From Mesostigma viride (Eukaryota; Streptophyta; Mesostigmatophyceae; Mesostigmatales; Mesostigmataceae), in contig RPFO01000853.1 in assembly GCA_009746045.1 (NCBI GenBank), forward strand, positions 1 to 64,000: 64,000 nucleotides of DNA, in the 5' to 3' direction. Below, in pieces: positions 1-64,000 of the stretch (position 1 is the stretch's first letter; every line of letters starts with the position of its first letter). The translations under genes and the position numbers were made by a program. The notes beneath the pieces are model-generated. The model was not told the origin of the DNA. It did not search any database and was given only the letters and a program-made list of their open reading frames with translations.

Positions 1-1
1 C

Positions 2-1738
2 CAGCAGGACCCTCTGGCAGGTCAGAGGGTCCAACCTCAGCCGCAGGCTCCCCCGCCCAGCGTGGGGGGCCAGGTGGCTGAGGAGGCCACCGGGGTCGCA
101 GGGACCCCGGCGGCGACACAAGCGCCCGGGGTCGCAGGGACCCCGGCAGCGACGCCGGCGCCTCCGGCGCTGGCGGGGGATGCAGCCCCCATGGAGGGTG
201 TCACGGGCACCTCCAGCGGCTCTGGGGGGCAGGCCCCCTCTAGCCGCAACAAGGACAAGCCCTGGCAGGGCCGGAGGGGCCCAGGGTCCCACCGCAGCTG
301 GGCAGCAACCAGCACTGCTGGAGGGCGACCTGCAAGGTCGCGACTTCATCACCCTGGTGATGAGGCCGTGTGGCGTGCCATACAGACAGCCACAGCCTCC
401 TTCCGTGGGCTGGCCGACAGGAGCCAGCAGATGCACGTCGCGGAGGCGGGCAGCCTGGTGTGTGCAATCATCACGCACATCCTGGGCCTGCCCAACCTCC
501 AAGCGGGCACACGTAGGGTGTGCGACGACCTGCTGCCTGCCCTGCAGGCTCTCCTCTCAGGGAGGAGGGTGCAGGGCAGCAGGGTGCGTCTGGTGCGTTT
601 GCTGGAGCTCCTGCACAACGCCATCCTGAGAGGGGCGGGTAGGTGGCTAACTCTGCCTACCTGGTTGCATCATGATCTTACTAACCCTACTGACGATGAA
701 GTGTCCCTCTCTCCCACCTTCCATGATTGGGAGGAGGCCCGCAGCAGGAGGCGGGAAGTGACACACACTCACACCCCCACCCAGCCCACCCCTATGTTGT
801 CTAACCCTCCTACACAGCCCATGTTTGCCCATCCTGCTCAGCTCACTCAAGTAGCACTTCCCTCTCAGCAGGTCTCTCCTGTGAATGCTGCAGCAGCAAC
901 ACCATCTTCTCCCTCTCCCCCTGCATCCCCCTCTAGGTTGCCCACTTACAATGAAAACCGTCCTGTGGATAGGATTAATGTCAGGGGGCTGCCTGAGGGG
1001 TATACTAGGGAGCAGGGGAATCATGCACTTCTCTCTCTGCAGCTGGCTAGGGAGGAACTGAATGTCAAGAATTGGTTTGGATCTCTCATGCAGGGGGATT
1101 TCTACCATCAGTCCTCTTCTCAGATTCAGAATCTCATTCTTGTCTTCCAGCGTAGGTATCCCAAGTGGCAGGACACGCAGGCTAGGGCAGTTTGGGAGGC
1201 TTTCATGAAGGAGCTAACTGACCTCCTCTCCACCCCCTCATCTGTGGACATATATGGGGCATTCAGGTGGGTAGAGGAATACAGGGTCACATCAGTGGAC
1301 TATGTGGCTGAGACAAAGAAATATGAGCTAGCCATCAAAGCACGTCCTGATGTCCAGCAGCTAGATCACAAGTTCTTGCTGCGTTCCTTCCTTGAGAAAC
1401 TCAAACTTGACAAAAACACCTACGCTATGCTTGCCACAGGAATGGCAAAGTACTGGGAGGACATGAAGGAGGCATTGGATTATATCAAGCTGGCCTTGGC
1501 TCCCCTTAGCCAGGGGGCCATGGGCACCTCTGTAAAGAGGGTCAGGGGGGAAGAGAGGGAGGAGGAGGATAGGGAGAGGGAAGACAGGAGCAAGAGACCT
1601 GTCACTATGGCAGAAGTCAAGTCCCTGCTGGGACAAATGTTTAAGGGCAAGGGCAAGGGCAAGGGCAAGGGCAAGGGCAGGGGCTGGGGCAAGGGCAAGG
1701 GTAAGGGGCAGTCTCCCTCCAAGGGGGGCAGCTCCAGC

Positions 1739-1815
<77 letters not shown>

Positions 1816-3040
1816 GAAGCAGGACAAGGAGGACAAGTCTTCTCAGCGGTGCACCCGCTGTGGCATGAAGTACCACCTGCGGCCCACCTGCCGCAAGAAC
1901 GTGGACGAGCTGGGGCATTTGGACGTCCTGTGCCACAAGTGCCACGGGCCGCCCCACGGTGACCCCAAGGACTGCAAGCGGCCTCCTTACGGCAAGAAGT
2001 GTGAGTCTCCCTCTCATGCTGGCTTGAGTGTGCCTGCTTCACCTCTTTCATCTGCATGCCCCACTGTCAGAGCAGTGAGCAGTTCTGGAAAGGTGCTACA
2101 GCTGGTTTCAGAAGATTATGTCTCTAAACCAACCTTCACATCTATGGTTCCCAAGGTGTGCAGAGTGTCCCCAGCAGAGGATGCTCAGATCAGTTTTCAG
2201 GAGCTTGCTTTGCAGTTGCATTTCCTTTATGGGCATGAAGTGAGTGCAGAGGTGGTGGCAGCAGCAATAGGGGGGGCAGCACTCAGACGTGCATGCCAGG
2301 TGGTCAGATCCCACTGCCAGCATTGTCAGTTCAATGCACCCAAACCCCCTAAGTGGCATGTAGCTACCCCACCTAAGAGCAAGGGCAGGGTGGTAGGAGA
2401 TGTCTTTCATATCAAAGGACAATCTTACTTGGCACTTAAAGATGCATGGTCAAGGTACACAACCATTGAACCATTACCTGGAATGGACAAGACACAGTTG
2501 CTCAGGGCTCTCTTGATTGCTCAGGCCAGGTACTACCCTGTGGAGGCATTGTTACTGGATCAGCAGTTCACGTGTCTTGCCAATGAACCAGGGTGTGAGG
2601 CTATTGATCTGGCTGGGCTAGAAGATCATGAGAGGCAAGGCATTATTGAAAGGGCCATCAGGTCCATTAAAACCCTTGTAGCCAAAGAAGATGGCAATCT
2701 GCTGGCTGACAGTGGGTCATATGCTGACAGAGCTCTGTGGTCCACCAGGTTGTGCCAAGTCCTCAACAGGAGGCCACTCATGAAAACCCCACAAGGGGTG
2801 GTCATTACACCAGATGGATTGCATGCAGGCATTTATCCACCTGAGGTACTAGCCCTATACAACGCACAGCGAGCACAGACAGCTAGCAGGTTAGCTGTCA
2901 AGGATGCAAAGCATCCACGTCCCACCTTCAGAGAAGGGGATCAGGTCCTATTCTACAAGGAGTCGGGACTAGGCAAGGTGGGTACCTGGCATGGGCCAGC
3001 CACCATCCTAAATTTAACACCACTGGCAGGACAGTGTTAG
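2..3040 (+). CDS. Ty1/copia retrotransposon Gag-integrase ORF (5' end outside window)
   Basis: The first half of a copia-type polyprotein, open to the left window edge, so the true start is not visible; the first in-frame ATG is near 190. In order it has a low-complexity Pro/Ala/Gly N-terminus, a Gag-like helical region (about 960-1520), a Lys-Gly repeat (about 1640-1710), a run of about 26 Asn codons, and Cys-rich knuckles beginning CTRC (about 1850-1975). Integrase follows: an HHCC-like zinc segment (about 2215-2325, ending CQHC), then candidate catalytic residues D in GDVFHI, D in LLLDQQF and E in GIIERAIRSI. A basic SH3-like end (FREGDQVLFY) runs into the stop. No protease motif lies between the knuckle and the integrase, where copia elements normally have it. 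The frame ends inside the SH3-like domain, whose continuation is in the next, overlapping frame. Family assignment is confident; activity is doubtful. Confidence 0.85.
1738..1815 (+). repeat. (AAC)n microsatellite inside the gag ORF
   Basis: A pure AAC run encoding polyasparagine, directly after a degenerate AAGGGC run that encodes Lys-Gly repeats. It keeps the frame. The antisense poly-Val, poly-Leu and poly-Cys frames across it are artefacts. Confidence 0.9.
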
Positions 3041-5556
3041 TTAAACACAATGACACGGGAAAGATTCACAGGTGTTCACCTCACAGGATGAAATTGTATT
3101 TTCCAACTGTGTCAGACGTGGCAGAGGAGGAAGAGCTGTTGGCCGACAGCCCTGTACAGTTGCCTGGCATCCCAGCGTTGCCCAGTGAGTGGTTGTTTGG
3201 AACACCCACTGGTGAGTGTGAGAGCCACACCCACTGTGACACCCAGGTCACCCTTGATGATTGCAGGCAGTCACTGCAGGCTTGGCCCCCTGCAGCAGAG
3301 GGTCACATTGGCAAAACAGGTGATCAGCAACCTATCACCTCTTCAAGTGTGAACATAGCTCAGCCACTAGCTGCACCTTCCAAACGCAGCCTAGCAGACG
3401 CTGTTCGCATTTTACAAGCAGCTCATAGAGCTAAAGCTCAAACTGCTGCAGGATCAGCTAAGGTGGGGAAGGTTGGGCAGAATGACAATAGCCCATTTAT
3501 GGTTGCAGTGGACACACAAGCCCAGGTCAGCATTATCAGTGCCCTGGCTGTGCCCCATATGCCTTTGGAACCTTCACCCTGGCACCATGTGGCTGATTTC
3601 TCAGGGCAGTCATCCCTCAAGGTATTAGGTCAGGTCATGTTGACTATACTCGGTATCCCACTCCTTTTCAGGTCTTGGAAGGTTATAAAGGGAATGCTTT
3701 TGGGGGATCCTTTTCTATGTTACCCTGGTGTTCTCATCTCCAGTGATAGACTCTCCATCCAGGACATGGGGGGTGTTGATTTGAATCATTTTAAAATTTC
3801 TCTTGAAAAACTTCTTAACACCAACATTGCTTCTGTAAAATTTGCTACACCCAAGTATGCCCCAGGGCAAGAACCCTGTGTGGCAGATTTGGTTCACAAC
3901 CAAAAACTTCATCCCAACTCATTTGGATTGGGCAAGCATGATGTGGCTAAAATGTCTCCTCTTTCTTATGAACAGATAGAGAAAGACTGTCGCACACACA
4001 TAGGATTCCTAAAATGGGTGGAGGCCTTCAACAAGGCCAGGGAAGAATGGGTAGTGCCAGATCCTCTTAGTCCTTCTCATACTCCACCTGTCACACCTAT
4101 TGACAAAAAGCCTGCAGGGTGCAAGCATTTGCGTCTGAAGTTTGTGTGCAAACATAAGCCAGCAGCAGATGGGTCAGTCATTTTTCATGCTAGACCTTGT
4201 GTGACAGAGTTCAAGGGCACCACTGATCTGACAGAGGCAGAGTTGTACACGCCAGGCATTCAGCAAACATCCCTAAAAATCTTGCTGTCTGTCTTTGTGG
4301 GTCATCTCAATGATGGGGATGATTATGTATGTAAGGCTACAGACATTAAAAGGGCTTTCTTGAAAGGCTCACCTGAGATAGCACAACAAGTGTGGCATGG
4401 TCAGGTGTATGTAGTCACCACTCCCAGAGTTTGGGCAAAACACATCCCTCAGCAGTACCTGAAAGCTAACATAGGTGTTGAAGGGCTGCAATCAGCTCCT
4501 CGCATTTTCAGGATGTCAGCTCAGGCTGTGTTTGAAAAGCTAGGGGCTAGATATGATGACATAGACCCTTGCTTCTTTGTGGTTCCACACCCTCATGGCA
4601 TACTCACCTTTGTGTGGCATGGGGATGATCAGCTGATTGCTGGGCCAAGGCGTGCTGTAGATGATTTTATTCAACAAGTGTCACAGCATTTTGAGATTGG
4701 CAAGCAAGTAGAGCTGGGCACCACTGCCATAAAATTTTGTGGCACAATGTTACAACTCCAGCAGCATCAAAACCAGTGGGTGTGTGCACTCTATTCTCCC
4801 AATGATTACATGCACAGCTGCTTGGAGGTTTTGCAAACAAAAATCAAACCTGGAGCCTGTCCTACCATTAGAGGCAAGCTGGGGTGGTTGTGCTCAACGT
4901 GTGCACCTCACCTGGCTGTGGTTAGCAGAGTTGATGATGATGTCTTGATGCAAGTAGGTCACAAAGCCATCACCAAAACTCTCCAGGAAGGCCCTCCCCT
5001 TATCTTGCACTCCTTGGATCTCCACAAAACCATTCACATCCAAGCTATGATGGATAGTTCCATGGAGTCCAGGCAGATTACAAAGATGCAGGCAAGGGAG
5101 TCAGGCTTGTATTTTGTGCAGAATGATGATGCACCCTTGTCTCTCATTTCATGGTACAGCCGGTTGCATAGACGCAAGGCTGTCAGCAGCAATGCTGCTG
5201 AGTGCAGGGCAGTGGTGTCAGCAGTGCTTCATGCCAGGTACTTGAATCATGTGCTGGTTTGGTTGCAGATGCAAGCAGGCAGCAATGCTGGGGTGGTGGC
5301 ACACTTGCTCACTGACAGTCAGTCAGTCCTCAGTTTCCTTGCTAACCCCTATGCTGTCCACACTGATCTTGACTGGGTGGTCCTGAAACAGGAGTCCACC
5401 TACTGGGAGTCCACCCGTCACGTGGAGGACAAACACAACGCTGCTGATGCACTCACTAAAGTGCCTCAGCAGGCAGCTGAACAATATCAGCTGTTGTACC
5501 ACTTGATGAACCCCTATGGCAAGCAGGCAACCCTGCCCCATAGGGGGGACGCCTAG
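3034..5556 (+). CDS. Ty1/copia protease-reverse transcriptase-RNase H ORF
   Basis: The second half of the copia polyprotein, overlapping the first ORF by 7 bp in another frame. Its first ~25 residues (VLVKHNDTGKIHR...) complete the integrase C-terminal domain, so the two frames were once one or are joined by frameshifting. A retropepsin-like domain follows (about residues 150-245): VDTQAQVSIIS at the active-site position, then the flap and the GMLLGDPFL strand. The usual DTG is DTQ. Reverse transcriptase covers about residues 330-620, with TDIKRAFLKG (motif A Asp), GLQSAPRIF, and WHGDDQLIAG in place of the usual YVDD. RNase H H1 lies at about 700-820, with SSNAAECRAV, LLTDSQSV and the ADALTK end typical of copia. 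No stop interrupts the 840 codons. The order IN-PR-RT-RH differs from the canonical PR-IN-RT-RH. Confidence 0.87.
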   Translation: MLVKHNDTGKIHRCSPHRMKLYFPTVSDVAEEEELLADSPVQLPGIPALPSEWLFGTPTGECESHTHCDTQVTLDDCRQSLQAWPPAAEGHIGKTGDQQPITSSSVNIAQPLAAPSKRSLADAVRILQAAHRAKAQTAAGSAKVGKVGQNDNSPFMVAVDTQAQVSIISALAVPHMPLEPSPWHHVADFSGQSSLKVLGQVMLTILGIPLLFRSWKVIKGMLLGDPFLCYPGVLISSDRLSIQDMGGVDLNHFKISLEKLLNTNIASVKFATPKYAPGQEPCVADLVHNQKLHPNSFGLGKHDVAKMSPLSYEQIEKDCRTHIGFLKWVEAFNKAREEWVVPDPLSPSHTPPVTPIDKKPAGCKHLRLKFVCKHKPAADGSVIFHARPCVTEFKGTTDLTEAELYTPGIQQTSLKILLSVFVGHLNDGDDYVCKATDIKRAFLKGSPEIAQQVWHGQVYVVTTPRVWAKHIPQQYLKANIGVEGLQSAPRIFRMSAQAVFEKLGARYDDIDPCFFVVPHPHGILTFVWHGDDQLIAGPRRAVDDFIQQVSQHFEIGKQVELGTTAIKFCGTMLQLQQHQNQWVCALYSPNDYMHSCLEVLQTKIKPGACPTIRGKLGWLCSTCAPHLAVVSRVDDDVLMQVGHKAITKTLQEGPPLILHSLDLHKTIHIQAMMDSSMESRQITKMQARESGLYFVQNDDAPLSLISWYSRLHRRKAVSSNAAECRAVVSAVLHARYLNHVLVWLQMQAGSNAGVVAHLLTDSQSVLSFLANPYAVHTDLDWVVLKQESTYWESTRHVEDKHNAADALTKVPQQAAEQYQLLYHLMNPYGKQATLPHRGDA

Positions 5557-5720
5557 CAGGGTCCTGTTCACCAGGGCCGCCTAGGTCACCCAGTACCCCT
5601 TGGGCAGGTCCAAGGGGTAGGTTGTGGCTTCCAGCACGGGGGTTGGTTGGAGTCTGTTTTTCATACATCTGCGTGCCCTATGCCCATCTGCGTGCCCGTC
5701 GTCCCTAGTCTCCATCCAAC
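5557..5720 (+). other. 3' flank of the copia element
   Basis: About 160 bp between the pol stop codon and the first satellite unit. No LTR can be recognised: the left copy is outside the window and no inverted TG...CA pair is evident. The satellite may have replaced or grown into the 3' LTR. Confidence 0.4.
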
Positions 5721-8700
5721 TGTACATCCACCGCGCACGCAAGGGGCAACTGCACACACACGTACACACACCGCGCACGCAAGGGGCGGCATGCACACAC
5801 ACGTACACACACCATGCACGCAAGGAGCGACTGCACACACACGTACATACACCGCGCACGCAAGGGGCAAGTGCACACACACGTAGATCCACCGCGCACG
5901 CAAGGAGCGACTGCACTCACATGTACACACACCATGCACGCAAGGGGCGAGTGCACGCACACTTACACATACACCGCGCATGCAAGGGGCGGCTGCACAC
6001 ACACGTACATCCACCGCGCACGCAAGGAGCGACTGCACGCACACGTACATCCACCATGCACGCAAGGAGCGGCTGCACTCACATGTACATACACCGCGCA
6101 TGCAAGGGGCGGTTGCACACACACGTACACACACCATGCACGCAAGGGGCGAGTGCACGCACACTTACACACACACCGCGCACGCAAGGGACGCCTGCAC
6201 ACACACGTACATCCACCATGCACGCAAGGAGCGACTGCACACACACGTACATCCACCATGCACGCAAGGGGCGGCTGCACACACACGTACACACACCATG
6301 CACGCAAGGGCCGGCATGCACACACACGTACATCCACCGCGCACGCAAGGGGCAACTGCACACACATGTACACACACCGCGCACGCTTGGGGCGGCTGCA
6401 CTCACATGTACACACACCGCGCACGCAAGGGCCGGCTGCACACACACTTACACTCACCATGCACGCATGGGGCGGCTGCACACACACGTACACACACCGC
6501 GCACGCAAGGGACGGCTGCACACACACGTACATACACCGCGCACGCAAGGGGCGGCTGCACACACACCTACATACACCATGCACGCAAGGGGCGGCTACA
6601 CACACATGTACATCCACCGCGCACGCAAGGGGCGAGTGCACACACACGTACACACACCGCGCACGCAAGGGGCGGCTGCACCCACATGTACACACACCAT
6701 GCACGCAAGGACAAGGATGAACACACATCTACACACACCATGCACGCAAGGGCCGGCTGCACACACACTTACACACACAATGCACGCTTGGGGCAACGGC
6801 ACACACACGTACATACACTGCGCACGCAAGGGGCAACTGCACACACACGTACACACACCATGCACGGAAGGGACGGCTGCACTCACATGTACATCCACAG
6901 CGCAACCACGGGGCGGCTGCACACACACTTACATACACCATGCACGCAAGGGGCGGCTGCACACACATGTACATCCACCGCGCACGCAAGGGGCGAGTGC
7001 ACACACACGTACACACACCGCGCACGCAAGGGGCGGCTGCACACACACGTACACACACCATGCACGCAATTGCTGGCATGCAAACACACCCACTGCCCGC
7101 ACATGTACATCCACCGCGCACGCAAGGGGCGCCTGCACCCACATGTACATACACCATGCACGCAAGGACAAGGATGAACACACATGTACACACACCATGC
7201 ACGCAAGGGCCGGCTGCACACACACGTACATACACCATGCACGCAAGGGCCGGCATGCACACACACGTACATACACTGCGCACGCAAGGGGCAACTGCAC
7301 ACACACGTGTAAATACACCGCGCATGCAAGGGGCGGCTGCACACACACGTACACACACCATGCACGCAAGGGGCAACTGCACACACACGTACACACACCA
7401 TGCACGCAAGGAGCGACTGCACACACACGTACATACACCGCGCACGCAAGGGGCGGCTGCACACACACGTACACACACCATGCACGCAAGGAGCGACTGC
7501 ACTCACATGTACATACACCATGCACGCAAGGGGCGGCTGCACACACGTGTAAATACACCGCGCATGCAAGGGGCGGCTGCACACACACGTACACACACCA
7601 TGCACGCAAGGGGCAACTGCACACACACGTACACACACCATGCACGCAAGGAGCGACTGCACACACACGTACATACACCGCGCACGCAAGGGGCGGCTGC
7701 ACACACACGTACACACACCATGCACGCAAGGAGCGACTGCACTCACATGCACATACACCGCGCACGCAAGGGGCGGCTGCACTCACATGTACATACACCA
7801 TGCACGCAAGGGGCGGCTGCACACACGTGTAAATACACCGCGCATGCAAGGGGCGGCTGCACACACACGTACACACACCATGCACGCAAGGGCCGGCATG
7901 CACACACACGTACACACACCATGCACGCAAGGGGCGAGTGCACGCACACTTACACATACACCGCGCACGCAAGGGGCGGCTGCACACACACGTACACACA
8001 CCATGCACGCAAGGGGCAACTGCACACACACGTACACACACCATGCACGCTTGGGGCGACGGCACTCACATGTACATACACCACGCACGCAAGGGACGCC
8101 TGCACACACACGTACATCCACCGCGCACGCAAGGGGCGAGTGCACACACACGTACATCCACCGCGCACGCAAGGGGCGAGTGCACACACACGTACATCCA
8201 CCGCGCACGCAAGGGGCGAGTGCACACACACGTACATCCACCGCGCACGCAAGGGGCAACTGCACACACACGTACACACACCGCGCACGCAAGGGGCGGC
8301 ATGCACACACACGTACACACACCATGCACGCAAGCAGCGACTGCACACACACGTACATACACCGCGCATGCAAGGGGCGGCTGCACACACACGTACACAC
8401 ACCATGCACGCAAGGGCCGGCATGCACACACACGTACATACACCGCGCACGCAAGGGGCGGCTGCACACACACGTACATACACCGCGCACGCAAGGGGCG
8501 GCTGCACACACACGTACACACACCATGCACGCAAGGGGCAACTGCACACACACGTACATCCACCGCGCACGCAAGGGGCAAGTGCACACACACGTAGATC
8601 CACCGCGCACGCAAGGAGCGACTGCACTCACATGTACACACACCATGCACGCAAGGGGCGAGTGCACGCACACTTACACATACACCGCGCATGCAAGGGG

Positions 8701-9651
8701 CGGCTGCACACACACGTACATCCACCGCGCACGCAAGGAGCGACTGCACGCACACTTACACACACACCGCGCACGCAAGGGGCGACTGCACACACACGTA
8801 CATCCACCATGCACGCAAGGAGCGGCTGCACTCACATGTACATACACCGCGCATGCAAGGGGCGGTTGCACACACACGTACACACACCATGCACGCAAGG
8901 GGCGAGTGCACGCACACTTACACACACACCGCGCACGCAAGGGACGCCTGCACACACACGTACATCCACCATGCACGCAAGGAGCGACTGCACACACACG
9001 TACATCCACCATGCACGCAAGGGGCGGCTGCACACACACGTACACACACCATGCACGCAAGGGCCGGCATGCACACACACGTACATCCACCGCGCACGCA
9101 AGGGGCAACTGCACACACATGTACACACACCGCGCACGCTTGGGGCGGCTGCACTCACATGTACACACACCGCGCACGCAAGGGCCGGCTGCACACACAC
9201 TTACACTCACCATGCACGCATGGGGCGGCTGCACACACACGTACACACACCGCGCACGCAAGGGACGGCTGCACACACACGTACATACACCGCGCACGCA
9301 AGGGGCGGCTGCACACACACCTACATACACCATGCACGCAAGGGGCGGCTACACACACATGTACATCCACCGCGCACGCAAGGGGCGAGTGCACACACAC
9401 GTACACACACCGCGCACGCAAGGGGCGGCTGCACCCACATGTACACACACCATGCACGCAAGGACAAGGATGAACACACATCTACACACACCATGCACGC
9501 AAGGGCCGGCTGCACACACACTTACACACACAATGCACGCTTGGGGCAACGGCACACACACGTACATACACTGCGCACGCAAGGGGCAACTGCACACACA
9601 CGTACACACACCATGCACGGAAGGGACGGCTGCACTCACATGTACATCCAC
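5721..9651. repeat. 40-bp satellite, block 1
   Basis: Tandem units of 40 bp with the core cacgcaaggggcggctgc followed by a CA-rich stretch and gtacatacac or gtacatccac. Variation is concentrated at a few positions: CGCG versus CATG before the core, and GGCGGCTG, GGCAACTG, GGCGAGTG or GGCCGGCATG inside it. Because 40 is not a multiple of 3 and the unit lacks stop codons in most frames, several frames stay open for thousands of bases on both strands. About 1 kb near 5.9-6.9 kb recurs at 8.65-9.65 kb with an offset near 2753 bp. Confidence 0.95.
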
Positions 9652-11660
9652 ATCCAATTGCTGCTTTAGTTCCATTGGAGTGAGGGGCTGCCAGAGAAAC
9701 ATGTTTATTACAAATGCGTGTTAGGCACACGTCCAAGCCATTAGCTAACCTAAGAATCTGCAGTTTCTAAGCTAACTAGGCCACACAACAAGGGCCGAAA
9801 CATCATACCAGTCATGAGGACCTGGGCCAGTCAAGAGGACCTGGGCTTTGTAACATCCGTCTGGCAGCAAGGGTGGGTGGGTGGGAGCTGCAAAGAGGAG
9901 TGGTTGTTGCCCCGCCACAACCCTAAGTATCCACCGTCTACCTAGTCGTAGGTGGGGTGACGGACGCCAGCCCACTGACCAACAGGCCAGTGGCGCCGCG
10001 CCGTCCCCGGTCCACAGGACTGCCCCGGGTCCACAACACAAATTGGACCCGGTCCACAGTACCGTCCCCGGTACCCCCCCCCACAACACCGTACCCCCCC
10101 CCCTAGTACTGGCTACCTAGTCGGAAGTGTCTACTGCGGCCTCCCCTCCCCCTTTGAGACTTCCGCAGGTCATAGATAGAACGAGCGTGAGCTCACAAAA
10201 TCCAATTGCTGCTTTAGTTCCATTGGAGTGAGGGGCTGCCAGAGAAACATGTTTATTACAAATGCGTGTTAGGCACACGTCCAAGCCATTAGCTAACCTA
10301 AGAATCTGCAGTTTCTAAGCTAACTAGGCCACACAACAAGGGCCGAAACATCATACCAGTCATGAGGACCTGGGCCAGTCAAGAGGACCTGGGCTTTGTA
10401 ACATCCCGCACCCACTACCTGGCCACTTGGCCGCAAGCTGTCGTATGGCCCAGACTTCTCGTCGCCCCCCTTGTCCCCTGCCGCTACCAGTGCTTCATTA
10501 ACCAGGCGGCAATACAAGGGGAAGCCAATAGTATCCCCGTAGGGACCCCCCACTGCGGGGGGGTTCTCACCCATGTGGGCGCTGCCCTCGGCAGCCACCC
10601 CTGCAGGCTCGGCAATTCTTTGTACACCTTTCTTCACAGGCATAGCACCCCCGGCACCCCAAGGACGCAGCTGCGTCTGGGATCCGCTATCGCCCCGCCC
10701 TAACATCCTTCCCCTTCCCCGCTGTGCACCGCCGGTCCCAACAACTCGTCCCCGCTTAAATTACGCGGCAACGACCCCACCATTCCGCCCTGGCCGCTGG
10801 CCGCTGTCGCCTCACCTAAACGAAGAAATGTTAGGCCGTTTAGGATGCTGCCCCCCCTGGCGCTGGGGCTGCAGCCCTCCCGCTCCTGCGCTGGCCTGGG
10901 GGCTCGATTCCCCCTTCTTCCCATGCTCGTATAGCGCGCTCATGCACTATTCTTGACGATATTCATTAGCCAGGCCCAGCGCACGTGATACACAACGAAC
11001 TTGCCTGCGGCGTATTCCCCCTCCGCCTGTAGCTGTTGCCACCCTAGCACCACGACTGCCCTGCTTAGTTGTCCGATCAAGAGTCACTCCCGCGTCTATC
11101 CAGACCCCTCCCGCGAGCCCGGGGTGGCGAGTACAACGCAGCAGAAATAAAACAATCTGGCACTGGCAGCTACCGCCTGCACTTCGAACGGCAAGTTTCC
11201 TGGGGTGCTGCCGACCCCCGTCGCGCAGCCGTCATAACCTTAAATTTTCCAGGCCCCCGAATGATAATTCGGAGGCCGGTAGCTGTGATTTACATTCGGC
11301 ACCGCCATAGCAGTGCACACACGCCGTCAGTGGGCCGTCGACACAGCTGCAAAGAGGAGTGGTTGTTGCCCCGCCACAACCCTAAGTATCCACCGTCTAC
11401 CTAGTCGTAGGTGGGGTGACGGACGCCAGCCCACTGACCAACAGGCCAGTGGCGCCGCGCCGTCCCCGGTCCACAGGACTGCCCCGGGTCCACAACACAA
11501 ATTGGACCCGGTCCACAGTACCGTCCCCGGTACCCCCCCCCCCACAACACCGTACCCCCCCCCCTAGTACTGGCTACCTAGTCGGAAGTGTCTACTGCGG
11601 CCTCCCCTCCCCCTTTGAGACTTCCGCAGGTCATAGATAGAACGAGCGTGAGCTCACAAA
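9652..11660 (-). mobile_element. Non-autonomous split-direct-repeat (DIRS/PAT/TOC-type) element, copy 1
   Basis: A 2009-bp insert in the satellite, made of A1 (9652-9858), a 27-bp spacer, B1 (9886-10199), A2 (10200-10406), a unique interior (10407-11344) and B2 (11345-11660). The two A copies match each other, as do the two B copies. Read on the minus strand the order is B2-interior-A2-B1-A1, the split direct repeat layout of PAT/TOC-like tyrosine-recombinase retrotransposons. The undisturbed target is preserved at the junction 6898|6899; comparison shows a clean insert with no target-site duplication. The interior holds no RT or recombinase, only ORFs up to 128 codons with no recognised similarity, so any mobility would depend on a partner. 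The split-repeat structure and the absence of target duplication are read directly; the family is inferred. Confidence 0.8.
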
Positions 11661-14600
11661 AGCGCAACCACGGGGCGGCTGCACACACACTTACATACAC
11701 CATGCACGCAAGGGGCGGCTGCACACACATGTACATCCACCGCGCACGCAAGGGGCGAGTGCACACACACGTACACACACCGCGCACGCAAGGGGCGGCT
11801 GCACACACACGTACACACACCATGCACGCAATTGCTGGCATGCAAACACACCCACTGCCCGCACATGTACATCCACCGCGCACGCAAGGGGCGCCTGCAC
11901 CCACATGTACATACACCATGCACGCAAGGACAAGGATGAACACACATGTACACACACCATGCACGCAAGGGCCGGCTGCACACACACGTACATACACCAT
12001 GCACGCAAGGGCCGGCATGCACACACACGTACATACACTGCGCACGCAAGGGGCAACTGCACACACACGTACACACCATGCACGGAAGGGACGGCTGCAC
12101 TCACATGTACATCCACCGCGCAACCACGGGGCGGCTGCACACACACGTACATACACCGCGCACGCAAGGGGCGGCTGCACACACACGTACATACACCGCG
12201 CACGCAAGGGGCGGCTGCACACACACGTACACACACCTTGCACGCAATTGCCGGCATGCACACACACGTACATCCACCGCGCACGCAAGGGGCAACTGCC
12301 CACACATGTACACACACCGCGCACGCAAGGGCCGGCTGCACACACACGTACATACACCGCGCACGCAAGGGGCAACTGCACACACACGTACACACACCAT
12401 GCACGCAAGGGCCGGCTGCACTCACATGTACACACACCATGCACGCAAGGGCCGGCTGCACACACACTTACACACACAATGCACGCTTGGGGCAACGGCA
12501 CTCACATGTACATACACCATGCACGCAAGGGGCGGCTGCACACACACGTACACACACCATGCACGCAAGGAGCGACTTCACGCACAGGTACACACACCAT
12601 GCACGCAAGGTTCGGCTGCACACACATGTACATCCACCGCGCACGCAAGGGGCGAGTGCAAACACATGTACATACACCGCGCACGCAAGGGGCAACTGCC
12701 CACACATGTACATCCACCGCGCACGCAAGGGGCGGCTGCACACACGTGTACATCCACCGCGCACGCAAGGGGCGGCTGCACACACACGTACACACACCAT
12801 GCACGCAAGGGCCGGCATGCACACACAGTACACACACCGCGCACGCAAGGGGCGGCTGCACACACACGTACATACACTGCGCACGCAAGGGGCTGCTGCA
12901 CACACACTTACACTCACCATGCACGCAAGGTCCGGCTGCACACACACGTACACACACCATGCACGCAAGGGCCGGCATGCACACACACGTACACACACCA
13001 TGCACGCAAGGGGCAACTGCACACACATGTACACACACCACGCACGCAAGGGGCGGCTGCACACACACGTACACACACCATGCACGCAAGGGCCGGCTGC
13101 ACACACACGTACATACACCGCGCACGCAAGGGGCGGCTGCACACACACGTACATATACACCATGCACGCAAGGGGCGGCTGCACACACATGTACATCCAC
13201 CGCGCACGCAAGGGGCGAGTGCACACACACGTACACACACCGCGCACGCAAGGGGCGGCTGCACACACACGTACACACCATGCACGGAAGGGACGGCTGC
13301 ACTCACATGTACATCCACCGCGCAACCACGGGGCGGCTGCACACACACGTACATACACCGCGCACGCAAGGGGCGGCTGCACACACACGTACATACACCG
13401 CGCACGCAAGGGGCGGCTGCACACACACGTACACACACCTTGCACGCAATTGCCGGCATGCACACACACGTACATCCACCGCGCACGCAAGGGGCAACTG
13501 CCCACACATGTACACACACCGCGCACGCAAGGGCCGGCTGCACACACACGTACATACACCGCGCACGCAAGGGGCAACTGCACACACACGTACACACACC
13601 ATGCACGCAAGGGCCGGCTGCACTCACATGTACACACACCATGCACGCAAGGGCCGGCTGCACACACACTTACACACACAATGCACGCTTGGGGCAACGG
13701 CACTCACATGTACATACACCATGCACGCAAGGGGCGGCTGCACACACACGTACACACACCATGCACGCAAGGAGCGACTTCACGCACAGGTACACACACC
13801 ATGCACGCAAGGTTCGGCTGCACACACATGTACATCCACCGCGCACGCAAGGGGCGAGTGCAAACACATGTACATACACCGCGCACGCAAGGGGCAACTG
13901 CCCACACATGTACATCCACCGCGCACGCAAGGGGCGGCTGCACACACGTGTACATCCACCGCGCACGCAAGGGGCGGCTGCACACACACGTACACACACC
14001 ATGCACGCAAGGGCCGGCATGCACACACAGTACACACACCGCGCACGCAAGGGGCGGCTGCACACACACGTACATACACTGCGCACGCAAGGGGCTGCTG
14101 CACACACACTTACACTCACCATGCACGCAAGGTCCGGCTGCACACACACGTACACACACCATGCACGCAAGGGCCGGCATGCACACACACGTACACACAC
14201 CATGCACGCAAGGGGCAACTGCACACACATGTACACACACCACGCACGCAAGGGGCGGCTGCACACACACGTACATACACCGCCCACGCAAGGACCGGCT
14301 CCACTCACATGTACATCCACCGCGCAACCACGGGGCGGCTGCACACACACGTACATACACCGCGCACGCAAGGGGCTGCTGCACACACACTTACACACAA
14401 AATGCACGCTTGGGGCGACGGCACTCACATGTACATACACCGCGCACGAAAGGGGTGGCTGCACACACACGTACATCCACCGCGCACGCAAGGGGCGGCT
14501 GCACACACACATACATACACCATGCACGCAAGGGGCGAGTGCAAAAACATGTACATACACCGCGCACGCAAGGGGCAACTGCCCACACATGGACATACAC

Positions 14601-17600
14601 CATGCACGCAAGGGGAGGCTGCATTAACACGTACATACACCGCGCACGCAAGGGGCGGCTGCACACACACGTACACACACCATGCACGCAAGGGCCGGCT
14701 GCACACACACGTACATACACCGCGCACGCAAGGGGCGGCTGCACACACACGTACATATACACCATGCACGCAAGGGGCGGCTGCACACACATGTACATCC
14801 ACCGCGCACGCAAGGGGCGAGTGCACACACACGTACACACACCGCGCACGCAAGGGGCGGCTGCACACACACGTACACACACCATGCACGCAAGGGCCGG
14901 CATGCACACACACGTACATCCACCGCGCACGCAAGGGGCAACTGCACACACATGTACACACACCGCGCACGCTTGGGGCGGCTGCACTCACATGTACACA
15001 CACCGCGCACGCAAGGGCCGGCTGCACACACACTTACACTCACCATGCACGCATGGGGCGGCTGCACACACACGTACACACACCATGCACGCAAGGGCCG
15101 GCTGCACACACACGTACATACACCGCGCACGCAAGGGGCGGCTGCACACACACGTACATATACACCATGCACGCAAGGGGCGGCTGCACACACATGTACA
15201 TCCACCGCGCACGCAAGGGGCGAGTGCACACACACGTACACACACCGCGCACGCAAGGGGCGGCTGCACACACACGTACACACACCATGCACGCAAGGGC
15301 CGGCATGCACACACACGTACATCCACCGCGCACGCAAGGGGCAACTGCACACACATGTACACACACCGCGCACGCTTGGGGCGGCTGCACTCACATGTAC
15401 ATACACTGCGCACGCAAGGGGCGGCTGCACACACACGTACACACACCATGCACGCAATTGCTGGCATGCACACACACCCACTGCCCGCACATGTACATCC
15501 ACCGCGCACGCAAGGGGCGCCTGCACCCACATGTACATACACCGTGCACGCAAGGACAAGGATGAACACACATGTACACACACCATGCACGCAAGGGCCG
15601 GCTGCACACACACGTACATACACCGCGCACGCAAGGGGCTGCTGCACACACACTTACACACAAAATGCACGCTTGGGGCGACGGCACTCACATGTACATA
15701 CACCGCGCACGAAAGGGGTGGCTGCACACACACGTACATCCACCGCGCACGCAAGGGGCGGCTGCACACACACATACATACACCATGCACGCAAGGGGCG
15801 AGTGCAAAAACATGTACATACACCGCGCACGCAAGGGGCAACTGCCCACACATGGACATACACTGCGCACGCAAGGGGAGGCTGCATTAACACGTACATA
15901 CACCGCGCACGCAAGGGGCGGCTGCACACACACGTACACACACCATGCACGCAAGGGCCGGCTGCACACACACGTACATACACCGCGCACGCAAGGGGCG
16001 GCTGCACACACACGTACATATACACCATGCACGCAAGGGGCGGCTGCACACACATGTACATCCACCGCGCACGCAAGGGGCGAGTGCACACACACGTACA
16101 CACACCGCGCACGCAAGGGGCGGCTGCACACACACGTACACACACCATGCACGCAAGGGCCGGCATGCACACACACGTACATCCACCGCGCACGCAAGGG
16201 GCAACTGCACACACATGTACACACACCGCGCACGCTTGGGGCGGCTGCACTCACATGTACACACACCGCGCACGCAAGGGCCGGCTGCACACACACTTAC
16301 ACTCACCATGCACGCATGGGGCGGCTGCACACACACGTACACACACCGCGCACGCAAGGGACGGCTGCACACACACGTACATACACCGCGCACGCAAGGG
16401 GCGGCTGCACACACACGTACATACACCATGCACGCAAGGGGCGGCTGCACACACATGTACATCCACCGCGCACGCAAGGGGCGAGTGCACACACACGTAC
16501 ACACACCGCGCACGCAAGGGGCGGCTGCACACACACGTACACACACCATGCACGCAATTGCCGGCATGCACACACACGTACATCCACCGCGCACGCAAGG
16601 GGCAACTGCACACACATGTACACACACCGCGCACGCTTGGGGCGGCTGCACTCACATGTACATACACTGCGCACGCAAGGGGCGGCTGCACACACACGTA
16701 CACACACCATGCACGCAATTGCTGGCATGCACACACACCCACTGCCCGCACATGTACATCCACCGCGCACGCAAGGGGCGCCTGCACCCACATGTACATA
16801 CACCATGCACGCAAGGACAAGGATGAACACACACGTACATACACCATGCACGCAAGGGCCGGCATGCACACACACGTACATACACTGCGCACGCAAGGGG
16901 CAACTGCACACACACGTACACACCATGCACGGAAGGGACGGCTGCACTTACATGTACATCCACCGCGCAACCACGGGGCGGCTGCACACACACGTACATA
17001 CACCGCGCACGCAAGGGGCGGCTGCACACACACGTACATACACCGCGCACGCAAGGGGCGGCTGCACACACACGTACACACACCTTGCACGCAATTGCCG
17101 GCATGCACACACACGTACATCCACCGCGCACGCAAGGGGCAACTGCCCACACATGTACACACACCGCGCACGCAAGGGCCGGCTGCACACACACGTACAT
17201 ACACCGCGCACGCAAGGGGCAACTGCACACACACGTACACACACCATGCACGCAAGGGCCGGCTGCACTCACATGTACACACACCATGCACGCAAGGGCC
17301 GGCTGCACACACACTTACACACACAATGCACGCTTGGGGCAACGGCACTCACATGTACATACACCATGCACGCAAGGGGCGGCTGCACACACACGTACAC
17401 ACACCATGCACGCAAGGAGCGACTTCACGCACAGGTACACACACCATGCACGCAAGGTTCGGCTGCACACACATGTACATCCACCGCGCACGCAAGGGGC
17501 GAGTGCAAACACATGTACATACACCGCGCACGCAAGGGCCGGCTGCACTCAATTGTACATACACCGCCCATGCAAGGGGCAGCTGCACACACACGTACAC

Positions 17601-20600
17601 ACACCATGCACGCAAGGGCCGGCATGCACACACAGTACACACACCGCGCACGCAAGGGGCGGCTGCACACACACGTACATACACTGCGCACGCAAGGGGC
17701 TGCTGCACACACACTTACACTCACCATGCACGCAAGGGGCGGCTGCACACACACGTACACACACCGCGCACGCAAGGGACGGCTGCACACACACGTACAT
17801 ACACCGCGCACGCAAGGGGCGGCTGCACTTACATGTACACACACCGCGCACGCAAGGGGCGGCTGCACACACACGTACATACACCGCCCACGCAAGGACC
17901 GGCTCCACTCACATGTACATCCACCGCGCAACCACGGGGCGGCTGCACACACACGTACATACACCGCGCACGCAAGGGGCGGCTGCACACACACGTACAT
18001 ACACCGCGCACGCAAGGGGCGGCTGCACTCACATGTACGTACACCGCGCACGCAAGGGGCAACTGCCCGCACATGTACATCCACCGCGCACGCAAGGGGC
18101 GAGTGCACACACACGTACACACACCGCGCACGCAAGGGGCGGCTGCACACACACGTACACACACTGCGCACGCAAGGGGCGGCTGCACTTACATGTACAC
18201 ACACCGCGCACGCAAGGGGCGGCTGCACACACACGTACATACACCGCCCACGCAAGGACCGGCTCCACTCACATGTACATCCACCGCGCAACCACGGGGC
18301 GGCTGCACACACACGTACATACACCGCGCACGCAAGGGGCGGCTGCACACACACGTACATACACCGCGCACGCAAGGGGCGGCTGCACTCACATGTACGT
18401 ACACCGCGCACGCAAGGGGCAACTGCCCGCACATGTACATCCACCGCGCACGCAAGGGGCGAGTGCACACACACGTACACACACCGCGCACGCAAGGGGC
18501 GGCTGCACACACACGTACACACACCATGCACGCAAGGGCCGGCATGCACACACACGTACATCCACCGCGCACGCAAGGGGCAACTGCACACACATGTACA
18601 CACACCGCGCACGCTTGGGGCGGCTGCACTCACATGTACACACACCGCGCACGCAAGGGCCGGCTGCACACACACTTACACTCACTATGCACGCATGGGG
18701 CGGCTGCACACACACGTACACACACCGCGCACGCAAGGGACGGCTGCACACACACGTACATCCACCGCGCACGCAAGGGGCAACTGCACACACACATTAA
18801 CACACCATGCACGCAAGGGGCGGCTGCACACACATGTACATCCACCGCGCACGCAAGGGGCGACTGACATACACCATGCACGCAAGGACAAGGATGCACA
18901 CACATGTACATACACCGCGCACGCAAGGGGCGGCTGCACACACACGTACATACACCGCGCACGCAAGGGGCGAGTGCGCACACACGTACATACACCGCGC
19001 ACGCAAGGGGCGGCTGCACACACACGTACATACACCGCGCACGCAAGGGGCCAGTGCAAGCACATGTACATACACCATGCACGCAAGGGCCGGCATGCAC
19101 AGAAACGTACATACACCGCGCACGCAAGGGGCTGCTGCACACACACGTACACACACCATGCACGCACGGGGCGGCTGCACACACACGTACATCCACTGCG
19201 CACGCACGGGGCGACTGCACACACATGTACATAAACCATGCACGCAAGGGGCGGCTGCACACACATGTACATCCACCGCGCACGCAAGGGGCGAGTGCAA
19301 ACACACATACACACACAATGCACGCTTGGGGCAACGGCACTCACATGTACATACACCATGCACGCAAGGGGCGGCTGCACACACACGTACACACACCATG
19401 CACGCAAGGAGCGACTTCACGCACAGGTACACACACCATGCACGCAAGGTTCGGCTGCACACACATGTACATCCACCGCGCACGCACGGGGCCAGTGCAA
19501 GCACATGTACATACACCATGCACGCAAGGGGCGGCTGCACACACATGTACATACACCGCGCACGCAAGGGGCGAGTGCAAACACATGTACATACACCGCG
19601 CACGCAAGGGGCAACTGCCCGCACATGTACATCCACCGCGCACGCAAGGGGCGGCTGCACACACATGTACACACACCATGCACGCAAGGACAAGGATGCA
19701 CACACATGTACATACACCGCGCACGCAAGGGGCGAGTGCAAACACATGTACATACACCGCGCACGCAAGGGGCAACTGCCCGCACATGTACATCCACCGC
19801 GCACGCAAGGGGCGGCTGCACTTACATGTACACACACCGCGCACGCAAGGGGCGGCTGCACACACACGTACATACACCGCCCACGCAAGGACCGGCTCCA
19901 CTCACATGTACATCCACCGCGCAACCACGGGGCGGCTGCACACACACGTACATACACCGCGCACGCAAGGGGCGGCTGCACACACACGTACATACACCGC
20001 GCACGCAAGGGGCGGCTGCACTCACATGTACGTACACCGCGCACGCAAGGGGCAACTGCCCGCACATGTACATCCACCGCGCACGCAAGGGGCGAGTGCA
20101 CACACACGTACACACACCGCGCACGCAAGGGGCGGCTGCACACACACGTACACACACTGCGCACGCAAGGGGCGGCTGCACTTACATGTACACACACCGC
20201 GCACGCAAGGGGCGGCTGCACACACACGTACATACACCGCCCACGCAAGGACCGGCTCCACTCACATGTACATCCACCGCGCAACCACGGGGCGGCTGCA
20301 CACACACGTACATACACCGCGCACGCAAGGGGCGGCTGCACACACACGTACATACACCGCGCACGCAAGGGGCGGCTGCACTCACATGTACGTACACCGC
20401 GCACGCAAGGGGCAACTGCCCGCACATGTACATCCACCGCGCACGCAAGGGGCGAGTGCACACACACGTACACACACCGCGCACGCAAGGGGCGGCTGCA
20501 CACACACGTACACACACCATGCACGCAAGGGCCGGCATGCACACACACGTACATCCACCGCGCACGCAAGGGGCAACTGCACACACATGTACACACACCG

Positions 20601-21514
20601 CGCACGCTTGGGGCGGCTGCACTCACATGTACACACACCGCGCACGCAAGGGCCGGCTGCACACACACTTACACTCACTATGCACGCATGGGGCGGCTGC
20701 ACACACACGTACACACACCGCGCACGCAAGGGACGGCTGCACACACACGTACATCCACCGCGCACGCAAGGGGCAACTGCACACACACATTAACACACCA
20801 TGCACGCAAGGGGCGGCTGCACACACATGTACATCCACCGCGCACGCAAGGGGCGACTGACATACACCATGCACGCAAGGACAAGGATGCACACACATGT
20901 ACATACACCGCGCACGCAAGGGGCGGCTGCACACACACGTACATACACCGCGCACGCAAGGGGCGAGTGCGCACACACGTACATACACCGCGCACGCAAG
21001 GGGCGGCTGCACACACACGTACATACACCGCGCACGCAAGGGGCCAGTGCAAGCACATGTACATACACCATGCACGCAAGGGCCGGCATGCACAGAAACG
21101 TACATACACCGCGCACGCAAGGGGCTGCTGCACACACACGTACACACACCATGCACGCACGGGGCGGCTGCACACACACGTACATCCACTGCGCACGCAC
21201 GGGGCGACTGCACACACATGTACATAAACCATGCACGCAAGGGGCGGCTGCACACACATGTACATCCACCGCGCACGCAATAAGGGGCGAGTGCAAACAC
21301 ACATACACACACAATGCACGCTTGGGGCAACGGCACTCACATGTACATACACCATGCACGCAAGGGGCGGCTGCACACACACGTACACACACCATGCACG
21401 CAAGGAGCGACTTCACGCACAGGTACACACACCATGCACGCAAGGTTCGGCTGCACACACATGTACATCCACCGCGCACGCACGGGGCCAGTGCAAGCAC
21501 ATGTACATACACCA
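11661..21514. repeat. 40-bp satellite, block 2
   Basis: The longest uninterrupted part of the array, about 246 units. It contains large internal duplications. The segment from 12119 reappears at an offset of 1202 bp. About 14.6-15.5 kb reappears near 15.9-16.8 kb. A 360-bp (nine-unit) block repeats near 17.8-18.5 kb. About 17.8-19.5 kb reappears at an offset near 1993 bp, up to the second insertion. Marker variants such as the gcgcaaccacgg unit recur within each block. The 2320-codon open frame here is a by-product of the repeat. Confidence 0.95.
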
Positions 21515-23526
21515 ATCCAATTGCTGCTTTAGTTCCATTGGAGTGAGGGGCTGCCAGAGAAACATGTTTATTACAAATGCGTGTTAGGCACACGTCCAAG
21601 CCATTAGCTAACCTAAGAATCTGCAGTTTCTAAGCTAACTAGGCCACACAACAAGGGCCGAAACATCATACCAGTCATGAGGACCTGGGCCAGTCAAGAG
21701 GACCTGGGCTTTGTAACATCCGTCTGGCAGCAAGGGTGGGTGGGTGGGAGCTGCAAAGAGGAGTGGTTGTTGCCCCGCCACAACCCTAAGTATCCACCGT
21801 CTACCTAGTCGTAGGTGGGGTGACGGACGCCAGCCCACTGACCAACAGGCCAGTGGCGCCGCGCCGTCCCCGGTCCACAGGACTGCCCCGGGTCCACAAC
21901 ACAAATTGGACCCGGTCCACAGTACCGTCCCCGGTACCCCCCCCCCACAACACCGTACCCCCCCCCCTAGTACTGGCTACCTAGTCGGAAGTGTCTACTG
22001 CGGCCTCCCCTCCCCCTTTGAGACTTCCGCAGGTCATAGATAGAACGAGCGTGAGCTCACAAAATCCAATTGCTGCTTTAGTTCCATTGGAGTGAGGGGC
22101 TGCCAGAGAAACATGTTTATTACAAATGCGTGTTAGGCACACGTCCAAGCCATTAGCTAACCTAAGAATCTGCAGTTTCTAAGCTAACTAGGCCACACAA
22201 CAAGGGCCGAAACATCATACCAGTCATGAGGACCTGGGCCAGTCAAGAGGACCTGGGCTTTGTAACATCCCGCACCCACTACCTGGCCACTTGGCCGCAA
22301 GCTGTCGTATGGCCCAGACTTCTCGTCGCCCCCCTTGTCCCCTGCCGCTACCAGTGCTTCATTAACCAGGCGGCAATACAAGGGGGAAGCCAATAGTATC
22401 CCCGTAGGGACCCCCCCACTGCGGGGGGGTTCTCACCCATGTGGGCGCTGCCCTCGGCAGCCACCCCTGCAGGCTCGGCAATTCTTTGTACACCTTTCTT
22501 CACAGGCATAGCACCCCCGGCACCCCAAGGACGCAGCTGCGTCTGGGATCCGCTATCGCCCCGCCCTAACATCCTTCCCCTTCCCCGCTGTGCACCGCCG
22601 GTCCCAACAACTCGTCCCCGCTTAAATTACGCGGCAACGACCCCACCATTCCGCCCTGGCCGCTGGCCGCTGTCGCCTCACCTAAACGAAGAAATGTTAG
22701 GCCGTTTAGGATGCTGCCCCCCCTGGCGCTGGGGCTGCAGCCCTCCCGCTCCTGCGCTGGCCTGGGGGCTCGATTCCCCCTTCTTCCCATGCTCGTATAG
22801 CGCGCTCATGCACTATTCTTGACGATATTCATTAGCCAGGCCCAGCGCACGTGATACACAACGAACTTGCCTGCGGCGTATTCCCCCTCCGCCTGTAGCT
22901 GTTGCCACCCTAGCACCACGACTGCCCTGCTTAGTTGTCCGATCAAGAGTCACTCCCGCGTCTATCCAGACCCCTCCCGCGAGCCCGGGGTGGCGAGTAC
23001 AACGCAGCAGAAATAAAACAATCTGGCACTGGCAGCTACCGCCTGCACTTCGAACGGCAAGTTTCCTGGGGTGCTGCCGACCCCCGTCGCGCAGCCGTCA
23101 TAACCTTAAATTTTCCAGGCCCCCGAATGATAATTCGGAGGCCGGTAGCTGTGATTTACATTCGGCACCGCCATAGCAGTGCACACACGCCGTCAGTGGG
23201 CCGTCGACACAGCTGCAAAGAGGAGTGGTTGTTGCCCCGCCACAACCCTAAGTATCCACCGTCTACCTAGTCGTAGGTGGGGTGACGGACGCCAGCCCAC
23301 TGACCAACAGGCCAGTGGCGCCGCGCCGTCCCCGGTCCACAGGACTGCCCCGGGTCCACAACACAAATTGGACCCGGTCCACAGTACCGTCCCCGGTACC
23401 CCCCCCCCACAACACCGTACCCCCCCCCCCTAGTACTGGCTACCTAGTCGGAAGTGTCTACTGCGGCCTCCCCTCCCCCTTTGAGACTTCCGCAGGTCAT
23501 AGATAGAACGAGCGTGAGCTCACAAA
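21515..23526 (-). mobile_element. Non-autonomous split-direct-repeat (DIRS/PAT/TOC-type) element, copy 2
   Basis: A near-identical second copy with the same order: a short unit (21515-22063, A plus B) and a long unit (22064-23526, A, interior, B). It differs from copy 1 mainly in homopolymer C and G lengths. Its flanks are different satellite units, so it was not simply carried along by an array duplication. The matching empty site lies at 19518|19519 and again shows a precise insert without target duplication. The two inserts fall within about 1-2 bp of the same register of the 40-bp unit and have the same orientation. Confidence 0.8.
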
Positions 23527-26500
23527 TGCACGCAAGGGGCGGCTGCACACACATGTACATACACCGCGCACGCAAGGGGCGAGTGCAAACACATGTACAT
23601 ACACCGCGCACGCAAGGGGCAACTGCCCGCACATGTACATCCACCGCGCACGCAAGGGGCGGCTGCACACACATGTACACACACCATGCACGCAAGGACA
23701 AGGATGCACACACATGTACACACACCCTGCACGCAAGGGGCGGCTGCACACACACGTACACACACCGCGCACGCAAGGGGCGAGTGCAAACACATGTACA
23801 TACACCATGCACGCAAGGACAAGGATGCACACACATGTACACACACCATGCACGCAAGGGGCGGCTGCACACACACGTACATACACAATGCACGGTTGGG
23901 GCGACGGCACTCACATGTACATACACCATGCACGCAAGGACAAGGATGCACACGCATGTACATACACCGCGCACGCAAGGGGCGGCTGCACACACATGTA
24001 CATACACCATGCACGCAAGGGGCGGCTGCACACACATGTACATCCACCGCGCACGCAAGGGGCGAGTGCACACACACGTACACACACCGCGCACGCAAGG
24101 GGCGGCTGCACACACACGTACACACACCATGCACGCAATTGCCGGCATGCACACACACGTACATCCACCGCGCACGCAAGGGGCAACTGCACACACATGT
24201 ACACACACCGCGCACGCTTGGGGCGGCTGCACTCACATGTACATACACTGCGCACGCAAGGGGCGGCTGCACACACACGTACACACACCATGCACGCAAT
24301 TGCTGGCATGCACACACACCCACTGCCCGCACATGTACATCCACCGCGCACGCAAGGGGCGCCTGCACCCACATGTACATACACCATGCACGCAAGGACA
24401 AGGATGAACACACACGTACATACACCATGCACGCAAGGGCCGGCATGCACACACACGTACATACACTGCGCAAACAAGGGGCAACTGCACACACACGTAC
24501 ACACCATGCACGGAAGGGACGGCTGCACTTACATGTACATCCACCGCGCAACCACGGGGCGGCTGCACACACACGTACATACACCGCGCACGCAAGGGGC
24601 GGCTGCACACACACGTACATACACCGCGCACGCAAGGGGCGGCTGCACACACACGTACACACACCTTGCACGCAATTGCCGGCATGCACACACACGTACA
24701 TCCACCGCGCACGCAAGGGGCAACTGCCCACACATGTACACACACCGCGCACGCAAGGGCCGGCTGCACACACACGTACATACACCGCGCACGCAAGGGG
24801 CAACTGCACACACACGTACACACACCATGCACGCAAGGGCCGGCTGCACTCACATGTACACACACCATGCACGCAAGGGCCGGCTGCACACACACTTACA
24901 CACACAATGCACGCTTGGGGCAACGGCACTCACATGTACATACACCATGCACGCAAGGGGCGGCTGCACACACATGTACACACACCATGCACGCAAGGAG
25001 CGACTTCACGCACAGGTACACACACCATGCACGCAAGGTTCGGCTGCACACACATGTACATCCACCGCGCACGCAAGGGGCGAGTGCAAACACATGTACA
25101 TACACCGCGCACGCAAGGGCCGGCTGCACTCAATTGTACATACACCGCCCATGCAAGGGGCGGCTGCACACACACGTACACACACCGCGCACGCAAGGGA
25201 CGGCTGCACACACACGTACATACACCGCGCACGCAAGGGGCGGCTGCACACACACGTACATACACCATGCACGCAAGGGGCGGCTGCACACACACTTACA
25301 CTCACCATGCACGCAAGGGGCGGCTGCACACACACGTACACACACCGCGCACGCAAGGGACGGCTGCACACACACGTACATACACCGCGCACGCAAGGGG
25401 CGGCTGCACTTACATGTACACACACCACGCACGCAAGGGGCGGCTGCACACACACGTACATACACCGCCCACGCAAGGACCGGCTCCACTCACATGTACA
25501 TCCACCGCGCAACCACGGGGCGGCTGCACACACACGTACATACACCGCGCACGCAAGGGGCGGCTGCACACACACGTACATACACCGCGCACGCAAGGGG
25601 CGGCTGCACTCACATGTACGTACACCGCGCACGCAAGGGGCAACTGCCCGCACATGTACATCCACCGCGCACGCAAGGGGCGCCTGCACCCACATGTACC
25701 TACACCATGCACACAAGGACAAGGATGAACACACATGTACATACACCGCGCACGCAAGGGGCGGCTGCACACACACGTACACACACCATGCACGCAAGGG
25801 CCGGCATGCACACACACGTACATCCACCGCGCACGCAAGGGGCAACTGCACACACATGTACACACACCGCGCACGCTTGGGGCGGCTGCACTCACATGTA
25901 CACACACCGCGCACGCAAGGGCCGGCTGCAGACACACTTACACTCACCATGCACGCATGGGGCGGCTGCACACACACGTACACACACCGCGCACGCAAGG
26001 GACGGCTGCACACACACGTACATACACCGCGCACGCAAGGGGCGGCTGCACACACACGTACATACACCATGCACGCAAGGGGCGGCTGCACACACATGTA
26101 CATCCACCGCGCACGCAAGGGGCAAGTGCACACACACGTACACACACCGCGCACGCAAGGGGCGGCTGCACACACACGTACACACACCATGCACGCAATT
26201 GCCGGCATGCACACACGTACATCCACCGCGCACGCAAGGGGCAACTGCACACACATGTACACACACCGCGCACGCTTGGGGCGGCTGCACTCACATGTAC
26301 ATACACTGCGCACGCAAGGGGCTGCTGCACACACACTTACACTCACCGTGCACGCATGGGGCGGCTGCACACACACGTACACACACCGCGCACGCAAGGG
26401 ACGGCTGCACACACACGTACATATTACACCGCGCACACAAGGGGCGGCTGCACTCACATGTACATCCACCGCGCAACCACGGGGCGGCTGCACACTCACG

Positions 26501-29500
26501 TACATACACCGCGCACGCAAGGGGCTGCTGCACACACACTTACACACACAATGCACGCTTGGGGCGACGGCACTCACATGTACATACACCGCGCATGCAA
26601 GGGGTGGCTGCACACACACGTACATACACCGCGCACGCAAGGGGCGGCTGCACACACACATACATACACCATGCACGCCAGGGGCGGCTGCACACATACG
26701 TACCTACACCGCGCACGCAAGGGGCTGCTGCACACACACTTACACACACCATGCACGCTTGGGGCGGCTGCACACACACGTACCTACACCGCGCACGCAA
26801 GGGGCGGCTGCACACACACGTACATACACCGCGCATGCAAGGGGTGGCTGCACACACACGTACATCCACCGCGCACGCAAGGGGCGGCTGCACACACACA
26901 TACATACACCATGCACGCCAGGGGCGGCTGCACACATACGTACCTACACCGCGCCCGCAAGGGGCGGCTGCACACACACTTACACACACCATGCACGCAA
27001 GGGCCGGCATGCACACACACTGGCATACACCGCGCACGCAAGGGGCGGCTGCACACACGTACACACACCATGCACGCTTGGGGCGGCTGCACACACACGT
27101 ACCTACACCGCGCACGCAAGGGGGGGCTGCACACACACGTACACACACCGCGCACGCAAGGGGCGGCTGCACTCACATGTACACCCACCATGCACGCAAG
27201 GGGCGGCTGCACACACACGTACATACACCGCGCACGCAAGGGGCAACTGCCCACACCTGGACATACACTGCGCACGCAAGGGCCGGCTGCATTAACACGT
27301 ACATACACCGCGCACGCAAGGGGCGGCTGCACACATACGTACCTACACCGCGCACGCAAGGGGCTGCTGCACACACACTTACACACACCATGCACGCAAG
27401 GGCCGGCATGCACACACTGTCACTGGCATACACCGCGCACGCAAGGGGCGGCTGCACACACGTACACACACCATGCACGCTTGGGGCGGCTGCACAGACA
27501 CGTACCTACACCGCGCACGCAAGGGGCAACTGCACACACATGTACACACACCGCGCACGCAAGGGCCGGCTGCACACACACGTACATACACCGCGCACGC
27601 AAGGGGCAACTGCCCGCACATGTACATCCACCGCGCACGCAAGGGGCGGCTGCACCCACATGTACATACACCATGCACGCAAGGACAAGGATGAACACAC
27701 ATCTACACACACCATGCACGCAAGGGCCGGCTGCACACACACGTACATACACCATGCACGCAAGGGCCGGCATGCACACACACGTACATACACTGCGCAC
27801 GCAAGGGGCAACTGCACACACACGTACACACACCATGCACGGAAGGGACGGCTGGACTCACATGTACATCCACCGCGCAACCACGGGGCGGCTGCACACA
27901 CACGTACATACACCGCGCACGCAAGGGGCGGCTGCACTCACATGTACATACACCGCGCACGCAAGGGGCAACTGCCCGCACATGTACATCCACCGCGCAC
28001 GCAAGGGGCGGCTGCACACACACGTACATCCACTGCGCACGCACGGGGCGACTGCACACACATGTACATAAACCATGCACGCAAGGGGCAGCTGCACACA
28101 CATGTACATCCACCGCGCACGCAAGGGGCGAGTGCAAACACATGTACATACACCGCGCACACAAGGGGCAACTGCCCACACATGTACATCCACCGCGCAC
28201 GGAAGGGCCGGCTGCACTCACACGTACATACACTGCGCATGCAAGGGGCGCCTGCACACACACGTACACACACCATGCACGCAAGGGCCGGCATGCACAC
28301 ACACGTACATACACTGCGCACGCACGGGGCGACTGCCCACACATGTACATCCACCGCGCACGGAAGGGCCGGCTGCACTCACACGTACATACACTGCGCA
28401 TGCAAGGGGCGCCTGCACACACACGTACACACACCATGCACGCAAGGGCCGGCATGCACACACACGTACATACACTGCGCACGCACGGGGCGACTGCACA
28501 CACATGTACATACACCATGCACGCAAGGGGCGGCTGCACACACATGTACATACACCGCGCACGCAAGGGGCGAGTGCAAACACATGTACATACACCGCGC
28601 ACGCAAGGGGCAACTGCCTGCACATGTACATCCACCGCGCACGCAAGGGGCGGCTGCACACACATGTACACACACCATGCACGCAAGGACAAGGATGCAC
28701 ACACATGTACACACACCATGCACGCAAGGGGCGGCTGCACACACACGTACATACACCGCGCACGCAAGGGGCGGCTGCACACACATGTACATACACCATG
28801 CACGGAAGGACAAGGATGCACACACATGTACACACACCATGCACGCAAGGGGCGGCTGCACACACACGTACATACACAATGCACGGTTGGGGCGACGGCA
28901 CTCACATGTACATACACCATGCACGCAAGGACAAGGATGCACACACATGTACATACACCGCGCACGCAAGGGGCGGCTGCACACACACGTACATACACCG
29001 CGCACGCAAGGGGCGAGTGCGCACACACGTACATACACCGCGCACGCAAGGGGCGAGTGCGCACACACGTACATCCACCGCGCACGCAAGGGGCGGCTGC
29101 ACACACACGTACATACACCGCGCACGCAAGGGGAGAGTGCAAACACATGTACATACACCATGCACGCAAGGGGCGGCTGCACACACACGTACATACACAA
29201 TGCACGGTTGGGGCGACGGCACTCACATGTACATACACCATGCACGCAAGGACAAGGATGCACACACATGTACATACACCGCGCACGCAAGGGGCGGCTG
29301 CACACACACGTACATACACCATGCACGCAAGGGGCGGCTGCACACACGTACATCCACCGCGGACGCAAGGGGCGGCTGCACACACACGTACATACACCGC
29401 GCACGCAAGGGGCGAGTGCAAACACATGTACATACACCGCGCACGCAAGGGGCGGCTGCACACACACGTACACACACCATGCACGCAAGGGTCGGCATGC

Positions 29501-29609
29501 ACACACACGTACATACACCGCGCACGCAAGGGGCGGCTGCACAGAAACGTACACACACCGCGCACGCAAGGGCCGGCTGCACACACATGTACATACACCT
29601 TGCACGTAC
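23527..29609. repeat. 40-bp satellite, block 3
   Basis: The right part of the array, about 152 units, with the same unit and variants plus more degenerate units towards 26.5-27.5 kb and many units carrying acaaggatg in place of the ggcggctg core. It runs into a CA-rich microsatellite at its right end. Confidence 0.95.
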
Positions 29610-29775
29610 AACACACAACACACACACACAACAAAAAATTATATACACACACACACGCACACGCACACGCACACGCACACGCACACGCACACGCACACGC
29701 ACACGCACACGCACAACACACACAACACACACAACACACACACGCACACGTGAACAACACACACACACAACAATT
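29610..29775. repeat. CA-rich microsatellite with a (CACACG)n core
   Basis: Irregular ACACAACAC runs surround a clean CACACG run at about 29650-29712. This is the right border of the satellite and probably a degenerate derivative of the CA-rich half of its unit. Confidence 0.85.
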
Positions 29776-29880
29776 ATAATATTAGTGTAGTATATCAAAC
29801 AAAATAGTAATAAAGTATTTGCAAGCGTACTTCGTGTGAATTATGTGTAGACGAGAATAGAAGCTAAACAAAACTCTAAT

Positions 29881-29948
29881 GGAGAAAGAGGGATTCGAAC
29901 CCTTGGGAAAGTTACCCCATACATAGCATTCCACTCGGACATTTCTCC
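29881..29948 (-). pseudogene. Truncated tRNA-Ser (plastid trnS-GGA-like)
   Basis: Read on the minus strand, these 68 nt have a perfect 7-bp acceptor stem (GGAGAAA/TTTCTCC), a D-arm start (TCCGAGTGG), a serine-type long variable arm (TGGGG...TCCCA) and a T-arm with loop TTCGAAT. The D-loop 3' part and the 5' half of the anticodon arm, including the anticodon, are missing: GCTATGTA, which follows the anticodon in plastid trnS-GGA, directly follows GTGGAAT. About 20 nt are absent, so it should not be a functional tRNA. It may be a plastid-derived fragment that lost an internal segment. Confidence 0.65.
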
Positions 29949-30159
29949 GAAAAAAAGGTCACGTAAGCTTTAAGGGTGGAGAGTTAAGGGTGTAGGTTGT
30001 AGGATGTATGGTGTAGGGTGTAGGGTGTCTTGAGCTTTCTTTTTTGAGATCAATGGAGTCCCCTTCCATGATCATGTGCGTGAGCTGGTTATGATTTTCA
30101 TCTATGGCGTGTGTGGCCACATCGTGTATTTACAACAACTTTCTAGCCATGGATAACTA

Positions 30160-30180
30160 GGTAACCATAAATTGGTTACC
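30160..30180. other. Short perfect hairpin
   Basis: GGTAACC and GGTTACC are complementary across a 7-nt loop. It sits in AT-rich sequence with no gene, near two short direct repeats of ataactaggtaa. Confidence 0.4.
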
Positions 30181-30375
30181 ATGATAACTAGGTAAAAACG
30201 TGTTGGTTTCAGAATACATGTGATCGCTGCATTGTCATCTACAATGTACAAATCAATTACGGATTTCGGGGCTACGGATTTCGGGGCTAAGTTTTTGTGG
30301 GTAGAGATTGGCAAGGGTGTTTTTATCTTGCCACTTGGTCACTTGGTGTGCATTACGTCTGTTCTTGCGTTGGAG

Positions 30376-30681
30376 TCAAAAAACTGTCCGTGTGTGGTGG
30401 TGGACTTTTCCTCACGGGCAGTCGCCATATGTCATACAAGCACTTGTTCGGCGTACCACTAGCTCATGTATGTCACCATTGTAATTTTGCGTTGTAACAG
30501 CATTTCTCGGAGCCAACGGCCGTTGGACTCAAAAAACTGACCGTGTGTGGTGGTGGACTTTTCCTCACGGGCAGTCGCCATATGTCATACAAGCACTTGT
30601 TCGGCGTACCACTAGCTCGTGGATGTCACCATTGTAATTTTGAGTTGTAACAGCATTTCTCGGAGCCAACGGCCGTTGGAC
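30376..30681. repeat. 153-bp tandem duplication carrying CAACGGCCGTTG
   Basis: Two nearly identical 153-bp units, each ending with the 12-bp palindrome CAACGGCCGTTG in the context gagcc...gactc. Degenerate relatives of the same unit continue to the right at longer spacing. Confidence 0.8.
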
Positions 30682-32247
30682 TCCGAAAAACTGATAGCCT
30701 TGTCTGAAGGTGTGTGCGTGAGATGGCACATGTGCATCGTCGGGGGGAGTTTTCTCAAGAGCCACATGTGGTAGTGTAAGGTGGGCATGCTTAGTGCGTA
30801 CGGGTGGGAGGGACAAGAGGTGCAGAAGTTGACGGCTTTTGACCTTGGGAAATGACAAGGCACACATAAGACAACAAAGTGATAATTTTAATGTCTTTAC
30901 GGGTGTACTGTCAATTTCTCCGAGCCAACGGCCGTTGGACTCTCGAAACTCTCATAACCCTGTCTACAATGTGTGTGCGTGCGATGGCACTTGTGCCATG
31001 TGCCGGGGGGGGGTGAGAAATCTGTCGTTCATTAATTTGTGCCTCGTCGGGGTGGGCATGCATGAATTTGTGCCTCGTCGGGGTGGACATGCATGAAAGC
31101 ATTTTCATTGGTACTCGGGGTTTAATATTTTTGTCTTGCTGTTGAAACGTCGACGTGCTCTTCTCCTGCTCTTTTTTTTTCCTACTCAACGGCCGTTGGT
31201 GCTTTCAAACTTGCCCAGCGTTATGACTAGGATGCCCTTCTTTACTGCTAGCCACCGCCCCTTGTGTACAATGCTAGAATTAGGCCGGGGTAATGGTCCA
31301 CCGCGTCCCCAGTGCAAGGTTCGTGAATGCGCTGGTTCGTAAAAAATTCGGCACTTGGAGGGTTCGAACACCTGACCCACTTTCGTTATTTCAACATGCC
31401 CTGAACGAAAAAGCTGCGTAAAGGATACGTTAACCGTCCCCTGTTATTCTTGATTATATTATTGCGATATCATGGACGTACACACGCGGTTGGTGGTCCG
31501 TACTTGCCAACTGCACTTGCAAACTGACTGACTGACTGCCTCCGTTACGCACTTGCGTGTGTTTCCGTACTTGCCAACTGAACTTGCAAACTGACTGAAT
31601 GACTGCCTCCGTTACGACTAACAAGTGAACGACGAGTGAGCTACTAAAGTTTTGTTCAGTTCATTGTGTCTCTATGTACATAGCCGTTTATTCAAAACCG
31701 TTGCGTGGATACCTTGATTCTGGGTTCGCTGATACTTGTTTCCCATTTTAAATCTCCCGTCCATAATTGGATACATGTAATGTAGGAGGATACCCACTTG
31801 CCCGAAATCCGCGTAACGGGTGATTAGTACTGCTGTAAGCGGAACCACAGACAAATCTGTCTAACGGGCTAACATTATTGTCCTTCATGTACTGGTTTTT
31901 GCACGCAGGACGCCATTCGCAACACCGCCTGACGGAGTCGGATGGACCGGACGTGCGTGAGGCTGCTGTTCACAGTCGTGAAGTTGGCAGACATTAATAT
32001 CAACACGGTCACGAGAATTCGTCCAGAGAATAATTGATGCTTGTGACGTGCTCGACGGCTGCGATGACCGAGATGATGCGTGTAGTGCACAGCGTCCGAG
32101 ACGTCGCGACACCCGTGGCTGTCCTGTTGATGCGAACGCACGGTGACGAGACGGAGCCCATTATATAGGTGGATTACAAGTTAGAACGGCCCTCGCGGTT
32201 GCACTGTTTAATCGCGAACGTGGATTTTGCGGAGCCGACGGCCGTTG
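30514..32247. repeat. Dispersed CAACGGCCGTTG palindrome family
   Basis: Perfect copies lie at 30514, 30667, 30926 and 31187, and a one-base variant at 32236. The flanking words (gagcc before, gactc or ggg after) are partly shared. Spacing is 153, 259 and 261 bp. Each half contains the AACGG core bound by plant Myb proteins, but no adjacent gene is visible. Confidence 0.55.
31501..31620. repeat. 67-bp imperfect tandem repeat
   Basis: gtacttgccaactg starts at 31501 and again at 31568, followed by an expandable actg run and ctccgttacg in both units. A smaller ~30-bp repeat (gtgcctcgtcggggtgg) lies upstream at about 31040-31090. Confidence 0.65.
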
Positions 32248-32713
32248 GGGATTGGAAATCTGATGATATCGGGGCTGCGCACGACATCGAGGAACTGGGG
32301 ATCGACGTAGGTCTACAGGCTCACTTGTCCGTCAACATGTATGGCCTCGCTTGACTGTCATCATCTTGACATGTACATAACTAGTTCATATACCATGCAT
32401 TTGACACTGCCTGCACGTGGATTTTCCAGACATACATTGAGGGTAATTATAACTCGAAAGCACTACGTACGATTGAGACGTCCGGTCGTAGAGCAGATGC
32501 ACTGGAGCTTTCTGATCTTCCAATTGATGGGTCTGTAATTATGTAAGATATTCAGATATCGCGATGACTCGAGCATCGATGCATGGAATGTAATAATGTA
32601 TTTCATTCAATTATACATCCAATTTAACTCCGCAATTGAGGGGCACACATGTCCATCAGCCCGAGACAACATTTCCCAAGTAATTTTCGATTAGTGATTT
32701 AGTGTGGGCCTTC
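31621..32713. other. Gene-free stretch
   Basis: I see no conserved coding sequence. The ORFs are below 90 codons with no recognisable domain. The last palindrome-family copy is at 32236. Confidence 0.4.
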
Positions 32714-33433
32714 CCACAAGCCCTGGCAGGCGACCCCCCCCCCCGCGGCCCCAGCGACTCCAGACGCCCCAGCTCAGGGGAATACAGCAGTAGTAGTGTA
32801 GAATAGATAGACCGTGGCCATGTACATGTACGCCTCCTAGAGGCACTATCCCAGCTAAGCCACGCGCTTTATTTAATCATGTACATGTGTGCCTATGATG
32901 AGCCACACTCCATGCAGATGATGCCTAGCTTTATCTAGTTATGTTGTGCCCATGCAGGGAGTAACTCTCTGCTGAGAGCCACGCTTTAGCCTTTGTATAG
33001 CTATGCTGATCTTCCCCCCCCATGACAGGCTCCCCCTTCGCTGGGCATAGCTTGAAGATCATGGGGATGCACGTGCCCTGGTGCACCTAGAGCAAGGGTC
33101 CTTTACATCCCCACCCTTGCAGGAAGTAGCTTAGGATGTATGATAGGCCATATGCCCCCTCTCAAGGGCTATTAATTAATTAATTAATTAGGAACATAAC
33201 TCCGTTGGGAGTATATGTAGCACATAGCCCTGAGAAGGGGCATATGAGCCTATAATACATTCTAAGCTACTTCCTGCAAGGGTGGGAATGTAAACAACAC
33301 TTGCTCTAGGTGCACCAGGGCACCCGCACCCTCATGGTCTATCACGCTATGCCCGGGTAAGGGGGGAGCATGCCTGTGAGGGGGAAGATGCCTGTCAAGG
33401 GCTATGTGCTACATATACTCCCAACGGAGTTAT
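32714..33433 (+). repeat. Left arm of a 5.2-kb inverted-repeat structure
   Basis: From ccacaagccctggcaggcg inward, this arm is the reverse complement of 37246-37930. Without the nested insert at 33173-33394 and its duplicated target, the arm is about 487 bp, against 484 bp for the other arm. It ends in ggagttatgtta followed by an ATTCA-type pentamer run, like the simple tail of a retroposed element. Confidence 0.75.
33173..33394 (-). mobile_element. TTAA-tailed SINE-like element, copy 1
   Basis: A 222-bp insert flanked by the 11-bp direct repeat tcaagggctat (33162-33172 and 33395-33405). The opposite arm of the inverted repeat has the uninterrupted sequence. Read on the minus strand it ends in a TTAA-repeat tail, so it behaves like a LINE-mobilised short element. 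No clear Pol III A and B boxes were found. Confidence 0.75.
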
Positions 33434-34954
33434 GTTACAATTCAATTCAATTCAATTGTGCAAGAAGATCAGCTGGGTGCCCATAATCATGGTGTATAAT
33501 CATGTGTTGTTAGCATCTTGCCACCATTTGCTAGCATGCACTCCAGCGTCATCTTTGCCTGCATGTAAGCTCATGGATCCCTCAACCTATCCAAGCCTTG
33601 CATTACACGTGCCTCTTTCTTTCAGTATTGCACGCGTTATGGAATGAAAACCCAGCACCTCCATTCCCACGAGGCATGTGCTCAACACGTTGTGAGAGTG
33701 GATGATGCTTTGGCTATGGCTGCCTGATTCAGTCATATTAGGTCATCCAGTCATGATGTTTGATGCATGTTTGATGCTGTATAACTTATACAACGCCTAT
33801 GTTCAACGTTTTGACCCTCCAAGCTCACTATCCGGCCCCGTTTATGGGGCTCGGGTCGTTGCGTAATGTTGTCAAGGGCTCTCATGTTTCCCACTGCGTT
33901 GTACTGCGTTGTAATTGTGATGCTAATGAAAAATAGCTCCAGTGGCCCAATGGGCCTGAGTTTTGTTTCACAGAGCCTGCATATGTTGCCCATAGCTCGT
34001 GCAAGAAGCCAGATTTTTTTCATGAACCATTTGTGAATAAGCGCATGACTTGTGACCTAGGGTCAAAAAATCGCGGTCATGGTCAGACCCCCCTGTATTC
34101 AAACCAGTGTATCTCTCTAATGAATAAGCAGTTTGTAGGTCTGAGTAGCTCAAAAAATCCTTTGATTTATGGGCTTTCAGGAAAGTATATACATGACCAT
34201 GAAAAAAATTTTCCTTAGGTGCTATACGCGTTCTAAAAAAAGCTTACAACGCGATATATCGCGTTCTAATTAAAAAAACACGGGTTAACGGTAGAATTAG
34301 TTAGGCTAGAAGCCCGGGCCACCCCCTCCTACTCTGACAGACATCTATAAATGGCGCATTCGATCGGCATGGCTCTCGTCAAGCCCGATTCAGCTAGCTG
34401 CAGCATCAATTAAGGCGCCGCTCAAAGTACCATTTATGGATGCGGCGAGGCTGAGCACTGCGGGACGCTAGGGTGATAGGGTGATAGCGAAGCTGCGTCG
34501 ATCTACAGCTGCGACTTAATTAATTTGCTAGTTCAAGCTCGCTCAACACCTACTGACACTCGAAGGACCTAGGCGAGGACCACAAGCGAGTGCTTTTCAA
34601 GGCCAATTGGTCGTCACAGTGCTCACATACGGCCGGGGCGCAGGGCGCAGGCCTCATGGGCACTCACGAACAATATCATGCAAGGAGACAATATGATTAA
34701 GCACGCGGCTGAATGGCACATTGTCCCGGATGCTTTGGCAGGCTTTGAAGGTAGGGTTTTCCACACACCGGTCACTCGAGTCTTTGTATTTAAGGGCATT
34801 AAAAATTAAATTATAGCATGCCTCCGTTAGGAGATCATGTAGCACATATTCCTTGATGGATGGGTGGAGTGGACTCAGGAAGCCGCGTTACGGGAAGCCG
34901 CGTAATCGAACGAACCTAACTCTAAGCTGTCTAGTCTAGAAAATCCTATCTACA
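33434..34954. other. Gene-free interior of the inverted-repeat structure
   Basis: It opens with a CAATT pentamer run (about 33439-33461), whose reverse complement lies at 35180-35198. A perfect 18-bp palindrome is at 34248. No coding sequence was recognised; ORFs are all under 100 codons. Confidence 0.4.
34248..34265. other. 18-bp perfect palindrome
   Basis: aacgcgatatatcgcgtt reads the same on both strands and is bordered by A-rich runs. gcgttcta occurs just before and overlapping its end. Confidence 0.5.
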
Positions 34955-35177
34955 CTACTCATTAAAACACCGCCTCCCTTTGGGGGGAGGTGGCTTGCCC
35001 ACAGGGGCTGGCAGGTGAGCCTTGACAATCTTCTGCCACCACGTCTTGTTCTGCATGGCAGTCCAAAGAAGGGAGAGAGAGTGGATGCGGTATAAGGGCA
35101 TGCTTCGCTTTTCTGATGAGATTATTAGGCAGTGTAGAATAGTCTTGTTCTGCATGGCAGTCCAAAGAAGGGAGACA
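34955..35177 (-). mobile_element. LINE ORF2 C-terminal fragment, partly duplicated
   Basis: On the minus strand a frame reads SLLWTAMQNKTWWQKIV followed by a Pro-rich end and a stop near 34955, the look of a LINE ORF2 C-terminus. Its first part (about 35050-35175) repeats the block gccgcatac...ggcagtccaaagaaggga. Related sequence occurs at 39420-39880. Confidence 0.5.
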
Positions 35178-35210
35178 GAATTGAATTGAATTGAATTGTA
35201 ACATAACTCC

Positions 35211-36685
35211 TTGACCACTTCAAGCAGGACTTTATCATCACGTGTGTTGACAAGAGTGCCAACAACTTTGCTTTCATATGCAAGAAGCACTACCTTGCTA
35301 CTTTGCAACACGAGTTGGCGTCCAGCCCTACCTATGTTCAGCGTGCACAGTCCACCGCCAGTATCACTGCTGCTCATCGGGCTTTTCTGCACAGCCAAAA
35401 CATTTTTGCTCGGGCATTCCTTAAGCGGCAGCGACGCGCCACCACCACTACGTTCCCATATCTGTATCTCACTCTTAAGCTGCACAAAACTCCTGTTGCT
35501 TTGCGCACCATTGCTGCGTCGCATTCAGCCCCACTGATGCCTCTCTCGAAAATCATCTGCCATGCTTTGAATGCTCTTCTCCCCGAAGCCAATGCATTAT
35601 GGGTGGAGGTGATGTCGAATGCCGGGTATGAATGCGCTGGTAGTTGGATCGTCATAGACTCAGCCCAAGTACGCCTACGCCTTGCCGCCCTTAGCCGTTC
35701 TAAGACAGCAGCAGAGAAACGTATACCTATGCCCATAGCCACCTATGATTTCACCACTCTATATACCACACTAGATTTGCACGATTTGAAAGCTCGTTTA
35801 GATAGCCTCCTTACTCGTCTGTATGCACGTAGGCCTCACGGGCGCAACCACCTGCACGTGCGTGTTTCTCAGACCAAGCCCACGGCAACGTGGCTCTCAG
35901 GGATCGCGGCAGGTGCTATCGTGCGGGATGGTTATAATTATATTATCACGAAGGCTGACCTTGTCCATTGGATCTCTTATCTTGTTGATAACACCTTCAT
36001 CTGTTTTGCGGGCAATGTATACCAACAAGCTATCGGCATCCCTATGGGCACTAACTGTGCCGGGCTCCTTGCAAACCTCTATCTATACACTTATGAGCTT
36101 GCATTCATGGAGAATCTCATTGCCTCAAACGATGATGTTCTCATCAGGCGTTTTATCCATACATGTCGATACATTGATGATGTCATCGCTTTCGACAACC
36201 CTGATTTCGCAACCCATTTGTATATCACCGCTGGTCTGCCTGGCATCTACCCGCAAGCGTCCCTCACATTAAAGCTCACGTCGGAGGATACTCATTGCAA
36301 TTACCTCGATCTTAACATTACCCATAACAAGAAGGGCTGGCGTACGGCTGTCTATGATAAGCGCAAGGATCCTAAATACCAGCAAATTCCTTTTATTCGT
36401 TACCCCGATATTCACAGTCTCCTTTCCCACACAGCAAAATATGGTGTTGTTCTTTCTCAGTTACATCGTTTTTCCCGTCTTTGTTCTTATCGTGTTGATT
36501 TCATCACGACTCTTGTTGAACTCTTGCAGCGTTTATTGGTCAAAGACTATGACCGAGCCATTATGCTCCGTCAAGTCCGATGTTTTTTGCAACGTCACCC
36601 ACATCTGTTCGGTGCTGCCCCTTGGCACAAGCTCTACAAACAGGTCGTGGACCGGCTGGATCGCATAGTATCTCCGCACATCTGA
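35211..36685 (+). pseudogene. Penelope-like reverse transcriptase, 5'-truncated
   Basis: A 1475-bp open frame without interruption but lacking its N-terminus; translation is open from about 35211, and the track ATG-like start at 35303 is a TTG. Near the start it has VDKSANNFAFICKKHYL, an early RT motif. GIPMGTNCAGLLANLYLYTYE (about 36040) and CRYIDDVIAFDN (about 36165) are motifs B' and C, YIDD being catalytic. SYLDLN-like and YDKRKDP segments follow, then a helical C-terminus ending IVSPHI. This combination is typical of Penelope-like elements and their relatives. No GIY-YIG endonuclease is visible on either side; in green-algal types it would be N-terminal, in the missing part. The upstream edge is a GAATT run joined to LINE sequence. 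Confidence 0.75.
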
Positions 36686-36755
36686 ACCCTGTGATGCCAG
36701 ATCTCCTTTGCGGCCGTTCCGAGCTTGGCACTGGATTCGTTGTCCACATCGTCGC

Positions 36756-37045
36756 GTCGCTGCCGCAACACGATGTTTTCTGGCATCCGCGGGCTTTTGG
36801 TTCCCGCCGCACATTTGAAAGTGCTGTCCTCCGGCTTTTTGCCTTTGCACCGTGTGCAGTTCTTGGACGTTTGGAATCATGGCATGGCTAACGTGATGAC
36901 TGACTAGCTAGACCTTTTCAGTGGTTTTCCATTTGCGGGTATTTCCTCGTAAATGGTGGGAGAGCGATCGCAGCAATGGTGCTCACCACTAGACACTCCC
37001 GGCCAGTTAGGCTAGAAACACACGCCCTGATCAAGCATGCTGTTT
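36756..37045. repeat. Repeat downstream of the Penelope-like RT (copy at 51.1 kb)
   Basis: About 290 bp following the RT stop match 51093-51410 at high identity, from the cgatgttttc area to the cacacgccctgatcaag area. It is probably the 3' region of the Penelope-like element. On the minus strand both copies keep a short frame with a CTRCKGK Cys pair. Confidence 0.6.
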
Positions 37046-37245
37046 CCGGCCCCACCGTCTAGGTCATCTAGTCGCTCCACACGTAAGCCAGCCATAATTT
37101 CAATGCACAAGGATACACATTTCCATCACCATTCATCTTCATCATCCTGAACGACTCGAAAACGCGGACAAGATAACGGCAGGCTCGAGCTACCATGCAT
37201 GGTCCGGATTCTTCCGATTTCTGGCCTGCGCTGGTTGTCTCTTTG

Positions 37246-37930
37246 ATAACTCCGTTGGGAGTATATGTAGCACATAGCCCGTGAGAGGGGGCATATGGCC
37301 TATCATACATCCTAAGCTACTTCCTGCAAGGGTGGGGATGTAAAGGACCCTTGCTCTACTAGGTGCACCAGGGCACGTGCATCCCCATGATCTTCAAGCT
37401 ATGCCCAGTGAGCGAAGGGGGAGCCTGTCATGGGGGGGAAGATCAGCATAGCTATACAAAGGCTAAAGCGGGGCTCTCAGCAGAGAGTTACTCCCTGCAT
37501 TAATTAATTAATTAATTAGGACCATAACTCCGTTGGGAGTATATGTAGCACATAGCCCTGAGAAGGGGCATATGAGCCTATAATACATTCTAAGCTACTT
37601 CCTGCAAGGGTGGGAATGTAAACAACACTTGCTCTAGGTGCACCAGGGCACCCGCACCCTCATGGTCTATCACGCTATGCCCGGGTAAGGACTCCCTGCA
37701 TGGGCACAACATACTCTAAATAAAGCTAGGCATCATCTGGAGTGTGGCTCATCATAGGCACACATGTACATGATTAAATAAAGCGCGTGGCTTAGCTGGG
37801 ATAGTGCCTCTAGGAGGCGTACATGTACATGGCCACGGTCTATCTATTCTACACTACTACTGCGGTATTCCCCTGAGCTGGGGCGTCTGGAGTCGCTGGG
37901 GCCGCGGGGGTCGCCTGCCAGGGCTTGTGG
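37246..37930 (-). repeat. Right arm of the 5.2-kb inverted-repeat structure
   Basis: Reverse complement of 32714-33433 apart from the separate nested insert at 37501-37690. On the minus strand it continues directly from the LINE ORF1 at 37952, which suggests both arms are LINE-derived 3' sequences in opposite orientations. Confidence 0.75.
37501..37690 (-). mobile_element. TTAA-tailed SINE-like element, copy 2
   Basis: A 190-bp insert flanked by the 11-bp direct repeat actccctgcat (37490-37500 and 37691-37701). The left arm keeps the empty site. It shares its body and TTAA tail with copy 1 but lacks about 30 bp of that copy's 5' end. Confidence 0.78.
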
Positions 37931-37951
37931 CCGACGTAGATGGCCGCCCCC

Positions 37952-39266
37952 TTAATTCCAGTACACCGGCTGGCCCGCCTTGGTCTGCCGGAGCTGGAGG
38001 TAGGTCGGCCATAGCTCCCGTCGCCGTTGTTGCTGCGCCAGGGTCAGGTCGTCATCAAGGGTGAAGAGAGTCTTCTCGAGCCGCTTGCGGCGTCTGAGAA
38101 AAGAAATCTTGTCCGCCGGGGTCTTAAAGGTGAGAAGGAGCGGGGGCGGCCCTGCCTTACCCCGCGCGCGGGGAAGGCGGTGGGCGGCCAGCTCGATCTC
38201 ACCAGTAAGGCCCATCCATGCGATCAAGGATTTCTCTCTCAAAAGCACGTGCAAGCTTCTCGGAATTCTCACCTTCCTCCATCTTGAGATTCTTGACAAT
38301 GACGTTAAGGCTGCGCTTGGCGAGCTCGGCCTCCTCGCGGAGGTCAAGCGTCTGCCGCTGGAGCTGTGCTGCGACGGCGGAGGTGGTGGAGGTGGTGTGC
38401 TGCTTAAGCATGTCCGCCCAGGTCGTGATGGGAGGAGCATCGCCGGCCAGGCCAGCAGGGGCTGGCTTGGCGGCAATGTCCTTCACCGCCTGGGCGGTGA
38501 GGCCGGCGGTGTTCTGCAGGACCTCGATGGCGATTGCGTTGTCTTTAAGACGCTGGTCGATTTCACGGAGCTGGGCGGTGATGGCGTCGGAGGTGGGGGT
38601 GGTGGCGGTGGAGGAGGCGAGGAGGGTGGCGGTGGCGGTGGGGATGGTGGGGAGCTCAGCAGCCAGCGTGTGACGCACAGCTGCCACATCTGCAGCTAGG
38701 GGCGTCACGTGCGGTGAGAGGGCTTCGTTGAGGTGGAGGAGGAGGGCGGATTCGGTCAGGGGGATGGGGCGCCAGACGTCAATGGCACAGCGCTGAAGGA
38801 TGGAAAAGAGGGCAGCAAGCTGAAGGCGCGGTCGCGTCCAGCCAGTCAGGTCAGGTGCACGAGGCTGGAACTGGCCGTCAGACTGGCTGCGGAAGCATTT
38901 ATGGCGTTGGAGGCGCTGGCACAGGTCGAAAATGGAGGCATACGACCCATAAAACAAAAGCTTCAGGATCCGGATAGGTGGCCTGTCGAAATAGCCGTGT
39001 CTGTTGACGTCGAAGGTGGAAAATAACTCGTCAACGTCAAAGTCGTACTCAGACCAGCTAGGTTCGGTTGGGCGGCTGCGTTTGGGCTCGGGCGAGGCTG
39101 AAGGCGAGGCGGGGAGCCCGGGAGGGTGCTGGGCGACTACTAGTGCGCGGCTAGTGTCACTGCCGCCTGCCGGACCTGATGGCGAAGCTGCAGCCGAAGC
39201 TGCAGACGTATTTTCATTGCCGAGCGCAGCCGTCAGGCTGCGTTGCGTCGATGGGCGTTTGCTCAT
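37952..39266 (-). pseudogene. LINE (L1-like) ORF1, frameshifted
   Basis: The first 355 codons (39266 down to 38199) have a Ser/Pro/Ala-rich start, a basic-acidic linker, a long helical part and an RRM-like start (RSLNVIVKNLKMEEGEN). The frame breaks near 38205. The rest continues in another frame as a C-terminal domain, GEIELAAHRL... to DDLTLAQQQRRREL, ending at 37952. This order (coiled coil, RRM, basic C-terminal domain) matches L1-type ORF1 RNA-binding proteins. One indel near 38210 is enough to explain the break. No ORF2 follows; the downstream sequence is the inverted-repeat arm. Confidence 0.6.
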
Positions 39267-39419
39267 CGCATATTGCGTAATAGCGTCGGAAAATTATATC
39301 AGCATGTGCGTCTTAGAAAGACGAAGCGATTTTGATATTCACGACTAAATTCGGTGCTCAAACGTGAAAGTTATGAGCGCCGCCGTCAGCCATGGGTACC
39401 TCGTGGCTCGTGGCTCGTA

Positions 39420-39880
39420 GGCATTGCAGGGAGACAGAGTGCATGCGGTATAAGGGCATGCATGCTTCGCATTTCTGATGAGATTAGGCAGTGTAGAATA
39501 GTGTTTGCAGGACATCTTGCCCGAACCAGTCTAGGATCAGGTAGACACCGCCCTTGGTCTGGCCGGCCCCGGCGCCCAGCGGCTTGGCCAGCCAGGGCGG
39601 CATATTCTGACGTGTCCTGGCCCCAAGGACAAAACCAGAAGGGTTGGTAGACCAGCCATCAACTACAATGCAGATCAGCTGCTGGCCGACCTCATGGTCC
39701 CAGCTCAGTTTGAACACCGCATTTCCCGATCCCTCTCTTTAGCGTGGACTGCCATGCAGGACAAGAAGAGATGGCAAACCAACGTCTAGGTCCACACGCC
39801 AGCCCCTGTGGGCGCAAGCCCCCTCCCCCCAGGAGGAAGGGGCGCTTTACTGACTATAGAGCAGCTAGGATTTTGGAAAA
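39420..39880 (+). mobile_element. LINE ORF2 C-terminal remnant
   Basis: The plus strand carries degenerate C-terminal LINE sequence: FAGHLARTS, then WTAMQDKK, then the Pro-rich end. It shares the gcggtataagggcatg block and the ccagcccctgtggg block with 34955-35177, though the order and strand of the pieces differ. Several stops and frameshifts; non-functional. Confidence 0.5.
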
Positions 39881-40550
39881 TCAGATTAATTAGCTTCTGT
39901 TAGTGTTTTGCGGCTCCGTTCACCCCCACCCACCAGCAATGGAGTACGTGCTACATGATCTCCCAAAGGAGTCATGTAATAGTTTTATCAAGGAGACAAC
40001 CAGCGCTATACTGTTAAACTGCGTCACGTGGGCCGTATACCTCCTCCAATGATGCGACAACTACTGCTAGTGATTCCTGAACAAAAGGGCGGCCTTACAA
40101 TTCATTCGCTAGGCCTTTTGCTATGGCGAAGCTTTATTACACCCACAGTAGTTGCTGGACTCTCCCAGTCGGCAGTTTAAATGGACCTGTGGCCTGCCGC
40201 AATGAGAGAAGGCAGTGGTCCCTGCCCCTGTTTTGCTGTCCATCAATCAGGGATGAAAGGGACCTACTCAAAAGTTGGTACCCCATGACTCTCCCGATGG
40301 AGGCACTTCCATGAACGAATGAAACTTCTGGCTGGCATCTAATGATCTAAGTAAGTAAGTAATCTACTCTAGAAGAAAGAATTTCTAGCCTTAGCAGGCG
40401 GCAGCTTTGCAATCAAATGGTCCTGCCAAGGCCTTGTTACAAGGTGTTCACTCGTAACACATGCCAATGATGGTTCATGATGAGCCATGACCGCTCACAA
40501 CTTTGTCAATCCTCACCCAACTGGTCATGAGCCTGGCAGCATGGCTCGCC
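39881..40550. other. Gene-free stretch downstream of the LIM gene
   Basis: No coding sequence recognised. ttaca at 40437-40441 (TGTAA on the minus strand) lies about 110 bp past the LIM stop codon and could be its polyadenylation signal if the organism is a chlorophyte. Confidence 0.35.
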
Positions 40551-41456
40551 CTATCGGCCGCCGCAGGTTGAGCAGACCGGTCGATTGTTCCTGACGTAAA
40601 ATGACCCTGTCAGGCGGCGGCTGCAGTAGGAGCACTTGAAGCACTCCTTGTGGAAATGGCGGCCCAGAGCGATGATGGTCGACTTTGGTTGGTCGCCGTT
40701 GAAGTTGGGGCCCTCCGTCCCCGTGCAGGGCTTGCCGCAGGTGAAGCACTGGGGGGCCACGTTGCTGGCGTAACAATCCTCGCACACGGCAGTCGACTCG
40801 CCATGCGGCCGGAACTTCTCCATCTCTCCATCCTCATCCACAAAACTCTTCTTGCACAGCTCACAGCAGAAACAGTCCGCATGCCATTCCTTATCCATGG
40901 CCGTGATGACCTTGCTTTGAATGGTTTTCTTGCAACCGGCGCACGTGGATTTTCCGGAAGTCGAGGACCGGCCCGCCTCTTTCGTCTCTTGCACGGCCAG
41001 CTGCTTCTCGGCCTTGGCCGCCTTCCTCTCGGCCTTTCGCTGCTTGTTCTTCTTGTTGTTGGATTGTTTGTTGCGGGGCAAGGATGAGGCTGGCTGAGTC
41101 GCCGTCACGGCCTTGCCGGCAGGTTTACCTGACGATTTCGGCTTCACGGCAGGGAACCGGAACGGAGAGGCTGTGCCCGCGCTTTTACTGCCCTGTGCCC
41201 GCGAAGCTGAACCACGTTGACGACCCCCCATCCATTTGAACATCTGTGTCAAAACCAGGGCGCCCACGCCTATGGCGGCCGCCAATGGGAATGCGCCGTG
41301 GTTGAGAACTGCAGAAACCTTCGATTGCCCCTTAGCTGTTGCAGTTTCCTCCTTGGCTTCGGCCTGACCGGCCCGCCTGCTATGTACTTCCTCTGTCCAG
41401 CGTTTTGTCATTTCGGAAACACTGATGGATAGAACACGTTTATAAACAGAGCTCAC
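40551..41456 (-). CDS. Two-LIM-domain protein with an N-terminal membrane segment
   Basis: An intact single-exon frame of 301 codons. Residues ~54-75 form a hydrophobic stretch (AFPLAAAIGVGALVLTQMF), probably a membrane anchor. A long basic, Lys/Ala/Ser-rich linker follows (~80-165), then two zinc-binding LIM domains: LIM1 with CAGC, WHADC, CELC and CEDC, and LIM2 with CFTC, HKEC, CSYC and CSTC close to the C-terminus. LIM domains bind partner proteins, often at the cytoskeleton; an N-terminal membrane anchor is unusual for the family. The start is the first ATG of the frame. It is divergent from the TOG-domain gene across about 1 kb. Domain calls are firm; the cellular role is not known from sequence. 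Confidence 0.85.
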   Translation of the reverse strand: MSSVYKRVLSISVSEMTKRWTEEVHSRRAGQAEAKEETATAKGQSKVSAVLNHGAFPLAAAIGVGALVLTQMFKWMGGRQRGSASRAQGSKSAGTASPFRFPAVKPKSSGKPAGKAVTATQPASSLPRNKQSNNKKNKQRKAERKAAKAEKQLAVQETKEAGRSSTSGKSTCAGCKKTIQSKVITAMDKEWHADCFCCELCKKSFVDEDGEMEKFRPHGESTAVCEDCYASNVAPQCFTCGKPCTGTEGPNFNGDQPKSTIIALGRHFHKECFKCSYCSRRLTGSFYVRNNRPVCSTCGGR

Positions 41457-42440
41457 TGGTTAGTCCATGAGAAGGGAAAAGTGGCGTCTCCAATACTGGT
41501 CTATTACCCAAGTAAATCGCCTGTGCCGGCTGTGCGCGCCCTGCCCGAATTCCCGTCGATGTCGAAATGAAGACAGGGCCAATTGCGGCAGCAAGCCGAC
41601 GTCGTTCAATTTGCAGCCAAGAAAGCAACCATTTTATTGTGTTCGCGAGCTAAGCCCAAAGCAGCAATTGATAATGAGCGAAATTAAGAGCAGGACTTGA
41701 CGCATGTAAACTGCAGGTCACTGCGCAGCCGAATAATTTGCCTCCCACGCGCGCGCATGGTTTGGCGTGCGTGGCACACTGGCCACGGATCGTTTATCCG
41801 TCCCACTCGGCTCCATGCCTACATGTATCAGGTGCAAGCAACCAGCAATCAGGGGGAGGCTTGAGACGGGCGCCAGGCCGCCAGCGAGCTGCCGCATGCA
41901 AGGTACTACAGTATCCTGCGGTTCCGCTTACAGCATGCAAGGTACAACATTACTACAGTTGTTCTCCTGCAGTTCTTCAGATTTTGACTGCTGGAATCGA
42001 GCGGGTTGCTGGAGAAGATGGAACAAAACTTCCGTACTACCTCCATGTATGTACTTGCTACACCTCGACAAGAATAGCGCCGCGTTCTAGCCGTTGGCAC
42101 TCAACTCGACTGTGTTGACCGTATGCCAAGGCCGGCTCGTAGCGAGTCGGAGCGGAGAAATTTTTGTTTGGAGCAACGCGGGCGAGAATACCGACAGAAC
42201 TCACGAGAGGGCGAAGGGGGGAAACCAAAATTAAGGACAGCGCAATTTGCTCTGCTCACGCCGTTGCCTCCACCATTATCAAGGAGACAATTATGACGTT
42301 TGATTTGTCTGTAAACCTGCTGTAATACGACTGCGATGCCCTCCTGCAACATTTTATTATTTGATCGCTAGGGAGTGCACTAACGTTTGGTAACCAGAGT
42401 TCCGAGTCGGGAACAGTAGGATTGCTCGCAACACATCTCA
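41457..42440. promoter_or_regulatory. Divergent intergenic region between the LIM and TOG genes
   Basis: About 1 kb separates two start codons on opposite strands, so it should hold both promoters and 5' leaders. No clear TATA box or conserved element was identified. A short repeat, catgcaaggtac, occurs twice near 41895-41945. Upstream non-coding exons of the TOG gene could also lie here. Confidence 0.4.
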
Positions 42441-45400
42441 ATGACATCTGGCCCTGCCCTTCGTGAACTCAATTTCAACGATCATTGCCTTGACAGCCTT
42501 TTCTCTTCAGCCCTAAAGTCCTCTAAGCCAGGGGCAGCTGTCGCATCGTTACTGCTGGAGAAGGCCTCGGGGGGCGACGAAAACGCACCGGCTGCTATGC
42601 CGGTCACCCCAATCCCCATAGTTGTAAATGCAGAATGCGTAGCTTCGAATGCGGCACCAGAGGGCTCCCCAGCAGGGGGAGACGCGCCGAGTGGAACCAC
42701 ACCACGGAAACCACGGAAAGGCCCAAGCGGTCCCCTTGCCGTTGGGGCAGCCCTGGAGAAGACTGTTAATGGTCCCCGCACGCCGCGACGAGTTCCCAGC
42801 GGAACTCTTTCGCCTGATGTCAGCCGAGCTAGCGAGTCTGCTCGAACTCCACGCACGCCGCGCACCCCAAGCAGAAATGTGAGCGGGAATCTAGGCGATG
42901 GCGCGGCCGAGGCTCACGAGCAAGTGCGCAAGCCTCGCAAAAGCCCGAGCGGGCCGATATCTGCGGACGGCTTGCCAGCGGAGGGAGAGGTTGTCGTGGA
43001 AATCGAGTATCCCGAAAGCAGCAGCTTGAAGCCTTTGGAATCGCCTGCACTTGCTGCTAAGGTATGCGATGTTGGTCGGTTATGGCGATTGGCGGAGGAC
43101 CAATAGCATCCCATGATCGGGAGCACTAGCAGCATTTATGGCCTTAAGGCGAACATGCTGGTATACATTTGAATCTACCCTCGCCAGTCGGCACCAGCAG
43201 GTCAATTCAACAGCTCTACAGAAGTAGCCTGTGCGAAGCTGCGATTGCGACAGCATTTCAGAAGCTTGATGCATGTATGGATGACTCCCGCCACTAGTGC
43301 AAACTGCCTAGTGCCATTTCACACCAATCATCACAGATGTGTCCCTGGATGGCATGCAAAACGGCTGGCTTTATGCAGACGGGTTTGGTATTAGCAGAAT
43401 TATGGCTTCATGGTACGTGTGCTACGGCACAGCTTTGAAGCCGGTGGGCATTGCACTTGTTGTTACTGCCCGCCAGCACGCCACGAGATTAGCGAAAATG
43501 TACTGCTTAAATGGCTTATCTGTTCCCAATCCTCAAGTGTCGTCGATCTCTTCTTGTCCTTTGTTTCAGCAGCAGGGTATCAGCAGCTATGCCTCCACTG
43601 CCAGGGGTAGCGGCTGCCCCTCCCTCACCACTGGGGACCATGGTGGCTACTCCCCCTACTGCTAGGGGTAGCGCCTGCCCCTCCCTCACCACTAGGGGCA
43701 ATGGCTACTCAAGCCATGGCTCTGCCGTGTGAAATGATCGACTTTATGTGCGCGTGTAGCATTAATGCGTGTCCACAACAGGAGAGGACCGTTTGCAGTT
43801 GACACCTTTGGCACCTTTTGATACACCACCTTGCCTATCGGCATGCCTCGACACCGTATCAACGCGTAGCGCAGCGACACGCCATGCCACAGTGCCGCCC
43901 TCGACGTACCCGACGGAGCTATAGACATCAGCTATGCATCCCGCCTGAACGTGGCCCTTCCCTTTCCATCAAAATAAATGACCCTCCCATTGGAAGAAAT
44001 TACCTTCCCATTATACAAGTGACCCTCCCATTGTAAAAAAAAGTGGCCCTCCCATTAAAATCTATGACCCTCCCATCATAAAAAGTGACCCTCCCATTAA
44101 AATTGAAACTTCACTCTCACCCCGAACAGTTCCTTTCAGTGCGATTACGTTTTCTGTCATTCTCAATCCCTTCTTTTTCTCTGGTTATGCGATCCCTGCC
44201 GCAATAGGGCTGCGCCTGCCCTGCCCTGCCCACTTTGCAGCGCCTGTCCTCTCACGTCCTTTCCGTCCTGCCTACTCTGATGTGCCCACTGTTCGGTCCA
44301 GCTGTTCACTTGCTTGGTTCCTACTCCGCCCTCCCTCTCAAGGATGCCTCCCTTCTATGTGCCCTGGTCTGTGCCGGCACTACCATGCCACGTCTTCGCT
44401 CCGGTTTCTGCACTACCTATTTGTCACTGCCACCCTCCCATTTCCACCCTACATTTTTGTCCCTGCCTGATGGGCATGCTACCCCACCCGGCTCTTTCTA
44501 ACATGTCTTTCCGCTGTTTTGATCACTGCTGATTTGTTTGTTTAATCAAACACTGTTTGGTCACTGCGCTGCCTTGGTCATTGTACGGTTTGCGTAGGAC
44601 ATCCTGGACAAGCTCAAATCGCCCGTCTGGCTCACCGCATGCGCGGCCATGACGGCCGTGCGCCAGATGGCGCTGTACCACGCGCCCATCGCGGGAGAGC
44701 ACCTGCCGTCCATCATGCCGCAGGTGGGGACCGCACACGACAGAGAACATGCACTGCGAGGTCGGGTTGCAGGTGGCAGCATCGTGCGGGCCATAACCAA
44801 ATGATCATTTAAGCGCTGCTCTTATGGCGTATGCAGGTGCACCTCAGTTGTGCACCCCGAGTAGGTGGCAGTTTACACCCACCACCTGCAGGTTGTCGCC
44901 TAGAATGTATTAAAAACCATACGCCCCTTCTCAGGGCTATGTGTTACATATCCTCCCCACGGAGGTATGTTCTTAATTAATTAATTAATTATGGCGTATG
45001 GCAGCAAATTGAAGCAAGGAGGGTCATTGTGTACTGTAGTCAATGGTTATGGTTTACCGTGAATTGTTACAGGTTCACTATGGTTCATGATATATGGTTG
45101 ATCATATATTGTTACAGATAGTGATGGTGCCTCAGTTGGAGGAAAGGTATAGGATTGTGACCGTGTGCATATTGAGAGCGATGACGGCAAGACAGGCGCA
45201 GGCGGGTGGCCCATGTTAGGCTGAGCGCGGATGTAAGTGAGAAGGTGGGTGGGTGGGTGGAGGTGCATAGCGATAATGGGCAGCCAGGTGGTGTGGTGGT
45301 GGGTGGTGGAGAGTTATTGCAGAGGTGTGCATGTCATTCTGATGTTGTGCGCATACTTCGTCCTTACTCGCCCCAACAACACATGTGCGCCTGTTGCCCC

Positions 45401-48400
45401 AGCAGCCCGCAAAAGCCCCCCCGTCCCTCCCTTCCAGCCCCCCCCGCCTGCCTTCACGCACGCATGCATGCATGCCCGCCCAGATTCCCACTTGTCACGC
45501 AGCTGCGCGCATGTCGTCGCCAACCTTTACCCCCCACGCGCACACTTTACACTGCACGCTCACGCATTCACTCCTCTCCCCCACGTGTACCCCCCTGCTG
45601 CCACGTTTGCCACACACATACACATGCACGTAGCCACATGTGTGCGAGCCTCCCCCCAACCCCACTCCTATGTGCCCGATTGTAATACCATGCTCAAACA
45701 TTCCCCCCCCCCCCCCGCCCCCTCCCTCCCTCCCGTACCCACCATATCTACCCACATGCATGCGTGTGCCTCCCCTTGCCAGCTGCTCAAGTCGCTCAAG
45801 TCGGCCCGCTCTGCCCTGAACAAGAGCGCGCTGCTCACGCTGACCGACCTGATCACCTCGCTGCGCGACGCCGTGCTGCCGCAGCTGCACACCGTGGTGA
45901 GCGACTAGGCTTCTAGGCCTCACAAGCCTTTGGGTCGAATTCCCTAGCTCTAGCGGCAGCTTGCACACTGCAGTCCGGGGCGGTGTGCTTTCACCCACCA
46001 TGCTGTTTGACAGTAACAGCTACCGTTGGTGATGGCCTTTTGCTTTGTTGTGCCACGCTGGTTGGCAGTGGCGGCTACCGTGGGGAGGGACTAGGCTGCA
46101 TGAGGGCGACTCTTCCCCCCCCCCCCCCCCCCCTCCCCCCAATGGGTAGGGTTCCTTAGTTCAAGGATGGTGTGCTTTGCTGCGCCGCGCCAGGGGATGG
46201 TGATGGGTAACAGGCGCCCATTTGTTCGCTAGCAAGCAGCGTTTGTTTATTCATTTTTAACTGTCTAGCATAAGTTGTTGGATGCCGCCCTGCTCAAACA
46301 TTCTTTTTCTAATTTACATTGACTATAATACTTACATTGAGTACAGTACATTGAGTAGTCATATTGCCTCTTGCCACGCGGCAGTCCTTGCGTTGGGGAG
46401 GCTTTTGTTGGCGATTTGTTCCTTTACCCCGAAAGAGAGCCACATTCTGTTGTTCTGAGATGTTTTTGTCGCAAGTTTGTCGTCCCCTTGCTGAGCCCCT
46501 CTCCGGCTATCCTGCATTTCCTCCCGTTGCCTCCCGCTGGCCTCCCCACTACCTACCAACCGGCCACAAATCACACCTCACCTCTCCCCAACCCCAAGGC
46601 CCCATTTCTGCCACCCCCCTCTAACCTTCTGAAATCCCAGCTCTGACCCTGCGGTCAACCTAACCCACCCATTCACTCACCCACCACTCCACTACAATCC
46701 CCATCACTTTCTCTACCTGACCCTTCCATTATTTACCCCTGCCCGCCCGCCCCCCTCCCTCCCCCAGCTGCTGGAGGTGTTGCTCAAGGCGGTGCAGGAC
46801 AAGAAGTTTGTGAGCGAGGCGGCGGAGACCGTGCTGGAGCAGCTGTGTGGCTGCCTGTCGCCGCCACCGCTGTGCGCGCTGATGCTGCCGTACGCGAGCC
46901 ACCGCAACCCCCGTGTGCGCGCCAAGGCTGCGACCTGCCTGGCCGACAGCACTGCACGCATGGTGAGGGGGGGAGATGCACGGGAGAATGGTACTGGCGC
47001 TAGCGTGGGAGAATGGTCCTTGCAGTATTGCGAAGGGGGGGGGGGGGAGAGTGGACTCAGTGCAAAAAGAGTGGTTAATTCTACAAAAGAGAAAGTTTCC
47101 TGTCTTCCAATTCTTAAAAATAGGAAACTGGTCCTTTTAGTTCTGTGGACCATGCACACACCCGCCCACGGTGAGGCACGTGAGGGGAGCGGGGAATGCC
47201 CAATGGGTGGATGTGTTTCCATCTCGTGTGTAGTGTGCGTGCTTGCTTGAGCCCCAAACGGAGCCTTCCGGTGCACATGTAGTCTCACCCACTGACCCAA
47301 CGAGCAAACTGTGCTTTTGATGATTGTTGCCTAATCTCTTGGGCTGCCCATGAGTTGGAAGCAGGTTCTGAGTACACCGCCCGCATTGGTAGTTTAAAGA
47401 AATAAAGAATTGCTCAAAACTTTTCCGCCCAAAAGCGTTAAAACAAACAAAGAAGTTTTAATTAACTAACTCCAAGGGCTGTGGATCGGAGTAATAATGT
47501 CCTTACAAAACAAACAAAGCTAATTAATATACTAAATCTTGGAGGCTCTGGGGGCGTACCCTGGTGGAAAAAACAAACAAACAGTCTTTAAAAAGCATTT
47601 CGAAACTGCGACTTGATCGGCGACTTTGATGTTGCTGCTGGATCAGGCTTGACGAGAGCTGTCGACTGCCGTATAGTTGTTAGTCCAATCTATGGGTCAG
47701 TAGTAGTACCAGTCTTGAGTTGAGTTGAGTTGAGTTTATTCCCGCGCCGGCGTACCGACAGGGTTATTAATAGTACCAGTCTATGGATCCAGTATTATAA
47801 TAACCCTGTCGGTACACTGGCGCGGGAATCAACTCAACTCAACGGAACACAGCAGTTGTTAGTAGGGCCGGCCGATTGTCCGGAACGGCCGCGTGTACCT
47901 GTACCGTATCGACCAGACAAACAAAAGAATATTAATAAATATATACCCAGCTGCCTTGGACGGCTGCATGACGAAAAAACAAACAAAGAATTTTAAATAA
48001 AATAAATTAAAAGCCGGGGCCCCTACTTGTCTCCAAACAAGCCATCCAGGGTAATTCAAAATTTGCTGAGGGCGGAAATGCACTCAAAATTTTCAAGGGT
48101 GCATTAAAACTACCAATGTGGGCGGCGAATCCTGATCTCTCTTGCTACCCTTGTCTCATCCCCGTCCCCCAACCTCTCTACAACATCCTCCATCCCTATA
48201 TGCTGTTCCCTTCTGACTATCTCCTCCTTTAACCCACTTCCTCTGATTTTCTACCACTGTTTAATTACTACTATTCATGATAAATATTACCAAAGTAAGA
48301 TAGTAGTATGTATAGCTCTGCTCCATGTCTCACAGCGCCTATGTCTATATCTATATCTCTTCGATTCTGTTATCTCTACATCTATGCCCTACCTGTGCCT

Positions 48401-49329
48401 ATTTGCATCGCCAGGGCCTGGAGGGCATCCTCAGCTTTGGCCTCGGATCGCTCCTCTCCGCCGCGGGCTCCCTCCTCTCCGACTCCCTCCCTGAGGCGCG
48501 CGACTCCTCACGCCGCCTCGTGGCCCTCCTCCACTCGGCGCACCACCTGGCGGTCCACCGCGAGTGCGCCGAGCGCGTGCACTCGCCCGTGAAGGCTGTG
48601 CGTGACGCGGCTCTGGTGGAGCTGGCCGCGCTTCCCGTGTGCTGCGCGGGGTATGCACCGGCCTCCGGTGGCAACGCCGCTGCTGCTGGGTCTGAGGACG
48701 CCCCTTCTGCCGCCTCTGTCACGACAGCGTCTTCGGCAGCCACAGCACAGGATTCGGAGGCACAAGGCATTACCGCGCCCTCAGCAACCCCTACCACCAG
48801 CACGGATGCAGATGCCGGTACTGGTTGCGATGCGGCCCCAGCGAGCTGTCCCCCCCCTCCCGATTCTGTCAACCCTGGTGGCAACGTTGGCGGGGTCACG
48901 AGCGCGCCCCCCTCACCGGCCACGGAGACCAAGGCACGCATCGTGGTGCCCAAACGAGTGAGCGGGGAGGCGGTGAGGTTGGACAGCCCCGCTGGGTCCG
49001 CCCCCCCTGTGAGAACCGCGGGGTCGGTCCCCTCTCGTCTGCGTGGCTTGGGTACTGCCCGCCCCGCGACCACCGCCGTGGGTTCCCGTGCGGCGGCCCA
49101 CAACGTGACATCTGTCGTGCGGGCGGGGCCGGGCAACATGGTGGCGGGCGGGGCGCGACCGATGAGCGCGGGTGCCGCATTTGGGAAGCTCGGGGACGAG
49201 GGTGGTCCGCCCCCTACCAGCTGGGAGCTGCTGTGTGCAAAGACAATCAAGTCGCTCCCTTCGGCCAAGGCGGCCGGCAAGATCTCGCCGCACTTGCCGC
49301 AGGACAGCATACTGATCTCGAGCTCATAA
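42441..49329 (+). CDS. TOG-domain (HEAT-repeat) microtubule-associated protein, TOGARAM/CLASP-like
   Basis: Five exons, all phase 0 with GT-AG borders: 42441-43061, 44598-44723, 45783-45896, 46768-46962 and 48415-49329 (stop TAA); 656 codons. Exon 1 encodes a Pro/Ser-rich region with repeated xPRKxPSGP modules (KPRKGPSGPL, TPRRVPSGTL, KPRKSPSGPI). Exons 2-5 encode one HEAT-repeat array: ILDKLKSPVWLTACAAM; LLKSLKSARSALNKSALLTL; LLEVLLKAVQDKKFVSEAA; and a last helix pair around LPEARDSSRRLVALLHSAH. The layout fits TOG domains of the TOGARAM/crescerin and CLASP families, which bind tubulin; TOGARAM proteins act in cilia. The C-terminal ~200 residues are low-complexity Ala/Pro/Ser. A single TOG domain is fewer than in animal TOGARAM (four). 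The exact orthologue is unsure, and more 5' exons are possible. Confidence 0.75.
43975..44110. repeat. Degenerate ~22-26-bp tandem repeat in TOG intron 1
   Basis: gaccctcccatt (or a close variant) is repeated about six times with short A-rich spacers. A second tandem repeat, ctaggggtagc...ccctccctcacc, lies at about 43600-43710 in the same intron. Confidence 0.7.
44834..44988 (+). mobile_element. TTAA-tailed SINE-like element, copy 3, in TOG intron 2
   Basis: About 155 bp flanked by the 12-bp direct repeat ttatggcgtatg (44822-44833 and 44989-45000). It is a more diverged member of the family inserted at 33173 and 37501, with shared blocks gccccttctcagggctatg and a TTAA tail, here on the plus strand. 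Confidence 0.78.
45703..45719. repeat. Poly-C tract in TOG intron 2
   Basis: A C run about 65 bp before the 45783 acceptor, followed by a CCCT-rich stretch. Similar C tracts on the transcribed strand precede other acceptors (46110-46135; SF3B2 introns at 52551-52572 and 53386-53402). Confidence 0.6.
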
Positions 49330-51092
49330 CGCAGGCTGCACGCTTGCCTTGGTCCTGGGGCGGTGAGCCCCAGATGTTGGGAGCATCTTGGTAGGTCTTA
49401 GGGCGACCGATTGAGGCCATAAGTGCTGAACAAGGCAAGGATGAGTTAACGTTCCGTAGGCAACACTGTGATGATGAGGGTGTTCACTCATGGGGCATCA
49501 GCTGGGATCATGCGGTCACGATTCGCGGCTTACTGTATTTTATGCGTTCTTCATGCATCGATTGTGTTGTTTTAGATGGCACGGGGCGCCGATCTCTGGG
49601 TAGGATCGCGGGTTGTTTCATGGCTGCACGTTGCCCAATAGACCGGAGGCTCTGTGCATGTTTCGCGGTTTCTGCTTGAAGTGGAGGGCACCGGAATTTC
49701 CATTTTGGAAATTTCAGTTATCACAGAGTTTGTGTTCGGTAGAGTTACGATCATTGTGGCAACGGGGTGCAGGCTCTCCCCTGCCCAGATCCGCCTGCAG
49801 TCCGATTATGCAGACCCACAATAATTGGAGAGAAAGTACCTTCTAGTTTGGTAGTGATTTTTTTTAAAGACATTGACGCATTGATTAATTAGTCATGTGT
49901 GGCTGCCGGGGGCATTCATTTCAAGCTGTAAGCTAAAAGTTGGAGCAAGACAAACAATATGTACTATGAATCAATCAAGTAATTCAGTGCACGTATAGAC
50001 TGCGTTGACCATGTGTCGCTGAGCATCGATAAAGGAATGTATACCTTCAACCCCTATACAAGTTTTAGGAGGGGGGGCACCCTTGACTGGCTAGCTTGCA
50101 CCAGCTTCCCTCACTAGGCCACAAACGGGCCGGCCGGCCACCATATGCATCGATCTGATCGCCCAGCTAGTGTGTCGACCACGTACATGCAAGACCGCCA
50201 TCTGCTAGGCAACCAGGAGCACCGGCCGACGCACATGCAGTCGATTCCCAACAGGCATGCAGTGAACGCCGGGGCTAGCTGGCGGCTGATGACCTGTGCA
50301 CGGGAGTGGAGATCCCACAGTATGGCGGCGGCGCGACGCGCCGGGCCAAGGTGGGGTGGGCCGGGCTCTTGTGCTCACCAGCCGGCAGCCTCAGCCCACC
50401 TCAAGTCCAACGCACTGTGGTCCCCGTGCATGCTAGTACGTGGCCACTTTCGCGGCAACACAGGGGGCCACTCGCACTTAATATAGAACAGAGGGCCACT
50501 CGCATGCATGTTACACACTCACCGTGATCGTGGGCTACACGTCCCACGTGGGTCGAGACAAAACTGAGTGTGCAGCCTTGATCTTTAACGACCTCAAAGC
50601 TGCTCAAGGAAGCCATCGCCCCAGCCGATCGACACTTTCTGGTAATGCTGCTCGACGCCAGCGCCGCGCCACGTCGCCAGTAGGCACCGGCGGAGCCCAG
50701 TATGCCCCTCAAGGCCTGACAGCCAACCCGGTAACACGGATCTCTTTGTAGATTTGCTGACGTACTGAATCGGCAATAGCTTGTTGCTCGGCAACACAAC
50801 TTAAATTGCGTGCGCGGCCCACTTCATATGATGCAGCTGGCCACCTTATTTGGCCCCTCCGATCGAGCGCGTTATGTGTCTATAGCTCGACTGTGCTAAT
50901 TGCGTTCGTCGCCGGTGCATGCCCAGCGCCCTTCTGTTGTGGATCGATGACATGGCCCTGCAGGGTGGTCCAGGATTAGAACTCGCTCAGCACAGTTGAC
51001 TCCGCAGATCACCGGCAGGTCTTCTTACGCATCCGACAACGGCTTCCGCGTGTGAAACCGTCGCGTCGTCCCGACAGACGCCACAGCCAGAT
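49330..51092. other. Convergent intergenic region
   Basis: Between the TOG and SF3B2 3' ends. No coding sequence recognised; several short ORFs of about 60-130 codons show no domain. A TGTAA at 49927-49931, about 600 bp after the TOG stop, could be its polyadenylation signal. Confidence 0.45.
49927..49931 (+). terminator. Candidate TGTAA polyadenylation signal for the TOG gene
   Basis: TGTAA is the usual signal in chlorophyte algae. The spacing from the stop codon is plausible, but a 5-mer alone is weak evidence and depends on the organism being a chlorophyte. Confidence 0.25.
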
Positions 51093-51410
51093 CTGACGGC
51101 AGCAACACGATGCTTTCGGGCAGACGCGGGCTTTTGGTTCCCGCCGCACATTTGAAAGTGCTGTCCTCCGGATTTTTGCCTTTGCACCGTGTGCAGTTCT
51201 TGGACGTTTGGAAACATGGCATGGCTAACCTAATGACTGACTAGCTAGACCTTTTCAGTGGTTTTCCATTTGCGGGTATTTCCTCGTAAATGGTGGGAGA
51301 GCGATCGCAGCAATGGTGCTTACCACCAGCTAGACACTTCCCGACTTCCGGCTTAATTCCGGCCAGTTAGGCTCAAAACACACGCCCTGATCAAGCAAGC
51401 TGAGTGTTTC
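51093..51410. repeat. Second copy of the Penelope-associated repeat
   Basis: Matches 36756-37045 closely (cgcgggcttttggttcccgcc ... cctcgtaaatggtggg), with a small extra segment (about 20 bp near 51340). The RT part is absent, as expected for a 5'-truncated insertion. Confidence 0.6.
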
Positions 51411-51742
51411 CCCAGATTTCTTGCACGCGCTGGTTGTTTCTTTGATGTTGGTTGTTTCACTTGATAAATGTGGCACGCAATGCCTAATGTGCCATTAAGA
51501 CAGCACAATCATCGGCAGGATGATGGGTTGGAAACGAGCATTCTATTCTACTCGCCTCTAGAACAAACTTTCGCTCATATTGAGGCAGGGCATGCAAAAC
51601 TCTTTCTTTCAATATGCAAGAATACATCGGCCACTGCACAAACCACTTAGGATGTTTCTAGTTAGAATAGCATTAGAGGTTCCTGATTTGCACAACAAAC
51701 ACCAGAACACAATAGAAGAGTAAAACAAAATCCTGAGCCCAT

Positions 51743-53512
51743 CTAGAACTTGAAATCCTTGAGCTTCTTGCTCTTGGCATCCTTGTCTTTTTGCATCGCC
51801 TTCCGCTTTCTCTTGGCAGCATCCTGGGAGGTAAACAGACACAAAGGCAAAGCGGGCGTAGGGCAAACGGGCATGTTGTGAGATGACCAGCGAAAGAAAT
51901 GCTCGCCTAACTACTACAGGGCCGATGTCAGGTGCCTTCATGAACGTGGTCAACCTGGGAAAACTAGGAACAATGCTGAGGCCATCGCTTTTTACGTGGG
52001 TGGATTAATCAATTAATGGGCGGATTAATCAATGGACAGATTAATTTACTCGTCCTCGGGTTGGGGAGTCACGGAGTTTTAACCCTGATGGATGGATGGA
52101 TCTCTGGCCCCCATGTCCTCCACAAGTTTCTCCATGAACATGAGGGCCTGACGGCGTCTAACATTGCTTGGCCCATGCCATGTGAGAAGGTGCCTGCCAG
52201 GCTAGGCGTGCCGCAACCTTGCGGCTGGGCCACAAGAGTGCGTGGGCGGATACCCAATCCAACCTGCAGTACTCTATCCACGGGAGCAGAACATAGGCTG
52301 CTACCACCATGCTCACTGGGGGGAGAAGAAGAACCCTGACACACAAAATCATGGGTGAAATCCCCACACATCCATGCTTACCTCCGCCACCATGTCGTCA
52401 AAAACCTTGCTTACCTCCGCCACCATGTCGCTGAAATCGAGCGCCGACTTCTCCTGCTGCTGCGCCGCCATCTCGGCGGTACGCGCGGCCTTGTACCTGG
52501 CGGGTATGGCCAGGGTGGGCGGCATCAGCCGCAGAGGAAGAAAGCGGGAGGGGGGGGGGGGGGGGGGGGGGGAGGGCAGAAGACATTGACAACGAAGGCA
52601 TTCAGAAAAATGAGCTGATCGTACTTGGTGGACAACACGTCTGAACTGTTACGCCTGCTAGAAAGACCTCAGGCCGTAGCAACAACATCGGCACAAAGGC
52701 CAGCTGTGGTGACTAGAACAAGTGGTGATGGACACAAGTTCACACTTCACAAGCCAGCTGTGGTCACCATGGGCAAACGAGACAACCATCCCAAATGATT
52801 ACCATCTGGCCAGCTGCAGTCACTGTAACAGATATTCATTGCACCCACATGCTGGCCAGCTCAAATCACAAACCACAAAAGGTGGTGGTCCCTGTAGTGA
52901 GGTGGTTATTACAAAAAGCGGCAGCCATTTTGAAAGTGCGCCCACTCGTTGCCACCTGCAGTCACGTCAATATAGAGTATATTGTTGGGTCGGTATAACA
53001 AACAGTGCACCTACCAGCTGCGGTATTTGAACAAGAGCAATGGTAACTATCATCAATACTAAACAAGCGCACACGCTTGCTGGCCAGCTGTGGTCACAAT
53101 ACGAGTGATATCATCAATCATATTATCATCGCCCACTTGCTGGCCTGCCGTGGCTATTAGAGCTACACTAAACAGGGGCACCCACTTGCTGGCCAGCTGC
53201 GTGTCGTCCAGCCCTTCGAGCTCCTCCGGGCGCAGCGTGATGTCCACGCGGTCCTTCTCGCGCGCCTTGTCCTTGGCGGGCGCGCCAGCCGCGGCCCCTG
53301 CGGCCGCCGCCGCCTGTGTGGAATGGAGGGAGAGCCAGGAGAGGAGGGAAAGACGATGAGAGGGGAAGGAAGCAAGGGGGCGACGGGGGGGGGGGGGGGG
53401 GCAGATGAGAAATGGTCCCAACAGCGCAACTAGGAAGTGCGTGTATTCAATGGTGGCCATTCTCAGCAGATCATGGGCCACCCCAGCCCTGCCCATATGA
53501 TGCCCATCGTGT

Positions 53513-53560
<48 letters not shown>

Positions 53561-56500
53561 TGGTGATGGGGGAAGGGCGCCTATTTATGTTTAGATTGGC
53601 TAGGCAGCAGGTCTGTCAGCTGGGCTGAAGGACAGGGCGCGTGCTCGGGCAACGCCCTGGTGGGACAGGGGTGATGAGAGAGAAAGCCAGGTAGGCAACT
53701 CCTAAACCTAAGCAGTAGACACGTGGCATAGGCAATGCCCAGCGGACCAGGCTGCTAATCCTTTGCTACCTGCAATCATCAAGCAACACGTGCCTTTTTT
53801 TCTCTGTCTGCTGGTTTCGTTGCTATTTAAAAAACAGGTTGCCTTGCAAAGCTTTGATGCGACCATGTACTCATCATGCTCTTGCCATCAGCATGCATGA
53901 ACTCATGCACCGCTCCTGCCTTCAAACGCTGCGCTAGGCAAAAGTGGGCCCACGATAATGGCTTGGACGCGAACTTGAACCAGTGACTCGAATCACGATG
54001 TCTAACTATTCTACAACTTGGTGCAAGTGGGAGCATGGGTCACCCAGCGGAAGCGAGCAAACAAACAAACAAACAAACAAACAAACAAACAAACAAACAA
54101 ACCAACAAACCAACAAACCAACAAACCAACAAACCAACAAACCAACAAACCGACAAACCGACAAACCGACAAACCGACAAACCGACAAACCGACAAACCG
54201 ACAAACCGACAAACCGACCAACCGACCAACCGACCAACCGACCAACCGACCAACCGACCAACCGACCAACCGACCAACCGACCAACCGACCAACCGACCA
54301 ACCGACCAACCGACCAACCGACCAACCGACCAACCGACCAACCGACCAACCGACCAACCGACCAACCGACCAACCGACCAACCGACCAACCGACCAACCG
54401 ACCAACCGACCAACCGACCAACCGACCAACCGACCAACCGACCAACCGACCAACCGACCAACCGACCAACCGACCAACCGACCAACCGACCAACCGACCA
54501 ACCGACCAACCGACCAACCGACCAACCGACCAACCGACCAACCGACCAACCGACCAACCGACCAACCGACCAACCGACCAACCGACCAACCGACCAACCG
54601 ACCAACCGACCAACCGACCAACCGACCAACCGACCAACCGACCAACCGACCAACCGACCAACCGACCAACCGACCAACCGACCAACCGACCAACCGACCA
54701 ACCGACCAACCGACCAACCGACCAACCGACCAACCGACCAACCGACCAACCGACCAACCGACCAACCGACCAACCGACCAACCGACCAACCGACCAACCG
54801 ACCAACCGACCAACCGACCAACCGACCAACCGACCAACCGACCAACCGACCAACCGACCAACCGACCAACCGACCAACCGACCAACCGACCAACCGACCA
54901 ACCGACCAACCGACCAACCGACCAACCGACCAACCGACCAACCGACCAACCGACCAACCGACCAACCGACCAACCGACCAACCGACCAACCGACCAACCG
55001 ACCAACCAACCGACCAACCGACCAACCGACCAACCGACCAACCGACCAACCGACCAACCGACCAACCGACCAACCGACCAACCGACCAACCGACCAACCG
55101 ACCAACCGACCAACCGACCAACCGACCAACCGACCAACCGACCAACCGACCAACCGACCAACCGACCAACCGACCAACCGACCAACCGACCAACCGACCA
55201 ACCGACCAACCGACCAACCGACCAACCGACCAACCGACCAACCGACCAACCGACCAACCGACCAACCGACCAACCGACCAACCGACCAACCGACCAACCG
55301 ACCAACCGACCAACCGACCAACCGACCAACCGACCAACCGACCAACCGACCAACCGACCAACCGACCAACCGACCAACCGACCAACCGACCAACCGACCA
55401 ACCGACCAACCGACCAACCGACCAACCGACCAACCGACCAACCGACCAACCGACCAACCGACCAACCGACCAACCGACCAACCGACCAACCGACCAACCG
55501 ACCAACCGACCAACCGACCAACCGACCAACCGACCAACCGACCAACCGACCAACCGACCAACCGACCAACCGACCAACCGACCAACCGACCAACCGACCA
55601 ACCGACCAACCGACCAACCGACCAACCGACCAACCGACCAACCGACCAACCGACCAACCGACCAACCGACCAACCGACCAACCGACCAACCGACCAACCG
55701 ACCAACCGACCAACCGACCAACCGACCAACCGACCAACCGACCAACCGACCAACCGACCAACCGACCAACCGACCAACCGACCAACCGACCAACCGACCA
55801 ACCGACCAACCGACCAACCGACCAACCGACCAACCGACCAACCGACCAACCGACCAACCGACCAACCGACCAACCGACCAACCGACCAACCGACCAACCG
55901 ACCAACCGACCAACCGACCAACCGACCCACCGACCCACCGACCCACCGACCCACCGACCCACCGACCCACCGACCCACCGACCCACCGACCCACCGACCC
56001 ACCGACCCACCGACCCACCGACCCACCGACCCACCGACCCACCGACCCACCGACCCACCGACCCACCGACCGACCGACCCACCGACCGACCGACCCACCG
56101 ACCGACCGACCCACCGACCGACCGACCCACCGACCGACCCACCGACCCACCGACCCACCGACCCACCGACCCACCGACCCACCGACCCACCGACCCACCG
56201 ACCGACCCACCGACCGACCCACCGACCGACCCACCGACCGACCCACCGACCGACCGACCGACCGACCGACCGACCGACCGACGGACCGACGGACCGACCG
56301 CCCGCCCGCCCGCCCGCCCGCCCGCCCGCCCGCCGCCCGCCCGCCCGACGGACCGCCCGACGGACCGCCCGACGGACCGCCCGACGGACCGCCCGCCCGC
56401 CCGCCCGCCCGCCCGCCGCCCGCCCGCCCGCCCGCCCGCCCGCCCGCCCGCCGCCCGCCCGCCCGCCCGCCCGCCCGCCGCCCGCCCGCCCGCCCGCCGC

Positions 56501-59500
56501 CCGCCCGCCCGCCCGCCCGCCCGCCCGCCCGCCCGCCGCCGCGCCCGCGCGCCCGCCCGCGCGCCCGCCCGCGCCCGCCGCGCGCGCGCCCGCCCGCGCG
56601 CCCGCCCGCGCGCCCGCGCGCCCGCGCGCCCGCGCGCCGCGCGCCCCGCGCGCCCGCGCGCACGCGCGAACGCGCGAACGCGCGAACGCGCGAACGCGCG
56701 AACGCGCGAACGCGCGAACGCGCGAACGCGCGAACGCGCGAACGCGCGAACGCACGAACGCACGAACGCACGAACGCACGAACGCACGAACGCACGAACG
56801 CACGAACGCACGAACGCACGAACGCACGAACGCACGAACGCACGAACGCACGAACGCACGAACGCACGAACGCACGAACGCACGAACGCACGAACGCACG
56901 AACGCACGAACGCACGAACGCACGAACGCACGAACGCACGAACGCACGAACGAACGAACGAACGAACGAACGAACGAACGAACGAACGAACGAACGAACG
57001 AACGAACGAACGAACGAACGAACGAACGAACGAACGAACGAACGAACGAACGAACGAACGAACGAACGAACGAACGAACGAACGAACGAACGAACGAACG
57101 AACGAACGAACGAACGAACGAACGAACGAACGAACGAACGAACGAACGAACGAACGAACGAACGAACGAACGAACGAACGAACGAACGAACGAACGAACG
57201 AACGAACGAACGAACGAACGAACGAACGAACGAACGAACGAACGAACGAACGAACGAACGAACGAACGAACGAACGAACGAACAAACAAACAAACAAACG
57301 AACAAACAAACAAACAAACAAACAAACAAACAAACAAACAAACAAACAAACAAACAAACAAACAAACAAACAAACAAACAAACAAACAAACAAACAAACA
57401 AACAAACAAACAAACAAGCAAGCGAAAATTACCTTCTTGGCTCCGGGCACCACGTATCTGCAGGGAAGCAGGCCCAAGGTTGCATAGGCACCGATGTAGA
57501 TGGCAGGCACCGGTGCAGGTGGCAGGCACGCGGAGACACATGACGCAACGAAAGGAAAAAAGGAACAAGGATAACACCGCCACATGGCGTTAGTGAGCCG
57601 CACACAGAGAGGAGCGTATCTGCAAAGTTTTAAAACGGAAAAAGACGCTAAAGGGCATAGCGTTGCGGATCCGCACAGATCACCCCCAAGCCAAGAAGGC
57701 AGAGATTATTAATAGAGAAAACGTACTACAAATCAGCGGATGTCCTGTGAATCCCAGCAATGCCCCATCGTCTACTAATTCTTCCAGCCCTGCCATTCAT
57801 GTGTGCTATGCCCTTCCCCCCCCCCCCCCCCCCCCCGCTAACCACTCAAGTGTGCACCCCCCCCCCAACAACCGCTCATGTCCTGACGAATACAATTCTT
57901 CTCCCCTTTCTCCACCCCCCACCCCCACCCTGCTGATCGCTCACGTGTGCGCTGTGCAAAATCTTCTGACCCCCCACAACCACGCACATGCCCGATTCAT
58001 CGGTTTTATGTCCCACGTCCCCCAACCACTCACGTGTGCGCTGTGCCCATGAGGTCGCCCTCCCCCACATGGCTCTCCCTCGTCTCCAGAACGTGGAACA
58101 GCGGCGGAGGCGCCTCGTCCTCGCCCTCCTTGCGCCCAGCCTTGCGGAGGTCGATGACGTCTGGCGTCTGTACACCCGACGGCATGCTGCTTGGTGGCAA
58201 CAGTTGGAATCGGTGGCAATTGGTGGCTATGATTGGCAATTAGTGACAATAGGTGGCAACAGGTGGCACTTGGTGGCAATTGTTGGAAATTGTTGGCCAT
58301 GGTTGCTAATCGTAGGCATTCAAACCGGCGATTCGTAGCGCCTGTTGGCAATGGTCGGCAACCATTGGGGAGGGGCAGGGCCATAGTTGTTGATTGTCAG
58401 TGGGTAACAAAGCACCACGTAAGGATGGCCAGAAGACGCGAAAGCAACAAATACCCTGGGAGGAGAATGGGGCTCGCAATGCATGAGGCAGCACAAACAC
58501 CATACCACCAGCTCTCGCTTACGCAAACGGAACAAGATACGTTACCACCGAGCTACCAACCTGGTTGTTTCGCCCACGTTAGGGGTGACTGCGTGCGGAC
58601 CAGCAACCATATGCCAAGCCAAGCCAAGCCAAACGATACCCACTTTCATTTGCATAGATGAAGGGACATCGGTGGCTAATTGATTGACAAGCGTAGCAGT
58701 GACCAGCCGGAGCAGCACAGGCAACACATTGTCGATAAGGCAAGAGGCAGCGAATCAAAGAGACAGACATCCACCCACCAGCTGTCGCAGGCGCAAGCAA
58801 GCCACACGCTTCATGGACAATTTACTTTTCATACCAGTAAATTCTTATTCGTGCGGCAGGAGTCTCATGGCCCATGCATCCAACCCACCTGGCCATGCAG
58901 TTCCCCGTTGCCATGCACCTGTGTGTGTGTGTGTGTGCCCCTAGTTCCCAACTATTAGGCGGTTCCCACCAAGATTAATGTGTAGAATGCCCATCTATTG
59001 ATATTTCCCACTGGACACACATATCTACCTGGACATGGAGTCCGCCTATGTACCTATCTATCCACCTGGACACAGAATGGCCACCTATATCCGCCCACCT
59101 GGACATGGAGTCCACCGATGCCATCCCGGCCGCCATCTCGTCCTCCCCAAGCTCGTCCTCCTCCTGATGAACGAAACAGCGCAACGAAACAGAAGAAAAA
59201 GCAAAGGCAGACAACACGCCAAGGAAGACGAGGGAGGACAGGGCAGCGGTGAGACCATATGATAAGCTACACACGGCTCGTCCTCCTGTTGAAAGAAAAA
59301 AAAGTTAAGCAGCATGCCAAGCACGTCGTGATAAGCGACGGCTCCGGAAGGCAACCGCCTTGTTGGATTGTGAAGGGGGTTGGCTTGTGACAATGTTGAA
59401 GGGAAAGATAGGGGGGCAGCGCATCAGACGAAAGGATCATAGACTGTGGATATGACACGCTAGAGCCAGCTCGCCCTCCTACCAACAGCTCGTCCTCTTC

Positions 59501-62500
59501 CTCATGAAGCTTAGAGATGATGGTCATGATGCTTCCCACACAAGGCAAACAACACGCCAATGGAGGTGGGCGGATGGCTACGTTAAGTGATAGAATATGG
59601 ACGGAATCAAACCCATAGAGACCGAGGCACCGCGTAACGTTTCCTGACATGTAACACTGGACACAGAGGTGCTTCGAAAGTACAATGCACCATGTGATCG
59701 ACTCGAGTATGGTACCAAAAACCTCAAAGTCGCGGCCGGAAGCATGAACGAGCAGGGCAGCAATCCCTGCCTGGACAAACATGTTGGCCGCAAGCATGGA
59801 CAAGCTGGACACAGGAGCACGTGTATCCATGGGAGATTGGCCAGGCGCCTCGCGCTACAAAAAGCCTGGGTCAAACAGTCAAGGAAGCACACAGCTGGAG
59901 GCGGCGCGTTGCCACAAAGAGAGGATATGATCCTCATCACACGCCTTGATCACAGAGGATATGGTCCACTTGCACGAGCTGACACTACACAGCCTTTGTG
60001 TGCGCAAGGGAAGGCGAGCAAGAGAGAAATAATGGCATGGGAAACTGGGGTCGAGGCAAAATCACCCCGCTGCTCCCATGGTGGTCCCCGCACAGGTGGG
60101 AAGCGATGTGCCCTTTAACAGGGCGGGGGCGACGACAGGGATGCGACCATGATGTCTGAGAAAGAGACTTCAGGTTGTGACCTTTTGCTGTTGGGGTTTT
60201 GGGACTACGGGCGCAGTAACAGTGGACAAGGGAGCAGGGGCGGCATACCAGGGGACACGGCTGCGGTGATGATGCCTGGTTGGGATGCGAAGGGCCATGA
60301 CGTTTCTACCGCTTAGTATGACAGCCCCTTCAACAGTTTGCTGTGGCAGCGAGGGACTGCTGCCACCCGTAATTAGGGAACAGGGAAAGGTACGGTATCC
60401 CTACGCATACTCTTCAGTATCCAAGCACTATCCCTACGCATACTCTTCAGTATCCAAGCACTAGGAGGAACTTTACCTCCTCCTCGCTCTCCTCCTCTTC
60501 CTCCTCCTCCTCCGACTCGTGCAGCTCCCCCCACGGCTCCTTGTCCACGGCTTGCTGTTGGTGGGGGTGGCAAAAACGACGTTGTCATAAAGATAGTGTT
60601 TAAGAGATCCATAGAAACGCTTGTGTCAATGGCTCATTGTCCGCCAGTGATGAATGTGACTGATGCCAAGCAGCGGAGCAGGGGGGGCCGGGGGGGGCGG
60701 GGCGGGAGGGGGGGCGGGGGCGACCAATATCGTTATCAAGGTAGATAGGAATCCGACCCAACCATGTTGGCGTTATCGGAATGAATGTGAGCAGTATCCT
60801 CCAGTAAGTGGGGGGGGAGAGGAGGGGGGGCGATACAAGGGGAGACGGAGCGGTCGGCTGGACAAGGCCAAAGGGTGTGGAAAGCACGCACAGGAAGTAA
60901 CTACTACATAAGGGTGTGTTCGTGTGAGGTACGTGACGCTGCCACAAGTGCGGCAGGGTTGGCCATCCTTTGTTAGCACAAGAGATAGGTACAAATCCTT
61001 CGACCAGCAGGTCAGGTTATACTCTCCACAAGCCAATACACAATGCGCAAGCACTCCTGTGGTGGCAGAGGGAGGCGAGGCCGGATGGGAAGGCCACGCG
61101 TGGGGTGTAGGTAGGGTGGAGCGGGTGAAGCAAGCACCGAGCAAGGAGTGGCGTGCGAGGTCAAAGCGCTGTGCGTGTCAGTGTGTCAGGGGCACTGAAA
61201 TGGGTCCACCAATCGCCGCCCGTGGCATACGTTGCTGGTGAAGAAATTGTCGTGCGAGAGATTCATGGTATGCTATCAAGGCATAGGCAGCCCGTGGTGA
61301 CTGGGGAAGGGGAGGGGAAGGTGAACGGGAAGGGGAAGGGGAAGGGGAACTATGAATGGCCTCCAGGGTGGGGCGGACTGAGGAGGCATCGACTTTGGGG
61401 AGGCACGGAGGGGCGCTGTGGAATTTGGTACAAAGGGTTGTACGCTTCTCAAGGCGACCCTTTTGTTGTTCAGGGGGATAGCACTTGCTGTGAAAGGGAC
61501 CGCAGAATCATGATGCCTACTGGCATCCGCGAATCCCAGACAACTACATCTAGCCATAACAGAGGCAAAACACCCCGCCAAACACAGTAGGAGTTATTGT
61601 GCCGAAACTGCGGTGGCCACGACCACCACAGTCGCATACTATAACGAAATTGGCAATTGCTCCCATTTATCCGATGATTAGGACCTTCTCAATGCAAACA
61701 CTTCAGCTATGAACAGGGACTTCCCAAAAGAATTGTTCTACGACATCTGCTGCCGATACACTAGTGATAACATACAAAAACCACAAAGTGTCAACATACA
61801 ACCATGAAAAGATGATTGACAACAACAACAACAAAATGATAAAATACAACCGTTTTGTACAACAACCGTTAAGGGTACTCGCGCGATCCCTTGATGGTTG
61901 ATGGTTGATGGTTGATGGTTGATGGTTGATGGTTGATGGTTGATGGTTGATGGTTGATGGTTGATGGTTGATGGTTGATGGTTGATGGTTGATGGTTGAT
62001 GGTTGATGGTGGATGGTGGATGGTTGATGGTTGATGGTTGATGGTTGATGGTTGATGGTTGATGGTTGATGGTTGATGGTTGATGGTTGATGGTTGATGG
62101 TTGATGGTTGATGGTTGATGGTTGATGGTTGATGGTTGATGGTTGATGGTTGATGGTTGATGGTTGATGGTTGATGGTTGATGGTTGATGCTAACCAATC
62201 ATGTGGCGACAACGTTCAGGCAACTGAATGCTTCCTTTGACAAGGGATAATTCTGGCACATTGGAGCCTAGGGCCAATCCCAGGAGATCATTGAATGCCA
62301 TTCTACTTACTTAAACGATGGTGCCATTAAACTACTTTAATGGCATTTACCTAACTAGTTTGATGCAAATAAAATAAGTTGCGTTCAAGTCCTGTGGCAT
62401 CCGGCAACACTGAAACTAACTGAACATACCATAACACTGAAACTTACTGAGCATCCAGTACCCACAAAACCAACTGGGCATACCTTCTGGTCATCCTCAT

Positions 62501-63270
62501 CATCCCCTGCCGCAAAGACGTCGCCATACAGCGGCCGCCCAAACTGTGATCAAGCCAAGAGGAGGCGGTGGAGGGGCACAAAGAAATAGTTCATGGGGCG
62601 GGGTGCAGGGTGTGTAAATAAAAAAGGCACTGATAGGGACCATGCGCGAAAACGGGGCAAATGATTAAAACAGGGACGGAAGAGCTTGTCAGTGCTAGCC
62701 CTTGAAATTCTCCCACAACCCCCCCCCCGCCGCTCCAAGAAAAAGGCGACCAAATAAAGCAGAAGAAAGACCACACGTAGCAAGCACTCGCAGCAGGGTA
62801 CTCCCTGCTTCATGCATGCCCACTTCGCCGCTTCAGATCCTCCCCCATTACAACACCGTGCCCAGCAGAGAGCCAACTCACACTCACGGAAAGCCAGATC
62901 ACTATTCGACGCGCCCAACTAGCTAGTTTACCTCCTCACCATGCACAAGACCATGCCCAACGCCACACAAAACCATTCACAAGACCATGCCCAAACGATG
63001 GCTAAACAGCCCATCGTTGGAACACGCCCACCCAACCAGCCAGCTCACCTCATCCACGGGCGGTTTGCCCCACCCGCCCACGTGGTACCCAAACGATGCG
63101 CCCTCAGGGATAGGCGCGTTGAGACCCGGGATTTTCAGCGCTGGGTAAGCCGGAGGGGGCCCGTAGCGCTGCATGTTGATCAGCCAGGGGGGCGGGTGGC
63201 CCTCCGGCATGCCCAGCGCCGCGCGCAGCTCCTCTGAGATCTCGCCAGGTGTCTTCTTGACCATGACCGG
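51743..63270 (-). CDS. SF3B2: Splicing factor 3B subunit 2 (SAP145), 3' part of the gene
   Basis: SF3B2 is part of the SF3b complex of U2 snRNP and contacts pre-mRNA near the branch site. Exons in transcription order: 63270-63049 (PPPWLINMQRYGPPPAYP, LKIPGLNAPIPEG, GGWGKPPVDE), 62543-62484 (FGRPLYGDVF, then acidic), 60554-60477 (EPWGELHES and an acidic run), 59163-59099 (GMASVDSMS), 58186-58034 (PSGVQTPDVIDLRK), 57457-57433 (25 nt, YVVPGAKK), 53313-53186 (VDITLRPEELEG), 52496-52415 (LDFSDMVAE) and 51823-51743 (ending KKLKDFKF, TAG). Phases join correctly throughout. A possible 18-nt acidic exon lies at 59500-59483. The N-terminal exons, including any SAP domain and the first part of DUF382, are past the right edge. 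About 300 codons are visible. The order and end of the protein match the family, and the Asp in TPDVIDLRK is plant-like. Confidence 0.9.
52382..52414 (-). other. SF3B2: Alternative in-frame SF3B2 donor created by a 33-bp duplication
   Basis: The end of the DFSDMVAE exon and its donor (ATGGTGGCGGAG|GTAAGC) is repeated 33 bp downstream, giving a second donor after 52382. Using it would add 11 codons (VSKVFDDMVAE) without a frameshift. Confidence 0.6.
52551..52572 (-). repeat. Poly-C tract on the SF3B2 transcript strand
   Basis: A G run on the plus strand, hence a C run in the transcript, about 55-75 nt upstream of the 52496 acceptor. Confidence 0.7.
52690..53185 (-). repeat. Degenerate repeats of an SF3B2 exon end within the next intron
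   Basis: The sequence around the exon end at 53186 (cccacttgctggccagctg on the plus strand, including the donor) recurs in weakened form downstream in the transcript, near 53126, 53070, 52845, 52810 and 52760, at irregular 40-220-bp spacing. It looks like an old tandem repeat seeded by the exon-intron junction. Confidence 0.55.
53513..53559. repeat. (GT)n microsatellite in an SF3B2 intron
   Basis: About 23 GT units in the 4.1-kb intron between the 25-nt exon and the exon at 53313. Confidence 0.9.
54057..57424. repeat. Graded tetranucleotide/8-mer array in an SF3B2 intron
   Basis: 3.4 kb of 4-bp periodic sequence made of successive homogeneous blocks: AAAC (54057-54100), AAACCAAC (to ~54150), AAACCGAC (to ~54215), CAACCGAC (to ~55923, the largest), CCACCGAC (to ~56067), a CGAC/CCAC mixture (to ~56280), CCGC and GC-only sequence (to ~56660), GCGCGAAC (to ~56750), GCACGAAC (to ~56949), GAAC (to ~57282) and AAAC again. 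Most adjacent blocks differ by one substitution. Stops are rare, so nearly all frames are open for over 1100 codons; none is a gene. Confidence 0.95.
57798..58046 (-). repeat. Repeated SF3B2 exon-end/donor copies at the start of an intron
   Basis: The real exon end and donor (ctcacgtgtgcgctgtgc on the plus strand, 58029-58046) recurs exactly at 57940-57957, and in decayed form near 57868, 57843 and 57798. The intron start is thus a degenerate tandem repeat of its own 5' splice site region. Confidence 0.6.
59022..59110 (-). repeat. Duplicated SF3B2 exon end with donor
   Basis: acctggacatggagtcc, the plus-strand image of the exon end at 59099 (ACTCCATGTCCAG|GT), is repeated at about 59032. A partial third copy, cacctggacacagaatgg, lies between them. 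Confidence 0.6.
60396..60461. repeat. 33-bp perfect tandem duplication
   Basis: Two copies starting tatccctacgcatactc, 15 bp from the SF3B2 donor at 60477. The length is a multiple of 3, but the segment is intronic. Confidence 0.85.
61893..62189. repeat. (GATGGTT)n heptanucleotide array in an SF3B2 intron
   Basis: About 42 copies of a 7-bp unit with two variant units (gatggtg) near 62005. The INHQPST-repeat open frames on the minus strand come from this array. Confidence 0.95.
62414..62488 (-). repeat. Degenerate donor-region repeats after the SF3B2 exon at 62484
   Basis: aactgggcatacc at the real donor is matched by aactgaacatacc and actgagcatccag further into the intron, i.e. GGTATGCCCAGTT-like copies on the transcript strand. 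Confidence 0.5.
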
Positions 63271-63591
63271 CTGCAGACCGAGAGGTGAGGGCCAGGGAGC
63301 CGGAGAAGGAAAGGATGCGTGAGCAGATGGGAGTTGAGAGAAGCTTAACCCCAACCCCAACCCCATACCTATACCCTACAGAAAAAGTGAGCAGAAGAAA
63401 GGGGGGGGAGAAAAGCGGTTGGGGTGGGGAGTCACGCAGCGAGGTTATCAGCTAGACTTTCCATCAACATCATGACTAGTCACCAGCGCCTCCCACCTCC
63501 CACCCATTTTACCACCGCTGAGCTCCCCACCACGGGCTTTTGCCAAGCCATCCACGGCCCCCATCCCGAATGTGCCCCTTTACCCCACCCC

Positions 63592-64000
63592 ACCCTCAAT
63601 GACCGTGCCCAACCCCACCCTAAATGACCGTGCCCAACCCCACCCTAAATGACCGTGCCCCACCCCACCCTAAATGACCGTGCCCAACCCCACCCTAAAT
63701 GACCGTGCCCAACCCCACCCTAAATGACCGTGCCCAACCCCACCCTAAATGACCGTGCCCAACCCCACCCTAAATGACCGTGCCCAACCCCACCCTCAAT
63801 GACCGTGCCCAACCCCACCCTCAATGACCGTGCCCAACCCCACCCTAAATGACCGTGCCCAACCCCACCCTAAATGACCGTGCCCCACCCCACCCTAAAT
63901 GACCGTGCCCAACCCCACCCTAAATGACCGTGCCCAACCCCACCCTAAATGACCGTGCCCAACCCCACCCTCAATGACCGTGCCCAACCCCACCCTCAAT
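63592..64000. repeat. 25-bp minisatellite, cut by the window end
   Basis: At least 16 copies of a unit containing tgaccgtgcccaacccc, with C/A variation at one position (ctcaatg versus ctaaatg) and an occasional ccc for aac. It lies in the intron upstream of the first visible SF3B2 exon and continues past the right edge. Confidence 0.95.

What the first reader, a model, noticed from the sequence alone, without database searches (positions are those of the whole stretch)
54057..57424. Array that evolved as a chain of 8-mers, mostly one substitution apart
Each homogeneous block can mostly be obtained from its neighbour by one base change in the 8-bp unit, beginning and ending at AAAC: AAACAAAC, AAACCAAC, AAACCGAC, CAACCGAC, CCACCGAC, CGACCGAC, a GC-only centre, then GCGCGAAC, GCACGAAC, GAAC, AAAC. 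The last step needs two changes per 8-mer. This looks like repeated cycles of mutation followed by local expansion, with the oldest unit pushed to both edges. Such an ordered record in 3.4 kb is rare.
Basis: seen in the sequence. Interest (0 to 1): 0.88.

Follow-up and report, generated by a model that had tools for sequence, protein, structure and literature searches.

The report
Stepwise-evolved repeat ladder inside an intron
A 3.4-kilobase run of four- and eight-letter DNA repeats, sitting in an intron of a splicing-factor gene, changes by about one letter from block to block and carries the same simple repeat at both ends; it is a long, unusually orderly example of a known kind of repeat evolution, and the same genome holds relatives of it.

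Summary
Window 54059-57423 is one compound microsatellite with no T on the + strand (T-free 54041-57428, 3388 bp; next longest in the window 106 bp). Neighbouring blocks are one substitution apart in 12 of 14 steps (0 of 20000 shuffles as many). GC rises from AAAC at both edges to a GC-only centre.

The window's own 440-Mb genome holds relatives. All 4 of 4 arrays with a GAAC/AAAC junction (window included) have AAAC at both edges. Another locus repeats the ladder AAAC, GAAC, GCACGAAC, GCGCGAAC. This supports AAAC as the ancestral unit. Simple nesting fails: the two arms share no intermediate, and two nested-expansion rules gave the observed form in 0 of 20000 runs each.

One-mutation neighbours are the published rule for compound microsatellites (PMC2644718). 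Unusual here are the length, order, GC-ward direction and kept edges; other arrays in this genome follow the GC trend only in part. Mechanism and read support are untested.

The parts
54059..57423 (.). whole compound tetra-/octanucleotide array; no T on the + strand
54059..54102 (+). AAAC x11, left edge block
54103..54150 (+). (CAAC AAAC) x6
54151..54214 (+). (CGAC AAAC) x8
54215..55926 (+). (CGAC CAAC) x99 then (CAAC CGAC) x115, the largest block; one extra CAAC word at the join
55927..56282 (+). (CCAC CGAC) x18, then mixed CGAC/CCAC higher-order units, then CGAC x9
56283..56659 (+). GC-richest centre: GGAC-CGAC, CGCC/GCCC/GCGC words with 3- and 5-base irregularities, CGAC-GGAC-CGCC x4; 3-tetrad quadruplex motifs on the minus strand
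56660..56951 (+). right arm: one GCAC word, (GCGC GAAC) x11, (GCAC GAAC) x25
56952..57283 (+). GAAC x83
57284..57415 (+). AAAC x4, GAAC x1, AAAC x28: right edge block
57416..57423 (+). AAGC x2, margin
53314..57432 (-). intron of the SF3B2 gene holding the array (4119 bp; GT at 57432-57431, AG at 53315-53314)
   Evidence: splice sites read by eye; exon order
57433..57457 (-). SF3B2 exon just 5' of the array (ends GAKK)
53186..53313 (-). SF3B2 exon just 3' of the array (DRVDITLRPEELEGLDD); 3' limit read by eye
58034..58186 (-). SF3B2 exon (TPDVIDLRK ... GTAHT)
63049..63270 (-). SF3B2 exon with the PSP domain (PF04046, E 1.3e-24)
51746..51832 (-). SF3B2 last exon, C-terminus KDFKF; 5' limit approximate

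Best explanation
It is a compound microsatellite that grew inside an ordinary (AAAC)n tract in an SF3B2 intron. Shown here: the block order in the assembly, the intronic setting, and other loci of the same genome that keep AAAC at both edges. Inferred: a unit inside the tract gained a substitution (mostly A to C or A to G), the changed unit was multiplied locally by slippage or repair synthesis, and the next change arose at the inner end of the newest block, so older units were left at the margins. Because the two arms differ, I take the inner junction, now the GC-only centre, as the recurrent site of breakage or fork stalling: both broken ends are re-extended on their own repeats, with occasional errors, and rejoined. 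Variants richer in G and C would form stronger hairpins or quadruplexes and keep the break point there. The intron is presumably spliced out, so I assume no function for the array.
For: One-step neighbours in 12 of 14 steps, and in 60 of 71 steps over 18 arrays of the same genome as cut by script, which truncated the window array and reduced C1657 to one block. AAAC at both edges in 4 of 4 arrays found by a GAAC/AAAC junction; the search selects one edge, not the other. The same series of units at another locus, C1106. In 8 loci, 13 A-B-A triplets: inner GC higher in 9, equal in 4, lower in 0 (counted from its rows). GC rises inward on both arms of the window; starting from AAAC with a uniform substitution spectrum, 6 and 5 steps that all go to C or G have joint probability 6e-4, and 3e-5 with a twofold AT bias. 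One GC-ward bias would explain both the gradient and the absence of T. A placement rule at the inner junction reproduces the form, by construction.
Against: The edge blocks are pure and the centre is the most irregular part, opposite to a plain age gradient. The steps of the left arm are not the most stable structures among the alternatives, so structure as driver is not shown. In the 12 arrays taken by the CGAC/CAAC junction, A-B-A triplets went up in GC 10 times and down 6 times. In 16 complete arrays the GC maximum lies strictly inside in only 9 by script (11 if the truncated window and a CCCT run in the flank of C2 are corrected). The backward-read control of the GAAC/AAAC junction, which is an AAAC/AAGC-type junction, has 12 places against 4, so GAAC is not the favoured exit from AAAC. 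Kofler 2008 infer that new motifs arise mostly at tract ends.
Confidence: 0.67

Rival explanations
1. Outward growth: a GC-rich array is the ancestor, and each new unit arose at the outer ends by changes toward A until both ends reached AAAC.
For: Kofler 2008 and the work they cite put new motifs and substitutions at tract ends. The irregular centre looks old. All 9 of 9 A-to-C/G steps concern the first A of an A-run (the product of the listed choices is 0.0025, my arithmetic, found after looking); read backwards this means that A-runs grow into the preceding base, as misalignment copying would do.
Against: It needs both ends to stop independently at AAAC, and the arrays at C2, C1801 and C690 to do so too.
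Confidence: 0.14
2. Two alleles with opposite growth were joined by unequal exchange in the GC-only centre, which is why the arms differ.
For: The arms share no intermediate; the centre has 3- and 5-base irregularities; the word phase shifts by one base between the edges (my arithmetic from the positions).
Against: SF3B2 exons follow in order on both sides, so any exchange was between copies of this locus; no one-armed version of this array was seen.
Confidence: 0.1
3. Part of the order is a sequencing or assembly artefact, for example block-wise miscalling of repeats by nanopore basecallers.
For: Nanopore telomere reads are miscalled in blocks as other repeats (PMC9414165, passages). C-run irregularities of the GC-only centre could be read errors. 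Runs of N (gap or withheld, not known which) follow similar arrays at C1106 and C1. The sequencing method is unknown to me.
Against: Both flanks belong to the same gene in order. Loci with different flanks show the same units. The 43-copy TTGATGG array of this window does not drift. Return to AAAC at both edges has no reason in a basecaller (inference).
Confidence: 0.09

Closest known systems
Compound microsatellites born by duplication of imperfections (Kofler et al. 2008, PMC2644718; abstract, sections 3.4 and 3.5 and passages read)
   Same: Neighbouring motifs differ by one mutation (over 90% of cases in print); motif lengths equal or stepwise; very long examples exist (40 members in zebrafish).
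   Different: Here the steps run GC-ward on both arms and the edges keep the parent unit, whereas the paper infers birth mostly at ends and finds about 33% of triple arrays nested.
DM2 CCTG repeat of ZNF9 (PMC3378579; abstract and Discussion read)
   Same: Intronic; a proposed chain of single changes TTTT, TGTG, TCTG, CCTG, also toward G and C in the strand they write.
   Different: Shorter chain, inferred across primates, not kept as ordered blocks on two arms.
SCA37 (ATTTT)n-(ATTTC)n-(ATTTT)n in DAB1 (PMC11043136; passages read)
   Same: Intronic; a one-base variant expanded with its parent unit on both sides, as at C2, C1801 and C690.
   Different: One step only; a human disease allele.
MSY1 block-organised minisatellite (PMC2599865; first of five parts read)
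   Same: Base-substitution variants stand in blocks; mutation often shifts block boundaries.
   Different: 25-bp AT-rich units, simple block structures, no long ladder in the part read.
Layered expansions of centromeric satellites (recalled; only a search listing seen)
   Same: Newer layers inside, older outside.
   Different: Much longer units; older layers are more degenerate (recalled), whereas here the edges are pure.

Membership tests
Compound microsatellite (Kofler 2008) | two or more microsatellites directly adjacent | tested here: met
Compound microsatellite (Kofler 2008) | adjacent motifs differ by a single mutation | tested here: met
   12 of 14 steps; 60 of 71 over 18 arrays as cut by script
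Compound microsatellite (Kofler 2008) | motif lengths equal or stepwise | tested here: met
   4-, 8-, 12- and 16-base units; some 3- and 5-base words in the centre
Compound microsatellite (Kofler 2008) | new motif born mostly at the end of a tract | tested here: inconclusive
   parent unit at both edges in 4 of 4 GAAC arrays; other arrays end in the high-GC unit
Parent-flanked nested expansion (SCA37-like) | variant tract with its parent unit on both sides | tested here: met
   C2, C1801, C690; in the window for AAAC only
Parent-flanked nested expansion (SCA37-like) | repeated nesting leaves the intermediates on both sides | tested here: not met
   window arms share only AAAC; simulation
Layered satellite | older flanking layers are more degenerate (recalled) | tested here: not met
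   edge blocks pure, centre irregular
Intronic repeat expansion | lies inside an intron of a protein gene | tested here: met
Intronic repeat expansion | length varies between individuals | not testable with these tools
   one assembly held, no relatives

The most novel reading that the evidence does not exclude
In this genome AAAC tracts act as seeds of a directional ratchet: new units are born inside the tract, each step adds G or C, and separate loci climb the same ladder (AAAC, GAAC, GCACGAAC, GCGCGAAC), leaving the seed at both edges. The GC-only, quadruplex- and hairpin-prone centre would be a self-made hotspot at which such arrays keep growing.
Probability: 0.25. Interest if true: 0.65.

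Novelty: new member of a known kind. Interest (0 to 1): 0.42.

Why it matters
Repeat units are usually known at one stage only; this locus seems to keep about ten successive stages in order, and other loci of the same genome give replicates of the early stages. That makes the direction and placement of repeat-unit change testable outside human disease loci. If the GC-ward ladder held genome-wide, it would suggest that expansion itself, and not only mutation, is biased toward certain units.

Tried and rejected
Transcription strand as driver: in the window the RNA-sense strand is the G/T strand (SF3B2 on minus). At C1391 the C-rich strand looks like the sense strand of a PAS-like gene (weak: PF13426 E 0.035, below its cut-off; FixL E 0.0011 for two exons joined by me). 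One against one, so strand-based models are not supported.

Structure as selector: ranks of each step among all single substitutions of its parent unit. By summed DNA energy the right-arm steps were beaten by 0 of 11, 2 of 12, 0 of 24, 2 of 24 and 5 of 23 candidates; the left-arm steps by RNA energy were beaten by 4 of 12, 6 of 24, 14 of 24, 11 of 24, 6 of 24 and 2 of 12. The left arm speaks against it; not claimed.

Prokaryote and virus relatives: 68 loci with three CAACCGAC units (2 in viral contigs, 66 in genome contigs). T-free stretches around the first match are at most 500 bp, and the parts printed (up to 170 letters each) show no ordered chain.

Neutral slippage simulation: 0 of 40 runs at each of 4 mutation rates gave 8 or more block types with at most one repeated; parameters are mine, not fitted. 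The newest_edge rule started at an array end and so could not give AAAC at both ends; its 0 of 20000 means nothing.

Random sample: 20 systematic 10-kb stretches of contig C1391 (one with 5499 N) held 0 compound arrays of two or more NNNC-type units, and one compound array of CGTGTGTG type.

Reasoning on flanking AAGC words and on a target-site duplication was dropped as weak.

Because of the control I lowered the novel case from 0.27 to 0.25 and the best explanation from 0.68 to 0.67, and raised the artefact rival from 0.08 to 0.09.
Full report
What is there. Window 54059-57423 is a continuous array of words mostly of the form NNNC on the + strand, with no T in 54041-57428 (3388 bp); the next longest T-free stretch in the window is 106 bp. 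Tandem Repeats Finder splits it into three rows. The word parse gives AAAC, CAAC-AAAC, CGAC-AAAC, CGAC-CAAC (99 and 115 units, 1.7 kb), CCAC-CGAC, a mixed zone, CGAC, GC-only words, GCGC-GAAC, GCAC-GAAC, GAAC (83) and AAAC again.

Chance. Of 500000 random orders of 11 main blocks chosen by me, 14 had as small a total neighbour distance, 136 a single-peaked GC profile and 0 both. For 15 blocks found by script, 12 of 14 neighbours are one step apart, 0 of 20000 shuffles as many. The nine A-to-C or A-to-G steps all concern the first A of an A-run; the product of the listed choices is 0.0025, my arithmetic, found after looking at the data.

Setting. The window's assembly has 439,911,974 bases in 2243 contigs, the window is C1676:1-64000, and no relatives are held. 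On the minus strand I read SF3B2 exons around the array from splice signals by eye; spliceosomal introns make it a eukaryote. One exon has the PSP domain (E 1.3e-24). A 241-residue query of exons joined by me, up to and including the exon after the array, matches human SF3B2 at E 1.8e-56; the match covers query 3-197, that is, up to the exon before the array, residues 603-812. A 111-residue query with the later exons matches residues 814-895 at E 2.8e-7; the matched part, query 27-111, lies wholly in exons after the array. A 62-residue query of the exons directly beside the array found no SF3B2 match, only three unrelated chains at E 0.01 to 1.2. The intron is 53314-57432, 4119 bp, and the array fills 82% of it; nine bases separate the 5' splice site from the last repeat word. 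A green-alga-like host is my guess from recalled features; the protein search that might have named it was switched off.

Relatives in the same genome. The pattern of three CAACCGAC units has 376 forward and 0 reverse matches; read backwards, as control, 35 and 26. The listing stopped inside the window's own array; by my arithmetic about 140 matches lie on later contigs that I did not see. Both other loci listed are compound arrays: C1391, one-step neighbours 5 of 7 (1385 of 20000 shuffles as many), and C1657, 12 of 13 (74 of 20000). C1657 includes ACCT blocks, so lack of T is no rule. The GCAC-GAAC/GAAC junction occurs at three places, control 0. C1106 reads AAAC, GAAC, GTAC-GAAC, GAAC, GCAC-GAAC, GCGC-GAAC, GCAC-GAAC, GGAC-GAAC and then N; C1 reads GAAC with GCAC-GAAC, GAAG and GAGC blocks and then N. 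The GAAC/AAAC junction occurs at four places, and all four arrays have AAAC at both edges: the window, C2 (58 and 29 bp around 355 bp GAAC), C1801 (40 and 30 bp around 2379 bp) and C690 (68 and 26 bp around 6.7 kb of GAAC with a GAGC island). The search selects one edge only. The flanks printed differ from locus to locus. The backward-read control of that junction has 12 places, three times as many; it corresponds to an AAAC/AAGC-type junction, which I did not follow, so GAAC is one exit from AAAC and not the favoured one.

How general is the GC rise. In the 8 loci first collected, 13 A-B-A triplets: inner GC higher in 9, equal in 4, lower in 0. The CGAC/CAAC junction has 36 places, its backward control 27; I took every third row, 12 of 36. 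One-step neighbours were 38 of 45 against a shuffled mean of 25.4, and A-B-A triplets went up in GC 10 times and down 6 times; alternating arrays produce both. Of 16 complete arrays found by a junction, the left end is below the GC maximum in 11, the right end, which the search direction favours, in 14, and both in 9. The script truncated the window array and took a flanking CCCT run as part of C2; correcting both gives 11 of 16. The inward rise is a tendency, strongest in the AAAC/GAAC class, not a law. In 20 systematic 10-kb stretches of C1391 I found no compound array of this type.

Simulation. Nested expansion at any place or inside the newest block gave the observed form in 0 of 20000 runs each. 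Placement at a fixed inner junction gave the form always, by construction. So the asymmetry of the arms is informative: new units were added at the inner ends of both arms, or two alleles were joined.

Structure. With RNA parameters the fold energy of 64-base repeats on the sense strand falls stepwise inward on the right arm and on the left arm as far as CGAC-GGAC; the CGCC unit of the centre is weaker than that unless quadruplexes are counted. With DNA parameters the left arm is flat until CGAC. The centre has 3-tetrad quadruplex motifs on the minus strand. This follows largely from GC content, and a rank test against other substitutions does not show that structure chose the left-arm steps.

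Literature. Kofler 2008 (abstract, sections 3.4 and 3.5 and passages) report that over 90% of neighbouring motifs in compound microsatellites differ by one mutation, that about 33% of triple arrays are nested, that one zebrafish array has 40 members, and infer that births occur mostly at ends. DM2 (abstract and Discussion) and SCA37 (passages) are intronic human parallels. MSY1 (first part of five) shows block structure and boundary shifts. Nanopore block-wise miscalling is documented (passages) and disputed for plant telomeres (passages). In the listings of my nine searches I saw no description of a two-armed GC-ward ladder; that is not proof of absence.

Verdict. As assembled, the array is real and intronic, and it is best read as serial substitution and local expansion from an AAAC tract. 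It is a long and orderly member of a known kind. The polarity (AAAC oldest) is supported by other loci, the placement at an inner junction is inferred, and the driving bias is open.

Noticed in passing
window 5722-29606: A 24-kb minisatellite of 40-bp units, also fitted with 80- and 120-bp periods, with long open frames across it.
   Followed up: no
window 62-5556: Ty1/copia-like element: two long ORFs, RVT_2 match E 1e-9 in the second and a weak rve match (E 0.02, below cut-off) in the first.
   Followed up: no
window 35303-36685: ORF that by eye looks like a Penelope-like reverse transcriptase (YIDDV motif, recalled); no Pfam match.
   Followed up: no
window 61891-62190: TTGATGG x43, nearly pure, with two TGGATGG units; C-free over 300 bp.
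   Followed up: no
window 63583-64000: 25-bp array containing CCCTAAA, running off the window end.
   Followed up: no
L003-L068: 31 of 66 genome-contig hits for CAACCGAC x3 lie in one metagenome-assembled genome, Saprospiraceae SJ15, so this 8-mer is dispersed there in short arrays.
   Followed up: no
L100 from 1795, L102 from 480: Runs of N begin at the end of GAAC-type arrays; assembly gap or withheld letters, not known which.
   Followed up: no
C690:49558-56349 (L104, L107, L109): A GAAC array of 6.8 kb with AAAC edges and one GAGC island, twice as long as the window array (contig coordinates are my arithmetic).
   Followed up: partly
own genome, places not listed: The backward-read control of the GAAC/AAAC junction, an AAAC/AAGC-type junction, has 12 places, more than the junction itself.
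   Followed up: no
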